From the IMG/VR virus record IMGVR_UViG_3300027974_001778, positions 1-64,000 of that record: DNA of 64,000 nt, one strand, 5' to 3'. Each line of letters begins with the position of its first letter. The stretch's first letter is position 1. Under the pieces are notes generated by a model. The model did not search any database. It was not told the origin of the DNA and saw only the letters and a list, made by a program, of their open reading frames with translations. This DNA comes from a virus. The position numbers and the translations under genes are program-made. Positions 1 through 64,000 of this stretch are shown here, in pieces.

Positions 1-62
1 AAATGCGTGATTGGTAATATTTTGTTACATTTGAAACATTTTTTTTCTGTAATTTCCTCCAT
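1..62 (-). CDS. N-terminus of a small Cys-pair (zinc-knuckle type) protein, cut by the window edge
   Basis: ATG at 62-60 opens a frame with no stop through the left edge (20 full codons). The readable start is MEEITEKKCFKCNKILPITH. A CxxC pair followed by a hydrophobic stretch is the usual beginning of small phage zinc-binding proteins, including HNH and endonuclease VII-like nucleases, but too little is visible to choose. It is preceded by a TATTTATA motif 19 nt upstream and by half of an 11-bp inverted repeat that ends next to the start codon. Existence of the gene is likely; its function is unknown. Confidence 0.55.
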   Translation of the reverse strand, partial: MEEITEKKCFKCNKILPITH

Positions 63-101
63 AATCTTTCTAGTATTTAATTATAAATATCTAGAAAGAT
101 T
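63..101. promoter_or_regulatory. 11-bp inverted repeat flanking a promoter-like motif
   Basis: AATCTTTCTAG (63-73) and CTAGAAAGATT (91-101) are perfect inverted copies separated by 17 nt that contain the TATTTATA motif of the leftmost minus-strand gene. The downstream arm touches that gene's ATG. No T-run follows on the minus strand, so this is unlikely to be a terminator for the gp32 gene. A dimeric operator or a 5' UTR hairpin masking the start are the two obvious readings. Confidence 0.5.
82..89 (-). promoter_or_regulatory. TATTTATA late-promoter candidate
   Basis: Minus-strand TATTTATA, 19 nt upstream of the ATG at 62. It lies inside the spacer of the 63-101 inverted repeat, so a protein bound to the repeat would cover it. 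Confidence 0.5.
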
Positions 102-121
102 AGAAAGGTATTTTTACCATT

Positions 122-982
122 TTAAAATGGGAGGTCTGAATCTGGTTCGTCATCCGATTGTGGGTCTAAAGTTACAGCTGGTGTAGATTTAGAAGTTCCA
201 CCACCAAAAGACTCGGTAGCTACTGAATTACTTTCGTAAACATATCCACCTTTTTCAGTGTCCCATTTTGGAGTCTCTCCGCGAGCAATCGCCTCAAGGT
301 AGTCAATAGGTTTTTTAGAATAAACGTCTAACCAAGTTAACTCATTATTAATCCATGCACTTGCCTGTGCTGGGTCTGTATGAACAGGAGCTGGGTCGTC
401 GTACATAACTGTAGATACTGTTGTATACTCCTTACCTTTTGGAGTTTTAGCTTTAGATAACTCAATAACCAAATCACGACCTTTTTCAGCATCAGTGATG
501 TCACCTTTGTTTCTCCAAATTGGAATGATTTTATCTAAGATACCATCATTCTTGTAATTGTGTTTGAATCTCCAAAATTTTGGACCGTCTTCTTCATGGT
601 CTCTGTCGATAACCTTAACGATATAAAATTTACGAGAACGGTATTGAGCCGCTAACAATTTGTCAGACTCTTTACCTGTTGCAATTAACTCTTCGTAAAC
701 CTCGTTTAAAGGTGAACGTTCGTTATCGTTCTTACCTGGGTCGTAGAACTTTTGCCATTGTCCACCTACTTGGATTTCGTGGTACCATGCTTCTTTGAAT
801 GGTGAAGAACCATCTGTGGTAGGAAGAATTCTTACTCTTCTCTGACCTGACTTCTCTTTATCCCCAAGGATTAAAGCGAAATACCTTTTCATTCTTTCGT
901 CTTGCGACATTTTACTTTGGGCCCCGCCCGATGCGCTTTGCGTTTTTTCGTACTGTGCCAATACGGCGTCTAATGAACTCAT
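122..982 (-). CDS. gp32: Single-stranded DNA-binding protein, T4 gp32-like
   Basis: Coats single-stranded DNA in replication and recombination. The 286-residue product has a central OB-type core with FYIVKVIDRDHEEDGPKFW and a nearby FKHNYKNDG stretch typical of T4-like gp32, and an acidic C-terminal tail ending SDDEPDSDLPF, which in this family recruits partner proteins. There are no cysteines, so the zinc site of T4 gp32 is missing. The open frame extends upstream to a TTG at 1018, but that lies inside the -10 box of a consensus promoter, so ATG 982 is the supported start. It sits alone downstream of a terminator and has its own sigma70-like promoter, in keeping with early expression. Confidence 0.85.
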   Translation of the reverse strand: MSSLDAVLAQYEKTQSASGGAQSKMSQDERMKRYFALILGDKEKSGQRRVRILPTTDGSSPFKEAWYHEIQVGGQWQKFYDPGKNDNERSPLNEVYEELIATGKESDKLLAAQYRSRKFYIVKVIDRDHEEDGPKFWRFKHNYKNDGILDKIIPIWRNKGDITDAEKGRDLVIELSKAKTPKGKEYTTVSTVMYDDPAPVHTDPAQASAWINNELTWLDVYSKKPIDYLEAIARGETPKWDTEKGGYVYESNSVATESFGGGTSKSTPAVTLDPQSDDEPDSDLPF

Positions 983-1017
983 GTTTTTAAGTTTTAAATT
1001 ATTAAATGTGTTATACA

Positions 1018-1046
1018 ATTATAGGTGAGTCTATGCGTTTTGTCAA
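1018..1046 (-). promoter_or_regulatory. Consensus sigma70-type promoter for the gp32 gene
   Basis: On the minus strand TTGACA (1046-1041) and TATAAT (1023-1018) are separated by exactly 17 nt. Both hexamers match the consensus fully. The expected start of transcription is near 1011, giving a leader of roughly 30 nt before ATG 982. No TATTTAT motif is present here. Confidence 0.75.
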
Positions 1047-1050
1047 ATAA

Positions 1051-1073
1051 AAAAGGTGTCTTTCGACACCTTT
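1051..1073 (-). terminator. Rho-independent terminator of the hub operon
   Basis: The minus strand reads AAAGGTGTC-GAAA-GACACCTTT followed by TTTATTTG: a 9-bp perfect stem, a GNRA-type GAAA loop and a T-run. It starts just after the stop codon of the 234-residue gene (1077) and lies upstream of the gp32 promoter, so it insulates gp32 from the late tail operon. Confidence 0.85.
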
Positions 1074-1076
1074 AAA

Positions 1077-1781
1077 TTATTTAAATGAAGTTTTGTACGT
1101 GTCCGTTTCGGCAGCTCCTCCAGGTTGAAATGAATTTTTAATGTCAGATACGTTAATGTCTTTTACTTCGTCTGCAGTTAAAATATAATCATTTTTTCCC
1201 GTCTTTTCCATCTCTTCTGATTTATCATCAAAAAATTGTGAAAGTTTTTGGTTGAATGGATATGAATCGTAAGTTCTTAACTCTAATTTTTCTTGTGGAG
1301 TTTTTTCTCTGTATTTTTCAATCTTAGCTTCAAGTGAATTTAACTTATTCATGATGTTATCCATCTCTCCAAGTCTTGATTGTAAATCATTTAATTGTCC
1401 AAATAGATTGTTAAAATATTCTTCTTGTTTTGTTTCAATACTTTTTTGTGAGTCTACTAATTCTGTAATATCAAGTTCTTCAGATTCACCTTCACCTTTA
1501 TCTGTTTTTTCTTCAGACTCTCCATCGTCGTTAAGTTTCTCAACGTCGGGGTCGTTTTCAACATCTATAGGTTCTCCACCTGCTGGTGCTGGCGCTGGGG
1601 GTGGTACCGCTCCTGCTTCCGCTGGAGGTGGTGGAGCTCCCGCTCCTACGTCTCCTGGTAATGGTGCCAATGCCCCTAAATCTTGTTCAGGTGCTGCAAC
1701 GTCAGCCGCTTGTTCCATGATATATTGATTGATACTTTTGTATCTATCAATCTCACTTAATATTTTTTTATCTAAACTCAT
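1077..1781 (-). CDS. Unknown Pro/Ala-rich and coiled-coil protein
   Basis: Not recognised. The 234 residues fall in three parts: a short helix (1-25), a low-complexity Ala/Pro/Gly segment (about 27-70) running into an acidic Glu/Asp stretch (72-105), and a heptad-like helical region (about 108-165) with repeated Leu/Ile spacing. It is the last gene of the tail operon: ATG 1781 lies 5 nt after the stop of the 74-residue gene and its own stop abuts a strong terminator. The position suggests a virion or assembly protein, for example a flexible linker or core component, but nothing in the sequence proves it. Confidence 0.75.
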   Translation of the reverse strand: MSLDKKILSEIDRYKSINQYIMEQAADVAAPEQDLGALAPLPGDVGAGAPPPPAEAGAVPPPAPAPAGGEPIDVENDPDVEKLNDDGESEEKTDKGEGESEELDITELVDSQKSIETKQEEYFNNLFGQLNDLQSRLGEMDNIMNKLNSLEAKIEKYREKTPQEKLELRTYDSYPFNQKLSQFFDDKSEEMEKTGKNDYILTADEVKDINVSDIKNSFQPGGAAETDTYKTSFK

Positions 1782-1786
1782 TTGTT

Positions 1787-2011
1787 TTATCCGTTTAATA
1801 GTTGTTTAATTCCTCTTGATGTTTCTACTCTAACTTTTCTGTTAGCGTTAACTTGATGACCTGCTCTTTCGATAAGTCCATCTCTTTCTCTAACGGTGTA
1901 ACAATCCCCTGTGTCTAAGTCACATACTTGTTTTGTTCCGTCTCCGTTATCTTCTTCAGAATATCTTGTAGATTTTCCTAAGTAGTTGTCTAATGCTGTT
2001 TTTATGTTCAT
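1787..2011 (-). CDS. Unknown small protein, 74 residues
   Basis: Not recognised. A charged protein with two cysteines seven apart (CDLDTGDC, residues 30-37) and no membrane segment or signal peptide. It has its own TATTTATA motif 13 nt upstream of the ATG and is followed after 5 nt by the Pro/Ala-rich gene. Given the late-type motif and the hub gene immediately upstream, a late minor virion or assembly role is plausible. Start and frame look secure because the reading frame fills the gap between its neighbours. Confidence 0.65.
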   Translation of the reverse strand: MNIKTALDNYLGKSTRYSEEDNGDGTKQVCDLDTGDCYTVRERDGLIERAGHQVNANRKVRVETSRGIKQLLNG

Positions 2012-2024
2012 AAGAATCTTTTTA

Positions 2025-2032
2025 TATAAATA
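2025..2032 (-). promoter_or_regulatory. TATTTATA late-promoter candidate
   Basis: Minus-strand TATTTATA 13 nt before ATG 2011, in the 31-nt gap after the hub gene; an internal promoter for the last two genes of the operon. Confidence 0.55.
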
Positions 2033-2042
2033 TGTTGTTATG

Positions 2043-5000
2043 CTATAAAGTGAATGGTGGACTCAATACTGTTTGCACCAAGACTTCTCCGCCTATCGGT
2101 GATGTATACCCATATGGTAGATAGTTTATTTTTAAATTAAAAGTACCTTTTGAATTTACAGTATAAACATAGGTATATTTGTAGTCAATTCCTTGTGTTT
2201 TAGAAGCAGATAGTACAGGGTACCCATCTAAATCTACAATTATGTTATCACCATAATCAGCATCTTTAAACTCAGGAGCATTAAATTTATATGTTATATA
2301 ACCTCCCGCAAGTTTTTTAATATTAAAGTATTCAGTACCATTTCCTTGTATTACATCACTTTCTCCAACCAATGTAATTGACAATGGTTTTTCAGGATAC
2401 GTTAGTTTCTTTGTTGTTACATTATTTCCTGAACGAGTAAAATTGAAATTGAATGCTTGTTCAACTGGTTTTGGGTATTTAACTTTATCTGCGGCTATTG
2501 CATTAACAACAAATTGTATTGTAACTATTTGACCGTCCTTAATTGGTAACGTTTTAAATGGTTCAATAGGCTTATTAATAATAATATCCGCAACTTCACT
2601 ATATGTTATATTAAACACATTATTAATAACATTATTACTAAGGATTGTTTTTGCTTCTCTATTTAATTTTTTGGTTTTGGTATTGTTTGTTATAACTTCA
2701 TCAAACACAGATATATTCATATTAACATCACTTTTTATAGTCCATGTACCTGCATTAGGATTAACATTAACTGTTAATTTATTTGTTATTTCTCCATTAA
2801 AAATATCTTCTGTTGTAGATAATAATGTCAAAGGTCCAGTAGTTTGTGGATTTGTATTAATTGACTCCACATTTGCCAATTGCGTTGTTGTATTTGCTGC
2901 CGTTGGATTGGTAGCATCTCCTGGTGATAATGAACTAACCCCATTCAACGCAGGATTATAGTTAAACAATACATTCCCTGTAAACGTTCCATGGTCAGTT
3001 TTAATTTCAATTTTACCTGAAGCAGCAACAGTTCCTGTGGCAATCTGAGGTACAACAAATCTTAATGTTTCATCATTATAAATTGTTACATCTTTAAATG
3101 GAACAACTTTATTCATAAGTTTAACTTCTTTAGTTGTTGATAAGAATCTACCATTAACTTGTACAATAGTTCCTGTATATCCCTGTAATGGGGCGAACGA
3201 TGTAAACACTGGCGGCGGACATAAAATTGTTGAGTTTGCCATGCTTGAAACTTTGTCAATCATTTTTAATTGCTCACTAATACTTGCAGACTCAGCAGGT
3301 GTTTTAGCGTTTTTAATGTCGGCTTTAAGTTCTGTTTTCTTAATTGCCGATTTTAAATCTTTAGACGCATCTAAACTCGATAACCCAACATTAACTGCGG
3401 ATGATAAAGCTTTATATAATGTATCTGTTGTTTCTTTAAATTGAGTAATATTTGCATCATAATACTCAGAACTAACATTAGAACCTGGCCAATCACAAAT
3501 ATAATATTTCGCCAATCCTCCTGATAAAATTCTTGGAATATTTGGTTCAATTCTTGCACCCATAAATCTAACATATGAATCAAGAGTGTCAAAATGTGTC
3601 ACAGGGTGTGATATGTTTGTTGACGGATTACTCTTAGACTTAACACAACTATATGTTGTTGATAATTGAGTCGTTTGAGACCCCCAATCAACATCTAAAG
3701 AAATCATACCTAAGTTATTATTCCATCCGTTAAACAATCCAATTTTACTACTTGAGGTTTGTTGGAAAGTTTTAAGATACGACATACAATATATGATAGT
3801 TTGAAGACTAACATTATTTGGAAATAATCTTGTTAAAGTATCCGCTAATTCTTTTTCATTTTTATTTGTTAAATCTCCTTTCACTGAAACGTACTTACCA
3901 GGACTATTAACAGGATTGTACACTTTAAGAACATTACCCTCACAAGAATTTGTTGTATCTAAAGTATTATCTGCTTTTTGAGAAATTTGTTGTGCCTTAA
4001 CCGCGTTAGTTGTTCCAGATACTGTTACACTATCTTTATTGATTTTAAGAAGTTCTTCTAACTTAGTAATAAGGTTTTGATTAATACTCTGTAAGAAAGT
4101 ATCAATTGCTGGCAAATCATAAATACCCTGTCTAATTCCTGTAAATGTTGTTTGAAAATTACCAGGTTGTATTGTATGTTGCACATCTTGAATCATGTAC
4201 GGTCCATTAAACATTGGAACGTGTCTTAAGTTAAAATACATCGTTGGTTGTAACAAGGCATTACCTAAACAAACAACACTACATTTATAACTTCTTTGTT
4301 TATAAAGATTATATAAACTTACGTTTTGTGTTGCGGTTTGTCTACCTGACGATTGGTCAACCATATTCAATTGAGTATTAATTGATTCTGATGTTGCAGT
4401 ACCATTGTCTTGACTAACGCTAAACGAATAGAATATATTTTGATTTCTAATACCAATATCTACGTTAAACCCAACACATTTATTTGATACCGCCCAATCT
4501 TTTTTACCTTTATAATCTTCAATTAATGGATTTTCAGAAGCTCTCCTCATTTCAAATGCATCATCTCTAAATTTAAAGTTACCTTTAGGTAGGTCTAAAT
4601 ATTGCGAAGGTTTACCCGCATAAAAACAAACCATTTTTGGTCCTGATTTTCTATAATCAACATCCAAATATGTTCCCCACATACTATTAGCAAAATCTAA
4701 TGAACCCTCAGCCTTTGGAATTGTGGTTCCATCAACATCTTGTACGTTGTAAAAATTAACGTATGCTGGTAAATTCATAATATTAAAGTTATTCTTAATA
4801 AGAATACCACTAATAAACGTATAAACACTCATGGCTTGGTTAAGAGAATATTCTCCATTACCTTTACCTCCTCCAAACATATACTTCAAATCAAAAATAT
4901 CTAATAAGATAGTGTCACCAATATTTCTTGATGCTCTATCTAAGAACATAATATCCTCAAATAATGTTTTAGTTTTAAAATCACCACCAGCAATCCATTT

Positions 5001-8000
5001 GTCATTTAATGCTTTAAACACTTCGTAGTTCTCAACTTTACTTTGTTCTCCACTAATAACACTTTGTACTGTACTCGAAGGAATTTGTTGTTGATTTGGT
5101 AAAGCTACCCTAACACCTGACAATACACCATTTAAGAAATTATTTTGTAAATCCGTTTCTAAACCAAGATATTGAGTAATATTATTTTTAAATTGTGCCA
5201 CAGTCATTGTTGGACTCTTTAACCTTTGAGTTGCATACATTTTAATTATTGGCGTCAATAACACAACATTCTGTTCGTTGAACTCAATATTATTATCAAT
5301 AAAGAAATCAGTAATATACGAACCGTTATTTGTATAGGTAACTCCATTAATTGTTGAGAACCCAACATTGGTTTCAAGTGCGTTCCACGCTTTGGGGTTT
5401 AATAATTTAGATTGGGTTAGTGTTAACGTTCCTCCATTAATTGGTAAAGTGCCTTTAACGTAAGGGTTAAAAGTTATCGGGTCAGTAACTAATTGTTGTC
5501 CATTATATGAAAGATAGGAATTAAAAATTCTGTAATCATAATTAGATGGATTACCATATCTAAAAATAATATCGTATTCCATAAACGCTCTAATTCCATT
5601 TTGAAATACGTCATATTGTGAATTAATTGTTTTATTAAAATAATCGTCTTCTTTTTGTTCCGTACCTTGAGCGGGTACCGTCATTAATGTTTTAAATAAC
5701 GATTGGAAGTTTCTGTAATTGGCATTTAGATTAACAGGACTTTGTCCAAAAGTTACTGTTTGGGCACTAACATCCGTATTGCTCATTGACTTTGAGAAAT
5801 TTAAAAACTCTTGTTCAAATGTGTCCAAAATTCTTTTTTCAAAAACGGAAAATACTTCTTCAATTTTTGAATATGAATTTGTGTTTAAAAAATGAATAGG
5901 TGTTTGTGGATTCTTAGTATCAATAAAATTAAGATATGAATCAGGACTTGGGAATGCTATTTGATTATTGTCATAATATCCAAAGTTTGGCGCGGGCCAT
6001 AAACACCTAACAGAACCGTTATAAACACTACTATTTGATGTTAAGTTTATTTTGGTAGTTGGGGAAGTTGTGTCATTTGTCAAACAAGCTCCTGCGGTTT
6101 GATTAAATGAAGTTCCAAAAGATGGAACAACAAAATACTGTATTCCTTTCGTATTATCTTTAGGATTACAGTTAATACCTATTTCGGGTGTTTTATTTGG
6201 AATCATTACCGACCAAGTTATTAGTCTTAAATTTTTTGTTCCTTGGGTTGCGGTATTAATATTTGAAGTTAGAAAATTATACATCTTCAATCCATTGTTA
6301 ACACTTTCTTGAATTTCTGAGTCAGTATATCCTTCATACAAATTATATCCATTATAAAATAAGTTGAAGTCGTTAATTAATTTAGGATAAAACCCTATTT
6401 GCATATTAACGTTGTCTGTAGTTTCACTTTGTAACACTACAGGTCTATCAACTCCTTCGTATTTAAATGTATAAGGTTTTGTTGTGGTATTAGTTATTGG
6501 GTCATAGTTTATAGTATAGTCAAAGTTTTTCCAAACATCTGTTAAGATATCAACTCCAGTGTCTTTGTATTTTTTATATCTATGCCAAACGGAACCATAC
6601 TTTATCATCCAAGCATATGGTATTTTATGTATTGCACCAAATTTTTTAAAACAAGATGCAATGTAATCTAAGTCAGTTGTTACATTACCGTCAGTTGTTG
6701 TCTTATATTTTTCTCTTAAACTCGCTAATGGTAATGAATTAAGGAAAAGATATGCCGCTTGTACATAAGGGTATGGGTCATTAATTTTAGAATTGGCAAC
6801 TCCATTTTGAATTGCATTAACAAAGTACGGAGTATTCAACATTGATGTTGTAGTTCTTGGTCCTAAAAACCCTGTTGGTGTTGTATAGTCACAATATCCC
6901 TCAGTAGCAATAAAATTATTAGGAGTTCTTGTTGTATAAAATGCGGATAACCCTGGTATTGCACCTGAATAAACTCCTGAAACTATAGCAGATAAAGTTG
7001 GATTTTGAATTAACAAATAAGAAAAATTAGTTACGGGTCGATTTGTTTTGTAATTATTAACATCTTCAAAATTTGCAATAATCTTTCTTGGTTCAAAAAT
7101 TTTCAATGTTTTTTTAGTATCATAAACTTGATTACCCGCAGATGTTGAACTTTGATTTAAGTTATTTAAACACCATGATGGGTCAGTAAATGGTAAAGTA
7201 TCAACAACCATAGGTTCATTAGATGCGTTCGCAATTAGTTTTGCAAGAGCTTCCGATTTGGTACTAAGTTGTGGTATTTTACCTAAATCATTAATACTCA
7301 ATACACTAAAAGAATTATTAGTGATAGATTTAATATACGGTGTTACAAAGAAATCTCTAATATGGTCTTGATATGCTCTACCTGTACCCATATTTGATAT
7401 GGTACTTAAAAATTGTTCGTAGTTAGATGCATTTAATCCGTAGTTTTTTAATTTAAAAGTAATATATGGTGAACTCACTCCTAAACTTGTTGTAATATTA
7501 CTAACCTCAGTTTCAATATTAAGTTTAAGTAAGTCATTAATTTGACCTAAGTTAGCCCTAACTAACCCTGAATAGTGTGAAGTTAAAAATTGTCTCTCCC
7601 ATATTTCGTAATAAAATTTAATCTCTTCTTTATTCTCATAGGCAATTCCTAATGATGGAAATTCAATTGGATTAATATTAATAATATTTGTATCTCTTTG
7701 ATTAGCTAATGGAGGCGCAGAACTAGGGTTTTGAAACTTCATTGTTAGTCCTTTCATATACTCTTCCACAAATTGTACCTCAGGCCATTTAGCGTAATTA
7801 CCTCCTTGTGTTCTATCAATAACTGTTGGGTCTGCGATATATTTTAGTTGGAATCTACCTTTTTTGTCTTCAGGTGTTTCAACAAAAAATTGTGGCCAAG
7901 GATAAACAGGAATTTGAGCATTCTCAGCTGCGGTATTACCCAATAAAGAACCTTGTGTTTGTTTTACATATCCTCTTGTTTCAGAACTTGGAGCTGAAGC

Positions 8001-9824
8001 ATCGTTATCTAAAATCGCGGCCTTTCTAACAGGGTCGTATTTTACGTTCCAAGCTTTAGTATGGACATCATCCATTAATCTAATAAAACCTTCAGCGGAT
8101 GCCATGACAACCGCAATCATATTTCTAACCGTAGGTTTAAACCCAAGTCCAGTATCTTTATCTTCAATCTTTCTTAATAAAGCTTCGGTTATTATTGACT
8201 CATATTCCGATAATTTTTTATTTGCTGTTGTTTCTAAAGAAGATATTGTTGCATCAAATTTACCCTCCCCTTCAAACACAAACCATTTTTCTTTTGTTAA
8301 ACTATAACTCTCTTTTCCATTAACATCCGTCACTTGAATATTATTAACAATTCCAACAAATTTAGCTCGAACTGCGTCTATTGATTCTTGAGTTGGTGTT
8401 ATAATCCCTGTCTGAGCCCTTGTAGTCTCAACCCAATCAATTTGAGAATCACTTGGAGCTTCAATTACAATCATATCCAATTTAATTGGATTTGGGATTG
8501 GAGATGTTCCTTTAACTCCAAGGGTTGTATTACCTGCAAGGGCTTCATTAAATTTTTTAATGTTACTATCTAATAATGATAGTGCATCTGTCTTAGTAGT
8601 TTCATTTGTGGTATTAAAAACGTAAACTTTTGTTTTCTTATCCTCTAAATAAATCGCTTTTGGGTTCAAATAGGTATTAAACCATGAACTATTTGAATTT
8701 CTAATACTTGAAAAGTATTGTGTTAAAATACCTTTATAATTCCTAATATTAGTTAAAGATTCAACATCAGCCTTTGGAAAAGAATTTGTAATGTTTTGTT
8801 CAAACGTATCCAATTTTGCCATTAACTGAATTAATGTAAGTTCGGGTAAGTCTTTAGGTATTAAACCTTTGGCTTTGTATTCACTATAAACTTCAACAAT
8901 TTTTTGATACCCAATTTCAGTAACTAATTCAGTAACAACTGCGTCACTACTATTAGTATTATTGGCTCCAATCGCAGCTTGTACTTTTGATTGGGACTCA
9001 TTTGCTTTATTTGAAGTTTGAGGTGTTACTGGTGTTTGTGAAAAATTAAACCTCTGAGCATACATGTGTGGTGTTGCCAATAAATGTCCCATCGCAACCT
9101 CATTCAATATGTTAAATTTATAACCTTTAAATGTTAAAGTTATTTGATAATTCCCACTAAGCGAATTAAATGCCGCATGAAACTTTTCTAAATTAAGTTG
9201 ATATCTTACCGCCTGGCCATAAAACCCTTTAAGGGTTAAGTAAAATGGTGGATAAGGTAAATTAAAAAAGGCTGAGTATGGTGAATTATTTCCTAATTGA
9301 AATAACGCTTTACCCTGAACATCTTCCAATAGCATTGTTACTGAAGGTATGAATGAACTATTGGTTGTAATATTAATACTAGTAATACCTAACAACCCAT
9401 TATCTATTACATTTGCCTCATTGGCAACACTATTTGTAAAAAATGGTTTTGCTCCTCCGCTAGGTTGTTGTCCTATCTGAGCTGGTTGGTTAGTTCCATC
9501 AAATTTAGTTGCATTTTGACCAGTTAACTCGTCGTAGTATCCTGTACCTAAGTAACTATTTTTAGTTGGTTTAAGAAAATTAAGTTTTGCGACAGAAATT
9601 GTTTGTAACCCACTATCTTCAGGACTAATACCAACCGCTAGTTTTGTTCTTGGTAAAACATCCGCCTCTAAATTAGCATACATAACTAAGTTTTCATGGT
9701 CAACTAATCTTTCTTGAATTTTTCCATTACTAATTGTTTTGTTTGGGTCGACTAAAATAAGGTTATTATAGTCAAACTCAACATATATGTCTCCACTCTT
9801 GTCTGGTGATAGGTTACCTGCCAT
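2043..9824 (-). CDS. Giant baseplate hub-type protein with IPT/TIG domain (2593 aa)
   Basis: Probably the central baseplate hub or a hub-tube connector. Near residues 165-245 it has a tail-protein beta fold (ITLTFKGYKFN with FYGQAVRYQLNLEKFH). Around 1845-1905 comes a segment like the split-barrel end of gp27/gpD hub proteins (PTMYFNLRHVPMFNGPYMI followed by a QPGNFQTTFTGIRQG stretch). Residues about 2200-2285 form an IPT/TIG immunoglobulin-like domain (FAPLQGYTGTIVQVNGRFL), followed by two more beta-sandwich-like segments to the end. T4 gp27 has 391 residues, so most of this chain is extra. It overlaps the LysM-type gene by 11 nt and follows the other baseplate gene, which supports a baseplate role. 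Which domain corresponds to which T4 part is uncertain. Confidence 0.7.
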   Translation of the reverse strand: MAGNLSPDKSGDIYVEFDYNNLILVDPNKTISNGKIQERLVDHENLVMYANLEADVLPRTKLAVGISPEDSGLQTISVAKLNFLKPTKNSYLGTGYYDELTGQNATKFDGTNQPAQIGQQPSGGAKPFFTNSVANEANVIDNGLLGITSINITTNSSFIPSVTMLLEDVQGKALFQLGNNSPYSAFFNLPYPPFYLTLKGFYGQAVRYQLNLEKFHAAFNSLSGNYQITLTFKGYKFNILNEVAMGHLLATPHMYAQRFNFSQTPVTPQTSNKANESQSKVQAAIGANNTNSSDAVVTELVTEIGYQKIVEVYSEYKAKGLIPKDLPELTLIQLMAKLDTFEQNITNSFPKADVESLTNIRNYKGILTQYFSSIRNSNSSWFNTYLNPKAIYLEDKKTKVYVFNTTNETTKTDALSLLDSNIKKFNEALAGNTTLGVKGTSPIPNPIKLDMIVIEAPSDSQIDWVETTRAQTGIITPTQESIDAVRAKFVGIVNNIQVTDVNGKESYSLTKEKWFVFEGEGKFDATISSLETTANKKLSEYESIITEALLRKIEDKDTGLGFKPTVRNMIAVVMASAEGFIRLMDDVHTKAWNVKYDPVRKAAILDNDASAPSSETRGYVKQTQGSLLGNTAAENAQIPVYPWPQFFVETPEDKKGRFQLKYIADPTVIDRTQGGNYAKWPEVQFVEEYMKGLTMKFQNPSSAPPLANQRDTNIININPIEFPSLGIAYENKEEIKFYYEIWERQFLTSHYSGLVRANLGQINDLLKLNIETEVSNITTSLGVSSPYITFKLKNYGLNASNYEQFLSTISNMGTGRAYQDHIRDFFVTPYIKSITNNSFSVLSINDLGKIPQLSTKSEALAKLIANASNEPMVVDTLPFTDPSWCLNNLNQSSTSAGNQVYDTKKTLKIFEPRKIIANFEDVNNYKTNRPVTNFSYLLIQNPTLSAIVSGVYSGAIPGLSAFYTTRTPNNFIATEGYCDYTTPTGFLGPRTTTSMLNTPYFVNAIQNGVANSKINDPYPYVQAAYLFLNSLPLASLREKYKTTTDGNVTTDLDYIASCFKKFGAIHKIPYAWMIKYGSVWHRYKKYKDTGVDILTDVWKNFDYTINYDPITNTTTKPYTFKYEGVDRPVVLQSETTDNVNMQIGFYPKLINDFNLFYNGYNLYEGYTDSEIQESVNNGLKMYNFLTSNINTATQGTKNLRLITWSVMIPNKTPEIGINCNPKDNTKGIQYFVVPSFGTSFNQTAGACLTNDTTSPTTKINLTSNSSVYNGSVRCLWPAPNFGYYDNNQIAFPSPDSYLNFIDTKNPQTPIHFLNTNSYSKIEEVFSVFEKRILDTFEQEFLNFSKSMSNTDVSAQTVTFGQSPVNLNANYRNFQSLFKTLMTVPAQGTEQKEDDYFNKTINSQYDVFQNGIRAFMEYDIIFRYGNPSNYDYRIFNSYLSYNGQQLVTDPITFNPYVKGTLPINGGTLTLTQSKLLNPKAWNALETNVGFSTINGVTYTNNGSYITDFFIDNNIEFNEQNVVLLTPIIKMYATQRLKSPTMTVAQFKNNITQYLGLETDLQNNFLNGVLSGVRVALPNQQQIPSSTVQSVISGEQSKVENYEVFKALNDKWIAGGDFKTKTLFEDIMFLDRASRNIGDTILLDIFDLKYMFGGGKGNGEYSLNQAMSVYTFISGILIKNNFNIMNLPAYVNFYNVQDVDGTTIPKAEGSLDFANSMWGTYLDVDYRKSGPKMVCFYAGKPSQYLDLPKGNFKFRDDAFEMRRASENPLIEDYKGKKDWAVSNKCVGFNVDIGIRNQNIFYSFSVSQDNGTATSESINTQLNMVDQSSGRQTATQNVSLYNLYKQRSYKCSVVCLGNALLQPTMYFNLRHVPMFNGPYMIQDVQHTIQPGNFQTTFTGIRQGIYDLPAIDTFLQSINQNLITKLEELLKINKDSVTVSGTTNAVKAQQISQKADNTLDTTNSCEGNVLKVYNPVNSPGKYVSVKGDLTNKNEKELADTLTRLFPNNVSLQTIIYCMSYLKTFQQTSSSKIGLFNGWNNNLGMISLDVDWGSQTTQLSTTYSCVKSKSNPSTNISHPVTHFDTLDSYVRFMGARIEPNIPRILSGGLAKYYICDWPGSNVSSEYYDANITQFKETTDTLYKALSSAVNVGLSSLDASKDLKSAIKKTELKADIKNAKTPAESASISEQLKMIDKVSSMANSTILCPPPVFTSFAPLQGYTGTIVQVNGRFLSTTKEVKLMNKVVPFKDVTIYNDETLRFVVPQIATGTVAASGKIEIKTDHGTFTGNVLFNYNPALNGVSSLSPGDATNPTAANTTTQLANVESINTNPQTTGPLTLLSTTEDIFNGEITNKLTVNVNPNAGTWTIKSDVNMNISVFDEVITNNTKTKKLNREAKTILSNNVINNVFNITYSEVADIIINKPIEPFKTLPIKDGQIVTIQFVVNAIAADKVKYPKPVEQAFNFNFTRSGNNVTTKKLTYPEKPLSITLVGESDVIQGNGTEYFNIKKLAGGYITYKFNAPEFKDADYGDNIIVDLDGYPVLSASKTQGIDYKYTYVYTVNSKGTFNLKINYLPYGYTSPIGGEVLVQTVLSPPFTL

Positions 9825-10137
9825 AATAATAAAAATAATTTTCTAAAGCCGCTTTATAGTCCTGTAAAGATGGTAGTAATGGGAAAGGAATAGTCAACAC
9901 CGCTCCATCATATATATTGTTTTCAAGTCCTCCAAATTGTGGATTTGCTTGAAGTATTAGCCAACTAAACACAGGTGAGCTATAATATTCTTGTGATACC
10001 TTATCTAATCTACTTTGAGCAACTTTATATATATATGACACATCAGTTGCTTTTTGAGGTATGTAAACATATGGCACAACAGTTTGCTCACCATTAATTA
10101 AAAAATCACTATATCTATTCCAATATTGATATGCCAT
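9814..10137 (-). CDS. LysM-type baseplate wedge protein, gp53-like
   Basis: The 107-residue product has a LysM-like core: DVSYIYKVAQSRLDKVSQEYY, then the helix of FSWLILQANPQFGG, then GAVLTIPFP. Small LysM proteins sit next to the hub in contractile tails; T4 gp53 carries such a domain and links wedge to hub. T4 gp53 is longer (196 aa). The gene overlaps the hub gene by 11 nt and the upstream baseplate gene by one base, so the three are translationally coupled and probably made in proportion. Confidence 0.65.
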   Translation of the reverse strand: MAYQYWNRYSDFLINGEQTVVPYVYIPQKATDVSYIYKVAQSRLDKVSQEYYSSPVFSWLILQANPQFGGLENNIYDGAVLTIPFPLLPSLQDYKAALENYFYYYGR

Positions 10138-13100
10138 TAGTTTAGTTTTGCTTTAGATATGTATGCACCTGTTGAATTTCCGTTAATATCATTCCAAGTG
10201 TTATTATTTGTATTTTGATTTGTTGTTGCTCCCAATCCTTTAATCATATTTTGTTGTGAGGTTTTAACTTGTGCGGCAGCTGTGTTTGCGATAGTATATG
10301 TAAATACTCTTTCTTTTTTATCAAACGGTGTGTATACCAAGAAGTTTTTTAACTTTGTTTTTTCCATATTTTCAATAAACGCCTTAGTTATATTATTCTC
10401 ACTTAAAAATATTGGTTTAGCAGTTTGTTGCCAATAAGCGTCAAACACCGCTTCAATATTATCTTGACCACCTTTAATGATAGATGCATTACCAATAATA
10501 TTACCTATTAAGGCCTTTTTAAATGTTTCATATTTTTTTTCATCAAGAACATCTTCAGACATAATCATATATTCTCTTCTAAATGAAAAATTATCAAATG
10601 ATAAGTTTGTACTAAAAGGTAAAAAAACTTGTTCAACCGTAACCTCTTTAGACACTCCATCATTTGTTTGGAAAACTAACTTGCCTTCATACTCAATTTT
10701 ATCATAAATAAACTTTGTATTTGACCATATTGCTTCATTAAACTCTCCAATGTTTATTTGTACTTTTTTAATATCCTGAATCAATTCTTGTAATGTATTT
10801 GTTACAGTAGAACTAGTTGCCACCTTAGTTGTACCTAAAGTTACATATACTTTAACATTACCTGTTTTACCTTGTAACCCATCAGTACCTGTATTAGGTA
10901 CACCATCAAAGGCTATAAGATTGACCCTACCTAAACTTTGAATGTAGCTTTGTTCTTCGGTTGTAAGTTCTTGTATTATTTTTGATACCGCATTTTGGAA
11001 AGAACTTCTTTTATTTTTAACAAAATTAAAATAGTTGTCTTGAACTGTTTTTGTTAACCTTGGTGAAAATCCTCTTACAGTATTATTTATAAATTGTATA
11101 AATGGTTCATTTCCGTCTGTGATATTTTTTTCAAACGTCCCAAATATTTCATTAAACCTTTTTTCAACATTGGATGGTTTACCAAATAAAACTACAGGTG
11201 CAGGATTTACAGTACTTCCATTAACATTAAGGTTTCCTTGGGTGTATGAACGTTGTAACATCCATTGTTGTCTTACCGCATTATTATATTGATTAACAGT
11301 TTCTTTTGTTTTATTAACTACTGTGGTAAAATATGTTTGAGTATCTGTAACAAATTTTGCCATAAAATCAGAATAACTCAGGGTACCTGTTTCGCCATCA
11401 TTATTAATTACGTTAGTAAGAATAGTTCCTACAGTTCCATTATTATTTTGTCCTGCATTTGGAACCGCTTGATTTAGTGCTGGTGCCGATACCGTATCCT
11501 GTTTCCAAAATTCCTCATCTAACACTTTTAAGAAATCTTCATTAGCTGTAACTGTAGACCTGTCGTCATAAATTTCAGTATTTGCATAATAGTTAAAACT
11601 TAAAGCATTTTGCAATCTATCAACCGATTCTTTTAATCCACTACCTCCAACAAAGTTGAATCCCATAGTTACGTTAGCAATCATTGGTTGTACACCAATG
11701 CCTTCAGGGTTAAGGTCTAATTCCTCATAAGTTAATCCTAATGATGTTGGAATAATTTTGGTATTATAAAAATCACCAATTCTTAATACTAATACTGGTG
11801 GAGCTCCAAATGCAGTGTTAACAGCATTATTATATTCTAACACAGGTGCCCCACTTGGAGTGTTCTTCTTAATTGTTGGTATTGTATTACCTGGTCTCAT
11901 ACACTGTTGTAAGAAAGTAAGTCTTGTATTTAAACCTTCAGGTGTTGTTGAGTGAAACGCTGGTTGGAAGAACTTTAACTTATCTTTCAAGTTATCATAC
12001 ACCATTGGTGTTTCCGTTTTAATTGTTTCAAAATAATCACACTCGGATAATAAATTTCTTAACACTCTTTTAGTGATATTATCTCTTCTGATACGTTGTT
12101 GAGTAACTTCTTCCGTTCTAACAGTAGTTGTTACAACATTTCCAACTAAAACCTGAGTATAGTTTGGTGGCGGTGGTGGTATTGGTTGTGACAAAGTGCT
12201 TTCTGTTTTTGAAATGTACGCCCTTCTACAAGCCATAGAAGGTATTGTATAAATGTCCTTTGAGCCTGATTGTGTGTCTCCTCCTTTGGCTTGAACATCT
12301 TTATCTGTACAATTATATGTGTCTCCCGCGGTTTTTACGTTTTCCAAAGTATGTGGGCTAACATCATTTTTTTGCTTTATTGTAGTTGCCTTTAATACTT
12401 GAGCTACGGGAATTGTAGTCTCCTCCCCCTTAGGATTTCCGTCTTTAATTAGTAATCTTTTGCCAAAAAATTTAATAGTATTTGGGTTTTCTGCAAAAAA
12501 TTTAGTAAGTGACTCGATTCTTCTTTTTGATAATTCTCTATTATAAGATATAGTTGCTGGCGCAGAACAACTAGAATCAATAACAATAGTAACTGTACCA
12601 TCAGGATATTGTTCAAATTGATTTTTTAAATCCTGAGCCATAGCCTTTAAAACATCATAATTTGGTGTTACAGTGTCACTAAAAAAAGTACCTAAATTGG
12701 CAGCACGTTGTCTATATATATTAATATTATTTTGGTTGGTATATCTCTTATACTCAACATCATAGTTTGGTGCAGTATTTGGTTTTGGATAATCGTTCTC
12801 AAAATACGCTCCAATATTTAAGTATTTATCAAAATATTCTTTACCTAAAGGATTAGATTGCGCAACAACTGTTGCACCTTTTGTTGGAGCGTCTTTACCT
12901 GTTTGAATAGTTTCTTTAATAAATTGAAGCTCCTCTTTTGTAGCCTCTTTGGAAGTTATAACATCTTGTAAGTAAGATAACTCTCCAGGAGGGATTGTAT
13001 AATATTTTTTAGCAAGTTCATATAGGTCATACTTTCTACAACCAGCAAAGAACGAATCTAAAATACCATCAATTCTAGCTTTATTAGTTTCATTGTTTAA

Positions 13101-15197
13101 TACTTTGTTAACAATAACATTTAACACAGAAGGATGGTCAACAACAATTTTCCATGTTAAACTTCCAGTTCTTGTTGTGTTTTTATATGTATATATAGGT
13201 TCAGGCCTTCCTAAGAAATCATGTCCATTCCAATTGGGAGTTACAGACTCACTAAAGGTTAATCCGTATGGAGGGAACCACATTACTCGTCCACCATTTG
13301 GACCTCTCTCACATACCGCTAAATCCGATACAGAGTTACCTGGAGCTCCTGTTCTCCAAGCTAAATTTTCCAATGAGAACATATATTTTTTTGCATAACC
13401 CGTATTACCCGCTCCTCCTATTATGTTAGTAGAGCTATGTCCTCCTTCCATTTTGTTTGGAGCAATGTTAAGGTTGTATGTATTGTCTAATACTGAATCG
13501 GAAAATCTTCTACCGTTAACCGTAATACCATCAACTTTTTGAAGGTCATTGTATTGTAAGTAAGGTATATCTTTGGCAAATACTCTACAGTATTCAGTTC
13601 CAACTTCTTGACCAATAGCACCTGTGTATTTATATACTCTTGAACCCTTAGTCATTTCTTTATATCCATCATGGAAAACTTTACTCACTTGGTCAATCGC
13701 ATTACCTACGTGTTGTAGTCTTCTACCTCCTTGAGGTTGGCTATCAATGATTCTTTGTGTTTGGTCTAATATTGAACCTTGTTTAAATGTTCTTTCTGTT
13801 GACTCGGTTGAATTGTATGATGATGGTTTAAAGTCTTGGTCTTCGTTAACAATCAATCCACCGATACCGACTGTTTTACCAGCATTACCTTTATACTTAG
13901 GAGATACCCATGTAAATCCACCTTCAATACCACCACCATTTGAATATGTAGGACCGTTGGCTCCTAATCTAATTTCTTTACTTGGTCCTTCATATAATTG
14001 AGCTAACTCAGATGGTCCATACACAGGAGATTGTTGTTCTTGTCCAAACGCATTTACAGGAACATCACCACCAGGTGAGAACACTCTTGATGGGTCAGAA
14101 GTTAAACTACCAATATAAAAGTTGCTATTATTAGTTAATGTACCCGTTAGAGCTCCACCTAATCTATCAATTAAAGTTCTTTCGTAATGTGGTTTGTATT
14201 TGTTAAAATCAATATTTTTAAATAAACGAGACTTTTGTCCTGCTCCCATGTTGTTATACATGATTTGAGAACCTGTTTGTCCACCACCTAATAACTTATT
14301 AAAGAACTTACCAACAGTACTTTGTTTAAATGCAAGTGATAACTGTTGGATAGTTGTTGGTTGACCTGGATTAACTGTTGGGTCAAAATAAGAACCTGGT
14401 ATTGTTGAAGTTGGTAATATACTTCCTCCTAATCTTAAAGCGAAATTAGCCGCCGCTAAGATTGGATTTGCATTTACCGTAATTGTATAGTTTGGTTCCA
14501 ATAAAGGAACGTTACCTGAAATGATATTAACTAAGTCGGTACCACTATTAACATTTAAAATATTAGCTCGTCCAATAGTATCTTGTCTAATCTGAGCGGC
14601 AATTCTTTGTTCAAAATCATGTCTAAGTGTTTGTGCTCCTAATTTGGCAATAAATGAATCTTGACTTAATGAGCCATTACTTCCACCAGGGTTTTGGGAA
14701 AGTAAGATTGATAAAGGACTATAGTTTGATGGTACAAACGTTGTTGGGTATGGTTGATTGTTGTAGTTGTTTGTTGTTTGAGGTTTGTCTAACGAACCAA
14801 AGAACTCAGCACTATCTAATTGTATTTGTCCACCGTTAGAGAATACGTTAAGTGGTTTCCACTTTTGTGATTCAGGTAATGATTGAGCAACAATGTTGGC
14901 ATCTTGAAATCCATACTCACCGTCATTTGACTTAGTATTCATTAACCCGCCTGGGTCAGGAACTTGTTTGTATCCACCTTCATTACCCCATTGGTTAAGA
15001 GGAAATAATTTGTTTGCAAAAGATGGCTCATCAATTAATTGGTCAGGACTATCTTGAACCGAAGTATCCGATTGAATGTATTCTGTATTAATAGGGAGCG
15101 TAGGTCTGTTAGGGGACTTAGCATAAGGTGTTAAGTTCCTAGTTATAAGTTTCTTTCTAAAACCATCCGAATTTATAAAATCTAAAGGACTTCCCAT
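10137..15197 (-). CDS. Giant baseplate protein with OmpA-like insert (1686 aa)
   Basis: A large structural protein directly downstream of the tape measure. Residues 1-500 are Gly/Asn/Ser-rich. About 640-700 (MWFPPYGLTFSESVTPNWNG, then FLGRPEPIYTY) looks like a tail-tube/hub-associated beta domain, and about 1130-1180 (PPVLVLRIGDFYNTKIIPT followed by IANVTMGFNFVGG) like the related domain of tube-initiator and hub proteins. Between them, at about 850-930, lies an OmpA/MotB-like segment (TVTIVIDSSCSAPA with RELSKRRIESLTKFF), a fold that binds peptidoglycan in bacterial proteins. The gene begins 14 nt after a TATTTATT motif. A baseplate role follows from position and beta-domain pattern; the exact T4 counterpart (gp48/gp54/wedge) cannot be assigned by eye. 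Confidence 0.65.
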   Translation of the reverse strand: MGSPLDFINSDGFRKKLITRNLTPYAKSPNRPTLPINTEYIQSDTSVQDSPDQLIDEPSFANKLFPLNQWGNEGGYKQVPDPGGLMNTKSNDGEYGFQDANIVAQSLPESQKWKPLNVFSNGGQIQLDSAEFFGSLDKPQTTNNYNNQPYPTTFVPSNYSPLSILLSQNPGGSNGSLSQDSFIAKLGAQTLRHDFEQRIAAQIRQDTIGRANILNVNSGTDLVNIISGNVPLLEPNYTITVNANPILAAANFALRLGGSILPTSTIPGSYFDPTVNPGQPTTIQQLSLAFKQSTVGKFFNKLLGGGQTGSQIMYNNMGAGQKSRLFKNIDFNKYKPHYERTLIDRLGGALTGTLTNNSNFYIGSLTSDPSRVFSPGGDVPVNAFGQEQQSPVYGPSELAQLYEGPSKEIRLGANGPTYSNGGGIEGGFTWVSPKYKGNAGKTVGIGGLIVNEDQDFKPSSYNSTESTERTFKQGSILDQTQRIIDSQPQGGRRLQHVGNAIDQVSKVFHDGYKEMTKGSRVYKYTGAIGQEVGTEYCRVFAKDIPYLQYNDLQKVDGITVNGRRFSDSVLDNTYNLNIAPNKMEGGHSSTNIIGGAGNTGYAKKYMFSLENLAWRTGAPGNSVSDLAVCERGPNGGRVMWFPPYGLTFSESVTPNWNGHDFLGRPEPIYTYKNTTRTGSLTWKIVVDHPSVLNVIVNKVLNNETNKARIDGILDSFFAGCRKYDLYELAKKYYTIPPGELSYLQDVITSKEATKEELQFIKETIQTGKDAPTKGATVVAQSNPLGKEYFDKYLNIGAYFENDYPKPNTAPNYDVEYKRYTNQNNINIYRQRAANLGTFFSDTVTPNYDVLKAMAQDLKNQFEQYPDGTVTIVIDSSCSAPATISYNRELSKRRIESLTKFFAENPNTIKFFGKRLLIKDGNPKGEETTIPVAQVLKATTIKQKNDVSPHTLENVKTAGDTYNCTDKDVQAKGGDTQSGSKDIYTIPSMACRRAYISKTESTLSQPIPPPPPNYTQVLVGNVVTTTVRTEEVTQQRIRRDNITKRVLRNLLSECDYFETIKTETPMVYDNLKDKLKFFQPAFHSTTPEGLNTRLTFLQQCMRPGNTIPTIKKNTPSGAPVLEYNNAVNTAFGAPPVLVLRIGDFYNTKIIPTSLGLTYEELDLNPEGIGVQPMIANVTMGFNFVGGSGLKESVDRLQNALSFNYYANTEIYDDRSTVTANEDFLKVLDEEFWKQDTVSAPALNQAVPNAGQNNNGTVGTILTNVINNDGETGTLSYSDFMAKFVTDTQTYFTTVVNKTKETVNQYNNAVRQQWMLQRSYTQGNLNVNGSTVNPAPVVLFGKPSNVEKRFNEIFGTFEKNITDGNEPFIQFINNTVRGFSPRLTKTVQDNYFNFVKNKRSSFQNAVSKIIQELTTEEQSYIQSLGRVNLIAFDGVPNTGTDGLQGKTGNVKVYVTLGTTKVATSSTVTNTLQELIQDIKKVQINIGEFNEAIWSNTKFIYDKIEYEGKLVFQTNDGVSKEVTVEQVFLPFSTNLSFDNFSFRREYMIMSEDVLDEKKYETFKKALIGNIIGNASIIKGGQDNIEAVFDAYWQQTAKPIFLSENNITKAFIENMEKTKLKNFLVYTPFDKKERVFTYTIANTAAAQVKTSQQNMIKGLGATTNQNTNNNTWNDINGNSTGAYISKAKLN

Positions 15198-15211
15198 TAA
15201 TATCTTTAATT

Positions 15212-15219
15212 AATAAATA
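15212..15219 (-). promoter_or_regulatory. TATTTATT late-promoter candidate
   Basis: Minus-strand TATTTATT in the 42-nt gap between tape measure and the 1686-residue baseplate gene, 14 nt before ATG 15197. Confidence 0.55.
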
Positions 15220-15239
15220 GGTTAAGGACTATTTTTTGT

Positions 15240-17111
15240 TTATTGATTTCCTACCCTTGGAATATAATTACTTTTAAATGGTCCGTTTGGTGTGCTAACA
15301 TTGATAATATATTCTTTTGTTTCCGTACTATTCCATTTTTCAACCAACATTTTTGTAATCTCTTCTTTTTGAGATGAACTTAAATTTTCAGCACCTCCTT
15401 TAAAATCAACCGTTATGTTGAATGACCCTCCAACTTTAACCTCAGAAGAACTTTTACTTCCAAATGGCCCACCGTTACTACTAACAACATCTCTAACTTT
15501 AGATGAAGCGTTGGTTCCTTCAATTAAACTTGAAATTGGTCTGTTTCCATCACCAGTGTTTCTAGTTGTTTGAGTTTTAGTTTCACCTAACATTTGGTCG
15601 ATAAAACTTCTGGCGTTTATATCAATTGCATTTTTATCACCTAACTGTGAACGTGTTTCTTGTAATGTTTTTATAATATTTGCTTGAGCATCCTTACTTA
15701 AACCCTGTAATTGAACTCCAGCTTTAGTTAAATAATTTGATAACGCGTCTGTTGTTGAAACGTCTTTATTTGCAATATCTTTAAATAATGATTTTACGTC
15801 GTCAAAAGAATCGGTAAGTGTATCTCTAACTTTTTGTGGAGAACTAAAGTTTTTAGATAATGCTCCCGTTAAACTTGAAGATAATTTTCTAATAGCTTCT
15901 GAACCAGTTAAGACATCTTTTTGTGTTACCGCTCCCCCTAAAACTGCAGACTTAATTGCCGAAACATTACCAGCAATATCCGCGCTAATAGTCATTTGAG
16001 ATTTTGCAATCTCTTCCATTGTTTTAGGACCTTCTTTTTGTTCTTTAATTAACTTATCAAATTCGTCTTGAGTAAGTTCAGAAAGTTTTCTTGTTTCTAA
16101 TTCTCCTTTTTCATTTGTAAGTTTAACTTCATACTGTCCACCTTCACCCATTTTAGCAATGTTTGCCAAATATTGTTTGTCTTCTTCACTTCCAAGTTTA
16201 AGTCCTGCAGCGTTAATAGATGAAAGTCTTTGGTCTAATTCAGCCGCGGCTAGTCCCATTTTACTCATCTCTTTAGCACTAACACCAGTTTGTTGCTCCA
16301 TCTCTCTAAGAGTTAACACACCTTGTGGGTTAATCTTGAAAGTTTTTGTTTTTTCGTCAAAATAGGTAAATTGTTTTGCAACATCTGCCAAACTATTTTG
16401 AAGCCCTGATGGGTCATTGATAGATTGGTTCATTAATTGGAATGGGTCTGCAAGAGCTCCTGCACTAACGCCTAATCTTTGAAAAGCCGCGGCTACTTCA
16501 ATAGCACCTTCAGGATTTAATACTTTATCCGCAAGTCTAAACGTTTCCCCCATATCAAACCTCAACATTGAAGCTTGAGCCGCCATTTTGGTTAAACCTT
16601 GAACCCCTCCCTCAAATTGGTAACGATTCATTTGTTCCATGTTACTTCTAACGTCCGCCATCACTTGTTTGGTGTTTCCACCTATACTACGAACATAGTT
16701 AACTGAATCTTCTAATTGTTTACCAACTTGTTCAATTCCAACACCAACATTTAAAAATCCATCTGCAATTTCTTTAACACTTCCACCAATTACTTTAGTA
16801 CTGGCATATAACTTCTGAACATCTTCAGTATTTGCAACAACGTTTCTTCTTGAGGCTTCTGCAATTTGACCAATAGTTTCACCAACAGCACCTAAATCTC
16901 CACCTAATCTAACAACATTAGGAAGAGCATCTGTAAGAGCAACTTTAACTTCATTAATTCGTTCTCTACTCTGACCAAACGTATTATTAACTTCACGAGC
17001 AACCGAACCAACTCTTTCAAACGCGTCAACAAAATCGGCAGCATTTAAAGTTGCCGCATTTTTTATTTCATCTGCAATTTGTCCTGGGGTCTTTTGGGTT
17101 TCGTCTGCCAT
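15240..17111 (-). CDS. Tail tape measure protein
   Basis: Sets tail length and occupies the tube lumen until DNA ejection. The 623 residues are overwhelmingly helical, with long amphipathic and Ala/Val-rich stretches (about 15-330), many Gln/Asn residues, and a beta-like C-terminal end (FNITVDFKGGAENLS). The segment AAFQRLGVSAGALADPFQL is typical of phage tape measures. Length is close to T4 gp29 (590 aa). Its place directly after the gp26-type chaperone and its short partner ORF, and before the baseplate genes, matches the classical tail-gene order. It has its own TATTTATA motif 22 nt upstream and lies just after a terminator. Confidence 0.8.
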   Translation of the reverse strand: MADETQKTPGQIADEIKNAATLNAADFVDAFERVGSVAREVNNTFGQSRERINEVKVALTDALPNVVRLGGDLGAVGETIGQIAEASRRNVVANTEDVQKLYASTKVIGGSVKEIADGFLNVGVGIEQVGKQLEDSVNYVRSIGGNTKQVMADVRSNMEQMNRYQFEGGVQGLTKMAAQASMLRFDMGETFRLADKVLNPEGAIEVAAAFQRLGVSAGALADPFQLMNQSINDPSGLQNSLADVAKQFTYFDEKTKTFKINPQGVLTLREMEQQTGVSAKEMSKMGLAAAELDQRLSSINAAGLKLGSEEDKQYLANIAKMGEGGQYEVKLTNEKGELETRKLSELTQDEFDKLIKEQKEGPKTMEEIAKSQMTISADIAGNVSAIKSAVLGGAVTQKDVLTGSEAIRKLSSSLTGALSKNFSSPQKVRDTLTDSFDDVKSLFKDIANKDVSTTDALSNYLTKAGVQLQGLSKDAQANIIKTLQETRSQLGDKNAIDINARSFIDQMLGETKTQTTRNTGDGNRPISSLIEGTNASSKVRDVVSSNGGPFGSKSSSEVKVGGSFNITVDFKGGAENLSSSQKEEITKMLVEKWNSTETKEYIINVSTPNGPFKSNYIPRVGNQ

Positions 17112-17133
17112 AATTTTATTCTGTTAGATATTA

Positions 17134-17141
17134 TATAAATA
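17134..17141 (-). promoter_or_regulatory. TATTTATA late-promoter candidate for the tape measure
   Basis: Minus-strand TATTTATA 22 nt before ATG 17111 and immediately downstream of the 17145-17168 hairpin, so tape-measure transcription can restart after termination. Confidence 0.55.
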
Positions 17142-17144
17142 CAA

Positions 17145-17168
17145 AAGGACTGATTTTTCAGTCCTTTT
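17145..17168 (-). terminator. Rho-independent terminator after the tail-chaperone genes
   Basis: AAAGGACTGA and TCAGTCCTTT form a 10-bp perfect stem with a loop of four. On the minus strand the stem is followed by TG then TATTTATA, a short T-run only; the hairpin could also act on the plus strand, where TTTATTG follows. The TGA stop of the short +1-frame ORF lies inside the stem. Confidence 0.65.
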
Positions 17169-17337
17169 TATTGTCTTCAATCCATTTATCTAATAAATAC
17201 TTTCTCATAAAGAGTGGCATAATTAGAAAATCTTGATACGATATGTTTAATAGTGTCGATAAATAGTAATACTCATCGAGCTGACTTTTCCTATAATCAG
17301 AAGAAAGGACGAAAAAAGTCCACCCCAAAACCGACAT
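17158..17337 (-). CDS. Hidden 59-codon ORF in the +1 frame of the gp26-like gene; likely tail-chaperone partner or frameshift extension
   Basis: An ATG at 17337-17335 inside the gp26-like gene opens a 59-residue frame ending at TGA 17160-17158. Its C-terminal half (YYLSTLLNISYQDFLIMPLF, then MRKYLLDKWIEDNKKD) has the aromatic/Leu pattern and the MP-x3-R-x-hydrophobic signature I associate with the second tail-assembly chaperone encoded just before tape measures in many myophages. It overlaps the upstream gene by 41 nt. Alternatively it is read by +1 frameshifting at TTTTTTC (17317-17311): tRNA-Phe on UUU can slip to UUC, giving a fusion of about 293 residues. Which route is used cannot be decided from sequence; the coding character and position argue that it is real. 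Confidence 0.65.
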   Translation of the reverse strand: MSVLGWTFFVLSSDYRKSQLDEYYYLSTLLNISYQDFLIMPLFMRKYLLDKWIEDNKKD

Positions 17338-18040
17338 TAACTGTCAATCTATCTCCTGATGGGGTCATTACTACTCTTGTCATATCCAATCTTGGCTCAT
17401 TCTCACTCATAAAGTTTCTTATGAATTTTGAATCAGCAATTGGCATCTGCTCTATAAATTTGGCGATTTCGCCTTTATCGGTTGAACCGTTTGCTTCAAC
17501 AATTTCTTTTTGAAGTCTTAATGTAATCTTTGGGGCCACTCTACCTACAGGGTATGAATCAGCAATTCTTTGGTTTTCTAAAATTTCACCATAAGTCATT
17601 GGTTTTAACTTAACCGTTGTTTGTGATTTTGGTAAAGTTGTAATAAACGTACCATCTTCATTTGGTGTTTGTCCTTGTAAAATTGATAATTGTTCTAATG
17701 ATACAGTTGTCTTAAATGATTTTCTTGTTGTTGGGTCAGTTAATGTAACTTCCATTTCAGGACCAAACGCCGTGTTTCTTAAAAAGATTAAGATAGCTTC
17801 AACATCACCTTCTAACATCTCCTCAACTCGTAAGTCTGGTTCGTAAATTTTAGTTCTTAAAAGATTTGGTGTCATATCTTCACCACCAGCCATTAGTAAG
17901 TTTTCATCATTGGCAGTTAAATAACCGACTTTGACTGATTTCTTTTTGTTTTTGTAGAATATACCTTGAGATGGTAATGGCACCACGTCATGAGGAAGGG
18001 AGAAATTTGCCTGTCCGTATTCTTTTGATTGATTATCCAT
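17297..18040 (-). CDS. gp26-like baseplate hub/tail assembly protein
   Basis: A 247-residue member of the T4 gp26 type. Diagnostic features are the N-terminal LPSQGIFYKNKKKSVKVGY, the LTANDENLLMAG segment, the repeated acidic helix LRVEEMLEGDVEAILIFLRN, and the end VGFGVDFFRPFF. In T4 gp26 is needed for hub formation; in related phages the gene between tube and tape measure acts as a tail assembly chaperone. The final codons overlap a +1-frame ORF, as in classical chaperone frameshift pairs. Upstream lies an unusual leader: a TATTTATA motif, then a complete terminator hairpin, then the ATG. Confidence 0.7.
   Translation of the reverse strand: MDNQSKEYGQANFSLPHDVVPLPSQGIFYKNKKKSVKVGYLTANDENLLMAGGEDMTPNLLRTKIYEPDLRVEEMLEGDVEAILIFLRNTAFGPEMEVTLTDPTTRKSFKTTVSLEQLSILQGQTPNEDGTFITTLPKSQTTVKLKPMTYGEILENQRIADSYPVGRVAPKITLRLQKEIVEANGSTDKGEIAKFIEQMPIADSKFIRNFMSENEPRLDMTRVVMTPSGDRLTVNVGFGVDFFRPFF
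17311..17317 (-). other. Possible +1 slippery heptamer TTTTTTC
   Basis: In the gp26-like frame the codons are GAC TTT TTT CGT. A one-base forward slip moves tRNA-Phe from UUU to its cognate UUC and enters the frame that reads on to 17158 without a stop. The zero frame terminates at UGA four codons later. No strong downstream hairpin was seen apart from the terminator at the far end. Confidence 0.4.
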
Positions 18041-18047
18041 ATAAAAA

Positions 18048-18079
18048 ATTAACCGTAAAGTTTATGTGCTTTACGGTTA
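18048..18079 (-). terminator. Terminator or attenuator hairpin in the gp26-like leader
   Basis: The minus strand reads AACCGTAAAG, an 8-12 nt loop, CTTTACGGTT, then AATTTTTTAT. The 10-bp stem and T-run make it a good terminator for the tail-tube transcript. Because a TATTTATA motif lies 22 nt upstream of the stem, transcripts started there would have to pass the hairpin before reaching the gp26-like ATG at 18040. Confidence 0.75.
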
Positions 18080-18101
18080 AATATAATAGTTCTAAATTTT
18101 T

Positions 18102-18109
18102 TATAAATA
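18102..18109 (-). promoter_or_regulatory. TATTTATA late-promoter candidate upstream of the hairpin
   Basis: Minus-strand TATTTATA 3 nt after the tail-tube stop codon and 61 nt before the gp26-like ATG, with the 18048-18079 hairpin in between. Confidence 0.45.
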
Positions 18110-18112
18110 GTA

Positions 18113-18601
18113 TTAGTAAACTAACACACATCTATCCATTCTTAAAGTTGCTGCGATTGTCGCTAAAGCATCTGTATTGTAGGCCAATGCGTTGAAGTTA
18201 ACATCTGTCAAGAATGTTCCATAAAGAATCCATTTCTCAACAACAACTCCTGTTGGGTCCAACATCTCAAGGTCAATATCTTTCTTATAACCTGCAGCGT
18301 ATCCCATACGGCCTGTTACTGATTCCGCATGTAAACGTACCCACTCCATAAGAGCTTGTGACGCAGATGGGCCAATTGGGTCTCTAAAGACTACGTTAAT
18401 TGTTTGCCAGTTGAATCTACCTGCAACATAAGTTGAGGTGTTCAAAAACGGAATTTCCGTTGCTGCGATTGTGATATGCGGTCTAGATGCAGATTCTACA
18501 AACCACTCATTAATTCCTAAACTCGATGGAAACCTTAAAATGAATCGGTTTTGACGTTTCGGTTCATAAGGAATCGGCATTTTCATCAGTAAATCAGCCA
18601 T
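18113..18601 (-). CDS. gp19: Tail tube protein, gp19-like
   Basis: Forms the inner tube through which DNA passes. At 162 residues it matches T4 gp19 (163 aa). Diagnostic stretches are PKRQNRFILRFPSSLGINEW, SASRPHITIAATEIPFLNTS, FRDPIGPSASQALMEWVRLH, the GRMGYAAGYKKDIDLEMLDPTG loop region, and the closing LATIAATLRMDRCVLVY. All belong to the T4-type tube fold. It has a TATTTATC motif 31 nt upstream and a strong terminator downstream, so it can be transcribed as a single high-output unit, as expected for a protein needed in many copies. Confidence 0.93.
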   Translation of the reverse strand: MADLLMKMPIPYEPKRQNRFILRFPSSLGINEWFVESASRPHITIAATEIPFLNTSTYVAGRFNWQTINVVFRDPIGPSASQALMEWVRLHAESVTGRMGYAAGYKKDIDLEMLDPTGVVVEKWILYGTFLTDVNFNALAYNTDALATIAATLRMDRCVLVY

Positions 18602-18632
18602 ATTATTTAAATTTTGTTTCTATGTTTATAAC

Positions 18633-18640
18633 GATAAATA
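18633..18640 (-). promoter_or_regulatory. TATTTATC late-promoter candidate for the tail tube
   Basis: Minus-strand TATTTATC 31 nt before ATG 18601, in the 95-nt gap after the HAD-fold gene; the rest of the gap is AT-only tracts with no gene. Confidence 0.55.
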
Positions 18641-18696
18641 TATCCTGTTTCAAAAATTTTTCTATTTACTTAAATTTTTAAAAATTGTATTCTTAA

Positions 18697-19524
18697 CTAG
18701 ACTTCTTTTTTAATGCCTCCAGTTGTAGAATATGTTCTTACTATATTATCTGGTTTATCTTTAAAATGTTTTTTCATTACTTCTATATTCTTTGGGTCAT
18801 CGTCTGAAAAGCCTATAGATGGTTCTTTAGGAATAAAGTTATTATTAACATCATTCTTTAAAAAAGCCTTTTTGTTTAATACTGCAGCCATTCCTTTAAT
18901 ATAACTTACAAAATCATCCATTGCACGGACCTTCGCCTCTTCAGGATTTTGGGCTCCTTTTTCATCACCAAAAGAAACGGGGTGGTACTTATTAAGTTCT
19001 AAATATGACTTGATTAGTTCATCATCACTCATTTCATCCTCATCAGTAAACGACCTATATTTTTTAAGATTTTTAAGAAGTTCTTCTTTATTTATCCCAT
19101 TATAATCATTTATGATGTAGTTATAAACGGCTTGCTTTAAAGTATTTGGATTATGTCCTCTTGCAGTAATAATTGAAAATATTGAACCATTATTAATTGC
19201 TTCTCTAAAATCATCAAATGCTGGTCCTTCTTTGGCTCTCATTGAGTCGATTAAAAAATCTTTGTCTCCCTCAGTTCTAAAGTTTCTAAATGGGTCGTTA
19301 GCAAAACCAACAATTTTCTCACCTTTATATTCAAAAGGTTCCTTACCTAAATGGTGTCTATGTTCCGCAAAGTCATCAGTTGACATACCTACTTCATCAC
19401 CGTCTTCTGTTTTAACAATGATTTTTGTTGGCATGTGTACAATATTATCGTCCCAATCAAATGCATAATATTTCATGTCTGGTGAACCCTTATCCTTAAA
19501 CCCCTCTATTAATTTTTCTCTCAT
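18697..19524 (-). CDS. HAD-superfamily phosphohydrolase-like protein
   Basis: Motif I is FDWDDNIVHMPT (catalytic-type D23 and D25), motif II is the SIITARGHN strand-loop (Thr near residue 118), and motif IV is GFSDDDPKNIEVM near the C-terminus. These are the Asp, Thr and acidic positions of HAD phosphatases and nucleotidases. A Lys in PVSFGDEKGA could serve as motif III. The 275-residue length leaves room for a cap between motifs I and II. The substrate is unknown. It lies between sheath and tube genes, an odd place for an enzyme. A second Met (residue 17, just before YYAFDWDD) could be the true start. A G/C hairpin lies 9 nt upstream of the ATG. Confidence 0.7.
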   Translation of the reverse strand: MREKLIEGFKDKGSPDMKYYAFDWDDNIVHMPTKIIVKTEDGDEVGMSTDDFAEHRHHLGKEPFEYKGEKIVGFANDPFRNFRTEGDKDFLIDSMRAKEGPAFDDFREAINNGSIFSIITARGHNPNTLKQAVYNYIINDYNGINKEELLKNLKKYRSFTDEDEMSDDELIKSYLELNKYHPVSFGDEKGAQNPEEAKVRAMDDFVSYIKGMAAVLNKKAFLKNDVNNNFIPKEPSIGFSDDDPKNIEVMKKHFKDKPDNIVRTYSTTGGIKKEV

Positions 19525-19533
19525 TTGGCTAAA

Positions 19534-19553
19534 GGGGGGATTTAACTCCCCCC
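19534..19553. terminator. G/C hairpin between sheath and HAD genes
   Basis: GGGGGGA and TCCCCCC form a 7-bp stem with a six-base loop in an otherwise AT-rich genome. On the minus strand only TTTAG follows, so termination after the sheath gene would be partial; on the plus strand ATAATTTTTATT follows. It may instead stabilise the 3' end of abundant sheath mRNA. Confidence 0.5.
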
Positions 19554-19563
19554 ATAATTTTTA

Positions 19564-22500
19564 TTAGATATTTTCAAACGAAGCTCCTGTTGGAGTGATG
19601 AAGAATTCAATGTCGATGAATTCTAACGCCTTCGTAGGTTTTAAGTAGATTTTACCTGTTAAAGTGTTTCTATCTAAGTCTTCAGGTGTTGAAGAAACTG
19701 TTACACGGAAATCGTATAAACCTCTGTCTCTTCTGATTGAATCTAAAATAGGGTTAACACTATCCAAGAATTGTTGTCTAACGATTTGGTCGTTTTGTTC
19801 GAACAATAATCTTACCGCTACCGCTGAAATTAATTTACGAGCTTGTAATAACAATCTTCTTACGTTCAATCTGTTCAATGCTGAATCAGCTACTTGTAAT
19901 GTTTTGTTACCCCAAATTACTGTACCAACGTCTGCGAATGTTGCGATTGGGTTGATTCTACCTTGATAAAGAGTATCTCTATCTTCTTGAGTCAACTTAA
20001 CTCTCGCCTTGATTGAATTTACAAGACCTCTTGTGTAACCCGCTGATGCGAACCAAGGGAATGCAATGTTATCTGTCAATGCTAAGTTTCTTACAACCTC
20101 ACCTGTTGGAGGTAAGTAGATTTGTGTATTATTAACAGTATCTCTTACTAAAATCCATGGGTAGTAAGTTGCTGTATAGTTTGAGTCAATTCCTGTATTA
20201 TCTAAGTTGTCAACTGCCTCTTGTGGATAAATAACATCTAAAGAGTTAGTTCCGTCTGGAGTGTACATTAAGTAGTCAGGAGTTGTTGCGATATAAACAG
20301 AGTCAGCTCTTGCGTATTGAACCATTTGAATTGCTTCCTCAACAAGATTTGAGTTATTAACATAATCAATACTTGAAGTTGCAAATATGTTAATGTTTGT
20401 AGCTTCAGGGTTAGCGAATGTTAATATACCAAGTAAGTAAGCGTAGTAGTCGGTGTTTGCAAAATCTTGAGTATTGTTTTGTATAACAATTCTCTTGAAT
20501 AAACCGTCACCTGTTGCTGTTGGGTATCTTGTAGAAGACGAAGCTCCTGCTAAGTAACCTGTCGCTCCTAATTGGAATCTATCTTGGTTAGTTCTATATT
20601 CTCTATAAACATCCCATCCGTCAAATCCACCCGCAAAACATATTGTATATTTTCTTGAGTATATAAAGTAGTAAGGGTTTTCTTGAGTTTCAGGGTCAAA
20701 TCTGAAATCAGCGACTCCACACTCGAAAGCAGTTTCACCACTTGTTTGGAATGAGTTAGCTATTGTAACTACAGTCGCTCCTGAGTCCATGTGGAATCCT
20801 TTACTTAAGTAGTTCCAAGGTTCACCTGCTACAGGTAACGCTGAACTAACCCAGTTAGGAGGATTTTGTCTACCTTTAAATTGTAAGAATGCATCGTCAA
20901 TACCAAATTGAGAAGAGAAACCTAAGTAAGCTCTTCTAACAATATCACCTGCAGATTCAGTTGCGTTTGTTGTTGAACCAAATGGAGGGTTGAATACAAC
21001 CTCACCTGGATAATAATATTTAGTTTTGAATTTAGGTACTGGTGAAATGTTAGCCGTTGATTCATATTCTCTTTGAGTGTACCCGTAGAATCCACAAGGG
21101 ATTGCATCTATTGGAGCCTCATCAGCTAATTCAATCATTATATATCTTGAAATTAAAGCAAATTCACCGTTAGATGAACCAATTTTCTTAGCAACAAAGT
21201 TGTTTGAAGCTGGGTCCATATTACAATTTGTGAATTTCTCAATTACAACAGGATTAGCGTCTGTATCAAAGAAGTTTCTAACTAATACGTCAAATGTCAT
21301 ATTGTTAAATGATAAGTTTGCAATTGAAACTTTAACTTCTGTGTTAGCTGCGTCACCATCAGAAATTGAAATGAATTTAAATAATCTATAAACTTTATTA
21401 CCTCTTAACTCAGATACTAAGAACGGAGTTTCAGGTGATTGATATTTTTCAACTTTATAAGCGATTGATTGTGTATTTTCGCTTCTTGCATCTTCTAACG
21501 CAACTAACTCAGGATTAATACCTTTAATATAACCTTGGTTATATGCATAGTTTAAAGAACCTGGATAAATTTCTTCAACATATAATGGAACCTCATTTCT
21601 TGATTTTCCAAAATTATCAACACCTAACACTTTAGTTATAAACTTAGGAGACGCCGCAGATAATGAAGTTTCAAAAGAGAAAGTATCAGAATCTTTAGTA
21701 ATACCTGAAAGTAAGAATCCTTCATATGGTGAATTTGTAATACCTGAATATTGTCCTGTTGCAACTAAATTAACATCAGTTAATCCACTTACTTCGTATA
21801 TAGGACCGTGTTGACCAAGGTCTGCGTTGTTTGAATATAATGAAATACCTCTTGAACGTAAAGTTGCTACAACCATGTTGTTATATTCACTATAAGCAGT
21901 ACCTGAGAAGTTGAATACATCTCCTTCAATAGTTCCTGTATAAGTTGCTCCACCGTCAGTTGTTGTTAAAGACGTTACAGTATAATAGAATGAATAACCT
22001 GCGTAGTCGTTATTAATATTAGCGTCATTATCAAACGTTGCATAATACCAAGGGTCGTTTAAATCTGCACTTAAATCATTAGTATCAAGATTGTTTGAAC
22101 TTGACCCAAACACATTTAATTGTTTTGAGTATTGACTAACTAATCCCCAATAAGTTGTTGATGGTACCGCTCCGTAGAATGCAACAGTTGTTGCGGAATA
22201 CGATGGGTTATCGATTATAAATCCTAAATTAGAATTAAAATCATCTTGATATGTAGATGTACTACCATCAGATAATCTATATTGTATATTTAGGTTATTT
22301 TGAATGTCTGTAGGTAATCCACTTAACATAGTAACAGTACTACCCGAACTAGCTCCTGTAAATACAGAAGTAAATGCGGTTCCTCCTGTTGGAGGTATTA
22401 TACCTATAGTTAATGGGTCGACATTGGCAGTAACTCTAATACTCCAAGAAGGACCCGCGTCGTATCCCGACAAACCTAATACTCTTGTAACAAACAATTG

Positions 22501-22776
22501 GTTAGACTGTTGTAAGTATGACTTGGCAATGTATGCCGCTTCATATTTTGGGATTTGTGTGTTTACAAATTTTACTGGTTCCGTTCCGCCAAAATAAGCT
22601 TGGAACTCGTCGTAGTTAGTTATAAAAACAGGTTCGAATGCAGGGCCCTTTATTGTTTCCCCTACTAAACCTAAGGTAGTAACACCGACACTCTGTGCTA
22701 CGAACGAAAGGTCCGTTTCAGATGTGTATACTCCAGGTGATACAAAAACTTTTTGATTTGCTTGTGCTGTTGCCAT
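19564..22776 (-). CDS. gp18: Contractile tail sheath protein, gp18-like
   Basis: Forms the contractile outer tail. The N-terminus FVSPGVYTSETDLSF with VGVTTLGLVGETIKGPAFEP and FITNYDEFQAYFGG is the conserved sheath arm and first core strand. The C-terminal core (FADVGTVIWGNKTLQ, LNRLNVRRLLLQARKLI, FLDSVNPILDSIRRDRGLYDF, then LKPTKALEFIDIEFFIT) is equally typical. At 1070 residues it is far longer than T4 gp18 (659), with the excess in the surface-exposed middle (about 110-700). It has a TATTTATC motif 35 nt upstream and is followed by a G/C hairpin. Confidence 0.95.
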   Translation of the reverse strand: MATAQANQKVFVSPGVYTSETDLSFVAQSVGVTTLGLVGETIKGPAFEPVFITNYDEFQAYFGGTEPVKFVNTQIPKYEAAYIAKSYLQQSNQLFVTRVLGLSGYDAGPSWSIRVTANVDPLTIGIIPPTGGTAFTSVFTGASSGSTVTMLSGLPTDIQNNLNIQYRLSDGSTSTYQDDFNSNLGFIIDNPSYSATTVAFYGAVPSTTYWGLVSQYSKQLNVFGSSSNNLDTNDLSADLNDPWYYATFDNDANINNDYAGYSFYYTVTSLTTTDGGATYTGTIEGDVFNFSGTAYSEYNNMVVATLRSRGISLYSNNADLGQHGPIYEVSGLTDVNLVATGQYSGITNSPYEGFLLSGITKDSDTFSFETSLSAASPKFITKVLGVDNFGKSRNEVPLYVEEIYPGSLNYAYNQGYIKGINPELVALEDARSENTQSIAYKVEKYQSPETPFLVSELRGNKVYRLFKFISISDGDAANTEVKVSIANLSFNNMTFDVLVRNFFDTDANPVVIEKFTNCNMDPASNNFVAKKIGSSNGEFALISRYIMIELADEAPIDAIPCGFYGYTQREYESTANISPVPKFKTKYYYPGEVVFNPPFGSTTNATESAGDIVRRAYLGFSSQFGIDDAFLQFKGRQNPPNWVSSALPVAGEPWNYLSKGFHMDSGATVVTIANSFQTSGETAFECGVADFRFDPETQENPYYFIYSRKYTICFAGGFDGWDVYREYRTNQDRFQLGATGYLAGASSSTRYPTATGDGLFKRIVIQNNTQDFANTDYYAYLLGILTFANPEATNINIFATSSIDYVNNSNLVEEAIQMVQYARADSVYIATTPDYLMYTPDGTNSLDVIYPQEAVDNLDNTGIDSNYTATYYPWILVRDTVNNTQIYLPPTGEVVRNLALTDNIAFPWFASAGYTRGLVNSIKARVKLTQEDRDTLYQGRINPIATFADVGTVIWGNKTLQVADSALNRLNVRRLLLQARKLISAVAVRLLFEQNDQIVRQQFLDSVNPILDSIRRDRGLYDFRVTVSSTPEDLDRNTLTGKIYLKPTKALEFIDIEFFITPTGASFENI

Positions 22777-22811
22777 TATTTAATTTAATTCTATTGCAGA
22801 TTTATTTTAAT

Positions 22812-22819
22812 GATAAATA
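22812..22819 (-). promoter_or_regulatory. TATTTATC late-promoter candidate for the sheath gene
   Basis: Minus-strand TATTTATC 35 nt before ATG 22776. The plus-strand small regulator gene starts 80 nt away in the other direction. Confidence 0.55.
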
Positions 22820-22898
22820 TTCGTTACTACTACAAAAAACTTGACTTTTGAATATGTATTTGTAAACGGTATGAATAAATTCTGCCTTTTTTCTGCCT

Positions 22899-23066
22899 AT
22901 GAAAACTAAGAAGGAAATAAAGAACATTAAAATAGACCCTGAAGTACACGAGATATTAAAAAAGTACTGTGAGAATCGTGGAATGAAGATTTATAAATTT
23001 TTAGAAAATTTGATACTTGAGAAGTGTAAAGAAAAAAAAGATATCTACGGAGAAAAATTAAACTAA
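22899..23066 (+). CDS. Small ribbon-helix-helix (Arc/MetJ-type) DNA-binding protein
   Basis: A 55-codon frame on the strand opposite its neighbours. The product has the RHH layout: a basic strand (KEIKNIKIDP), first helix (EVHEILKKYCENRG), a turn, and second helix (KIYKFLENLILEKCKEK). Residues alternate as expected for an intertwined dimer with the strand in the major groove. Such proteins are usually repressors. It converges on the downstream minus-strand gene, overlapping its end by 9 nt. Upstream TTGACT (22841-22846) is a possible -35 box but no good -10 is seen at normal spacing. Start choice is the only ATG before the strand. Confidence 0.7.
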   Translation: MKTKKEIKNIKIDPEVHEILKKYCENRGMKIYKFLENLILEKCKEKKDIYGEKLN

Positions 23067-24098
23067 GATATTATCAAACTTAATGTTTGCTTCTAAAGAG
23101 TCATCTTGTTTAACAACTTGTATTCTTAAAACATCATTAGTTGTTATTTGAATCTTCTGAACATCGGTACCATAATAGTCTCCGTTAATATAAACATCAT
23201 ATGATTCAACGTTGATTGAATTAGCCCAAGTTAAATTTGCAGTATAAGCAACCACATCACTTAATGTATTGTTACCAACAACATAATAAAAGTTAGATAA
23301 AAATTCGTCAGGGTTTTTAGGACTTTTATTTCTTCTTTGTTTAAAACTTGAAGTATCAATCTCCATAATTTGAGAAACTCTTGCAATTGCAGGTTTAACT
23401 TCAAACTCATCTTCATCAATAAGATATCCTAACATTGTGAAGTCATATGATTGAACATAATATTTTCTTGAGTCCAAACTCATTTGAGACTCGTCAGAAA
23501 TATTGTTTAATATGATTGGAACATATTGCCCTTTGATAAAAGTGTACGCCTGTCTTGATGAGAATTTTTGCATAACAATTTTATTTAATTCGTTAAGCTC
23601 CCTCATTCTATTACAAATAATTTTTACACTGTAGTTAATATCTACAGGCACTGGCTGTGGTATTGTGTATATGTCCATACCTTGTTCGTTACCATTCCAA
23701 GTTGGAACAGATGCATAATAAAATTGTTTTCTATTAGGTATTGTATATTGAAGAGCAGGATTAGTTCCAAATTTAACTTCAGGACTTCTTACCACTGTAA
23801 TGAATGGTGGTGAAGGGTTATAATCTAAATCAACAAATAAAGCAGTCTCAACATATTGTGTCCAGTTTTGAGTTGTAATAATAATATCAACCATAGGTAC
23901 CACTTTACCTGCGGTTACAACTTCTAAATCTCCTTTAACAAAATCAAGCATACCCCTATCCAAGTCGGCATGTAATACTGACTTAGGTAAATAAGTTCCA
24001 TCTTTGTTGATATATTCCAACAACTGCTCCCTACGAGCAGACAAAGTTTTTTTAGGAACTAACGGCAATGTTGGTTTAACTTGTTTTGGTAATGGCAT
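23058..24098 (-). CDS. Neck / tail-completion protein, gp15-like candidate
   Basis: The middle of this 346-residue protein (about 135-245) resembles the T4 gp15 sheath-stabiliser type: PVPVDINYSVKIICNRMREL, then NKIVMQKFSSRQAYTFIKGQ, YVPIILNNISDESQ and SYDFTMLGYLIDEDEFEVK. This is the conserved frame of proteins that cap the tail tube and sheath. The N-terminal 130 residues and the C-terminal 60 (fibronectin-like beta strands, NLTWANSINVESYDVYINGD) are additions. It follows another neck-type gene by 2 nt and precedes the sheath gene, the usual order. The T4 assignment is a pattern judgement, not proven. Confidence 0.55.
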   Translation of the reverse strand: MPLPKQVKPTLPLVPKKTLSARREQLLEYINKDGTYLPKSVLHADLDRGMLDFVKGDLEVVTAGKVVPMVDIIITTQNWTQYVETALFVDLDYNPSPPFITVVRSPEVKFGTNPALQYTIPNRKQFYYASVPTWNGNEQGMDIYTIPQPVPVDINYSVKIICNRMRELNELNKIVMQKFSSRQAYTFIKGQYVPIILNNISDESQMSLDSRKYYVQSYDFTMLGYLIDEDEFEVKPAIARVSQIMEIDTSSFKQRRNKSPKNPDEFLSNFYYVVGNNTLSDVVAYTANLTWANSINVESYDVYINGDYYGTDVQKIQITTNDVLRIQVVKQDDSLEANIKFDNILV

Positions 24099-24100
24099 TA

Positions 24101-24613
24101 TTAAATTCCTCTAAATTCATTTTCACTAACATAAGTGGCAACAACACTTCTATAAAAAGGTTTGTATCCACCGTAAGTGTGTTTATTGTCTGACCTAACA
24201 TATCCATCATCAGACACTACATAATATCTAACCCTATCTTCAGATTCATAATATCCAATATAATCACCTTGAAATATTTCAACTTCCAAATCATCAAGAG
24301 TCTTTTGGTAAATAGAGAACTTCATATTACCAGGCTCTTGTAGTTCAATTTTTGAATTACCATAGTTTTTACTTGCAGGAGTCATCACCTGAACCAAACC
24401 TTGCAATTCAACAGGAGCTAAAAATTGGATTCCATCTTCAAGTACCTCACCATAAACATCATCTACTTTTGTTTTTTGTCTATCTACTCGATAGAGAACA
24501 ATAGTAAAGTTCATATCACCAAGCAACCACTCCTCACCCATACCGATGTCGAGTGAATAGTCTTCAGCTCCAAAGAACTTACCTAATCTTGTAATTGGGA
24601 CTAACTTTTGCAT
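24101..24613 (-). CDS. Neck / head-tail connector candidate
   Basis: A 170-residue beta-rich protein (LGDMNFTIVLYRVDRQKTK, LQGLVQVMTPASKNYG, DYIGYYESEDRVRYYVVSDD). Not firmly recognised; it resembles the small beta-barrel connector proteins that join head and tail, and it forms a pair with the gp15-like gene. T4 gp14 would be one counterpart. The open frame extends to a TTG at 24631, but that TTG and the intervening codons overlap a TATTTATC motif, so ATG 24613 is the better start. That places the motif only 5 nt before the start codon. Confidence 0.5.
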   Translation of the reverse strand: MQKLVPITRLGKFFGAEDYSLDIGMGEEWLLGDMNFTIVLYRVDRQKTKVDDVYGEVLEDGIQFLAPVELQGLVQVMTPASKNYGNSKIELQEPGNMKFSIYQKTLDDLEVEIFQGDYIGYYESEDRVRYYVVSDDGYVRSDNKHTYGGYKPFYRSVVATYVSENEFRGI

Positions 24614-24616
24614 ATA

Positions 24617-24645
24617 TTGATAAATACTCAAAGATTAACTATATT
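24617..24645 (+). promoter_or_regulatory. Sigma70-like promoter of the helicase gene
   Basis: TTGATA (24617-24622) and TATATT (24640-24645) are separated by 17 nt, each one base from consensus. The expected start is near 24652, some 17 nt before ATG 24669. Its -35 box overlaps the minus-strand late motif at 24619-24626. Confidence 0.55.
24619..24626 (-). promoter_or_regulatory. TATTTATC late-promoter candidate for the neck genes
   Basis: Minus-strand TATTTATC ending 5 nt before ATG 24613. If it is a -10 box the mRNA would be leaderless or nearly so. It shares bases with the -35 box of the divergent helicase promoter. Confidence 0.5.
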
Positions 24646-24668
24646 TAAGCCAAATAATTTTCCAATTA

Positions 24669-26420
24669 ATGGACGCTAGTTTAGAATCAAAGGCATTGTC
24701 TCTCTTGGAGGTTTATGAAGGAGGAAATAACTACCTTATTGAACTTAAAAGAAAGTCTCAAATAAATAGGAGGTTTTACCCTACAAGGAGTCAGGCTGAG
24801 TATATTATTAATAACCATAACAAACAACCAAAGGTTGCAAAAAAATGGGTAATACTTGACGCATATTTCGCACAGAAACTTGCTGACGATAAACTTATGA
24901 CCGAAATACCTGAAAAAATTTGGGTAGAAAAGTTATTGGCAGATAAAGAAAAAGCGTTTCACATTTGGGGTAAGATAACCGAATCGGAACAACTACATGA
25001 TTTTTGGTTGCCCAAAGCGGCAATCATAAAAGACAACACGGTTAAAAACGTTGTAATAAACTATGAAAAATATTCTCACCGTCCTCCTCTTGAACATCAA
25101 AAAGAATCTATTCAAAAATTGGTTGAAAATAAAAAATTCATACTTGCAGATGATATGGGTCTTGGAAAGACTACTTCTACTATTATAGCGGCATTAGAAT
25201 CAGGGTCCAAGAAAGTATTAATTATTTGTCCAGCAACTTTAAAAATTAACTGGAAAAGAGAGATTGAAAACTATTCAGATAAGGCAGTTTATATTGCTGA
25301 AGGTAAAAACTTTAGTACGGATGCTGACTTTGTAATAATAAATTATGATATTATAAAAAATTTCCATGATACAAAAAAGAAAGGTGAATCGCAAATTCTT
25401 GATGCCAATTTTGATTTGGTGGTCGTTGATGAAGCGCACTATATTAAAAACGCTACAGCCCAAAGAACAAAACTAATTAACGACCTTGTTAAGAAGGTGG
25501 ACCGACTTTGGTTATTGACGGGTACTCCGATGACCTCTCGACCAATTGATTACTTCAACTTATTAAGTTTGATTGAATCCCCTGTTGCGAAGAATTGGAT
25601 GGCGTATGCTATCAGATACTGTCAGGGATACCAATTCAACGTCGGAGGCAGAAAGGTGTGGAATGTTATGGGGGCGTCTAATCTTGAGGAATTAAGAGAC
25701 AGAACCGCAGGTCTTACATTAAGAAGACTTAAAGAAAACGTACTTGACCTTCCTGACAAAATAATCACACCAGTATATCTTAGATTAAAGTCTAAAATGT
25801 ATGAGGAGATTATGGGAGAATATTACGATTGGTATGACAAAAATCCAGAGGAATCAAAATCTCTTACAGTTCAATTCACCAAGTTAACAAAGATACGTCA
25901 GGTTATCGCAGATGAAAAAGTTTCACAGACAATAGAACTTGCAGAAAACATTGTTGAACAAGGGAAAAAAGTAATTATCTTCTGTAACTTTACAGATTCA
26001 CTTAATAAAATTTGCGAACATTTTGGTAAATCCGCAGTTAAAATAAACGGCTCAATGTCTAAACCTGAAAGACAACACAGTGTAGACAGTTTCCAAGAAA
26101 ACGATAAAATAAAAATACTTGTCGGTAATATAAAAGCCGCTGGGGTTGGTATAACTTTAACGGCAGCTGAAGCGGTTATTATGAACGACCTATCATTTTT
26201 ACCATCCGACCACGCCCAAGCAGAAGACCGAGCTTATAGATACGGTCAAAAAAACAATGTATTAGTTTATTACCCCATATTCGAAAACACAATCGAAGGA
26301 ATTATCTACGACATATTAAACAATAAAAAACAAGTGATTGCCACAGTTATGGGGGACAATCAAAATACGGCCGATGCTGCCGAAGAAATTTTGAAGAGAA
26401 TTAATGAAATGCGTCGTTAA
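24669..26420 (+). CDS. SNF2-type DEAD/DEAH helicase (UvsW-like role)
   Basis: A 583-residue superfamily 2 ATPase. Q-motif-like HRPPLEHQKESI (137-148), Walker A DDMGLGKTTST (161-171), motif Ia LIICPATLKINWKREI, Walker B DEAH (254-257), motif III LTGTPMTS (283-290), motif V GNIKAAGVGITLTAAE and motif VI QAEDRAYRYGQ (about 517-527) are all present; the last is the SNF2 signature. The N-terminal 135 residues are specific to the phage/small SNF2 group. Such proteins translocate on duplex DNA and remodel forks or branched DNA, the job UvsW does in T4. The sigma70-like promoter fits early expression with replication genes. Confidence 0.88.
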   Translation: MDASLESKALSLLEVYEGGNNYLIELKRKSQINRRFYPTRSQAEYIINNHNKQPKVAKKWVILDAYFAQKLADDKLMTEIPEKIWVEKLLADKEKAFHIWGKITESEQLHDFWLPKAAIIKDNTVKNVVINYEKYSHRPPLEHQKESIQKLVENKKFILADDMGLGKTTSTIIAALESGSKKVLIICPATLKINWKREIENYSDKAVYIAEGKNFSTDADFVIINYDIIKNFHDTKKKGESQILDANFDLVVVDEAHYIKNATAQRTKLINDLVKKVDRLWLLTGTPMTSRPIDYFNLLSLIESPVAKNWMAYAIRYCQGYQFNVGGRKVWNVMGASNLEELRDRTAGLTLRRLKENVLDLPDKIITPVYLRLKSKMYEEIMGEYYDWYDKNPEESKSLTVQFTKLTKIRQVIADEKVSQTIELAENIVEQGKKVIIFCNFTDSLNKICEHFGKSAVKINGSMSKPERQHSVDSFQENDKIKILVGNIKAAGVGITLTAAEAVIMNDLSFLPSDHAQAEDRAYRYGQKNNVLVYYPIFENTIEGIIYDILNNKKQVIATVMGDNQNTADAAEEILKRINEMRR

Positions 26421-26433
26421 AGAAAATCTGGAT

Positions 26434-26441
26434 TATTTATA
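26434..26441 (+). promoter_or_regulatory. TATTTATA late-promoter candidate for the SOD-fusion gene
   Basis: Plus-strand TATTTATA in the 42-nt gap after the helicase gene, 21 nt before ATG 26463. Confidence 0.55.
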
Positions 26442-26462
26442 TGAAATGGATAATCCAAAAAT

Positions 26463-28001
26463 ATGAAAAAAATAGAAGAGAAAATCCAACAACTCGAAAC
26501 ACAAATACTTGAAAACCACATCACAAAAGAAAAAGAGTTGTTGATTAACGAAATGAAAAAAATAGGAATAGAAAAATTACCCTATTCTTACTCAGCCCTG
26601 AAACAGTTTATTGACCCCGAGACAATGAACTTTCACTATAACAAACATTATAAGGGATATGTGGATAAATTGAATGACGCTTTAAATAAAAAGAAATACG
26701 GGGATTTAGAGTTAGAACAAATAATCAAAACAATAAGTCGTTTTGATAAGACAATAAGAAACAACGCAGGAGGAGCATTTAACCACGCATTGTTTTGGAA
26801 TATGTTAACACCAACTCCAAAGAAATTAGAAGGAGAATTACTTAAAAAAATCACAAAACAATTCGGAAGTTTCACTGCGTTCAAGAAACAATTTGATACT
26901 GTTGCCAAAGATAGATTCGGTTCAGGGTGGGTATGGTTAGTCCTTACTGCCAAGAACACATTAAAGATTATGTCGACTCCAAATCAAGACAATCCTTTAA
27001 TGAATGTGATTGAAGGTGGTGGGTTTCCAATATTAGGATTAGACTTATGGGAACACGCTTATTACTTAAAGTATAGAAACAAGAGAGACGAATATATTGT
27101 TAACTTTTGGAAAGTTGTAAATTGGGAATTTGTTTCCAAGTTATACGAAATGAAAACGGAAACTAAATTAGTAGAATCCGTTAAGTTAGAGAAGTTGATT
27201 ACAGAATCTAAAGAGGCGAAGTTCTGTGACGCCAAGGAAGTTCAATTCTACAGAGAACTTATTAATAATTCAAACATTAAGAGAATATACCAAGACGGAG
27301 TAACTAATGCTTTAAAAGAAGTGTTTAGTCAATTTTGGGTTGATAGTACAAATAAAGAAATGTCAGGGTTTTATGGATTAGAGTCTAAAGAAGGAAGGTC
27401 TATTTTAAATAACCTAAACACAAACTTCAACACGTTTTGTTTATTAACCAAAGCAATTAATACTCAAATTGAAAAAATAGGTAGACCTGAAAAGAAATTT
27501 AATTTTTCTAAAAAAGAAAATAGAACCATTAAAGAAATTAACAGATTAATGAATGCGTTGTATCATTTCAAAACAGAAATATTCACAAAAAACAACGAGG
27601 AGTTTATTAACATAATTAAAGTGTTAAAAAAATTGTGGGATAGAGGACAAAAATCTGAAGATGATGTTTTAATTAAAATTGAAAAATATTTTGGGGATTC
27701 CGCAAAACTTGAAAAGACTGGAGGACATGGTCAAAAAACCGATGCTCTCCTTGGTGTTGATTTAACAATTACTTTAAATGAAACAAAATATACCGCTCAG
27801 GTTAAACCATTTTCAAGAATAATAAAAGAAGATGGGAAAATTACTGTAAAAGATACAGGAAATGTTAAACCGTACGACGTTGATTGGTTGATATTTATTA
27901 ATACAAAATCAAACGAAATTTTGATTTTTGAAAACAACCCGATTAAAAATCATAATCAATATGTGTTTAATGAGAGTTCATTAATTCATAAAATAGAATA
28001 G
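26463..28001 (+). CDS. Manganese-type superoxide dismutase fused to a PD-(D/E)xK-like domain
   Basis: Residues about 37-232 are a complete Fe/Mn superoxide dismutase. Metal ligands are H58 (FHYNKHYKGYV), H108 (GGAFNHALFW), D194 and H198 (GLDLWEHAYY); gateway Tyr is Y66. Gly at 103-104 and Q175 in NQDNPLM match the Mn-type outer-sphere pattern. A basic helical N-terminus (1-36) precedes it. Residues about 250-512 are extra: a helical part, then GGHGQKTDALLGVDLTI and YTAQVKPF (D433, Q446, K448), which look like the D...(E/Q)xK core of PD-(D/E)xK nucleases. The linker contains LITE/S (245-249), resembling a T4 prohead-protease site. It has a late-type motif and sits between helicase and neck genes. 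SOD is sure; the nuclease call is tentative. Confidence 0.88.
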   Translation: MKKIEEKIQQLETQILENHITKEKELLINEMKKIGIEKLPYSYSALKQFIDPETMNFHYNKHYKGYVDKLNDALNKKKYGDLELEQIIKTISRFDKTIRNNAGGAFNHALFWNMLTPTPKKLEGELLKKITKQFGSFTAFKKQFDTVAKDRFGSGWVWLVLTAKNTLKIMSTPNQDNPLMNVIEGGGFPILGLDLWEHAYYLKYRNKRDEYIVNFWKVVNWEFVSKLYEMKTETKLVESVKLEKLITESKEAKFCDAKEVQFYRELINNSNIKRIYQDGVTNALKEVFSQFWVDSTNKEMSGFYGLESKEGRSILNNLNTNFNTFCLLTKAINTQIEKIGRPEKKFNFSKKENRTIKEINRLMNALYHFKTEIFTKNNEEFINIIKVLKKLWDRGQKSEDDVLIKIEKYFGDSAKLEKTGGHGQKTDALLGVDLTITLNETKYTAQVKPFSRIIKEDGKITVKDTGNVKPYDVDWLIFINTKSNEILIFENNPIKNHNQYVFNESSLIHKIE

Positions 28002-28007
28002 TTAAGA

Positions 28008-28015
28008 TATTTATT
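28008..28015 (+). promoter_or_regulatory. TATTTATT late-promoter candidate for the neck gene
   Basis: Plus-strand TATTTATT, 3 nt before ATG 28019, in the 17-nt gap after the SOD-fusion stop codon. Confidence 0.55.
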
Positions 28016-28018
28016 GAC

Positions 28019-29143
28019 ATGGCAGTATTACCAGAACCAGAAAGAAGTAGGATATATACGAGAATCAAACATCAGTTAGGTGCACCACTAAGAAGTGTTG
28101 AACTTGAAGATGAGATGATGGATTCGTTAATGGAATTAGCAATTGGGGATTACGAAGAGTATATCCTACAATGGTTAATTGATTCTCAATGGGTTAACTT
28201 AGTTAACTTGAATATGAATGAAAGGTCTGTTGCAAGAGCGTTAGTTACAAGAACTATGGATTTTGAACAACAGTTTAGTTACGCATATTCTAAAATTGTA
28301 GGTCTTCAAACTGAAGGTCCTTGGGTTTTAAAGAAAGATTATTTCGTTCTTGAGAAGAATGTTCAAACATATGAAATTCCTGCGGGTAGAGAAGTTAATG
28401 AACTATTATGGTTTAGTGACCAACCTTGGACTGCGTTTGGAATTGGTGGAATGGCTGGTGGTTTTGGTGGTATCGGATTAGGTGCCGACCAAGCTGGATT
28501 TGCTCAAATGGGTAATCAAGGTTCTTATTTTATGATGTCAGGTTTTGATTATTTAATCAGAATGCAAGAAGCCAATATTCTTAATAGAATTTTAGGTGGT
28601 TCGATGACTTATAGAATTACAGGTTTACCTGATGGTAAAAAGTTAATTCACTTAATGAATACCCCTGGTGGTAAATTTAATTGGTCAAGTTATAGTCAAT
28701 ACGTTGGTAAAGCCGTATGGTATTGGTATTATGATGTTGAACCCGATAGTAGAGCCGATTGTCTCAAAAACAATCCTGATATTATTAAATTACCGACAGA
28801 TGTTCCAATCGAATCTCTTAGTTGGGAGGACTTAAACGTTCCTGGTCAACAATGGGTGAGAAGATGGTTTACTGCCTATTGTAAAGAAACTTTGGCAAGA
28901 GTTAGAGGTAAGTATAGTGGTAACTTAAAAACACCTGATTCTGAAATCGTAATGGATTATCAGAGTTTACTTACTGAGGCTAAAGACGAAAAGACCAAAT
29001 TAATAGATGAACTAACAGGAGCTGAAGGATGGTTGACAAGAATGAGACCCGATAAAGTAATGGAACGAGAAGCATTAATTGCAGAAAACTTGAACAAACA
29101 AATGAAGTTCAGAGCAATGCCTCGTCAAATATATGTAATTTAA
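28019..29143 (+). CDS. Neck protein, gp13-like candidate
   Basis: A 374-residue virion protein. The C-terminal third (QQWVRRWFTAYCKETLARVR, then GNLKTPDSEIVMDYQSLLTE and the acidic helix to WLTRM) matches the helical end of T4-type neck proteins related to gp13, where a W-x-YC/YA-LA-x2-RGK-like helix is followed by a long EAxxEKxxLxxEL helix. The middle has a Gly-rich patch (GGMAGGFGGIGLGADQ) and beta strands. A dedicated TATTTATT motif lies 3 nt before the ATG, so expression should be late. The T4 equivalence rests on this pattern only. Confidence 0.55.
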   Translation: MAVLPEPERSRIYTRIKHQLGAPLRSVELEDEMMDSLMELAIGDYEEYILQWLIDSQWVNLVNLNMNERSVARALVTRTMDFEQQFSYAYSKIVGLQTEGPWVLKKDYFVLEKNVQTYEIPAGREVNELLWFSDQPWTAFGIGGMAGGFGGIGLGADQAGFAQMGNQGSYFMMSGFDYLIRMQEANILNRILGGSMTYRITGLPDGKKLIHLMNTPGGKFNWSSYSQYVGKAVWYWYYDVEPDSRADCLKNNPDIIKLPTDVPIESLSWEDLNVPGQQWVRRWFTAYCKETLARVRGKYSGNLKTPDSEIVMDYQSLLTEAKDEKTKLIDELTGAEGWLTRMRPDKVMEREALIAENLNKQMKFRAMPRQIYVI

Positions 29144-29147
29144 TTTT

Positions 29148-29483
29148 ATGGCAATACTAAAAACAATACCATCAAGAAAAGTAATCAATGGGTTTGTCGT
29201 AGACACCTCAGAAATTTCTATAGTATCTGAAAAAGATTATACAACAAACGGAGAGTCTTGTATTGTAATTAAAGATGTTTCTGAATCTACAGTTATTTTA
29301 AATTCTAAAACAACAGACCATATTGTGGTTAAATCAATGACAAGACTTACAATCAAACCAGACATCGGTAAAATCGATGAAGACTATGATGAAATAGTTG
29401 CTGATAAGTATGCTTGTATTGAATTTAGATTTATGAGTGGAAATTGGTATATCCTATCTTCAGACGGTTTGAAGCAATCCTAA
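29148..29483 (+). CDS. Unknown small beta-rich protein
   Basis: Not recognised. The 111 residues alternate beta strands (CIVIKDVSESTVILNS, DHIVVKSMTRLTIKP, ACIEFRFMSGNWYILSSDG) with few helices, similar in style to decoration or small tail-associated beta proteins. It follows the neck-type gene by 4 nt and is probably co-transcribed. Its last 24 nt overlap the end of the DNA polymerase gene on the other strand. Confidence 0.7.
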   Translation: MAILKTIPSRKVINGFVVDTSEISIVSEKDYTTNGESCIVIKDVSESTVILNSKTTDHIVVKSMTRLTIKPDIGKIDEDYDEIVADKYACIEFRFMSGNWYILSSDGLKQS

Positions 29484-32258
29484 TTTTTCTTCCCAACCTT
29501 CCTCGGCTAAATCATACATATAATCTGGCTTAAGACCTCGTCTTTCCCAATAGTTTAATTCTTGTTCAGTTATATCTAAGACATCTTCTTGTAACTTATC
29601 TTGAGAACCCTCATCCAATGGGTGTCCATTAATAAGTTCACACTGAGTTGTTGTAAAGATTCCTCTATCTTGAGGGTTATCAACAATTAAACCATTTCTA
29701 ACTTCGTCTTTAAATACAACCATCAAAGGTTCAATTCTTTTATTGAACGTTGCAATCGCTCTTGGTACATTATAATCACCAGTTAAGTCAGGGTCGTTAT
29801 CCAATATATCTTTATCCAACATATAACAGTTTACCATAACACCATCAGTTATAGGTTTTGACTTAGGATTCATAAGGGAGTTATAAGCATTCGTATCTTT
29901 AATTTGTTTTACGGTCATCTTTTGAACATCACCCTGAGATGATTTAGTTCCGTTGTTAACGTACAAAATAACATCACCTAAATTCACATTTAAATTATTT
30001 TTTAATGCCAATTCCATGTGAGCCATTCTACTCATACTGTTACCAGATTTAGTCTTTGTAGTTAACCTTTTATTATAATCATCAAGACTTAATTTAACTT
30101 TAGCTCTTTGGGCAATCTTACTCAATGGAATTTTTTTATCAAATATGATTTGAAGGTATTCATAATAATATTCAACGAAGGCCTTACCATTACCTTGTAA
30201 TAACATTTTAATACCCTTATCTAAAAACGCCTCAATATATAATGGAAGTTTTTTTGACTTAATACTATTACCCGTTAACTTAATTTTACCTTTGGAATCC
30301 ATAACAGCATAATTCTTACGAGCCAAGTTAATACAAGATGGCCATACCCCATCGGTGTCAAGAGCCATCTCACCTCTCATGAAGATATCATTGTATTCAG
30401 CAACGTCAGCTTCAGGCCCGTAATATTCTTTACCCTCTTTAACCTTCCAATTCAATCCACGTCCAACATAAACTCTGTCGTTCGCCTCATCAGGAGTAGA
30501 AAAGTTCACACCATCCGTATCCATTACCAATGGAACATAACCTTTAGTCATAAAGAATCTAATCATTTGACGAAGGTATTGTCTACCTGTACAAGTGATT
30601 TGTTCCCCCATATACATGTCACCCCAAGCATAAACCTGAGGAGCTGATAAAGCACCGAACATCGAGTTAATGAAAATTTTAATTGGCAATTGTTTATTAC
30701 CATATGATTCAGACTTCTTACGGTCAACATTATAAAACTCTTCGGCAAGTTGTTTGTATTTGATACGAGTGTTACGGAAATAACTTAACATTCCTTTCAT
30801 CGCACCTGTTACATCACAATCAGGAAATACATCATGTACTAATTGAATAGAGGGGTATAGAGACGAGAAATCGAGCTTAAGTACGTTCTTACTATAACCA
30901 ACTTTAAGTAGTCGAGAAAGACCTCCTACGAAGTCTGTCTTGGATTCTTTGGCAGGTATTGCAAGTCCGTGTTTATAAGACCATGCTAACATTAACATTT
31001 TCCATAATGTTGCAGTACCCATAGTAGATACTCTTTCATAAGTTGTTGGAATCATCGCAGCCAACAAGAACGAACCTTGGTTGAACTCTTGGTCTACCTT
31101 AAGGGTTTCATCTAAGTCATCGTCAAGATACATCTCAACTAACTTGTCACCCGCAATCTGATTATAAACATCTGAACGTTTAGAACAAGCGTCATCAATC
31201 TTAGAATCAACACCGACTTTCTTATACTTACCATTCTGAATGTTTAACCAATAATTTTCTTTCTTTGTATAGAATGGTCCAATATCTGAATGGTCAATAT
31301 ATACACGGTCAGGAGCTTCGGCATTAATGTATTGTGTAATGTATTTCAAACCCGCGGCTTTAATACTCGAGTTAATCGCCTGAGCTCTACGAACGGCATG
31401 AATAATATCAATTACATTGTAACCCCAAATAGAAGTTTGAGTAAAATTCTCAACCTCATTGGCAAGTTTCAACATACTATCTTTTCTTGTGAAAGAATGT
31501 TCAGGGTGTAATGATTTACAAATCTTCTTTGGGTCGATACCTAAGATTCTACATCTTTCGAATATCCAATGCCAGTCGAAGTTCGCTGAATTATATCCAC
31601 CAATAATACTTGGCTTAAGTTCATTGATTACCTTGAAGAATTCTATGATGGCATTTCTCTCTTCAGATTCATCCATACATTCGATTACTCTGTGGTAACC
31701 TTTATTGGTTTTAATTCCAATCATGAAGATACGACCGTCCTTAGGTTCAAGTGCAGTCGTTTCTAAGTCAAATACAAGACGGGTAACCTCTTCATAGTTT
31801 TCAAAACCTTTGAATAGTCTTTTTTCTTTTGAAATTAAATATTGTTCTACAGGAGGTAGAACCATCACTTTATCTTTAGTCTTATCACCCCATGGGTCAC
31901 ATCCACCTTCTCTAAAGAATTGGATTAGTTCTCTGTAACCTTTTAAGGATTTAACCATGAAAGTCATACCCTTTTGTAATCTTTCATTACTATGGGTTTC
32001 TAACTTTTCAATCATGATACCATGTTTGGTCATGGCATCTTTCTGAGCTGCTTTTGAACCATTGTAAAAGTTAATCTCACGCAAGTCACCAACCCACGCA
32101 AACGGTGTGAATGTGTCTTTTCGGATTTCCTTTCCTTTACCAGGGATTTCTTTGATTTTGTAAATGCAGTTCTCGCGATAGTCGTATTCGATAGCGACTA
32201 TAAATTCTTCGGGGTCGTTTCCATGTAGGAACGATTCAATATCTTGGTCTGTAAACAT
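29460..32258 (-). CDS. gp43: Family B DNA polymerase, gp43-like
   Basis: Replicative polymerase with 3'-5' proofreading. Exo I is VFDLETTAL (D164, E166), exo II GGYNSANFDWHW (220-231). Polymerase motif A is KLDFSSLYPSIQ (461-472), motif B KQLPIKIFINSMFGAL (522-537) and motif C VMDTDGVNF (578-586, D580/D582). The 932-residue length is near T4 gp43 (898). The C-terminal region would carry thumb and clamp-binding parts. The upstream region has a sigma70-like box pair overlapping a TATTTATG motif, and a 14-bp palindrome 28 nt before the start codon, where T4-like gp43 genes often have a self-binding RNA operator. It converges with, and overlaps by 24 nt, the plus-strand small gene. Confidence 0.95.
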   Translation of the reverse strand: MFTDQDIESFLHGNDPEEFIVAIEYDYRENCIYKIKEIPGKGKEIRKDTFTPFAWVGDLREINFYNGSKAAQKDAMTKHGIMIEKLETHSNERLQKGMTFMVKSLKGYRELIQFFREGGCDPWGDKTKDKVMVLPPVEQYLISKEKRLFKGFENYEEVTRLVFDLETTALEPKDGRIFMIGIKTNKGYHRVIECMDESEERNAIIEFFKVINELKPSIIGGYNSANFDWHWIFERCRILGIDPKKICKSLHPEHSFTRKDSMLKLANEVENFTQTSIWGYNVIDIIHAVRRAQAINSSIKAAGLKYITQYINAEAPDRVYIDHSDIGPFYTKKENYWLNIQNGKYKKVGVDSKIDDACSKRSDVYNQIAGDKLVEMYLDDDLDETLKVDQEFNQGSFLLAAMIPTTYERVSTMGTATLWKMLMLAWSYKHGLAIPAKESKTDFVGGLSRLLKVGYSKNVLKLDFSSLYPSIQLVHDVFPDCDVTGAMKGMLSYFRNTRIKYKQLAEEFYNVDRKKSESYGNKQLPIKIFINSMFGALSAPQVYAWGDMYMGEQITCTGRQYLRQMIRFFMTKGYVPLVMDTDGVNFSTPDEANDRVYVGRGLNWKVKEGKEYYGPEADVAEYNDIFMRGEMALDTDGVWPSCINLARKNYAVMDSKGKIKLTGNSIKSKKLPLYIEAFLDKGIKMLLQGNGKAFVEYYYEYLQIIFDKKIPLSKIAQRAKVKLSLDDYNKRLTTKTKSGNSMSRMAHMELALKNNLNVNLGDVILYVNNGTKSSQGDVQKMTVKQIKDTNAYNSLMNPKSKPITDGVMVNCYMLDKDILDNDPDLTGDYNVPRAIATFNKRIEPLMVVFKDEVRNGLIVDNPQDRGIFTTTQCELINGHPLDEGSQDKLQEDVLDITEQELNYWERRGLKPDYMYDLAEEGWEEKLGLLQTV

Positions 32259-32286
32259 ATGTAATATACGAGTGGTTTATTGGCAA

Positions 32287-32300
32287 TCACAATATTGTGA
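32287..32300. promoter_or_regulatory. 14-bp palindrome upstream of DNA polymerase
   Basis: TCACAATATTGTGA is perfectly self-complementary and centred about 35 nt before ATG 32258. As DNA it could bind a dimeric repressor; as RNA it would form a 5-bp hairpin with an AUAU loop, reminiscent of the autoregulatory hairpin in T4-like gene 43 leaders. Confidence 0.4.
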
Positions 32301-32320
32301 AGTTCACCTTACTCATCTTA

Positions 32321-32352
32321 CATAAATATAGAAAATTAAATTGGTTAATCAA
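32321..32352 (-). promoter_or_regulatory. Composite promoter region of the DNA polymerase gene
   Basis: The minus strand has TTGATT (32352-32347), 16 nt, TATATT (32330-32325), a plausible sigma70-like pair, and the overlapping TATTTATG (32328-32321), a variant of the late motif. It lies 62 nt before ATG 32258. Early use seems more natural for a polymerase. Confidence 0.4.
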
Positions 32353-32353
32353 A

Positions 32354-32731
32354 TTAACAACAAGCAGTTTCTGAAATAAAACTATCTTGGATATTAATAT
32401 AAAGTTCCTCTCTGATTGGTAGAATTAAATTCCCTTCGTCGTTTTTAATTAAAAATTGACCTTGGTATCTACCAGGAGTATTTGTATCTCTTGCAGTAAA
32501 TTTAAAATAAATGTAATACTCGGGGTCAGCACCTTCAGGTAAAATTAAATTTACAATTTCAGCAGGAGCAGAAACAATTTTAGGAATTCCAGTTTCTACC
32601 TCAACCATAGTGAAAAATATAGTAGAAACCTCCAAGTCTTGCATAAGTTGCAAATAACCTGACCTTCCGTCTTTTACAACCTGCATTTTTAATACAGGTA
32701 AAGTTGCATTCTTTTTTATATAAAATTCCAT
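32354..32731 (-). CDS. Unknown beta-rich protein, 125 residues
   Basis: Not assigned. It begins EFYIKKNATLPVLKMQVVKD and has regular beta strands with an immunoglobulin-like rhythm, including YYIYFKFTARDTNTPGRYQG and LILPIREELYINIQDSF, ending in a Cys-Cys pair. The pattern DT-x3-GRYQGQF resembles small baseplate/fibre-attachment domains of the BppU type, but this is only a resemblance. It lies just downstream of the glycosyltransferase group yet has its own TATTTATT motif 3 nt before the ATG, which argues for a late virion protein. Confidence 0.65.
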   Translation of the reverse strand: MEFYIKKNATLPVLKMQVVKDGRSGYLQLMQDLEVSTIFFTMVEVETGIPKIVSAPAEIVNLILPEGADPEYYIYFKFTARDTNTPGRYQGQFLIKNDEGNLILPIREELYINIQDSFISETACC

Positions 32732-32734
32732 AAC

Positions 32735-32742
32735 AATAAATA
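32735..32742 (-). promoter_or_regulatory. TATTTATT late-promoter candidate
   Basis: Minus-strand TATTTATT, 3 nt before ATG 32731, in the 16-nt gap downstream of the 557-residue glycosyltransferase gene. Confidence 0.55.
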
Positions 32743-32747
32743 TACTG

Positions 32748-34421
32748 TTATGATTCTTTACGCAGCTCTCTGTTATAATGTTCGAATCTATCGTGTTCTG
32801 TTGGTGTCATAAGTAACAACCCAGGGTACAACTCATCTTTTTTAACTAACTGATACATATGACTCATCCATGTTTGTTCAAACGGATGTGCCCATGTTGT
32901 ATCTAAGAACATTTTTTTATTTCCTGGTCTACTAACAATCTGAGGCCAGTTACAATAATAAACGTCACCAACTGCATATGGAACACCCTTGTGGGATAAC
33001 ACAGCATTGAATTCTGTTTTTGGAGCATTAGGGTCAAGTCCCATTTCTGGAAGTCTTGGTTTACCTGGCCAAAACTCATCTCTTACATGTTGAGGAACAT
33101 TGTACCAAGCCCACTGAGTTCCATTGTCTCCATAAAACTCAGAATAATTCATCTTTAAAAAATCAAAATTTTCTTTCTTAATAATTTCTAAAGACTTTGT
33201 ATATAAATTGGAAACATATCGATTGAATCCATTCCTACAAGATGTCCCTTCATTTGGAAAGAAGAACATATCGTCCTCAAAGAATAAATAATAATCTAAA
33301 TCAGTTTTATCAAAATGTTCGGCAATCCATTGTCTACCACCACATATACCTAAATTATCTTTTTTAATATGTTCAAAATCAAATTCTTTACAAATTACCG
33401 AGTATTCCTCGGTAGTTGACAAATCACTTGAATTATCTAACAAAAACTTTTTAGTTTTTAGTATGTAGTCCTTATCATATGCCAACATAGAATCAATAAG
33501 AGTTCTAAATTGTTTTGGACTATTGAATGTAATAACATACAATCCAACTTTGTTTGGGTCCAAAGTATTGATAACTTTTTCTGTATTTTCACTTTTAACT
33601 TTGAGCTCATCGTTTTTTAAATTTTCAAAAAATGTTCCGATTAAACCATTTGATTCAATTTCAAAATAGTTAATCATATCCGAATGTTTATAAGCCATAA
33701 TACTGAAAATTGATTCTTCAGTACCCATGTATCCATCTTCTAATGTTGATTTAAGTAACCCGTAATAAATTCCGTTAATATCACTTATTGTATGTTTTGG
33801 TCCACCAAAAAATCCTCCTCTGGAAACTTTGGTAACCTTGGCACCAGCAAGAGCATTTAATTTACCATAATTAAATCCATGTATTTCAGTTTCAGCACCG
33901 TATGGAAAACTAACAAATGAAAATTTTGAAATATATTTTGATAAATTATTTAATACTTTATCATGAGTAAAGTATCCTGGATGAACTGTATTCGTTAAAC
34001 CACCATCAATCCAAAACATATATTCCGAATCAAATTGGTCCATTATTTTGGCGTCATGTAATAAAAAAACTTTAGACATAACCAATGGATTATAATTGTC
34101 TAATCTTGCTTGAGTAGATTCTTTTAACCAACCAACTTGATTATACCATTCTGGATTTGTTCTTATTTTTTGAATCATTGGGAAAAACTCTGAATTAGTA
34201 AACCAACTTAATGGTCTTACAATAAACTGAGTGGTTTTAGAACTTCTTCTTTCAAAAACAAATTCTTTTAATTCTTCGTCTCCAAAGATTATTAAGTTTT
34301 CTTCAACCTCTAAAAGTTTTTCAAACTTATCTAAATAATGTTGATAAGGTCTTGACCATCCTTCGGTCAGTTCACCTCTTCCAATATCCCAAATACCTGT
34401 TACTAATGTTATATTACTCAT
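32748..34421 (-). CDS. Two-domain glycosyltransferase (HtrL/YibB-like + GT-A)
   Basis: Residues 1-290 resemble the HtrL/YibB (WlaTC) family: start TLVTGIWDIGRGELTEGWSR and the sugar-nucleotide site YMFWIDGG (134-141). Residues about 290-557 form a second GT-A domain beginning GLYVITFNSPKQFRTLIDS with the acidic metal site YLFFEDDMFFF and an FNAVLSHKGVPYAVGD acceptor-side region. Bifunctional chains of this kind add successive sugars. It overlaps the next upstream gene by 8 nt and is the last of four consecutive glycosyltransferase genes that lie downstream of the Thr/Pro-rich fibre genes. Acceptor and sugar are unknown. Confidence 0.7.
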   Translation of the reverse strand: MSNITLVTGIWDIGRGELTEGWSRPYQHYLDKFEKLLEVEENLIIFGDEELKEFVFERRSSKTTQFIVRPLSWFTNSEFFPMIQKIRTNPEWYNQVGWLKESTQARLDNYNPLVMSKVFLLHDAKIMDQFDSEYMFWIDGGLTNTVHPGYFTHDKVLNNLSKYISKFSFVSFPYGAETEIHGFNYGKLNALAGAKVTKVSRGGFFGGPKHTISDINGIYYGLLKSTLEDGYMGTEESIFSIMAYKHSDMINYFEIESNGLIGTFFENLKNDELKVKSENTEKVINTLDPNKVGLYVITFNSPKQFRTLIDSMLAYDKDYILKTKKFLLDNSSDLSTTEEYSVICKEFDFEHIKKDNLGICGGRQWIAEHFDKTDLDYYLFFEDDMFFFPNEGTSCRNGFNRYVSNLYTKSLEIIKKENFDFLKMNYSEFYGDNGTQWAWYNVPQHVRDEFWPGKPRLPEMGLDPNAPKTEFNAVLSHKGVPYAVGDVYYCNWPQIVSRPGNKKMFLDTTWAHPFEQTWMSHMYQLVKKDELYPGLLLMTPTEHDRFEHYNRELRKES

Positions 34422-35295
34422 AAATTCTATTAAATTCTTCTAATATTCTATAGAAGCTTTTATTGTTTAAGAAGAGTTCCTCATCAACTCCTCTAGGTGC
34501 GTTGTCTCTACACCACCAAATATCGAAATGTTTTCTAACAAATAAATCTAAATGGTTAAAATACATTAAAGTCATAACGTGTTCTTCATGTGGTATACCC
34601 TTATCTTCAGTTATTATTTTTTGAACATAGTCTTCAAATAAATTAACAACCTCATCCCACTTATCTCTGTGTCCACCAAACATACCACCAATCACATGAA
34701 TACTTCTATCGTATTCAGTATACCATTTTCTATCAACAGTGCCCGACCAATAGTTTCTATCATTTTCTTTACCTAAAATTAAAAACTTATCACTTGTATC
34801 CTCAATAAGATTCTTTAAAAAATCATTATTAAACAAACTACTTTCATAATATCTTTGTTGAATATGTTCATTTGTTAGATACTTTAGGGGAATCAATCCA
34901 CAATGGGATAATCCAGCATCAATCCAATAATAATAATCATAAGATTTATCTTCGTTCCACCACCAATGAAACTTACTGTATTGAACCTCAACACATCTGT
35001 CTCCATTTTTAGTTTCCTCAATATTCTTATATTGATTAATCAAATCTTTAAATTTGGTATTTCCAATATCAAAAACCTGAAACTTAAGTTTGTCTTTTGG
35101 AATTGAGTATTCGACATAAAAAAACTCTTCTAATGAAGGTAATTCTCTATCTGAAGTGTAACATAGGAAATCCGCGTCTGTCATCTTTAAAAGTGACAAC
35201 AAACTATACCTATAATGTCCTCCTCTATTTGGTCTACCTCCAAATTCAGTACCATATAGGTCACTGTAAATTGATGTTATAAATTTAACTGACAT
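34414..35295 (-). CDS. HtrL/YibB-like glycosyltransferase
   Basis: A 293-residue protein with the same family signature as the N-terminal domain of its neighbour: start VKFITSIYSDLYGTEFGGRP, tyrosine-rich YYYWIDAGLSHCG (122-134) with the acidic site, and IHVIGGMFGGHRDKWDEVV near residue 205. The FF/MFGG-G-H/K-P-like loop occurs in both, pointing to duplication. It overlaps its neighbours by 11 and 8 nt, so the four genes are probably translated together. The fold and catalytic Asp support activity; donor and acceptor cannot be read. Confidence 0.65.
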   Translation of the reverse strand: MSVKFITSIYSDLYGTEFGGRPNRGGHYRYSLLSLLKMTDADFLCYTSDRELPSLEEFFYVEYSIPKDKLKFQVFDIGNTKFKDLINQYKNIEETKNGDRCVEVQYSKFHWWWNEDKSYDYYYWIDAGLSHCGLIPLKYLTNEHIQQRYYESSLFNNDFLKNLIEDTSDKFLILGKENDRNYWSGTVDRKWYTEYDRSIHVIGGMFGGHRDKWDEVVNLFEDYVQKIITEDKGIPHEEHVMTLMYFNHLDLFVRKHFDIWWCRDNAPRGVDEELFLNNKSFYRILEEFNRIYE

Positions 35296-36028
35296 AATAA
35301 AATTCTTTATGTTCCCCGTTATCTTTCATTTCTTGAACTTTATATTGGTCCATAAATTCTCTAGGGATTTTAGTTGGACACCACCTATTCCAATTATAGG
35401 TTTGCATGTACCAATTACTATACATACCTTCAGATATGTTTGAATAACCAGCTTTCTGTGGTGCTATTGGTAAAATTGGACAGTAACTTTGATGTTTCTG
35501 AACTATAAATTTAAAAGTATAATCATCTAAGGCGTGAAAATAATCTCCACTTGTAAATGCTGTTAACGCAATATCAAAAATAGAATCGTAGATAGATTCA
35601 TCATATATAACCATATTAGCTGCGTAGATACCACGAGCGTTTTCATCCGCTTCAGGTAAATTAGTCATATCTAATAATAAATTACATTTATCACTAACAT
35701 TAATATCTCTATTTTGAGTTGGCCCTAAATTAAACATTGCAAATTCTAAATCAGGACAAGTGTCTTCTATTTTTTGAAGTAGGTCTTTTGCGTAAGGCAT
35801 AACACCACAATCATCCTCAATAATCATTACACGAGGATAACTTCTTTCTTTTGCAATCTTAATAATTTCAAAAGTTGATTTGGTTATACCCATATAAGAA
35901 TTAGTATCTATCGCAGGAAATCTTTCAAAATCCCATCCGAGATAATTCATTTCCTTTGTAATTTCTTCTAACCTATCAGGTCGTCTATCCAAATTTACAA
36001 TAAACTTAGGGATTTCACTAAATTTCAT
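35285..36028 (-). CDS. Family 25-type glycosyltransferase
   Basis: Begins IPKFIVNLDRRPDRLEEIT (VNLDRRPDRL at 11-20), the hallmark of GT25 LPS/collagen galactosyltransferase-like enzymes, and has the acidic metal site RVMIIEDDCGVM (66-77). The GIYAANMVIYDES segment around residue 135 and the DYFHALDDYTFKF segment near 165 match the family's acceptor half. 247 residues is normal length. GT25 members modify lipo-oligosaccharide in bacteria and hydroxylysine in collagen, so both cell-surface and protein acceptors are possible. Confidence 0.78.
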   Translation of the reverse strand: MKFSEIPKFIVNLDRRPDRLEEITKEMNYLGWDFERFPAIDTNSYMGITKSTFEIIKIAKERSYPRVMIIEDDCGVMPYAKDLLQKIEDTCPDLEFAMFNLGPTQNRDINVSDKCNLLLDMTNLPEADENARGIYAANMVIYDESIYDSIFDIALTAFTSGDYFHALDDYTFKFIVQKHQSYCPILPIAPQKAGYSNISEGMYSNWYMQTYNWNRWCPTKIPREFMDQYKVQEMKDNGEHKEFYYVS

Positions 36029-37293
36029 TAACTAACAACATTGTGATTTAATTGGCCAGTTATCCTATCACACCATCCTTTTGATTCTGAGTGAGGCCAA
36101 ACTACCCAGTAAGAAGGTAATTCTGTTGTTGGGAATTCTCTCCAAACTTTACAATACTTGTCAGGGTCTCTCATAAATCCTGCAATTTCATTCTTGTCGG
36201 CATCTTTTCTATATAATGTTTCATCCGAACCATTATGGAATGCAACAACCCAAAAATCATAATCAGTTTCAGTAACTTGTGAGTATCCAATATCAATACA
36301 ATGTTTGAATATAGTTGAGAATGAATTTTTCCAATCCTCTTCAGTTTCAAAATTATAAGGACTTGGTGGATATTGTTTGTCCAAACAATGTTTGTCTACC
36401 GCTCTTTTTTCAAATAATAAACCTGAATACTTCTCGTATTCTCTTAGAGTTCTAACAGTACCAAATCCGTATTGCCCATCATGGCCTACTTGAGTTTCAC
36501 CATCCATACCAAATAATTTTCTATTTGTTAAGTGAGAGTGAGTATTTTTTTGACCCCAAGTTTTATCATCATCCCATTGTTTTGTTCTACCTTTACGAGT
36601 GTACTCGTGATAAACTACAGGAATGTGTGGGTGGAATAAATCGTAACCCCATGTGTATGCTCTTGCTGCAATTGAAATCTCTTCACCATGAAAGTAGTAT
36701 TCAGGGTTATGTTGAACTTCTTTTGAAAACTCTCCTAATGTAAAACAGAAGTGAGCTGAATAGAATCTTGACGTAACAGGTTTTTTCATTTCTCTCCAAC
36801 CTGGAATTGTTTCAGGTAAGAAGAATACCGCACCTTCAGGAATGAATCTATCAAAGGCCATTCTCCAAGCATCTTGTGCTCTACCTGCTGGTTCGTTATC
36901 AGGGTCAAAGGAAGGTACATATCCCGTAAGTAGAGGTTTCTTGTACCCATCCTTTTGTAGACCCTTTATCATCTTGATTAGGATATCATCCCAATCTTTA
37001 ACAAATCTCATGTGAGAGTCAATTTGTAATGTATATGATTCTCCATCATAAAGTTGTTGTGTTAGGTTTCTTGCCCAACAAACTCCTTTTGCATCTTGAT
37101 ATGGAATGTCTAAGATTTTAAATCTTTTGTCGTCTCTATATTCATCTAAGTTATCAAACCCGTCTTCCTCTGCGAATTGTCTTGCAATTGAGAATACTAA
37201 ATTTTTAGGTTTCTTGGCGTTTTCCAACATGTCTTTTATTGTTGGTATTAACTGTGGGTCTCTGTAAGACGCAATTTGAACGAATATTTTCAT
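36028..37293 (-). CDS. Polypeptide GlcNAc-transferase-like glycosyltransferase (GT60 type)
   Basis: Begins KIFVQIASYRDPQLIPTIKD, followed by the strand LVFSIARQF, the CWARNLTQQLYDGE helix and the DxH-type metal site LQIDSHMRFVKDWDD (about 93-107). This set is characteristic of the GT60/GlcNAc family whose known eukaryotic member attaches GlcNAc to hydroxyproline of Skp1. YYFHGEEISIAARAYTWGYD with HEYTRKGR is the second conserved block. 421 residues fit the family. It is the first gene of the glycosyltransferase group, separated from the Thr/Pro-rich fibre genes by one terminator, which makes those proteins candidate acceptors. Confidence 0.75.
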   Translation of the reverse strand: MKIFVQIASYRDPQLIPTIKDMLENAKKPKNLVFSIARQFAEEDGFDNLDEYRDDKRFKILDIPYQDAKGVCWARNLTQQLYDGESYTLQIDSHMRFVKDWDDILIKMIKGLQKDGYKKPLLTGYVPSFDPDNEPAGRAQDAWRMAFDRFIPEGAVFFLPETIPGWREMKKPVTSRFYSAHFCFTLGEFSKEVQHNPEYYFHGEEISIAARAYTWGYDLFHPHIPVVYHEYTRKGRTKQWDDDKTWGQKNTHSHLTNRKLFGMDGETQVGHDGQYGFGTVRTLREYEKYSGLLFEKRAVDKHCLDKQYPPSPYNFETEEDWKNSFSTIFKHCIDIGYSQVTETDYDFWVVAFHNGSDETLYRKDADKNEIAGFMRDPDKYCKVWREFPTTELPSYWVVWPHSESKGWCDRITGQLNHNVVS

Positions 37294-37321
37294 TAATGTC
37301 TATTTTGTATTAAAAATAAAA

Positions 37322-37349
37322 AACCCTCCACAAAAGTAGAGGGTTTTTT
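37322..37349 (-). terminator. Rho-independent terminator between fibre and glycosyltransferase genes
   Basis: On the minus strand CCCTCTAC-TTTT-GTGGAGGG (8 bp with one G-U pair) is followed by TTTTTTATTTTT. It lies 25 nt after the stop of the 348-residue protein. The opposite strand has one mismatch in the stem but also six Ts, so it could act weakly there. Confidence 0.85.
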
Positions 37350-37373
37350 GAAATATATTATTTTTAATTATTT

Positions 37374-38420
37374 TTAACAACCTGATGGGTCGACACCTGT
37401 AATCTCACCTGAACCACCTGTAACTAGATATACCGCAGTTCCATTTGAATAATAACCATTTATAACTGGTGTTGATAAACCTGAGTTGTAGTATAAGAAT
37501 TCTCCAACATTTGGACCAATTCCTCCTGATACAGTTCCGTAGATTGTGTTAGGTGCTCCACTGAAATCAATACAAGCTAAGTTTGCTGTACTACCTGTAC
37601 CTAAACTATATTGATAATAAGTTCTTGTTGGTGTGGGCGATGGTGTATGTGTTGGAGTTTGTGTATTTGTAGGTGTATTTGTTGGAGTAGGTGTTAAAGT
37701 AGGACAAAGAGTGTAAGAAAATGCAACTACATCACCATCAGATTGAATTTCAACTACGTAGTTGTTATATTCCAAATATCCTGCTCCTGCAGGAGATGAC
37801 CCGTCGATATTAAGACTGAAATTGTTTACTAAATCAAAACTAGAATTATTACCATACACATTGATTAATGAACCTCCAATATTTCCACAAGCATTTAAAC
37901 TAGTCGAACCAGAATAAACGCTACTAAATAATATACGAGACAATGTTGGTGTTGGAGTTGATGTTGATGATGGTGTATCTGTTGGTGTTTGACTTGGTGT
38001 AATACTTGGAGTTGGAGTTGGAGTTACAGCGGCAGTGCCTGTATTAGTTGGAGTCGGAGTCACAGCAGCAGTTCCTGTTGGTGTATTTGTAGGAGTTGAT
38101 GTATTAGTTGGTGTTTGAGTATTAGTTGGAGTCGGAGTCACAGCAGCAGTTCCTGTTGGAGTATTACTTGGAGTAACACTTGGAGTTGGTGTTGGAGTCG
38201 CGGTTTCACTAATTGGCGGGAAAGCTCCTTGATTAATCAAAGAAACTGAACTAGTATAAACAGGAGAAATTGTATATGTCCCGTTAATTACCCAAATATT
38301 CTTTGTTTGATTTGGATTTAATTCAACTTGATACTCCCAAAGAGAGTCATCACATCTTCTATAATTAAAGTTCACAATTGTGGAACCTGTATTTGTTAAG
38401 GTATATTTGCTACATGCCAT
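37374..38420 (-). CDS. Thr/Pro-linker virion protein with two repeated beta domains
   Basis: 348 residues as beads on a string: an N-terminal domain (1-70) starting ACSKYTLTNTGSTIVNFNYR, a TPTNTPT-type linker (about 73-160), a small domain (163-240), a second short linker (about 240-266) and a last domain (267-348) ending GEITGVDPSGC. The two small domains share a plan: one Cys near the start, an IYG/NVYG turn, a Tyr-rich middle with the NGYYSNG or YLEYNNY type, and a C-terminal Cys. Such modules are common in uncharacterised phage fibre or adhesin proteins. No signal peptide is seen. It has a TATTTATT motif 18 nt upstream and a strong terminator. Confidence 0.7.
   Translation of the reverse strand: MACSKYTLTNTGSTIVNFNYRRCDDSLWEYQVELNPNQTKNIWVINGTYTISPVYTSSVSLINQGAFPPISETATPTPTPSVTPSNTPTGTAAVTPTPTNTQTPTNTSTPTNTPTGTAAVTPTPTNTGTAAVTPTPTPSITPSQTPTDTPSSTSTPTPTLSRILFSSVYSGSTSLNACGNIGGSLINVYGNNSSFDLVNNFSLNIDGSSPAGAGYLEYNNYVVEIQSDGDVVAFSYTLCPTLTPTPTNTPTNTQTPTHTPSPTPTRTYYQYSLGTGSTANLACIDFSGAPNTIYGTVSGGIGPNVGEFLYYNSGLSTPVINGYYSNGTAVYLVTGGSGEITGVDPSGC
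37624..38206 (-). repeat. Thr-Pro linker repeats in the 348-residue protein
   Basis: Two blocks (37943-38206 and 37624-37706) code for degenerate TPT/NTPT/GTAAVTPTPTNT units. The DNA is correspondingly repetitive, with long near-identical stretches such as the GTAAVTPTPTNT-coding segment present more than once. Confidence 0.85.
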
Positions 38421-38438
38421 CTTAAATGTTATTTATCT

Positions 38439-38446
38439 AATAAATA
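38439..38446 (-). promoter_or_regulatory. TATTTATT late-promoter candidate
   Basis: Minus-strand TATTTATT, 18 nt before ATG 38420, in the 69-nt gap between two Thr/Pro-rich genes. Confidence 0.55.
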
Positions 38447-38489
38447 CTACGATTTTCTCTAATTTTATAAAGTAATCTTATTTTATTTC

Positions 38490-39599
38490 TTAACAAGGAT
38501 TTATGTATGTCACAAATCCATCTCCACTTACAATTATATAAGTACTAACACAAGTAACATCTGTGTCGCCACCAAGAACTGTGAAGCTATAATCAAACCC
38601 ACTACAATCTTTACCAACAAAAAGAGTGTCAGTAGTTCCGCCATAAAATGCATATCTTTTACATAAAGGACCTGACGGTGTTTGTGTTTGAGTTGGAGTG
38701 TTAGTTGAAGTTTGAGTGTTGGTTGGAGTTTGAGTATTGGTTGGAGTTTGAGTATTTGTTGAAGTTTGTGTGTTGGTTGGAGTTTGAGTATTAGTCGGAG
38801 TGTTAGTTGGCGTTTCAGTATTGGTTGGAGTGTTAGTTGGCGTTGATGTATTAGTTGGAGTTGGAGTACTTGTTGGTAATAAAGAACAAAGGGTGAAATA
38901 TCCAACTGTATTACCAGACAAATCAAGTTCAACCAAAACTCCTAAATAATTATAATATCCTGCAATATTTCCAATGATTCCGCCATTTGACGTATTAAAG
39001 AAATAACTATTTTGGTCAAAAATTTGTTCTACACCATATATAGAGGTGCTATCTGAACCGTTACACGCATCGTATGGACTTGTTCCTCCACTTAAACAAC
39101 TAAATTCATATAATATAACTCCTGAAGGAGTTACTGTTGGAGTTGCGGTTTGAGTTGGAGTCTGTGTTTGATTTGGAGTATTAGTTGGCGTTTCTGTATT
39201 AGTAGGAGTTAAGGTATTAGTAGGTGTTACTGTTGGTGTTTGTGTACTAGTTGTGGTGTTTGTAGGAGTTGTACTTGGAGTATTAGTTGGAGTTCCTGTA
39301 TTAGTTGGAGTATTAGTTGGAGTCACCGTTGGAGTTGATGTTACCGTTGGTGTTGGAGAAGTTTCAGTTGGTGTTGGTGTTGGTGTTGGTGTTGGTCCTA
39401 ATATCGATATACTATATGTGTAAGCATATAATGGAACGTAACAATTATATGTTCCGTAATAATAATCTGCAACATAACTAAATGGAAAAACTTGATTACC
39501 TAAGTCAACGGAAGTCCCTCCTGTTTGAGGAAGAAACGTAACTTCGGTTGTTAATCCGCTTAAACTTACACTTGAAATTAATACACCACAATCTGCCAT
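38490..39599 (-). CDS. Thr/Pro-linker virion protein with repeated beta domains
   Basis: A 369-residue paralogue in design to the downstream 348-residue protein: an N-terminal beta domain (1-68), a linker of TPT/NTPT units (about 70-158), a Cys-containing domain (about 160-240: FSCLSGGTSPYDACNGSDS ... YFTLCS), a second linker rich in TPTNTQT (about 243-312) and a C-terminal Cys domain (KRYAFYGGTTDTLFVGKDC to INPC). The Thr/Pro segments should be extended and protease-resistant if glycosylated. A TATTTATT motif lies 3 nt before the ATG. Probably a fibre or surface decoration protein; no enzymatic motif. Confidence 0.7.
   Translation of the reverse strand: MADCGVLISSVSLSGLTTEVTFLPQTGGTSVDLGNQVFPFSYVADYYYGTYNCYVPLYAYTYSISILGPTPTPTPTPTETSPTPTVTSTPTVTPTNTPTNTGTPTNTPSTTPTNTTTSTQTPTVTPTNTLTPTNTETPTNTPNQTQTPTQTATPTVTPSGVILYEFSCLSGGTSPYDACNGSDSTSIYGVEQIFDQNSYFFNTSNGGIIGNIAGYYNYLGVLVELDLSGNTVGYFTLCSLLPTSTPTPTNTSTPTNTPTNTETPTNTPTNTQTPTNTQTSTNTQTPTNTQTPTNTQTSTNTPTQTQTPSGPLCKRYAFYGGTTDTLFVGKDCSGFDYSFTVLGGDTDVTCVSTYIIVSGDGFVTYINPC
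38676..39393 (-). repeat. Thr-Pro linker repeats in the 369-residue protein
   Basis: Blocks 39127-39393 and 38676-38878 encode TPTNT(P/Q)T-like units. Units of about 18-21 nt recur almost unchanged, so replication slippage or recombination between blocks is likely. Confidence 0.85.
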
Positions 39600-39602
39600 G
39601 TT

Positions 39603-39610
39603 AATAAATA
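39603..39610 (-). promoter_or_regulatory. TATTTATT late-promoter candidate
   Basis: Minus-strand TATTTATT, 3 nt before ATG 39599, in the 33-nt gap between Thr/Pro-rich genes. Confidence 0.55.
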
Positions 39611-39632
39611 CTCAAAAATTTTATTTTATCTT

Positions 39633-40202
39633 TTAACATACCCCAACATTAATAATTTGATTACCGCTAAGTTGAATAAACTTAGCTCCGTTTGAGATTG
39701 TAAAATTGGCATTAATTGGAGGGATTGTTAAAGATTGGTTACCATATACATAATCACCCACTTCTAAATTTTCAAAAAGTTTTGGAATGTAGATTGTTAC
39801 GTTTGCTGGATTTGCAATCATATTAACAGATTGACAGACATTTTGATACCAACCACCTGTTCTTAAATTATACATATAAACTGTTGTTGGTGTAACCGTT
39901 GGTGTTGTTGTAGGTGTTGGAGTTGGAGAAGTTGAGGTTGGAGTCGGTGTTACAGAACTTTGAGTTGGTGTTGACGTAATGGTTGGAGTCGGTGTTGTTG
40001 AAGGACATAAGCCCACTAAAGATATTGTAAGAGGAGCTCCATAACTTTCAACAATTAAATCCTTAGCACAAACATATTGTACTTCTAACGGGTTAATTGG
40101 TGAAACACTAATTATATCCGTACAACCAGTCCATCTATAATATCCTTCTTCGACATTATTGTAGTTGGTTATAATAAAATAGTTACAGTCGGTTGTATAC
40201 AT
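39633..40202 (-). CDS. Thr/Pro-linker virion protein, short form
   Basis: 189 residues: N-terminal Cys-rich beta domain (1-66, starting YTTDCNYFIITNYNNVEEGY), a single TPT linker (about 67-107) and a C-terminal beta domain (108-189, MYNLRTGGWYQNVCQS to INVGVC) ending in Cys like its neighbours. It starts 1 nt after the stop of the Gly-X-Y fibre gene, so the two are coupled and their products may interact or be made in equal amounts. No own promoter motif is visible. Function is inferred only from the shared architecture. Confidence 0.68.
   Translation of the reverse strand: MYTTDCNYFIITNYNNVEEGYYRWTGCTDIISVSPINPLEVQYVCAKDLIVESYGAPLTISLVGLCPSTTPTPTITSTPTQSSVTPTPTSTSPTPTPTTTPTVTPTTVYMYNLRTGGWYQNVCQSVNMIANPANVTIYIPKLFENLEVGDYVYGNQSLTIPPINANFTISNGAKFIQLSGNQIINVGVC
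39880..40008 (-). repeat. Thr-Pro linker repeat in the 189-residue protein
   Basis: Codes for about 40 residues of TPTPT/STSPTPTPTT type linking two beta domains. Confidence 0.8.
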
Positions 40203-40203
40203 T

Positions 40204-40947
40204 TTAACTTATTTTCAAATATCCATAATTAACCGTAACACCTGATACTGTATTGTTTTGAATACCGAATACAAATGTATTTGTTGATGTAACAACTGTT
40301 GAAGCGGTGGATATTGCACCTGCAGTTCCTATAATCTGTGCAGGTATACTTGTAAACAATATTGGACTACCCCCACCAGTATAATTCCATGCATACTGAA
40401 CACCAATTACTGGTACATTAGTATTACTAACACTTACTGTGGCATTATAAACTATTATACCATTTGGTATATTTCCAAGAACCCATAAGTTATACGTATC
40501 ATTAATATCAACTGTAAAACTGTAGTTATTAGTTCCTGGAGTCACCGTCCAACTACCTGTAAAACCAGATAAACCTGAAATTCCACTTGTACCAGAACTA
40601 CCTGAAGAGCCTGATGTTCCTGAAGTTCCACTTGAACCGCTTGTTCCTGAAGTTCCACTTGAGCCAGATGTTCCTGAAGAACCTGAGATTCCGCTAGTTC
40701 CTGATGAACCGCTTGTACCAGAACTACCATTAATTCCGCTAGTTCCTGATGTTCCGCTTGAACCCGATGAACCACTTGTTCCTGAGCTACCGTCTGTTCC
40801 GCTAGTTCCTGATGTTCCTGAAGAACCTATTAATGTTTCTTTTAAAACTTTAAAAGTTTCAGTTAAACCGCTATTATCCATAACAAGATAAGCACCCGTG
40901 GTGTCTCCTGTGTATAGTGGTAATGCACTGATTTTTGTATTTGCCAT
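40204..40947 (-). CDS. Gly-X-Y (collagen-like) tail fibre protein
   Basis: The N-terminus MANTKISALPLYTGDTTGAYL is the TKISALP head piece common in phage tail fibres. Residues about 41-130 are roughly thirty uninterrupted Gly-X-Y triplets in which X and Y are almost all Ser or Thr (GTS, GSS, rare GIN, GIS, GTD) and proline is absent. The C-terminal 115 residues form a beta-rich head (SWTVTPGTNNYSFTVDIND to VTVNYGYLKIS). Such fibres are trimeric. The Ser/Thr density makes it another candidate for O-glycosylation by the neighbouring enzymes. It lies 13 nt after the Cys-rich adhesin gene and 1 nt before the 189-residue gene. Confidence 0.75.
   Translation of the reverse strand: MANTKISALPLYTGDTTGAYLVMDNSGLTETFKVLKETLIGSSGTSGTSGTDGSSGTSGSSGSSGTSGTSGINGSSGTSGSSGTSGISGSSGTSGSSGTSGTSGSSGTSGTSGSSGSSGTSGISGLSGFTGSWTVTPGTNNYSFTVDINDTYNLWVLGNIPNGIIVYNATVSVSNTNVPVIGVQYAWNYTGGGSPILFTSIPAQIIGTAGAISTASTVVTSTNTFVFGIQNNTVSGVTVNYGYLKIS
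40557..40827 (-). repeat. Gly-Ser/Thr-Ser triplet repeat tract
   Basis: A 9-nt-periodic coding repeat (about 90 residues) encoding Gly at every third position. The DNA alternates a few codon variants, with several 20-40 nt near-duplicates. Confidence 0.85.
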
Positions 40948-40960
40948 TTTAATCTATTTT

Positions 40961-43384
40961 TTATGTTATATCTATTTCAATATTATCGTTATTTTCTGCG
41001 GTAGCAACTGAATCATCTTCAAATAATAAGAAGTATGGTTCAGTGGGTGTTACTGTTGGAGTAGGCGTTGAAGTTGTTGTTGGAGTTAAGGTTTCAGTTG
41101 GAGTATTAGTTGGTGTTTCTGTAATTGTAGGAGTTGGAGTAGGTGTTTCTGTTTCAGTAGTAGTAGGAGTTGGAGTTTCTGTATTAGTTGGAGTATTAGT
41201 AGGCGTTTCTGTATTAGTTGGAGTTTGAGTTGGTGTATTAGTAGGAGTTTCCGTATTAGTAGGTGTGTTGGTAGGTGTTTCAGTTGGAGTTGGTGTTTGA
41301 GTTTCTGTTGCAGTTGGTGTTAATCCAACAGTAGCCGTAGAAGTTGGAGTTTCAGTGTTAGTAGGGGTTGATGTATTTGTTGGTGTTGATGTGGTAGTTG
41401 GAGTGTTAGTAGGGGTTGATGTTGGACATGGGTATAAAGAAGAAAACAAATCATTACATGGTACCATCAAATATCCTAAATCATTACACGGTACTGAGAT
41501 ATACAACAAGTCGTTGTTTGGAATAAAAATTCTACAATTAAGACAATTAGGGTCTAATAAATTATATCTATTCTTTAATAATTTAAAGTTATGTCTAATT
41601 TGAGAAGCGTTTAATGGTTCTGTATACATTCTAAATGCACTAACATCACCAATCATACTACCACCAAAAATTTCTTCTAACCTTATTTGAGTTGTAAGAC
41701 CTGAGTATTCAGTATGTTCTAAGTCATAATCTGTTAAACATTCAGGGTCTTGTTGATATGTAATACCACTTAACTCTGCGGGACACCCTGCAGAGAATGT
41801 TAAGTTGTCGTGAAGACCTTGAGTACCACCACCAACTGAAATATTATATCCAACTCCAATTTGTTTTTCTTTTTCAACATTAAGAAGTCTTGGAATTATT
41901 TCCTCGAAATTTTCAGCCACCAAAAATAATTTACCATTAACATAAAACTTAAGAGTACCTAATCTATATTTTTGTTCTTCGGTCCAAATATCAGTAAACG
42001 TAACAACCTCTGTTGAAGGTGGAATATATCCTGGGTCATGTGTTATTGGAGGTTCAACTAATGTTACACTTCTATTCTCTAATGTTGCAAAATATACATC
42101 ATCAACTAACAAACCAAGTCCTCCTTTTTCATATAGGTCACAGGTATCAAACCATTCCTTTCTTTGAAATACGGCATCTATTTGAACCCAATGTTCAACG
42201 TTAGGATAAGTAGTCCCACTACAATCATCAAATATTCCTCTCGTAGAACACCATTCGGTTACAGATGTTCCAGTGTGGTAAGTCAATCCTGTAAGACAAG
42301 TTCCACTATGTTCACACCCTCCTGTTATTCTATATGTCTTAACACATAGTCTTGGACTACCTGTATCTCCACTTAATCTTAAAGACAACGCATTTGACAC
42401 ACCATCATATAACGGGTCCTTTTCAGGATATTTGGCATGTGACTCACAATCACAAGGGCAACCACAAGTACAATGAGTTATCGTACCTCCCGATGGTTGA
42501 TACACCTGTAGACATTCAGATGAAGTATTCGCAGTACTTGCACATCCACAAGTATGCATACAAGTTAACCCTGAGGTCACTCTTGTATACCCTGTATCTT
42601 GTTTTGGTTCACCATCAGCATAGTGATAGAATTTGTTTTCGGCTCTCGCTCCCATGTAGAAAAAGGTTCCCTTATTATCAGGATACCTTGAATTAAGTCC
42701 GACAGAAGTATCTCCTGTCCATCTGTATCTTAACATAAATTCAGCTGTCCACCCTAACGATACTCTTTGAGGGAACACCTGATAGTCGTATCCTGGTAAC
42801 TTATAAAAACCTTGAAAAAACCCTCCGTTTAATCTGGCAAAATAACCCACAGGATTACCATCTGTGGCGTAATACATATCATAGGTATAAGAGTTGTCGT
42901 TCCACAATCTATTTTCTGAAGTTGTGAAACCAGTGATAGGGTGCATTTTCATTCTCCTATCATATTTATATCTACTAAATCTGTCTGACTCTGTTTCGTA
43001 AAGACCAGTTGTGATTTCAATAGTCTCACCTGACATGTTTTTAACAAGTCCATTGTCAATACCTGTCAAACCAACATCACATAACTCAGTAACAATGAGA
43101 CAAAAATTAGGGTCTGTATCAGTCGGATTCCAATAGTTTTCAGATACAATAGTATCATCATCAAATGTACACGAATTTGTTTGACATTTTGTAGTCCCTG
43201 AACTATTAAAGTCAAATTTAAAAGGCATTCTATTACCATTATCCTCACCAATTAACAATGGTGAAAAAATAACTTCTTGGTCGTAGTCTTTCTCATCTGA
43301 CGCGAGACAAATGTCCGTGACTTCGTTGACAGGTTTAATACCCCATCGTCTAAAATTATATTGATTTATATTTTGATATGCCAT
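40961..43384 (-). CDS. Large Cys-rich LamG-like adhesin with Thr/Pro tail
   Basis: An 807-residue virion protein. Residues 1-650 contain beta-rich domains with a concanavalin/LamG flavour: [20 protein letters not shown] and the closing [19 protein letters not shown] with the helix [13 protein letters not shown]. About 280-330 is a dense cysteine cluster (CMHTCGCAS, then [12 protein letters not shown]), which could bind metal. Residues about 655-790 are a long TPT/ETPTNT linker, and a short acidic tail follows. LamG-like folds bind sugars, so a receptor-binding or decoration role is likely. It is the first gene of the fibre operon, with a TATTTATC motif 8 nt upstream, divergent from the plus-strand block. 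Confidence 0.7.
41040..41430 (-). repeat. Thr-Pro linker repeats in the 807-residue adhesin
   Basis: About 130 residues of [13 protein letters not shown] and ETPTPT units. Codon use varies little, so the DNA reads as a GTTGGAGTxxxAGTTGG-like tandem pattern on the plus strand. Confidence 0.85.
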
Positions 43385-43392
43385 AAACTAAT

Positions 43393-43400
43393 GATAAATA
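43393..43400 (-). promoter_or_regulatory. TATTTATC late-promoter candidate for the fibre operon
   Basis: Minus-strand TATTTATC, 8 nt before ATG 43384. Together with the plus-strand copy at 43414 it forms a divergent pair in a 52-nt gap. Confidence 0.6.
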
Positions 43401-43413
43401 CATTGTGTCGTGG

Positions 43414-43421
43414 TATTTATA
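43414..43421 (+). promoter_or_regulatory. TATTTATA late-promoter candidate for the 43.4-46.1 kb block
   Basis: Plus-strand TATTTATA, 15 nt before ATG 43437, back to back with the minus-strand copy 13 nt away. Confidence 0.6.
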
Positions 43422-43436
43422 TGATAAAAAGAACAG

Positions 43437-44252
43437 ATGATTGCAACAGATACCGAATTTTATTCATCGCCATATTATTTTCTCTTAAGAGACAAGGGGA
43501 GTAAATATTCCTTATATTTCTCTGTGGAAGGAAATTTAACTGAAGCTCGCAAAAAAGACGAGGTAATTCACTTCGAAAAAAGTAAGGGTGAGAAAGTAAA
43601 AAAACATTTAAAAAAAGTTGCCAAAGAGAAAAAAATTAAGGATACCAAAACTTTAAAAAAAGATTTGGAAGAACTGGTTAATGCTGACGGAGCAATGTCA
43701 AACTCTGCAATTCCTATTTTAGACCCTAGGCTTCACCCAAGAAAAACTATGGACCAAACTGTGGCGGCATCAAGAATTACAAACGACCCAATCTCTCGTG
43801 GATATAGAACTTACTATGGTGAAAGTGAAATGAAAGAAATTGACATGTCAGGAGCGTTTGGATATGAGGAAACTGAAGACATGGATGGTGAAGACACTTA
43901 CAAATATTTGGTTAAAGATATGGGAATGGAACCTGATGATGCTAAAGAAAGAACAAAGCAACAAGGTAAAGACCCATCAGGTAAGAAAGATAAAAAATCA
44001 AAATACTATAAAGATAAAAACTTTATCACAAGAGCAACATTATCTGAGATTCAAAAACAAAAGGCAATCAAAATGGTTGAGGACCTTTTGGCAAATAAGA
44101 AATCTTCAGAAGATGGTGACGTGAATGAAAAGAATGTTGACGATTTTAAAATTCTAAAAAGAAATATTGCTAACTTAAAAAAACAAGCAGAACGTCAAGG
44201 TCTTCAAATTGATGACTTGATTAAATTTCTAAGAACAGAATTAAAAAAATAA
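43437..44252 (+). CDS. Unknown highly charged protein, 271 residues
   Basis: Not recognised. After a short aromatic start (EFYSSPYYFLLRDKGSKYSL) it becomes Lys/Glu-rich and helical (45-85), has a central segment with ILDPRLHPRKTMDQTVAASR and SRGYRTYYGESEMKEIDMSG, a Lys-rich stretch (DPSGKKDKKSKYYKDKN) and a C-terminal coiled-coil-like helix (about 215-271). Composition resembles prohead core or internal head proteins, though no family match is evident. It heads the plus-strand late block, whose following genes start within 1-6 nt of each preceding stop. Confidence 0.72.
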   Translation: MIATDTEFYSSPYYFLLRDKGSKYSLYFSVEGNLTEARKKDEVIHFEKSKGEKVKKHLKKVAKEKKIKDTKTLKKDLEELVNADGAMSNSAIPILDPRLHPRKTMDQTVAASRITNDPISRGYRTYYGESEMKEIDMSGAFGYEETEDMDGEDTYKYLVKDMGMEPDDAKERTKQQGKDPSGKKDKKSKYYKDKNFITRATLSEIQKQKAIKMVEDLLANKKSSEDGDVNEKNVDDFKILKRNIANLKKQAERQGLQIDDLIKFLRTELKK

Positions 44253-44253
44253 T

Positions 44254-44730
44254 ATGAATAAGGACCTATATAATTCGGCCAAAGGAGAAATTGAATTTCC
44301 TAAAGACAAACAGGAACACATGAAAAAATGTTTCCGTATGGTTAAAGGTGCCAATGAAAATATTGAAGGGTTTAATAGAAATCAAGAACTACAAGGTCAA
44401 AATTTTATTGAATACAAACAATTAAAAAGGATTAAAAACTTTTTTGATAATTTTAGTGGTAATCATAATGAAGCTCCGTTTATTTTAAATGGGGGTGTTG
44501 TAATGAAAAATTGGGTGGAAAATGAATTGAGGAAAATGAGAGATTACGAAAAAATGACCAAAACAAATAAAATGAATGCAGGAATGCAAAATCAGTTTTT
44601 AAAACCTCACGAAAAGAAAAACTTTAATAATGTAAGGCCTTCACAAGAACATACCAGTACCGTTTATAGATATAATACTGCGGTAACTGAAAGCCTAAAA
44701 AGAATAAACGAACTAATTTCAAAATTATAA
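44254..44730 (+). CDS. Unknown helical charged protein, 158 residues
   Basis: Not recognised. It starts one nucleotide after the preceding stop. The sequence is Lys/Glu/Asn-rich and helical: FPKDKQEHMKKCFRMVKGAN, QNFIEYKQLKRIKNFFDNFS, then a hydrophobic patch APFILNGGVVMKNWVENELR and a C-terminal helix ending LKRINELISKL. No enzymatic motif or membrane segment. Likely a virion-assembly protein because of its place in the late block, but this is context only. Confidence 0.72.
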   Translation: MNKDLYNSAKGEIEFPKDKQEHMKKCFRMVKGANENIEGFNRNQELQGQNFIEYKQLKRIKNFFDNFSGNHNEAPFILNGGVVMKNWVENELRKMRDYEKMTKTNKMNAGMQNQFLKPHEKKNFNNVRPSQEHTSTVYRYNTAVTESLKRINELISKL

Positions 44731-44732
44731 TC

Positions 44733-45026
44733 ATGGCAAATGAACTAATTGTTGATTTATCTCAAAACGAACCAAACGCACTTACAGCCTATGCTGAAGC
44801 GGAAAGAGCTAAATTAATACCAAAAAACGACTATAACGCTGTAGGTAATGAATATTCATCAGTAAACAGAGATGCTGTTGCCGACGGAGATTCTATGGGT
44901 AGAGGTACAGGTACCTTCTTAGATGTCTACAACGTAAACGCTGGAACTATTGACGACGTTATGGAAAGAAAAAACGAAATCAAAATTAACAAATTTAATT
45001 CATCAAAAACTTATCCTAATTTTTAA
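44733..45026 (+). CDS. Unknown small protein, 97 residues
   Basis: Not recognised. An Asn/Asp-rich, moderately acidic protein (ELIVDLSQNEPNALTAYAEA, GNEYSSVNRDAVADGDSMGR) with a Gly-rich turn and a short helical end. It starts 2 nt after the preceding stop and shares one base with the next start codon, so it is clearly part of the same transcript. A structural role is guessed from context. Confidence 0.7.
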   Translation: MANELIVDLSQNEPNALTAYAEAERAKLIPKNDYNAVGNEYSSVNRDAVADGDSMGRGTGTFLDVYNVNAGTIDDVMERKNEIKINKFNSSKTYPNF

Positions 45027-45499
45027 TGAAATTAAATCAAGCACTTAAAGGTCTAATATGTGAAATCGCTTCTATCGATGGTGTTGTTGACGCCATTAAA
45101 AAAAGACAGATAGTGATTATCTATTATGATGGTGATGAACCAGGTGGTAGAGGTATTAGACAAATTGAACCTGTTTGCTTAGGAACAAGTAAAGCGGGCA
45201 ACAAGATTTTAAGAGCTTGGGATGATGAAGGTGCTTCTCACACAGCATATAAGGGAGAACAACCATTACCAGGATGGAGAATTTTTAGGTTAGACAAGAT
45301 ATTGTCAATTAAACCAACAGGTGAAGTTTACAATACTCCAAAGCCTAATTATAATTTTAACGGAGATAAAAGTATGGTCAGTGTAATTATCAATGCAAAA
45401 TTTGATAATCAACAACCTCAAGAAACACAACAACCACAACCAACACAAGAAATACCAACACAAGAAACACCAACGCCTACTCCAACTCCACAAACTTAA
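45026..45499 (+). CDS. WYL-like domain protein with Gln/Pro tail
   Basis: Residues about 15-100 have the WYL plan: VVDAIKKRQIVIIYYDGDEP, a glycine turn, RGIRQIEPVCLGTSKAGNKI, LRAWDDEGASHTA and GWRIFRLDKILSIKPTG. WYL domains are small SH3-like ligand or nucleic-acid binding modules, usually in bacterial regulators, often of phage-defence loci. Here it is not attached to an HTH; instead residues about 128-157 are a Gln/Pro/Thr-rich tail. It overlaps the previous gene by one base. Whether it is a virion component or a regulator is unclear. Confidence 0.65.
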   Translation: MKLNQALKGLICEIASIDGVVDAIKKRQIVIIYYDGDEPGGRGIRQIEPVCLGTSKAGNKILRAWDDEGASHTAYKGEQPLPGWRIFRLDKILSIKPTGEVYNTPKPNYNFNGDKSMVSVIINAKFDNQQPQETQQPQPTQEIPTQETPTPTPTPQT

Positions 45500-45505
45500 T
45501 ATATT

Positions 45506-46135
45506 ATGAACGAAAATGATTTAATGAGCAGATTAGCGGCATCTAAAGCTATTATGGATAGTCCAAAATTTGGTAAAAGTAATAATACAATGAGTGGAGG
45601 ATTACCTCCAACATCTTTGCAAGATTTTGATATGCCACAAGCAAAGTATAATATTCCTCAAGAATATCTACAAGAACAACCACAAGTTCAACAACCTTAT
45701 TTATCAGAGCTCCCTAGAGTGAATACAAAACCAGTTGGTAATCCAACCGTTGATGCAATTAAAAATTCAAAACTTCCTGATGATATTAAGAGGTTAATGA
45801 TGGAACATCCAATTGCGCAACAACAACAACCTGAAGCGACTTTATCAAATGACTTAATTGAAAGAGCTTCAAGATTAATGAAAGGTAATGATGGCGGATA
45901 TGTTCCTGAATCGGCAAAACCAAAAACTCAATCGGAATCTCCACAACAAACTTCTAGTGTTAGTGGTATTAATTACAAATTAATTCAAAAAATGATTAAT
46001 GAAGCCGTAAGTAATGCACTTAGAGAAAACGGATTACTTATGGAAAGTTCTGAAAAATCTAATGAAATTTTTAGCTTTAAAGTAGGTAAGCACGTGTTTG
46101 AAGGTAAAGTTACCAAAATTAAAAAGTTGGCCTAA
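45506..46135 (+). CDS. Unknown Gln/Pro-rich protein, prohead-core-like
   Basis: Not recognised. A disordered, Gln/Pro/Ser-rich body (residues 1-150) with short helices (IKRLMMEHPIAQQQQ, LIERASRLMKG), then a helix INYKLIQKMINEAVSNALREN and a conserved-looking C-terminal beta pair FKVGKHVFEGKVTKIKKL. A disordered body plus compact C-terminal motif is common in scaffolding/core proteins. It is the last gene before the 54-nt gap that precedes the glycan operon. Confidence 0.68.
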   Translation: MNENDLMSRLAASKAIMDSPKFGKSNNTMSGGLPPTSLQDFDMPQAKYNIPQEYLQEQPQVQQPYLSELPRVNTKPVGNPTVDAIKNSKLPDDIKRLMMEHPIAQQQQPEATLSNDLIERASRLMKGNDGGYVPESAKPKTQSESPQQTSSVSGINYKLIQKMINEAVSNALRENGLLMESSEKSNEIFSFKVGKHVFEGKVTKIKKLA

Positions 46136-46148
46136 CACCTTTTCTTAT

Positions 46149-46180
46149 TTGACATATTTTGTTATACTTTTGAGTATATA
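46149..46180 (+). promoter_or_regulatory. Possible promoter of the glycan/nucleotide operon
   Basis: TTGACA (46149-46154) is a perfect -35 hexamer, but the best -10-like hexamer, TATATA at 46175, is 20 nt away, longer than ideal. TATACT (46165) and the Bacteroidota-like TACTTTTG (46165-46172) are alternatives. No TATTTAT motif is present, so the operon is probably not late. Confidence 0.4.
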
Positions 46181-46189
46181 TTAAAATTT

Positions 46190-47401
46190 ATGTCAAAAAT
46201 CAAAGTACTCGTTGTACCATCCGATAGAACAGGAGTTGGTAAGTTTAGGTCAGTAGACCCGCACATCTTTTTACAAAATCTCTATCCTGATGATTTTCAC
46301 GTCGATATCGTTTATGAACCACCATATGATGATGTTAACTATTGGACCCAATATCAAATAGTTTCATTCCATAGAAGTATTGGGCCCGATTTTGAAAAGG
46401 CCCATCGTCTTATTCAAATGTTAAACTCATTAGGAGTTATAACTGTTTGTGATATTGACGATTATTGGATGCCAGGTAAAGAACACCCAATCCACGATAT
46501 TATTAAAGTTCACAAGATTAATGAAAAAATTACTGCAAACTTAAAAGTTGCAAAGTATGTTACAACCACAACATCTTTATTTGCTGATGAAATTAGGAAA
46601 TTAAACAAGAATGTTATTGTATTTCCTAACGCAATTAATCCAAACGAATCTCAATTTAAAGAACCAACATTAGAGTCTGATAGACTTAGAATTGGTTGGT
46701 TAGGAGGTTCTTCCCACTTACATGATATTCAATTATTAGACCAAGGGTTTGGTAAGATTTTTTCTTTAAAAGATAAACTTCAATATGTGTTATGTGGATT
46801 TGACACTAGAGGTAGTGTAACTGAAATTAACGCACAAACAGGAGAACAAACTAAACGTAATATTCTTCCTCACGAAACTGTTTGGGCTCAGTATGAAAAA
46901 ATATTTACACAGAACTATTCAATTGTGTCTGATGAATATAAAAAACATTTGATTAACTATAATCAAGAAAGTTATACTGGTAATCCTGACGAACCATATT
47001 TGAGAGTTTGGACTAAACCTGTAACATCATACGCAAAAAATTATGCTAAATTTGACGTATCCTTATCACCAATTAAAAACACAATGTTTAATAGAATGAA
47101 GTCTCAGTTGAAAGTTATTGAAGCTGGATTTTATAAGAAAGCATTAATAGCATCTGACTTAGGTCCTTATACTATCGATTTAAAACATTGTATGAAAAAT
47201 GGTGAGTTTGTTGACGGTAATGCTATGTTAGTAAATGAAAATAGAAATCACGCTGATTGGCCAAAATTTATTGAGAAGTTGGTAAAAAATCCTAACTTAG
47301 CAAAAGATATGGGAGAAAGGTTATACGAAACCGTAAAGGACAAGTACGACCTTAATGTTGTAACAAAAACAAGAGCAGAATTTTATAAATCAATCATATA
47401 A
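46190..47401 (+). CDS. GT-B glycosyltransferase
   Basis: 403 residues with two Rossmann-like halves. The first has KVLVVPSDRTGVGKFRSVDP and a VCDIDDYWMPGKEHPIHDII segment; the second starts LRIGWLGGSSHLHDIQLL and has FDVSLSPIKNTMFNRMKSQLK with VIEAGFYKKALIASDLGPY, the GT4-like donor site where E binds the nucleotide ribose. It is the first gene of a long plus-strand operon and overlaps the next gene by one base. Donor and acceptor are not readable. Confidence 0.78.
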   Translation: MSKIKVLVVPSDRTGVGKFRSVDPHIFLQNLYPDDFHVDIVYEPPYDDVNYWTQYQIVSFHRSIGPDFEKAHRLIQMLNSLGVITVCDIDDYWMPGKEHPIHDIIKVHKINEKITANLKVAKYVTTTTSLFADEIRKLNKNVIVFPNAINPNESQFKEPTLESDRLRIGWLGGSSHLHDIQLLDQGFGKIFSLKDKLQYVLCGFDTRGSVTEINAQTGEQTKRNILPHETVWAQYEKIFTQNYSIVSDEYKKHLINYNQESYTGNPDEPYLRVWTKPVTSYAKNYAKFDVSLSPIKNTMFNRMKSQLKVIEAGFYKKALIASDLGPYTIDLKHCMKNGEFVDGNAMLVNENRNHADWPKFIEKLVKNPNLAKDMGERLYETVKDKYDLNVVTKTRAEFYKSII

Positions 47402-48102
47402 TGATAAACATACCTTTAACCAAGATTTTATTTTTAGATATCGAAACTGTCGGTATTCAACCAGATTGGGCATCTCTTGAGTCTAATAGACCTGAGCTGG
47501 CATACCAATTTAAAAATTACCATGATTGGTTTCAAAAAAGATTTCCTGAAGATGCGGACAAACCTGTTGGAGATATGTTTGTAAACAGAGCGGCATTAGT
47601 TCCTGAGTTTGCAAGAATTGCTTGTGTTAGTGTTGCTTTTGTTACAGACAAAGGTGAAACTAAAATGCAATCATTCAGTGACCCTGACGAAAAAAAACTA
47701 TTGGAGGAGGTTCAAAAACTGCTTAAACGAGTTGGAGAATTAAACTTTTTTTTATGTGGTCACAATGTTAAAGGATTTGATATTCCAATGTTGGCAAAAA
47801 GAATGATGATGAATGGTATTCTTCCTCCAAAAATATTACCAGGTCATGACACTAAACCATGGGAAATTAAAGCTCTTGATACTAAAGAACTTTGGCAATA
47901 CGGTGGATATGGTTCTATAGCATCATTAGAACTAATGTGTGTTTGTTTAGGTGTTGAGTCTTCTAAAAACATGGAGGTTACAGGTAATAAAGTTCACGAA
48001 GCGTTTTGGGTTAAAAAAGATATCTCAGGTATTGTTGAATATTGTGAGAAGGACGTATCGGTTTTAATCGACGTAATTAACAAACTATTAAAATTAAAAT
48101 AA
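47401..48102 (+). CDS. DnaQ-like 3'-5' exonuclease
   Basis: A 233-residue DEDD exonuclease of the PolB-like exo type. Exo I is LFLDIETVGI (D13, E15), exo II FLCGHNVKGFDIPMLAKR, exo III YCEKDVSVLIDVINKLL near the C-terminus with the catalytic Asp; the Tyr preceding it classifies it as DEDDy-like. It likely trims single-stranded DNA or RNA in replication or repair. Its place between a glycosyltransferase and dUTPase shows that the operon mixes DNA-metabolism and sugar genes. Confidence 0.82.
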   Translation: MINIPLTKILFLDIETVGIQPDWASLESNRPELAYQFKNYHDWFQKRFPEDADKPVGDMFVNRAALVPEFARIACVSVAFVTDKGETKMQSFSDPDEKKLLEEVQKLLKRVGELNFFLCGHNVKGFDIPMLAKRMMMNGILPPKILPGHDTKPWEIKALDTKELWQYGGYGSIASLELMCVCLGVESSKNMEVTGNKVHEAFWVKKDISGIVEYCEKDVSVLIDVINKLLKLK

Positions 48103-48719
48103 TGCAACAAGGTAACGAAATAAAACCAGAGGTTTGGGCACAAGTTTTAGAACAATTTGAAAAGATAAAATCAGATTCAGGAATAGAACCTGAGTTAGAT
48201 TATATAAAACAATTAGAAGATATGTTGGGAATGTCAGTTGAAGAAATGAATAGAGAGACTGAAATAACCCTTAGAACTAAACGTCTTGGTGTTGAATTAA
48301 TACACGAAGATGCGAAATTTCCGTCTTACGCTTACCCATCTGATTCAGGTTTTGATTTATATTCAACAATAGATTATAAACTCTCCGCGTTTGGAAGAGC
48401 ATTAATTCCAACAGGTCTTAAGTTATCTATTCCTGATGAATATGAAATACAAGTTAGACCTAAAAGTGGTTTAGCTATAAACCAAGGATTAACAGTACTA
48501 AATACACCAGGAACTGTGGATTCAGGTTATAACGGAGAAATTAAAGTGATTATGTTTAACACAAATAATCATGAAGTGATTGTAACCAAAGGAATGAAAA
48601 TTGCTCAAGCTGTCTTATGTCCTGTTGTTAATGGTACTTTTGTACAATTAGAACAGATTGATAAAATTGAAGATAAAGACAGAGGAGATAAAGGATTTGG
48701 AAGTACGGGAATAATTTAA
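48102..48719 (+). CDS. dut: dUTPase with N-terminal extension
   Basis: Hydrolyses dUTP to dUMP and keeps uracil out of phage DNA. All five trimeric dUTPase motifs are present: I PSDSGFDLYST, II RPKSGLA, III GTVDSGYNGEIKV (catalytic Asp and stacking Tyr), IV KGMKIAQAVLCP and V DRGDKGFGSTG. The first 60 residues are an added acidic helical segment (WAQVLEQFEKIKSD to MSVEEMNRETE) of unknown use. It shares one base with the exonuclease gene. The homotrimeric enzyme should be active. Confidence 0.92.
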   Translation: MQQGNEIKPEVWAQVLEQFEKIKSDSGIEPELDYIKQLEDMLGMSVEEMNRETEITLRTKRLGVELIHEDAKFPSYAYPSDSGFDLYSTIDYKLSAFGRALIPTGLKLSIPDEYEIQVRPKSGLAINQGLTVLNTPGTVDSGYNGEIKVIMFNTNNHEVIVTKGMKIAQAVLCPVVNGTFVQLEQIDKIEDKDRGDKGFGSTGII

Positions 48720-48723
48720 TTAT

Positions 48724-50352
48724 ATGATTACAATAGCATACTCAACAAGAGAGAGTAAACCAGAGTTTACAGAATATCTAAAAAAGAGTTCAGGTTTTAA
48801 AAAACTTGAGGTCATTGAAAAAGTTAACAACGGTGAGAAGTCTCTTGCCCAAGTTTATAATGAAGTCTTGTCAGAATCAAAGACTGACATTGTTGTGTTT
48901 TGTCATGATGATATATATTTTGATACAAATTCTTGGTATAACAAATTATTAAAACATTTTGAAAAAAGTGATTTTGGTATTCTTGGTATGGCAGGAACAA
49001 CTCAAATGCCAAGTAGTGGAATGTGGTGGGAAGACAGAAGAAAGATGGTTGGCATTGTTAACCATGAAAGTGATGGAAAGAAATGGGAATCAAAATACTC
49101 AGAGTCCTTAGGTAACTCAATTATAGAAACAGTTGTTGTTGACGGTCTATTCATTGCAATTGACAAAAGAAAAATTAAAAAGAATTTTAACGAAGACTTT
49201 AAAGGGTTTCACTTTTATGATATTCCTTTTTGTTTTGAAAACCATATTGAAGGAGTTAAAGTTGGTGTTATTACTAATATTAGAATTACTCACAGGTCAA
49301 TCGGTCAAACTAATGAACAATGGGAAGAGAACAGAAAATTGTTTGAATCAAAATACGCAAAAAATTTACCTGTTAAACTTAGCTACGACTCTCAAAGAAG
49401 AATTAAAGTTTTAATATCATCTTTGTTTTTTAGAACTTTTACTGGTTCAGAATTATATATTTTTGAACTTGCAAAGAATTTAATTAAACAAAACTGTGAT
49501 GTTACTGTTATGTCCCAAATAGGTGGGCCATTAACTGATATGGCAAAAAGATTAGGTATTAAATGTATATCATTTGAAGAAGCTCCTGGTTTTAAACTTG
49601 GTGATGGTAAATGGGGATTTAATACACCTGAAGGATTTAAAGTATCAACTGAAAATGTAATGTATCGTGTTTCTGAAGTTAACTTTGATATTATTCATAT
49701 GCAACATAAACCTGTTGCCGAAAGAATGATTCAGTTTTATCCTGAGATAGATAAAATCTATTCTATTCATTCTGAAGTTATAGAATTAGAAGACCCTATC
49801 AAACACGAATCAATTAAAAAGTATATTGCAATTAGACCTGAAATTAAGGACCACATTGTAGATAAATTTGAGATACCCGAAGAACAAATTGATATTATTT
49901 ATAATCCAATTGATAACGATAAATTCAAGCCAAAACCTTTAGTTAAAACAGAAAACTCTGTGTTATTTGTTGGTACCATAGATTACCTAAGAAAAGAGAC
50001 CATCTTAGATTTAATGGAAAGAACAAAAGAAGAAGGTAAAGAACTTTGGTTAGTAGGAGAAGATAAAGGAAATTATCTACAACAAGTTTTATTTGAACCT
50101 CATGTAAAATATTTCCCTCCTACTTGGTCTGTAGAAAATTTCATATATAGATGTGAAGAAACTGCAGGAATTCAATTAGGAAGAACAACTATCGAAGGAT
50201 GGATGTGCGGAAAACCGAGTTGGATTTATAAAGTAGATTCAGGTGGATTTATTTTATCAAAAGAAAAATTCGAACCTCCTGTAGACGTAGAGAAATACTT
50301 TTCCTCTAACGTCGCAAAACAAATAAAAGAAGAGTATCAAAAAATCCTTTAA
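48724..50352 (+). CDS. Bifunctional GT-A + GT-B glycosyltransferase
   Basis: Residues 1-220 are a GT-A domain of the type that starts ITIAYSTRESKPEFTEYLKK and has the metal site VVFCHDDIYFD (57-67) and a GFHFYDIPFCFENHIEG acceptor loop. Residues about 228-542 are a GT4-like GT-B enzyme: KVLISSLFFRTFTGSELYIF, FDIIHMQHKPVAERM, SVLFVGTIDYLRKETILDL and the donor-site RTTIEGWMCGKPSWIYKV. Such fusions add two sugars in sequence. It is followed directly by nadE with a one-base overlap. Confidence 0.8.
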   Translation: MITIAYSTRESKPEFTEYLKKSSGFKKLEVIEKVNNGEKSLAQVYNEVLSESKTDIVVFCHDDIYFDTNSWYNKLLKHFEKSDFGILGMAGTTQMPSSGMWWEDRRKMVGIVNHESDGKKWESKYSESLGNSIIETVVVDGLFIAIDKRKIKKNFNEDFKGFHFYDIPFCFENHIEGVKVGVITNIRITHRSIGQTNEQWEENRKLFESKYAKNLPVKLSYDSQRRIKVLISSLFFRTFTGSELYIFELAKNLIKQNCDVTVMSQIGGPLTDMAKRLGIKCISFEEAPGFKLGDGKWGFNTPEGFKVSTENVMYRVSEVNFDIIHMQHKPVAERMIQFYPEIDKIYSIHSEVIELEDPIKHESIKKYIAIRPEIKDHIVDKFEIPEEQIDIIYNPIDNDKFKPKPLVKTENSVLFVGTIDYLRKETILDLMERTKEEGKELWLVGEDKGNYLQQVLFEPHVKYFPPTWSVENFIYRCEETAGIQLGRTTIEGWMCGKPSWIYKVDSGGFILSKEKFEPPVDVEKYFSSNVAKQIKEEYQKIL

Positions 50353-51155
50353 TGAATAGAATTATTGACTATGAAAACTTATCCATAAAAATACAAGATT
50401 GGATTAAGTCTTACGTAAATGAAAATGGAATATCTACCTTAGTAGTAGGTGTTTCAGGTGGAATAGATTCAGCAGTAGTATCAACATTATGTGCTGAAAC
50501 AGGAATACCAACTATTGTTGTTGGAATGCCAATAAACTCAAGTCCTGAAAATACAAAGTTATCTGACTTACAAATTTCACTTTTAAGCGCAAAATATGAT
50601 AACGTTGAGGGATACTATATAGATTTATCTCCTGTATTCGAATCATTTAAATCTCACAAAGCATTTGATAAAAGGTTTAACTCTGAACTTGGATTTGCAA
50701 ATACAAAATCAAGATTACGGATGGTGTCTCTTTATCAAATAGCGGCTTCATCTGGTGGTATTGTAATCGGTACAGGAAATAAAGTTGAAGACTTCGGTGT
50801 TGGATTTTATACTAAGTACGGTGATGGAGGAGTAGATATTTCCCCAATCGCAGATTTATATAAATCAGAAGTTAGAGAGTTAGGTAAGTTATTAGGAGTA
50901 CCTCAAGATATAATTAACGCTGAACCTACAGATGGTTTATGGGAAGACAATAGAGTTGACGAAACGCAAATAGGTTCAACTTATGATGAGCTTGAGTGGG
51001 CTATGGAATATGGTATGAATAAGTGGTCAGAACAACTAGAGTTAACAGAAAAAGAAAAAACAATACTTACAACTTACGCAAACTTCAACACAAAAAATAA
51101 ACATAAAATGGTTTCAATACCAATTTTTGATTTAAAAGAAAATAATGTCATATGA
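50352..51155 (+). CDS. nadE: Ammonia-dependent NAD+ synthetase, NadE-like
   Basis: Converts deamido-NAD+ to NAD+ with ATP and ammonia. The PP-loop is VGVSGGIDSAVVSTLC (S35-S40), the substrate loop FANTKSRLRMVSLYQIA, the ATP-side IGTGNKVEDFGVGFYTKYGD and the C-terminal PIADLYKSEVRELGKLLGVP with AEPTDGLWEDNRVDE are all NadE features. 267 residues is normal for the form without a glutaminase domain. It is embedded among sugar genes, next to an NAD-dependent dehydrogenase. NAD supply for that pathway, or restoring NAD+ after host NAD-depleting defence, are both possible. Confidence 0.88.
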   Translation: MNRIIDYENLSIKIQDWIKSYVNENGISTLVVGVSGGIDSAVVSTLCAETGIPTIVVGMPINSSPENTKLSDLQISLLSAKYDNVEGYYIDLSPVFESFKSHKAFDKRFNSELGFANTKSRLRMVSLYQIAASSGGIVIGTGNKVEDFGVGFYTKYGDGGVDISPIADLYKSEVRELGKLLGVPQDIINAEPTDGLWEDNRVDETQIGSTYDELEWAMEYGMNKWSEQLELTEKEKTILTTYANFNTKNKHKMVSIPIFDLKENNVI

Positions 51156-52312
51156 AAATAGGGATTATTGGAGCTGGAAGATTAGGATTAACTTTCGCTT
51201 TATTATGTGAGAAGGCAGGATACAATGTACTCGTGTCTGATAAAAGAGAAGATTATGTACAAAATTTAAATCAAGGTGTTTGTTTAACAAATGAACCTCA
51301 TATTCAAAAAATGTTATTTGAGGTACATGATTTTAGCGCTACTACAGACAATGTTGAAGTAATTAAACAATGTGATGTAATATTCACATTTGTTGCCACC
51401 CCATCAACTATGGATGGTAATTATGATACATCCAAAGTTTTTGAGGTTGCTAATGATTTTTTCACGGTTTCTCAATTGAATTTACCTATTCACGATAAAA
51501 AATTTATAATTGGATGTACGACTAATCCTGGTGACACTGAACAAATTCAAAAGAAACTTGCGGTCTTCAATACTCAAGTCGCATACAATCCAGAGTTTAT
51601 TGCCCAAGGAGAAATTGTAAAAGGACTTGAACAATCTGATATTGTTTTGATTGGAACTGATTATCCTGAATTAGGAAATTTTTTAGTTAAAATTTACGAA
51701 AGAATACAAACCACTTCTGTCAATGCTCATATTATGAGCCCAAAGGCTGCAGAAATTACAAAAATAGGAATTAATTGTTTTTTAACTACTAAAATTAGTT
51801 ACGCCAATATGATGGGTGATATCCTAATGAAATCAGGATTAAACTTAGAAATTGACACAGTATTAAGTGCGATAGGTGGAGATACAAGAGTTGGTAAAAA
51901 ATATATGAAATATGGGTTTGGATTTGGTGGACCTTGTCTTCCAAGAGATAATCGAGCATTAGGATATTATGCTAAGAACTTAGGTATGGAATTAAATTTA
52001 CCATTAACTGTAGATGACTTTAATACAGAACATGCTGCGTTCCTAAAAACCCATTACATATCATTAAACCCTAATAAAGAAGTTCCATTTGTTATGAATT
52101 ACATAACATATAAAAGAGGTACGGATATTTTAGAAGAATCCCAACAATTCAAATTATGTGTAGATTTATTAGAAGAAGGTTATTCGGTTAATGTTATTGA
52201 AATTGATGAGGTTGTTAAAAATTTACAATCATTAAGTGAATCTTATAATGGTAGACTTAAATTTTATAAACAAGGTACAACACCTGAAGGATACGTTATT
52301 AATTTACAATGA
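51152..52312 (+). CDS. Nucleotide-sugar dehydrogenase (UDP-glucose/GDP-mannose family)
   Basis: Oxidises a UDP- or GDP-hexose C6 to the uronate with two NAD+. The Rossmann loop is IGIIGAGRLGLTFALL (GxGxxG at 7-12); YNPEFIAQGEIVKGL is the family block; the catalytic Cys lies in GGPCLPRDNRALGYYAK (near residue 262), where usual members read GxCFPKD. C-terminal residues after 290 form the second nucleotide-binding half. Length 386 is slightly short of 430-450 in bacterial Ugd. It overlaps nadE by 4 nt (ATGA). Confidence 0.85.
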   Translation: MKIGIIGAGRLGLTFALLCEKAGYNVLVSDKREDYVQNLNQGVCLTNEPHIQKMLFEVHDFSATTDNVEVIKQCDVIFTFVATPSTMDGNYDTSKVFEVANDFFTVSQLNLPIHDKKFIIGCTTNPGDTEQIQKKLAVFNTQVAYNPEFIAQGEIVKGLEQSDIVLIGTDYPELGNFLVKIYERIQTTSVNAHIMSPKAAEITKIGINCFLTTKISYANMMGDILMKSGLNLEIDTVLSAIGGDTRVGKKYMKYGFGFGGPCLPRDNRALGYYAKNLGMELNLPLTVDDFNTEHAAFLKTHYISLNPNKEVPFVMNYITYKRGTDILEESQQFKLCVDLLEEGYSVNVIEIDEVVKNLQSLSESYNGRLKFYKQGTTPEGYVINLQ

Positions 52313-53037
52313 TAAAATTTGTTTGTTGTTTTTGGAACGCAGAAAATTACATTAAAAATTGCATTAGAACTTTAAAATCCCAAAAAGATATAGAGTTTGA
52401 AGTTTATTTAATTGATGATATATCAACAGATAATACGGTTGAATTGGTTAAAAATTTAATAGAAGGAGACAATAGGTTTAAACTTATAGTTAATACAGAA
52501 AAAAAATTTAAACTAAAAAATTTAGATGAATTAATATCAACTTTTGATGATGAAGATATTGTAATTGAAATTGATGGTGATGATTTTTTACTTAACAGTG
52601 ATGTTGTTGGAGATATAAGAAAAGTTTATTCTAATAATAAAGTTTGGTTAACTAACGGTTCATTTATGTACTCCGATGGAAATCCAGGGTTTTCATCGGA
52701 ATGTAATCCAGATACTGTAAGAAAAGATACATTTAGATTCTCACATTTAAGAACATGGAAAACATTTTTATGGAAATCAATTCCTCAAGATTATTTACGG
52801 GACGATGATGGAAGTTATTTCAAATCAGCGGCAGATGTTGCATACACATTTTCATTATTAGAATTGGCAGGCAAAGAGAATTATAGATTTTTACCAAACC
52901 TATATTATGTTTATAACGCGGGTTCCCCGTACAATGACCATAAGGTCGGAAGTGCAACAGGTGGAGGTCACCAAGAACAAGAAAGATGTTCAAACATAAT
53001 AAGAAATAAAACCAAATTAAAAAAATTAATTAGATGA
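52309..53037 (+). CDS. Family 2-type glycosyltransferase
   Basis: A GT-A enzyme of 242 residues: FVCCFWNAENYIKNCIRTL, EVYLIDDISTDNTVELVKNL, then the metal-binding VIEIDGDDFLLNSDV (DGDD near 85-88). The latter half (HLRTWKTFLWKSIPQDYLRD) has the aromatic/Lys acceptor region, and a terminal HKVGSATGGGHQEQERCSN segment. Both gene ends overlap neighbours by 4 nt. Sugar specificity cannot be read. Confidence 0.82.
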   Translation: MIKFVCCFWNAENYIKNCIRTLKSQKDIEFEVYLIDDISTDNTVELVKNLIEGDNRFKLIVNTEKKFKLKNLDELISTFDDEDIVIEIDGDDFLLNSDVVGDIRKVYSNNKVWLTNGSFMYSDGNPGFSSECNPDTVRKDTFRFSHLRTWKTFLWKSIPQDYLRDDDGSYFKSAADVAYTFSLLELAGKENYRFLPNLYYVYNAGSPYNDHKVGSATGGGHQEQERCSNIIRNKTKLKKLIR

Positions 53038-53843
53038 GTAATTTAATATCATGTAATTTAATGGGTGGACTGGGAAATCAAATGTTCCAAGCAGCGCACG
53101 CATTATCACACGCAATGAAATTGAACAGAGAGGCTGTTTTTGTACCACGTTCTTGGACACCAATGCAAGGAAGACAAACAGAAAACTACCTTAATAATAT
53201 CTTTAGAAACATGAAATTCATTGACAGTATTGACGGATTTGAAAAAGTTAGTGAAGGCCCATGGGAATATATTGATGTTTACGCTAAAGACCACGACACT
53301 GTCTTTGACGGGTACTTTCAAAGTAGCAAAAACTTCTTTGGTTATAATGACGAGATTAGAAAAATCTTTGCTCCAACAGAAGAATTTATTCAAGAGATGT
53401 ATGAAAAACATCCTGAACTAAAACAAGAGAATACTTTATCAGTTCACATTCGTAGAGGTGATTGTTTTATGAATCCTGACATTCATCCAATTGCAAATGA
53501 AGTATACATTGAAAGAGCACTTAAAGAAATTGGGGAATATTCTCACGTATTTGTTTTTAGTGATGACAAAGATTGGGTTAAAGAAAATCTTAAATTTGAT
53601 AATGTAACTTACGTTGAAGATGATGATTATAGAGAGATGTGGCTAATGTCATTATGTAAAAACCATATCATGGTTAACTCTACATTCTCATGGTGGGGTA
53701 CATTTTTGAATCCTAACCCTAATAAGAAAATCGTGGCTCCTTCAATTTGGTTTGGACCAAGAGGACCAAGAAACTATAAAGACATATACGAACCTAATTG
53801 GATTGTATTAGAAGTAAAATACGAAGACGGATGGTTAAGTTAA
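53034..53843 (+). CDS. Family 11 alpha-1,2-fucosyltransferase-like enzyme
   Basis: 269 residues with the GT11 set: motif MGGLGNQMFQAAHALSHAMK (10-29), the donor motif LSVHIRRGDCFMNPD (HIRRGD near 140) and the C-terminal NSTFSWWGTFLNPNPNKKIV. GT11 enzymes transfer L-fucose from GDP-fucose in alpha-1,2 linkage; GDP-L-galactose is a close analogue, and a GDP-mannose 3,5-epimerase gene lies downstream. Overlap of 4 nt with the upstream gene. Confidence 0.88.
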   Translation: MSNLISCNLMGGLGNQMFQAAHALSHAMKLNREAVFVPRSWTPMQGRQTENYLNNIFRNMKFIDSIDGFEKVSEGPWEYIDVYAKDHDTVFDGYFQSSKNFFGYNDEIRKIFAPTEEFIQEMYEKHPELKQENTLSVHIRRGDCFMNPDIHPIANEVYIERALKEIGEYSHVFVFSDDKDWVKENLKFDNVTYVEDDDYREMWLMSLCKNHIMVNSTFSWWGTFLNPNPNKKIVAPSIWFGPRGPRNYKDIYEPNWIVLEVKYEDGWLS

Positions 53844-53845
53844 AC

Positions 53846-54649
53846 ATGCTCTCAAGAAACTTTTCTCATGACAAAGGTTCAACCGCAAATAAACCACCAG
53901 TTCTTGTTGAATGGTGTTTTAATAGTTATGACAACGATATTTCAGTTTATTTAGATAATGATTTATTTAAAGGAATTGAAGACCACAAAGTTGATGGTGG
54001 TAACAAAAAAAAGTTTCTTTGGGTTATTGAATCCAGAAAATTTGATGGGGGAGCTGTAGATAACATTAAAAAACATTTAGATGAAGTTCTTGAAACTTTT
54101 GAACAAATTTGGACACACAATGATGAATTGTTACAGTTAAGCCCAAAGTTTAAATGGACTCCCGCATATGGTAGTTATATTAAAAATTTTGGTATACATT
54201 CAAAAACTAAGATGGCATCTATGATTACATCAAATAAAAGATGGACACACCAACATGAAATCAGACATGATTTTGCAATGGCAAACCAAGATAAGATTGA
54301 TGTTTTTGGCAGGGGTATTCAAGAAATACCGAATAAAGAAATTGGATTAGTTGATTACCGTTTTTCATTTTGTGTTGAGAACGATACATACGATACGTAT
54401 TTTACTGAAAAAATATTAGATTGTTTTGCAACAGGAACAATTCCAATTTATATGGGTACACCAAAAGTTACAGAATATTTTAATTCAGATGGGATTATAT
54501 TTTTTGATGGAACCTTTGATATTACAACACTAACTGAAGAGCTTTATAATTCAAAAATAGAAGCTATTAAAGATAATTATGATAGAGTACAAAAATACAG
54601 TGTTCTTGATGATTGGATTTTTGAAAATCACTTAAAAGATTATGTCTAA
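53846..54649 (+). CDS. Family 10 alpha-1,3/4-fucosyltransferase-like enzyme
   Basis: The C-terminal half has the GT10 signature: YRFSFCVENDTYDTYFTEKI, LDCFATGTIPIYMGTPKVTE and YFNSDGIIFFD. The N-terminal half is a second Rossmann-like domain (KKKFLWVIESRKFDGGAVDN, FEQIWTHNDELLQLSPKF). The frame is open from 53798, but ATG 53846, 2 nt after the preceding stop, avoids a long overlap; ATG 53831 is a possible alternative. Paired with the GT11 gene, it suggests that fucose or an L-galactose-type sugar is placed at two positions of the same glycan. Confidence 0.83.
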   Translation: MLSRNFSHDKGSTANKPPVLVEWCFNSYDNDISVYLDNDLFKGIEDHKVDGGNKKKFLWVIESRKFDGGAVDNIKKHLDEVLETFEQIWTHNDELLQLSPKFKWTPAYGSYIKNFGIHSKTKMASMITSNKRWTHQHEIRHDFAMANQDKIDVFGRGIQEIPNKEIGLVDYRFSFCVENDTYDTYFTEKILDCFATGTIPIYMGTPKVTEYFNSDGIIFFDGTFDITTLTEELYNSKIEAIKDNYDRVQKYSVLDDWIFENHLKDYV

Positions 54650-55349
54650 AATTTGTTTAATAAGACAACCCGCAGGAATTGGAGATATTTTCTTCACTCA
54701 AAAAATTGCCAAAGATTTAATATCTAAAGGATATGAAGTTTGGTGGCCAGTAATTCAACAGTTTGAATTTATCAAAAACTATATTAAAGTTGATGGACTG
54801 AAATTTGTAACTGAAAATGAAAATTTCCCTCACAAGAACATATATTTGGAAGGATATAGTAAACCAGTACAAATTTCCGATGATTCAATTTACCTACCAA
54901 TACAACATTTTGATAGACATTTCCCCGATATTTCTGTTATGCAGGCGAAATATAAGATGGTGAGTATGGACTCATCTGATTGGTTAGATTATTTCGAATT
55001 TGAAAGAAATTTAGAAAGAGAACAAAAACTTATTGACCACTATGGTGTTCAAGATAAAGAATTTGTTTTTGTTAACAGAATGTTTGGTTCTCCTCCACAT
55101 TCAAAACCATGTCCACATATGGGAGAATATGAAAACTCAGTCGAGATGGAATATCTTGGTTGGGATAATTTATTTGATTGGATTGGACTTTTATTAAAGG
55201 CTAAACACATTTATACCGTAGAGACATCAATTCTCTACATAATCTCAAAACTTGGTTTAAAAAATGTTACGGTTTATTCAAGGCATAATCCACCAAGTTT
55301 TCATCAAGTCGAACATATTTTCGACAAAGATTTAACATACATATTATGA
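54642..55349 (+). CDS. GT9/heptosyltransferase-fold protein, short
   Basis: Starts KICLIRQPAGIGDIFFTQKI, the N-terminal motif of ADP-heptose:LPS heptosyltransferase-like GT-B enzymes, with VWWPVIQQFEFIKNYIKVDG next. The C-terminal part has KEFVFVNRMFGSPPHSKPC and a VETSILYIISKLGLKNVTVYS donor-side helix-strand. At 235 residues it is shorter than the usual 320-350 and may be a reduced form. Overlaps the GT10 gene by 8 nt and the next by 4 nt. Confidence 0.65.
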   Translation: MSKICLIRQPAGIGDIFFTQKIAKDLISKGYEVWWPVIQQFEFIKNYIKVDGLKFVTENENFPHKNIYLEGYSKPVQISDDSIYLPIQHFDRHFPDISVMQAKYKMVSMDSSDWLDYFEFERNLEREQKLIDHYGVQDKEFVFVNRMFGSPPHSKPCPHMGEYENSVEMEYLGWDNLFDWIGLLLKAKHIYTVETSILYIISKLGLKNVTVYSRHNPPSFHQVEHIFDKDLTYIL

Positions 55350-55729
55350 TTCAAGCACCAGTAAGTGTTGGTGAGTTAATTGACAAATTATCTATCTTAC
55401 ACGTAAAACAAACAAAAATAACTAATGAAGAAAAGTTAGAATACATAAATAAGGAATTTGAACTCCTTTACAATTTATCATCAGGTTATTTAAACGAACC
55501 TGAAATTGAATCTTTATATCATCAATTAGTTGACATCAACACAAAACTTTGGGATATTGAAGATAGGCTAAGAGTATTAGAAACCGAAAAAAGATTTGAG
55601 GGTGAGTTCATCGATTTTGCAAGAAAAGTTTATTTCACAAACGATGAAAGGTTTAGATTAAAAAAAGAAATTAATAAATTCACTGATTCTGAAATCAGAG
55701 AAGTAAAAGAATATGTAAAATATAAATAA
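55346..55729 (+). CDS. DUF6165-like helical protein
   Basis: 127 residues that begin IQAPVSVGELIDKLSILHVK and continue as helices (IESLYHQLVDINTKLWDIED, RVLETEKRFEGEFIDFARKV, FRLKKEINKFTDSEIREVKE). This matches the small family that often accompanies glycosyltransferase genes in bacterial surface-polysaccharide clusters and in phages. Its function is unknown. Overlaps the upstream gene by 4 nt and precedes a methyltransferase by 1 nt. Confidence 0.75.
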   Translation: MIQAPVSVGELIDKLSILHVKQTKITNEEKLEYINKEFELLYNLSSGYLNEPEIESLYHQLVDINTKLWDIEDRLRVLETEKRFEGEFIDFARKVYFTNDERFRLKKEINKFTDSEIREVKEYVKYK

Positions 55730-55730
55730 T

Positions 55731-56402
55731 ATGATAGATAATATAAAAGAAGCATTAAAAAACTATTTTGAAGACGAAAGTTTAATTAACCCAGAAGGAA
55801 CTCCTAGTTCTGAAACAGGGTATCCTGAAAGAGACGTTAATTGGATGAAAGAAAATTTAATTCCAAAAATTGAAAATTTAATTGATAAAAATATCAATAA
55901 AAATTGTTTGGATGTTGGTTGTGCTCAAGGGTATTTTACCAGAGTTTTAAGTGAAACTTTTGAAAAAACTTATGGAATTGATTTATCCAATAATAGAATC
56001 AATTACGCTAAACAATATGAAAAAGAAAATTTAAAATTTGTCCAATCCGATTTAACGGAAAGTTTTGCAGATAAGTTTCCAGTTAAATTTGATTTCATGT
56101 TTACCAATGCAGTTCTTCCTCACATTCCTTTAGAATTTAAATCAGATGTTTTTAAAAATTTAGCTGAGGTTGCAAATACAGGTTGTATTTTTGTTATGTA
56201 TGATGGGATGTTAAATGACGATGGTACTCATAAACACGATAAAAATAAACAAGCAAATTTTGAAAATTGGCATAGTAAAGAAATAATTAGAGTTGTTTTT
56301 ATAAGTGAAAAATGGATTCGTGAAAACGCAACAGATTGGGAAATTGTTCAAATTAATAACATTGGTCTTGGTACAGAAGAAATAATATTAAAAAGAAAGT
56401 AA
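55731..56402 (+). CDS. SAM-dependent methyltransferase
   Basis: A class I methyltransferase of 223 residues. Motif I is CLDVGCAQGYFTRVL (59-73), motif II YGIDLSNNRINYAK, motif III LKFVQSDLTESF and the post-I region FDFMFTNAVLPHIP. Probably methylates a sugar or nucleotide-sugar given the operon, but small-molecule and DNA targets are not excluded. The N-terminal 55 residues are helical. The next gene starts with GTG 4 nt later. Confidence 0.8.
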   Translation: MIDNIKEALKNYFEDESLINPEGTPSSETGYPERDVNWMKENLIPKIENLIDKNINKNCLDVGCAQGYFTRVLSETFEKTYGIDLSNNRINYAKQYEKENLKFVQSDLTESFADKFPVKFDFMFTNAVLPHIPLEFKSDVFKNLAEVANTGCIFVMYDGMLNDDGTHKHDKNKQANFENWHSKEIIRVVFISEKWIRENATDWEIVQINNIGLGTEEIILKRK

Positions 56403-56406
56403 TATT

Positions 56407-57237
56407 GTGAAAAAATCAGTAATACTAACTTCAAGAAACGATAACTATGGTGGAAACTTACACAAAAGAACTACTATGGCGTTATTATCTTTAATTGAAA
56501 ATCATGATGAAGTTATCTTTGTAGATTGGAAAACTAAGAATGGAGAAGGAGTTATTTCTAACATTAAACATAATTTACCTCAAACAGGAAAATTAAAATA
56601 TATTCAAGTTCCTAAAGAATTTTTAAAAGAAAAATACCCTCACATTGCCGACTACACAATTATTGAATCTATTGGTAGAAATATAGGGTTAAGGAGAGCG
56701 TCTAACGATTATATTATTTCAACTAACATCGATATTGTTACAACTCCACTTGACGATTCTATATTAAAAGAAGACGTATTTTATACAGTACCAAGAAGAG
56801 ATGTTGACGAGTCTTTTCATCTATCATTTAATGACTACGAAAGTTTATATAAATCTTTGTGGAATAATCGTGATGGTTACAGAACTAAAGAAAGATTTGA
56901 AACTGATAACGACAAATGGTCATTAATTAATTGTTGTGGTGATTATCAAATTGGGCACAAAAACATTTGGAACCAAATGAAAGGATTTGAAGAATCTGTT
57001 TTATTTGGTTGTGGTATTGATACAAATGTTATGAAGAAAGCCTCTTTCTATTCTAACATCCAAGTGTTAGACCATTATATATTTCATTTAAATCATGGTA
57101 AGAGTGGAGATAGAGATGAAGACGAATCAGTACCTCCAATGTCTGACCAAAATGAAATTATTAAAGATTTTACAAATACATCTAACCCTGATGATTGGGG
57201 TATGTATAATGAAAATTTGCCAATTGAATTAATATGA
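56407..57237 (+). CDS. GT-A fold glycosyltransferase-like protein (GTG start)
   Basis: A 276-residue protein starting at GTG 56407 (KKSVILTSRNDNYGGNLHKR). It has a GT-A-like core: EVIFVDWKTKNGEGVI, IIESIGRNIGLRRASNDYII and the DxD-like STNIDIVTTPLDD, with a C-terminal region LINCCGDYQIGHKNIWNQMK and FGCGIDTNVMKKA. The GRNIGLRRA-x-NDYI block followed by the acidic site resembles the related genes at 60629 in layout. Ends with a 4-nt overlap into the acyltransferase gene. Confidence 0.7.
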   Translation: MKKSVILTSRNDNYGGNLHKRTTMALLSLIENHDEVIFVDWKTKNGEGVISNIKHNLPQTGKLKYIQVPKEFLKEKYPHIADYTIIESIGRNIGLRRASNDYIISTNIDIVTTPLDDSILKEDVFYTVPRRDVDESFHLSFNDYESLYKSLWNNRDGYRTKERFETDNDKWSLINCCGDYQIGHKNIWNQMKGFEESVLFGCGIDTNVMKKASFYSNIQVLDHYIFHLNHGKSGDRDEDESVPPMSDQNEIIKDFTNTSNPDDWGMYNENLPIELI

Positions 57238-57872
57238 GTGAACCAAAATCAATCCTAATTGTCGGAGGCTCAGCAGGAGCTAAGATAGCGACAAACATTT
57301 TTAAAATGACTCACCCTCATCACGTACTTTATTATGTAGAATGTTTTGCGGATGAAATACAAATTAATAGATTATACTCCACAGTTGAAAAATCTTTAGA
57401 ACATCTTAAGTCACCTAACATTGATTATTTTATTGCAACAGGTGACAATATTTTAAGAAAAAAACATTATGAATTAATTAAAGAACATACCAAAAAAGAA
57501 CCAATAAATTGTATCCACCCGACCGCAGTTGTTGAATCTAAAAGACTTGGTCATGGTAATTTAATTTGCCCAAACGCTGTAGTACATGTAGATTCCTTTA
57601 TTGGTAATTGTACAATAATTAACACTGGGTCAATAGTTGAACATGATTGTTTAATTGGAGACTTCTCTCAAATATCACCTAACGCAACTTTATGTGGTTA
57701 TGTTGAAGTTGGTGAAAATTGTTTTATAAGTGCTGCGAGCACACTAATACCTAAAGTTAAAGTTGGTGACAATTCAATTGTTGCTGCGGGTTCTGTTGTT
57801 ATTGACGACGTTCCACCAAATGTTATGGTTGCAGGAATACCATCAAAAGTTAAAAAAGTTTATAAGTTATGA
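57234..57872 (+). CDS. PglD-like sugar O/N-acyltransferase
   Basis: 212 residues: an N-terminal Rossmann-like PglD domain (SILIVGGSAGAKIATNIF) and a left-handed beta-helix of hexapeptide repeats from about residue 95 (LGHGNLICPNAVVHVDSFIG, NCTIINTGSIVEHDCLIGDF). The His in VEHDC is the catalytic base of this family. Such enzymes acetylate the amino group of UDP-4-amino-sugars made by DegT aminotransferases, and a DegT-type gene follows immediately with a 4-nt overlap, so the two probably act in sequence. Confidence 0.85.
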   Translation: MSEPKSILIVGGSAGAKIATNIFKMTHPHHVLYYVECFADEIQINRLYSTVEKSLEHLKSPNIDYFIATGDNILRKKHYELIKEHTKKEPINCIHPTAVVESKRLGHGNLICPNAVVHVDSFIGNCTIINTGSIVEHDCLIGDFSQISPNATLCGYVEVGENCFISAASTLIPKVKVGDNSIVAAGSVVIDDVPPNVMVAGIPSKVKKVYKL

Positions 57873-59032
57873 AAAAATTAAACATTCCAATTTTTAGATT
57901 GAAATTTGATTTTAAATCTAAGTTTAAGTTTTTAAAGGGTTCATGGGATATCTTGTCTTCTGATAGACCATTAGGAGAATCAAAATATGTAAAGGAGTTT
58001 GAAGATAAATTTGCTGAAATGAGTGACGCAAAATATGCATTAGCATGTTCAAATGGCACAACAGCAATTGAGTTAGCATTAAAGTCTCTTGATGTGAAAG
58101 GTAAAAAAGTTTTAATGCCGTCAAACACATTTTTTGCAACAAGTGTTGCAATCACAAATGCTGGAGGTATTATTGAATTATTAGATATGGAGCCAGAATC
58201 GTTTTCAATATCATTAAAAGATTTGATAACTAAGATTACACCTGAAGTTGGAGCTGTAGTCATTGTTCACATTGGTGGTATTATTTCACACGACATTTCT
58301 AAAATTGTTGATGTGTGTAAAAAAAATAATGTCCCATTGGTCGAAGACGCCGCTCACGCTCATTTTTCATTAAAAGGAACTTACAGGGCTGGTGTTATTG
58401 GTGATGTAGGAACTTTTTCATTCTTCCCAACTAAAGTTATGACAACAGGTGAAGGTGGGATGATTACAACAAATAACAAAGAACTTTATGAAAAAATGAA
58501 ATCATTAAAGAACTTTGGGAGACACATTTATGATAGCGGGATTATTGTTAACTCTGAAGGAAACAACTTTAAGATTAACGAATTCACTGGATTGTTAGGT
58601 AGTATTGAATGTGATAGAGTTTACTCAAGGATTGAAAAAAGAACTGACCTCTTAGAAAGATATCGAAAAAACTTATCCAAAACCAAATACAAAGTTATTA
58701 AACAAAAAGGGAATGGTACATGTGCAAACTACAAAGCCATTGTAATCACTCCTATGGACGGAGCGTGGTTAAAAAAATATTGTAAAGAAAAAGGTATCTC
58801 GTTGACAGGTGAAGTCTATAGAATACCTGTTCATGAACAACCTTTATATAAAGAACAATTTTCCTCTGTAAATTTACCAAATACTGATTATTATTCTAAA
58901 CATCACGTATGCCCTCCTCTATACCCTGAATTATCAATAAAAGAGGTCGATTACATCTGTGATGTTTTAAAACAAGCTTTAATCGATTATGAAGAACAGA
59001 GTAGCAAAACTAACTCAGATAAGAAAGATTGA
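57869..59032 (+). CDS. DegT/DnrJ/EryC1/StrS-type sugar aminotransferase
   Basis: A PLP-dependent aminotransferase of 387 residues that transfers an amino group to a keto-sugar nucleotide. Blocks include YALACSNGTTAIELALKSL, VLMPSNTFFATSVAITNAGG, VEDAAHAHFSLKGTYRAGVI and FSFFPTKVMTTGEGGMITTN, where the Lys (about 188) forms the PLP Schiff base. The C-terminal domain has FKINEFTGLLGSIECDR. The product would be the substrate for the PglD-like acetyltransferase. The following dehydrogenase gene starts inside its last 44 nt. Confidence 0.9.
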   Translation: MKKLNIPIFRLKFDFKSKFKFLKGSWDILSSDRPLGESKYVKEFEDKFAEMSDAKYALACSNGTTAIELALKSLDVKGKKVLMPSNTFFATSVAITNAGGIIELLDMEPESFSISLKDLITKITPEVGAVVIVHIGGIISHDISKIVDVCKKNNVPLVEDAAHAHFSLKGTYRAGVIGDVGTFSFFPTKVMTTGEGGMITTNNKELYEKMKSLKNFGRHIYDSGIIVNSEGNNFKINEFTGLLGSIECDRVYSRIEKRTDLLERYRKNLSKTKYKVIKQKGNGTCANYKAIVITPMDGAWLKKYCKEKGISLTGEVYRIPVHEQPLYKEQFSSVNLPNTDYYSKHHVCPPLYPELSIKEVDYICDVLKQALIDYEEQSSKTNSDKKD

Positions 59033-60017
59033 TATTTTTGAGGAAGAAATTCCAAAATTAAAAGAAGGTCAATTACTTGTCTCAATGAAATCTGTTGGAA
59101 TATGTGGTTCCGACATGCATTACTTTAAAGAAGGAGGACTAGGTTCCTTCAAAAATCCTCTACCAATGTACATGGGTCACGAGCCTTCAGGGGTTATAGT
59201 TGACTCTAACGGGTCTAAATTATTCAAAGATGGTGATAGAGTCGCAGTTGAACCTGGGATGCCGTGTGTCACCTCTTATTGGTCTTTAAAGGGTAAACAT
59301 AACTTATGTGATAAAGGAACTTTTATGGGAGCTAATGCACAAGGTGCGTTTGCCGACTATGTTATAGTTGAAGAATTACAATTAGTTAAAATTCCAGATT
59401 CAATGTCCTTTAACTTGGCAAGTTTACTTGAACCTCTTGGGGTTTGTCTACACACTGCAAATTTACTCGAACCAAAATTTACTGAATCAGCAACTATATT
59501 TGGAGCGGGTCCTATTGGTTTGTGTATGTTTTCTATATTAAAGAAGGCTGGTGTTAAAGATATTTTTATGATAGACAAATTACCATATAGAGTTAAGTTT
59601 GCAAAAGACTTCGGAGCAACAGAATCATTCTTACTTGCCGATGACTACACAAAAAAAATCAAAGAATTAACAGGAGGTATGGGAACTACAATGTCTATTG
59701 ACACAGGAGGTACAACAGAATCTATTGATGGATGTATTAATGTTGCGGCGGTTAATGGTAAAGTTGCATTAATTGGAATCCCTGAATCAGATTTTGTAAC
59801 ATACAATCCTCATAGAATGAGGACTAAAGAACTGACAATTAAAAATGTTAGAAGGTCAAATCAAACTTTGGAAGACTGTGTTAAAAACTATACAGGAGAC
59901 AATGAGATTGAAAAAATTATTTCACATGAATTTGAATTTAACGACATTCAAAAAGCGTTTGATACCGTTGCTGATTATAAAGACCAAATCTTAAAATGCA
60001 TAATAAAAAATAACTAA
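58989..60017 (+). CDS. Zinc-type medium-chain dehydrogenase lacking the structural zinc cysteines
   Basis: A 342-residue MDR enzyme. Catalytic zinc ligands are in SVGICGSDMHYF and YMGHEPSGVI; the NAD(P) loop is IFGAGPIGLCMFSI; the C-terminal VNGKVALIGIPESDF is typical. The usual four-Cys structural zinc lobe is reduced to PGMPCVTSYWSLKGKHNLCD with only two Cys. The start overlaps the upstream gene by 44 nt but is supported by the normal MDR N-terminal strand (TQIRKIDIFEEEIPKLKEGQ). Probably oxidises or reduces a sugar or polyol in the pathway; the threonine/sorbitol dehydrogenase branch is closest by look. Confidence 0.85.
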   Translation: MKNRVAKLTQIRKIDIFEEEIPKLKEGQLLVSMKSVGICGSDMHYFKEGGLGSFKNPLPMYMGHEPSGVIVDSNGSKLFKDGDRVAVEPGMPCVTSYWSLKGKHNLCDKGTFMGANAQGAFADYVIVEELQLVKIPDSMSFNLASLLEPLGVCLHTANLLEPKFTESATIFGAGPIGLCMFSILKKAGVKDIFMIDKLPYRVKFAKDFGATESFLLADDYTKKIKELTGGMGTTMSIDTGGTTESIDGCINVAAVNGKVALIGIPESDFVTYNPHRMRTKELTIKNVRRSNQTLEDCVKNYTGDNEIEKIISHEFEFNDIQKAFDTVADYKDQILKCIIKNN

Positions 60018-60018
60018 T

Positions 60019-60627
60019 ATGAAATTAAATTTAGATTATACAGGTGATAGTAGATGGGAACAAATGTCTGACATACATAAGACATCGTTACCAATACCTA
60101 ACTTATTTGTTAGTTTACTTTACCAGTACCAAGACAAAATCCCAAACTTAAACGAAATAAACTTCGCAATTGAAACTGGAACTCACGACGCAAGAACTTC
60201 AATATTCTTGGCTGAACATTTTGATGTTGCATTTACAGTAGAATTATTTCCTGACCGTAATCCTTATGATGGAAGAAGTTATAGAGAAACATATCAAAAA
60301 CTTTCTGAACAATACGGTAACCTTACTTTCTTAGAAGGTAATTCAGGCGATGTATTAAAATCTGTATTAGAAGAATTACCTGATGAAAGATTCTTTATCT
60401 TATTGGACGCTCACAGTATGCTAGATGGTCCATTAAAAGAAGAATTAGGGGCTATTAAATCGGCAAGTAACCGTAATGACCATGTAATGTTAATTGACGA
60501 CTGTAGAGACTTAGGACAAGGTAATTTCCCAACACTACAAGAATTTAAAGATGCGTTATATAACATTAACCCTGATTATACAATCATAAACACAATGGAA
60601 GGTAACCACGTTTACTTAATATATTAA
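60019..60627 (+). CDS. Methyltransferase-fold protein
   Basis: 202 residues with a class I methyltransferase-like fold: INFAIETGTHDARTSIFLAE in the motif I position (a less glycine-rich loop than usual), VAFTVELFPDRNPYDGRSYR, LTFLEGNSGDVLKSVLEELP and the strand FFILLDAHSML, then VMLIDDCRDLG. This layout occurs in Methyltransf_24-like and related phage proteins in sugar clusters. Activity is uncertain because the SAM loop is atypical. It starts 1 nt after the dehydrogenase stop. Confidence 0.65.
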   Translation: MKLNLDYTGDSRWEQMSDIHKTSLPIPNLFVSLLYQYQDKIPNLNEINFAIETGTHDARTSIFLAEHFDVAFTVELFPDRNPYDGRSYRETYQKLSEQYGNLTFLEGNSGDVLKSVLEELPDERFFILLDAHSMLDGPLKEELGAIKSASNRNDHVMLIDDCRDLGQGNFPTLQEFKDALYNINPDYTIINTMEGNHVYLIY

Positions 60628-60628
60628 T

Positions 60629-61564
60629 ATGAAAAAATATATAATAACAACAACAATTAATGAGCCAACAGAGGCAACCATTAAGTTTTGTGAAATTGCA
60701 GATAAAAAAGATTTTACATTTGTAATTGTTGGAGATACAAAACTCCCACATGAATCATATGAAAAACTTGTTAAGAACTACCTTAATGTAGTTTATCTAA
60801 CACCAGTTAAACAAGAACATTTATATCCTGAATTATCTGAGATTATTGGTTGGAAAACAATTCAAAGAAGAAATATCGGATTAGTTTACGCATATCAAAG
60901 TGGAGCAGAAATTATTGCAACAGTTGATGATGATAATATACCATATGAATTCTGGGGTGACAACATATTACTGGGTCAAGAAATTGAGGTAGATGAATAT
61001 GAAAACTTGTCATGTCCTTACTTCGACGCAATTTCAACCACAGAACATAATGACTTGTGGCATAGAGGATTTCCAATCGAATATCTACAAGTAAAAAATA
61101 ACATTGAATACAAAGGGAAAACAAAAATTACCCCGATGGTTCAAGCAGAATTTTGGGACGGTGACCCAGATATTGACGCAATTTGTCGATTAAGTAAAAA
61201 ACCAATCGTAAAATTTAATTCATTTGAACCATTCACAACAAAACAACTTACACCATTTAACTCACAAAATACATTCATACATAGAGATGTCCTTAAACAT
61301 TACTCTGTCTTTCCTTATGCAGGTAGAATGGATGACATTTGGGGGTCCTATGTCTTACAACATCATTTTCCAAACTCTGTCATATTTGCAAAAGCGTCAG
61401 TCTATCAGGCGAGAAACCCGCAAGACCTTGTCAAAAATTTAGAGAACGAAGTGATTGGTTACAGAGGAACACTTAACCTTTTAGATAATCTAAAAGACTA
61501 TAGGGATTTACTTCCCACTAAAACTGTCGAATATTTCGATATATACCAAAAGTATTTTAACTAA
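60629..61564 (+). CDS. GT-A protein related to STELLO / reversibly glycosylated proteins
   Basis: 311 residues starting KYIITTTINEPTEATIKFCE with FTFVIVGDTKLPHESYEKLV, the IGWKTIQRRNIGLVYAYQSG block and the acidic site IIATVDDDNIPYEFW. A VDDDN site after an R-R-N-I-G-x3-A helix is characteristic of STELLO and UDP-arabinopyranose mutase-like (GT75) proteins. FNSQNTFIHRDVLKHYSVFP and YAGRMDDIWGSYVLQHHF form the acceptor half. It could be a glycosyltransferase or a nucleotide-sugar mutase. One base is shared with the epimerase gene. Confidence 0.65.
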   Translation: MKKYIITTTINEPTEATIKFCEIADKKDFTFVIVGDTKLPHESYEKLVKNYLNVVYLTPVKQEHLYPELSEIIGWKTIQRRNIGLVYAYQSGAEIIATVDDDNIPYEFWGDNILLGQEIEVDEYENLSCPYFDAISTTEHNDLWHRGFPIEYLQVKNNIEYKGKTKITPMVQAEFWDGDPDIDAICRLSKKPIVKFNSFEPFTTKQLTPFNSQNTFIHRDVLKHYSVFPYAGRMDDIWGSYVLQHHFPNSVIFAKASVYQARNPQDLVKNLENEVIGYRGTLNLLDNLKDYRDLLPTKTVEYFDIYQKYFN

Positions 61565-62658
61565 TGAAAAAAATAGTAGTATTAGGAGGCGGAGGGTTCA
61601 TAGGTGGACATCTTGCCAAAAGATTAAAAGAAGAAGGAAATCACGTACGAGTATGTGATATTAAAAAACACGAATACTTCTTTCAAGACGAGTTCTGTCA
61701 TGAATTTATATTAGGGGACTTAACAGACCCTAAAGTTGTTGAGCTTGTTATTGAAGAAGGAGTCGATGAAGTTTATCAACTTGCTGCCGACATGGGAGGA
61801 GCATTATACATCTTTACAGGTGAGAATGACGCTAATGTTATGTATAACTCAGCAACAATTAACCTAAATGTTGCACACGAATGTGTTAAGAAAAAAGTTA
61901 AAAAAGTATTCTATTCATCATCAGCATGTATGTATCCTGAACACAATCAGTTGGACCCATTAAATCCAAACTGTGAAGAATCTTCAGCATACCCTGCAAA
62001 TCCTGATTCAGAATATGGATGGGAAAAATTATTCTCCGAAAGATTATATTTGGCTTTCCATAGAAACTATGGTTTAGATGTTAGAGTTGCAAGATTCCAT
62101 AACATCTTTGGGCCACAAGGTACATGGACAGGTGGTAGAGAAAAATCACCAGCAGCAATGTGTAGAAAAGTTGTGGAGGCTAAAGACGGAGATGTAGTCG
62201 AAGTTTGGGGTAATGGAATGCAAACTCGTTCATTCTTATACGTAGATGAATGTGTTGAGGCAGTATTAAGATTAATGGAAAGTGACTTTACAGGTCCTGT
62301 TAATATTGGTAGTGAAGAAATGGTTACAATTAATCAACTTGCAGGAATGGCAATAGCAATATCGGATAAAAATATTGAAATCAAAAATATTGATGGTCAA
62401 GAATTTATTGACAAGTACGGATTTAAATGTCCTTTAGGTGTTAAGGGAAGAAATTCTGACAATAAACTTTATAGAGAAAAAGTTGGTTGGGAAGTTAGTG
62501 AACCCTTATCTATTGGTTTGAAAAAAACTTACCAATGGATTAAGTCACAAGTTGACAAAAAAGAAATTGAAACTCCATGGATTTATGAAAGTCCTGACGG
62601 TGGAAAAACAGTCTATAGACGAGAACCTCAAAGTTCCGATAGACATAAAATCAAATAA
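61564..62658 (+). CDS. GDP-mannose 3,5-epimerase-like enzyme
   Basis: A short-chain dehydrogenase-type epimerase of 364 residues. The NAD loop is VVLGGGGFIGGHLAKRL; YQLAADMGGALYIF and VFYSSSACMYPEHNQL, with the catalytic YGWEKLFSERL (Tyr-x3-Lys near 150) and RFHNIFGPQGTWTGGREKSP, are the hallmarks of GDP-mannose 3,5-epimerase, which converts GDP-D-mannose to GDP-L-galactose (and GDP-L-gulose). Its product would be a fitting donor for the GT10/GT11-type transferases upstream. It lies 6 nt before phoH. Confidence 0.85.
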   Translation: MKKIVVLGGGGFIGGHLAKRLKEEGNHVRVCDIKKHEYFFQDEFCHEFILGDLTDPKVVELVIEEGVDEVYQLAADMGGALYIFTGENDANVMYNSATINLNVAHECVKKKVKKVFYSSSACMYPEHNQLDPLNPNCEESSAYPANPDSEYGWEKLFSERLYLAFHRNYGLDVRVARFHNIFGPQGTWTGGREKSPAAMCRKVVEAKDGDVVEVWGNGMQTRSFLYVDECVEAVLRLMESDFTGPVNIGSEEMVTINQLAGMAIAISDKNIEIKNIDGQEFIDKYGFKCPLGVKGRNSDNKLYREKVGWEVSEPLSIGLKKTYQWIKSQVDKKEIETPWIYESPDGGKTVYRREPQSSDRHKIK

Positions 62659-62664
62659 CATATA

Positions 62665-63405
62665 ATGGCAAGAGGCACCAAAAGAACTCCATCAACAACA
62701 CCAACAACAACAAGTGAAGTTATGGTAACAAGAACGAAAAAAGAATTAATTTGTTCAATTGTTAAAAGAAAGACTAAAGAAAAATTTTTATCTGAAAGTC
62801 AAAAAGAGTATTACAATAAACTAGAAACAAACCAAATTACAATATGTTCGGGGCCTGCTGGAGTTGGTAAGAGTTACATCGCAATGAAGGCGGCTGTAGA
62901 CTTATTAGTTGACCCAAAAACTCCTTATGAAAAAATTATTATTGTAAGACCCGCAGTTGAGGCAGAAGAAAAATTAGGGAGTTTACCAGGAGGTGTTGAA
63001 GAAAAATTAGACCCTTACATATTCCCATCTTATTATTTATTAAATAAAATTATTGGTAAAGAATCAAGAGAAAAATTAAAAGATGTTGAAGCGATTGAAG
63101 TTTTTGCATTAGCTTATATGAGAGGGATGAATATTGATAATTCAATATTAATTTTTGAAGAAGCTCAAAATTCAACTCCAAGTCAAATGAAACTTTTGTT
63201 AACAAGAATTGGATTTAATTCTAAATTTTTTATTTCAGGTGACTTAGAACAATTTGATAGACATAAAGATAAAACTCAAACTGGATTATGGGACGCTCTT
63301 CAAAAATTTCAAGGTATGAATGATATTGGAGTATTTGAATTTAGTTCTGATGATATTGTAAGAAATCCATTGATTACAAAAATATTAAAAAGATACGAAG
63401 AATGA
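62665..63405 (+). CDS. phoH: PhoH-like ATPase
   Basis: A P-loop ATPase of 246 residues common in phages. Walker A is ICSGPAGVGKSYIAMKA (GxxGxGKS at 63-70), the family block KIIIVRPAVEAEEKLGSLPG, Walker B SILIFEEAQNSTPSQMKLLL and the sensor FFISGDLEQFD. The Lys/Thr-rich first 30 residues are disordered. PhoH proteins are thought to be RNA-linked ATPases or helicases; the phage role is unsettled. The next gene overlaps by 4 nt. Confidence 0.9.
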   Translation: MARGTKRTPSTTPTTTSEVMVTRTKKELICSIVKRKTKEKFLSESQKEYYNKLETNQITICSGPAGVGKSYIAMKAAVDLLVDPKTPYEKIIIVRPAVEAEEKLGSLPGGVEEKLDPYIFPSYYLLNKIIGKESREKLKDVEAIEVFALAYMRGMNIDNSILIFEEAQNSTPSQMKLLLTRIGFNSKFFISGDLEQFDRHKDKTQTGLWDALQKFQGMNDIGVFEFSSDDIVRNPLITKILKRYEE

Positions 63406-63992
63406 GAATAGGAATAGAATTAAACGGAGTTCTTCGAGATACGCTCAGAAAAATTCAACAAGAATATGAGAAATGGTATATTGAAAATTCTTTTAATGAA
63501 GATGAAGAATTTAAATATGAAGTTATAACAAAATTAACAAGTTTAGAAATATCCAAACATCTTAAATTTAAAAATGAAGATGAGTTATATGATTTTTTAT
63601 ATAAAGAACATACGATGGAAATTTTTGGACATGCTGGTTCTGTAGAAACTTCAGGAATGATGGACTTTAATGATTTTTATTTAGATGTTAGGGATAACCA
63701 CGATATTACAATAGTTTCTGATGAAATTGGTAAATCAAAACCAGCGTCATTATTCTTTATTTCTAAATTTGGGTGTTTAGTAGAATCTATTAAGTTCTAT
63801 AGTGAAAGTACAATTAATTCACTTTGGGAGTCTATAGACATTTTACTTACCGCAAATCCTAAACTATTATTAAATCATCCTGAAAATAAAACAGTTATTA
63901 AGTATAATACCGCTTATAATTCAGATATAAAAACCGAGTATGAGATTTCAACAATCAAAGAACTCAAATCAAAAATAGACGAAATAGTATGA
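63402..63992 (+). CDS. HAD-like protein with degenerate nucleophile motif
   Basis: Starts RIGIELNGVLRDTLRKIQQE. In active HAD enzymes the first strand ends DxD; here the two positions are E6 and N8, so normal phosphoaspartate chemistry is unlikely unless another acid substitutes. A later DITIVSDEIGKSKPASLFFI strand (motif II/III-like with S and K) keeps the fold. The region 40-85 could be a helical cap. 196 residues. A further gene appears to begin in an ATGA overlap at 63989. Confidence 0.6.
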   Translation: MRIGIELNGVLRDTLRKIQQEYEKWYIENSFNEDEEFKYEVITKLTSLEISKHLKFKNEDELYDFLYKEHTMEIFGHAGSVETSGMMDFNDFYLDVRDNHDITIVSDEIGKSKPASLFFISKFGCLVESIKFYSESTINSLWESIDILLTANPKLLLNHPENKTVIKYNTAYNSDIKTEYEISTIKELKSKIDEIV

Positions 63993-64000
63993 TAAATGTA
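63989..64000 (+). CDS. Start of the next operon gene, cut by the window edge
   Basis: ATG at 63989 overlaps the preceding stop as ATGA, the junction used repeatedly in this operon, and is followed by three sense codons before the sequence ends (MINV). Nothing can be said about the product. Confidence 0.4.

Follow-up and report, generated by a model that had tools for sequence, protein, structure and literature searches.

The locus considered here occupies positions 26463-28001 (+ strand) of a 64,000-nucleotide stretch of viral DNA (termed here the window), which belongs to a 127,475-base virus record. By open reading frame (ORF) call and translation, a single ORF with an ATG start encodes a 512-residue protein in which a superoxide dismutase (SOD) domain is joined to a nuclease-type domain; the reverse strand, translated in one frame, contains many stops. 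Upstream lies a gene for a SNF2-type DNA helicase (24669-26420, +), which is assigned by Pfam and PHROGs matches and by an order common to relatives of the phage. Downstream lie a gene for a neck (head-tail adaptor) protein (28019-29143, +; phrog_211, 1e-9), which has a TATTTAT motif of its own at 28008-28014, and a small gene (29148-29483, +; 111 residues), which is conserved in synteny and matches no Pfam or PHROGs family. The phage is T4-like: it encodes a tail sheath, a tube, a neck protein, a Gp23 capsid protein and an S77-type prohead protease. It is probably large, because the records of its near relatives measure 317 to 326 kb. Its likely host is a member of the Bacteroidota, as is suggested by the scarcity of Shine-Dalgarno-like cores (of the window's 51 gene starts one has such a core, against 1.2 expected by shuffling) together with the titles of the 80 best-matching bacterial SODs, 69 of which are from Bacteroidota. 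Scarce Shine-Dalgarno cores are known for Bacteroidota and their phages.

The fusion recurs in other phages, a point that the first-pass annotation of this DNA had proposed to check: 129 distinct fused sequences (some ending at contig ends) were collected from viral contigs and aligned, including 34 representatives sharing less than 75% identity. Among 108 fusion loci, which correspond to 61 distinct proteins (contigs recur among them and the window's copy is counted in), the length is exactly 512 residues in 102 and 517 in five, and the remaining one is truncated by a contig end. Within the reach of the respective contigs, all 65 distinct loci show the gene order helicase, fusion, neck protein, 111-residue protein, DNA polymerase. 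An assembly error joining two genes, which had been raised as a concern, was checked and is ruled out by the 129 distinct fusions, by this recurrent length and by the shared gene order. The counts of family members, and of those members that lack an SOD, are lower bounds from a biased sample.

A TATTTAT motif at 26434-26440 (+), which may serve as the fusion gene's late promoter, is present in all 65 distinct upstream regions, and the motif recurs between the fusion and neck genes at 64 of the 65 distinct loci. Throughout the virus record it occurs within 60 bases upstream of 36 of the 135 ORFs, whereas about 3 of its 90 sites would be expected there from space alone; the mirrored sequence TATAAAT, which has the same composition (93 sites), precedes 8 ORFs. 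The motif lies before the genes for tail sheath, tube, neck and prohead protease, and before the gene that precedes the capsid protein; the capsid-protein gene itself has none within 60 bases upstream. TATTTAT is accordingly read as a putative late promoter of this phage group. Overlapping it is an inverted repeat (26429-26457, +), which was analyzed using 19 of the 27 sequences of one alignment (A1), 18 of the 19 being distinct. Pairing holds for 92.4% of cells in this set, against at most 46.5% when the arms are slid, and in 11 cells both partners of the pair have changed, a number that none of 500 shuffles reached (mean 4.2); the number of doubly changed pairs and the number of pair types do not exceed those of shuffles. 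The second arm is missing at some loci (L078, L082, L090, L097 and L167). The repeat is a candidate RNA hairpin or DNA operator.

Residues 36-230 (26568-27152, +) constitute, judged by sequence, a complete Mn-type SOD, as the first-pass annotation had maintained. Pfam places Sod_Fe_N at residues 36-115 (6.5e-22) and Sod_Fe_C at residues 123-226 (4.5e-40), the higher of the two scores being 136.3 bits against a cut-off of 20.9 and the lower 78.3 bits against one of 27, and residues 38-230 match solved Mn enzymes over the whole domain (best 6gsc, 6.7e-59). H58, H108, D194 and H198, which are taken from E. coli numbering to be the four metal ligands (three His and one Asp), never vary in the 129 fused sequences, gaps in 1 to 4 rows aside. 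The second-shell residues Gln at 175 and Gly at 192 are also present; these are presumed to mark a preference for Mn. In SOD scans limited to the best 80 matches, bacterial SODs extend at most 20 residues beyond the aligned domain, and the two SODs with annotation that were examined within the phage collection are both stand-alone. By comparison, 282 residues (231-512) follow the SOD domain of the fusion, or 267 when counted from the second of two linker sites described below; the first-pass annotation had given about 260. In a tree of SOD sequences, one branch, weakly supported (45), separates 32 phage SODs from 80 bacterial SODs. Five unannotated 'phage' records (OR850395, OR845917, OR851122, OR846937 and OR846594) encode SODs that resemble ordinary host genes; these may represent host contamination and were left out as phage SODs.

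The C-terminal part yields only chance-level matches to Pfam, PHROGs and PADLOC families and, at E-values up to 10, neither a match to PDB sequences nor a second copy in the phage's own record. Its nature is suggested instead by predicted structure. A model of the full-length protein is confident only past residue 250, with pLDDT for the SOD mostly under 50, and, because the SOD part is so poorly modelled, no domain arrangement was taken from it. A model of the module alone (residues 246-512; pLDDT 85.6, pTM 0.71) has a helical part first (residues 250-390; 27210-27632, +), followed by a strand-rich core (residues 391-512; 27633-27998, +). Foldseek comparison of this module to the PDB finds no match at E ≤ 0.001; its top matches are to the homing endonuclease I-Ssp6803I (E 1.9e-3), to Hjc of archaea and to SPARDA. 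Among the best 30 matches found by VIA-align, 28 are named nucleases, resolvases or SPARDA complexes--a result with which the first model agrees--and the other two are a TSEN complex and a protein that is presumably RecU, listed by a former name. The top match is to Hjc (Z 7.5; rmsd 3.6 Å over 99 residues), where a Z below 8 is by itself not decisive; the resemblance to the Holliday junction resolvases Hjc and RecU is one of fold, with no Pfam match. Within the core E399, D427, D433, Q446 and K448 are invariant in all 129 fused sequences. When the structural matches and the invariant E399, D427, D433 and Q446-x-K448 are taken together, the clear reading of the model is a PD-(D/E)xK fold whose QxK site is complete, in which particular residues among E399, D433, Q446 and K448 would be catalytic. 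Thus the structure prediction and structural search recommended earlier point to a nuclease fold rather than to an unrelated one; the suggestion of a nuclease-like domain is borne out as to predicted fold and residues, and D433, Q446 and K448 had been placed correctly.

Two further regions of the protein, a leader and a linker, contain short motifs of the form L/I-x-E. The leader (residues 1-30; 26463-26552, +) coincides largely with a helix predicted, with low to middling model confidence, for residues 2-33 and is a candidate capsid-targeting propeptide ending in I28-N29-E30. At residues 28-30 the pattern [LIVMF]-x-E is found in 29 of 31 representatives, and the next residue is Met in 28 of 29; the conservation of E30 may be structural, however, because the adjoining residues 31-43 are conserved as well. 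The linker between the SOD and the nuclease is variable except at a Cys at 255 and at two candidate prohead-protease sites. The first of these, L236-V237-E238 (27168-27176, +), conforms to [LIVM]-x-E in all 34 representatives and is followed by S, T or Q; the second, I246-T247-E248 (27198-27206, +), conforms in 32 of 34, the exceptions being L403 and L354. In 500 shuffles of each linker, no column exceeded 7 of 34. The earlier proposal of a targeting or packaging module therefore appears sound in idea and misplaced in location: the evidence puts the putative targeting function within the N-terminal 30 residues, and processing within the linker, rather than in the C-terminal domain.

The motif is that of a known head-maturation enzyme: L/I-X-E is the specificity of the T4 prohead protease gp21 and ten residues of T4 IPIII are enough to carry proteins into the head, as described in one source (PMC9026906). 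A second source (PMC7411985) gives 10-20 residues for T4 capsid-targeting sequences and describes the T4 internal proteins and Alt as cleaved by gp21 and as entering the host with the DNA. A prohead protease of the T4 family (PF03420, S77-type) and a Gp23 capsid protein were each found in five of five records, namely the phage's own and those of four relatives. In the phage's own record the protease gene occupies 81225-81941, outside the window. The N-terminal region of the capsid protein contains LINE/A in 8 records (11 loci), and the fusion leader reads LINE/M; the capsid motif is presumed to lie close to the position of the cut in T4 gp23. L/I-x-E is, however, a short motif and frequent by nature. 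Among ORFs of the record preceded by TATTTAT, 15 of 36 have such a motif near the N-terminus, as against 7.5 of 36 expected by shuffling; the comparison with the other ORFs (32 of 99) is not significant (p 0.32). In the same record, beyond the window, three ORFs preceded by TATTTAT (75490-77013, 92994-93329 and 125326-126279) have short leaders ending in L/I-x-E, one example lying beside the capsid gene; these are possible head-cargo proteins.

The nuclease module also occurs by itself. A search of phage records with the C-terminal part finds one weak match (E 0.02), in two identical deposits of a 735-kb uncultured phage (LR756501). This match is to a 290-residue ORF without an SOD, which scores 48.3 bits (E 3.7e-11 per million sequences) against a profile of the window's family, compared to 7.1 bits for the next best of 2,592 ORFs. 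Sod_Fe_C finds no match within LR756501, as against matches in 12 of 14 control genomes; a search for relatives of this copy in viral contigs returned 15 stretches, none of which was confirmed. The core shared by the copy and the fusions, G-x-[KR]-x-D-x3-G-x-D-x12-Q-x-K, was then back-translated into a DNA pattern, which when run over viral contigs finds at least 120 stretches (a narrower, GC-leaning signature finds none). At 119 new loci at least 115 ORFs fit the profile at E ≤ 1e-3; among the matches listed 100 have an SOD and 15 do not. Three of the latter (L376, L375 and L363) are cut at the end of the stretch and thus uninformative, leaving, among the matches listed, 12 intact SOD-less ORFs (L433, L456, L426, L402, L370, L417, L355, L398, L454, L423, L341 and L396), some of which are near-identical to each other. 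Eleven of these 12 retain the core complete and identically spaced, whereas that of L454 is shorter; this retention is partly circular, because the scan sought nearly that motif. The LR756501 copy, which was found without the motif, also has it. By eye, no clear leader site is seen in the more distant L433, L402 and L370.

Two SOD-less ORFs, L456 and L426, occupy the same locus as the fusion--that is, with the helicase upstream and the neck gene downstream--and retain the leader, a linker site and the nuclease in frame; in L456 a remnant of the residues preceding the SOD is still present. A tree was built from 41 modules (32 with and 9 without an SOD), leaving out two of the 34 fused representatives (under 230 residues), L417, L341 and L396 (near-copies) and L454 (a weak match). 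In this tree L456 pairs with the fused L387 and L426 with the fused L413, each pairing standing on a starred branch; the presence or absence of an SOD requires three changes, and a grouping of all SOD-bearers into one clade fails the AU test (p 6e-7). The simplest reading that fits three changes is that the SOD was gained once and then twice lost cleanly, without a change of locus; the deep part of the tree is unsure on account of long branches. The first-pass annotation had presented the protein as an SOD with an addition; the tree reverses this emphasis, such that the nuclease module is the constant element, to which the SOD relates as a cassette. Since the SOD seems to have been lost twice and the nuclease kept, the nuclease would be useful on its own.

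Related phages also have such a nuclease at another locus: L398 and L423, SOD-less relatives of 341-349 residues, are bordered on one side by a scaffold-like gene, itself adjacent to the Gp23 capsid gene, and on the other by homologues of genes found beside the prohead protease. This position within a cluster of head genes fits a head role for the nuclease. A pattern scan of bacterial genomes for the module returned 73 stretches, none of which was confirmed, and 0 of 395 Bacteroidota genomes were found to contain it, both results lacking a positive control and thus not establishing absence. (The module scan, like the SOD scans, reports a subset of matches--the best 80 of 126.)

The conserved L/I-x-E sites, the protease and the capsid LINE/A, the late-type motif, the SOD losses, the context of L398 and L423, the retained SOD ligands and nuclease residues and the purifying selection seen on both halves together suggest that the fusion is a late, head-packaged precursor that the prohead protease cuts into a leader, an SOD and a nuclease, the two enzymes being injected with the DNA; the probability of this reading is put at roughly 0.55. 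The leader (about 30 residues) would act like a T4 capsid-targeting sequence, by which the precursor would enter the prohead. During head maturation the phage's T4-type protease would cut after E30, E238 and E248, thereby freeing, within the capsid, an Mn-superoxide dismutase and a PD-(D/E)xK nuclease, both of which would then enter the host along with the phage DNA. There the SOD would remove superoxide before any phage gene is expressed, and the nuclease would act early in infection on nucleic acid, most likely host or competing DNA; the host chromosome, plasmids and rival phage DNA are guesses as to its target. Several observations weigh against this reading: the frequency of short L/I-x-E motifs, with no significant excess among the ORFs preceded by TATTTAT; the possibly structural conservation of E30; the two of 34 representatives that lack the second linker site; a leader longer than those of T4; the capsid-protein gene without TATTTAT; and the lack of a clear leader site in L433, L402 and L370. 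A bolder version of this proposal is plausible at somewhat less than even odds: that the protein is a two-enzyme capsid polyprotein, whose SOD and nuclease are split by the maturation protease, and injected together, whereby the phage would counter superoxide and attack DNA ahead of its own gene expression, that the SOD is a cassette which can be dropped and has protease sites at its borders, and that the nuclease belongs to a wider, unnamed family of phage nucleases carried as head cargo.

An unlikely alternative is that the protein remains uncut and works, in replication or in host takeover, as a two-domain enzyme within the infected cell, where the nuclease would process phage or host DNA (for example, branched intermediates, with the helicase) and the SOD would shield this work from superoxide. 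The helicase gene just upstream at all 65 distinct loci and the Holliday junction resolvases among the best structural matches would suit such a role, but it leaves unexplained two conserved L/I-x-E sites within an otherwise variable linker, the late-type motif and the clean loss of the SOD. (A search for T4 endonuclease VII in the four relatives of 317-326 kb found none; the control was equally empty and this result is hence uninformative.)

Considerably less probable is a role for the SOD mainly as a scaffold that dimerizes and so brings two nuclease domains together, with its chemistry secondary. In favour of this, Fe/Mn SODs of bacteria form dimers or tetramers, and nucleases of the Hjc/RecU type act as dimers; yet every SOD active-site residue checked is kept in the 129 sequences, and the nuclease occurs without an SOD. 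Rates of change likewise argue against it: the median dN/dS (26 sequences, 325 pairs) is 0.035 for the SOD, which is thus the slowest-changing region, 0.107 for the helical part, 0.133 for the leader and 0.155 for the nuclease part, values that are rough because synonymous sites are near saturation. By these values both halves of the fusion look to be under purifying selection. That the C-terminal domain instead binds DNA without cutting it, anchoring the SOD to a genome that is packaged or being replicated, would suit the nuclease part being the most variable of the four regions and the fact that a shared fold by itself proves no function, but is about as improbable, given the five invariant residues in all 129 fused sequences, the core kept (with the circularity and the shorter L454 noted above) in 11 of the 12 intact SOD-less ORFs among the matches listed, and its retention in the LR756501 copy.

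Under the preferred reading, that of a head-packaged precursor, the closest parallels are T4 IPI-IPIII and Alt, with which the fusion would share late expression and a place in the head, and shares an N-terminal leader that ends in L/I-x-E and a gp21-type protease in the same phage. It differs from them in that its leader is 30 residues long and in that two candidate sites in mid-protein would free two enzymes; moreover, no sequence relation to these proteins is shown. Archaeal Hjc and bacterial RecU share the PD-(D/E)xK fold over roughly residues 395-512 of the fusion, but at about 10-14% identity in the aligned part and without the helical N-terminal part and the SOD. The SPARDA nuclease domain, I-Ssp6803I and the restriction enzymes NhoI and DpnI fall into the same fold group in structural matches, but have other partners and no sequence similarity that could be found. 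Stand-alone phage SODs, such as that of Vibrio phage 2.275.O (189 residues; 31% identity), are likewise phage-encoded Fe/Mn enzymes, but lack the nuclease module.

The first-pass annotation knew of no described system with this pairing. The pairing is probably already in public data: the module's model matches, in BFVD, the predicted structure of UniProt A0A6J5L953 (E 9.6e-16; 30% identity over 260 columns), a 501-residue protein of an uncultured Caudovirales phage named only 'superoxide dismutase', which by name and length is probably the same fusion, the comparison being one of structure, name and length rather than of sequence. A second BFVD match is to A0A8D9CCA0, a marine phage protein of 1113 residues (E 7.3e-14). 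The literature search, whose scope mostly excluded subscription journals, found no description of an SOD-nuclease fusion or of a phage SOD as virion cargo. The parts are of known kinds--an Mn-SOD, a PD-(D/E)xK fold and a T4-style internal protein--but no description was found of two enzymes in one candidate head precursor. If the proposal is true, this would be, to the author's knowledge, the first antioxidant enzyme to travel as cargo in a phage head, and one of the rare cases of a capsid precursor giving rise to two enzymes. It makes testable whether superoxide counts in the first minutes of infection, and it brings to light a nuclease module of phages that can be recognized by its sequence signature.

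Two minor observations may be added. On the minus strand of the window (37374-40202), three adjacent genes match phrog_15511, a family whose function is not known, beside a tail-fibre-like gene. And the L454 ORF (from 7607, +; 504 residues) combines a putative zinc-ribbon N-terminus, which resembles an ORF of the window's own record (97880-98638), with its weak, shorter-looped match to the nuclease module; the phage that carries it also encodes an SOD-nuclease fusion.
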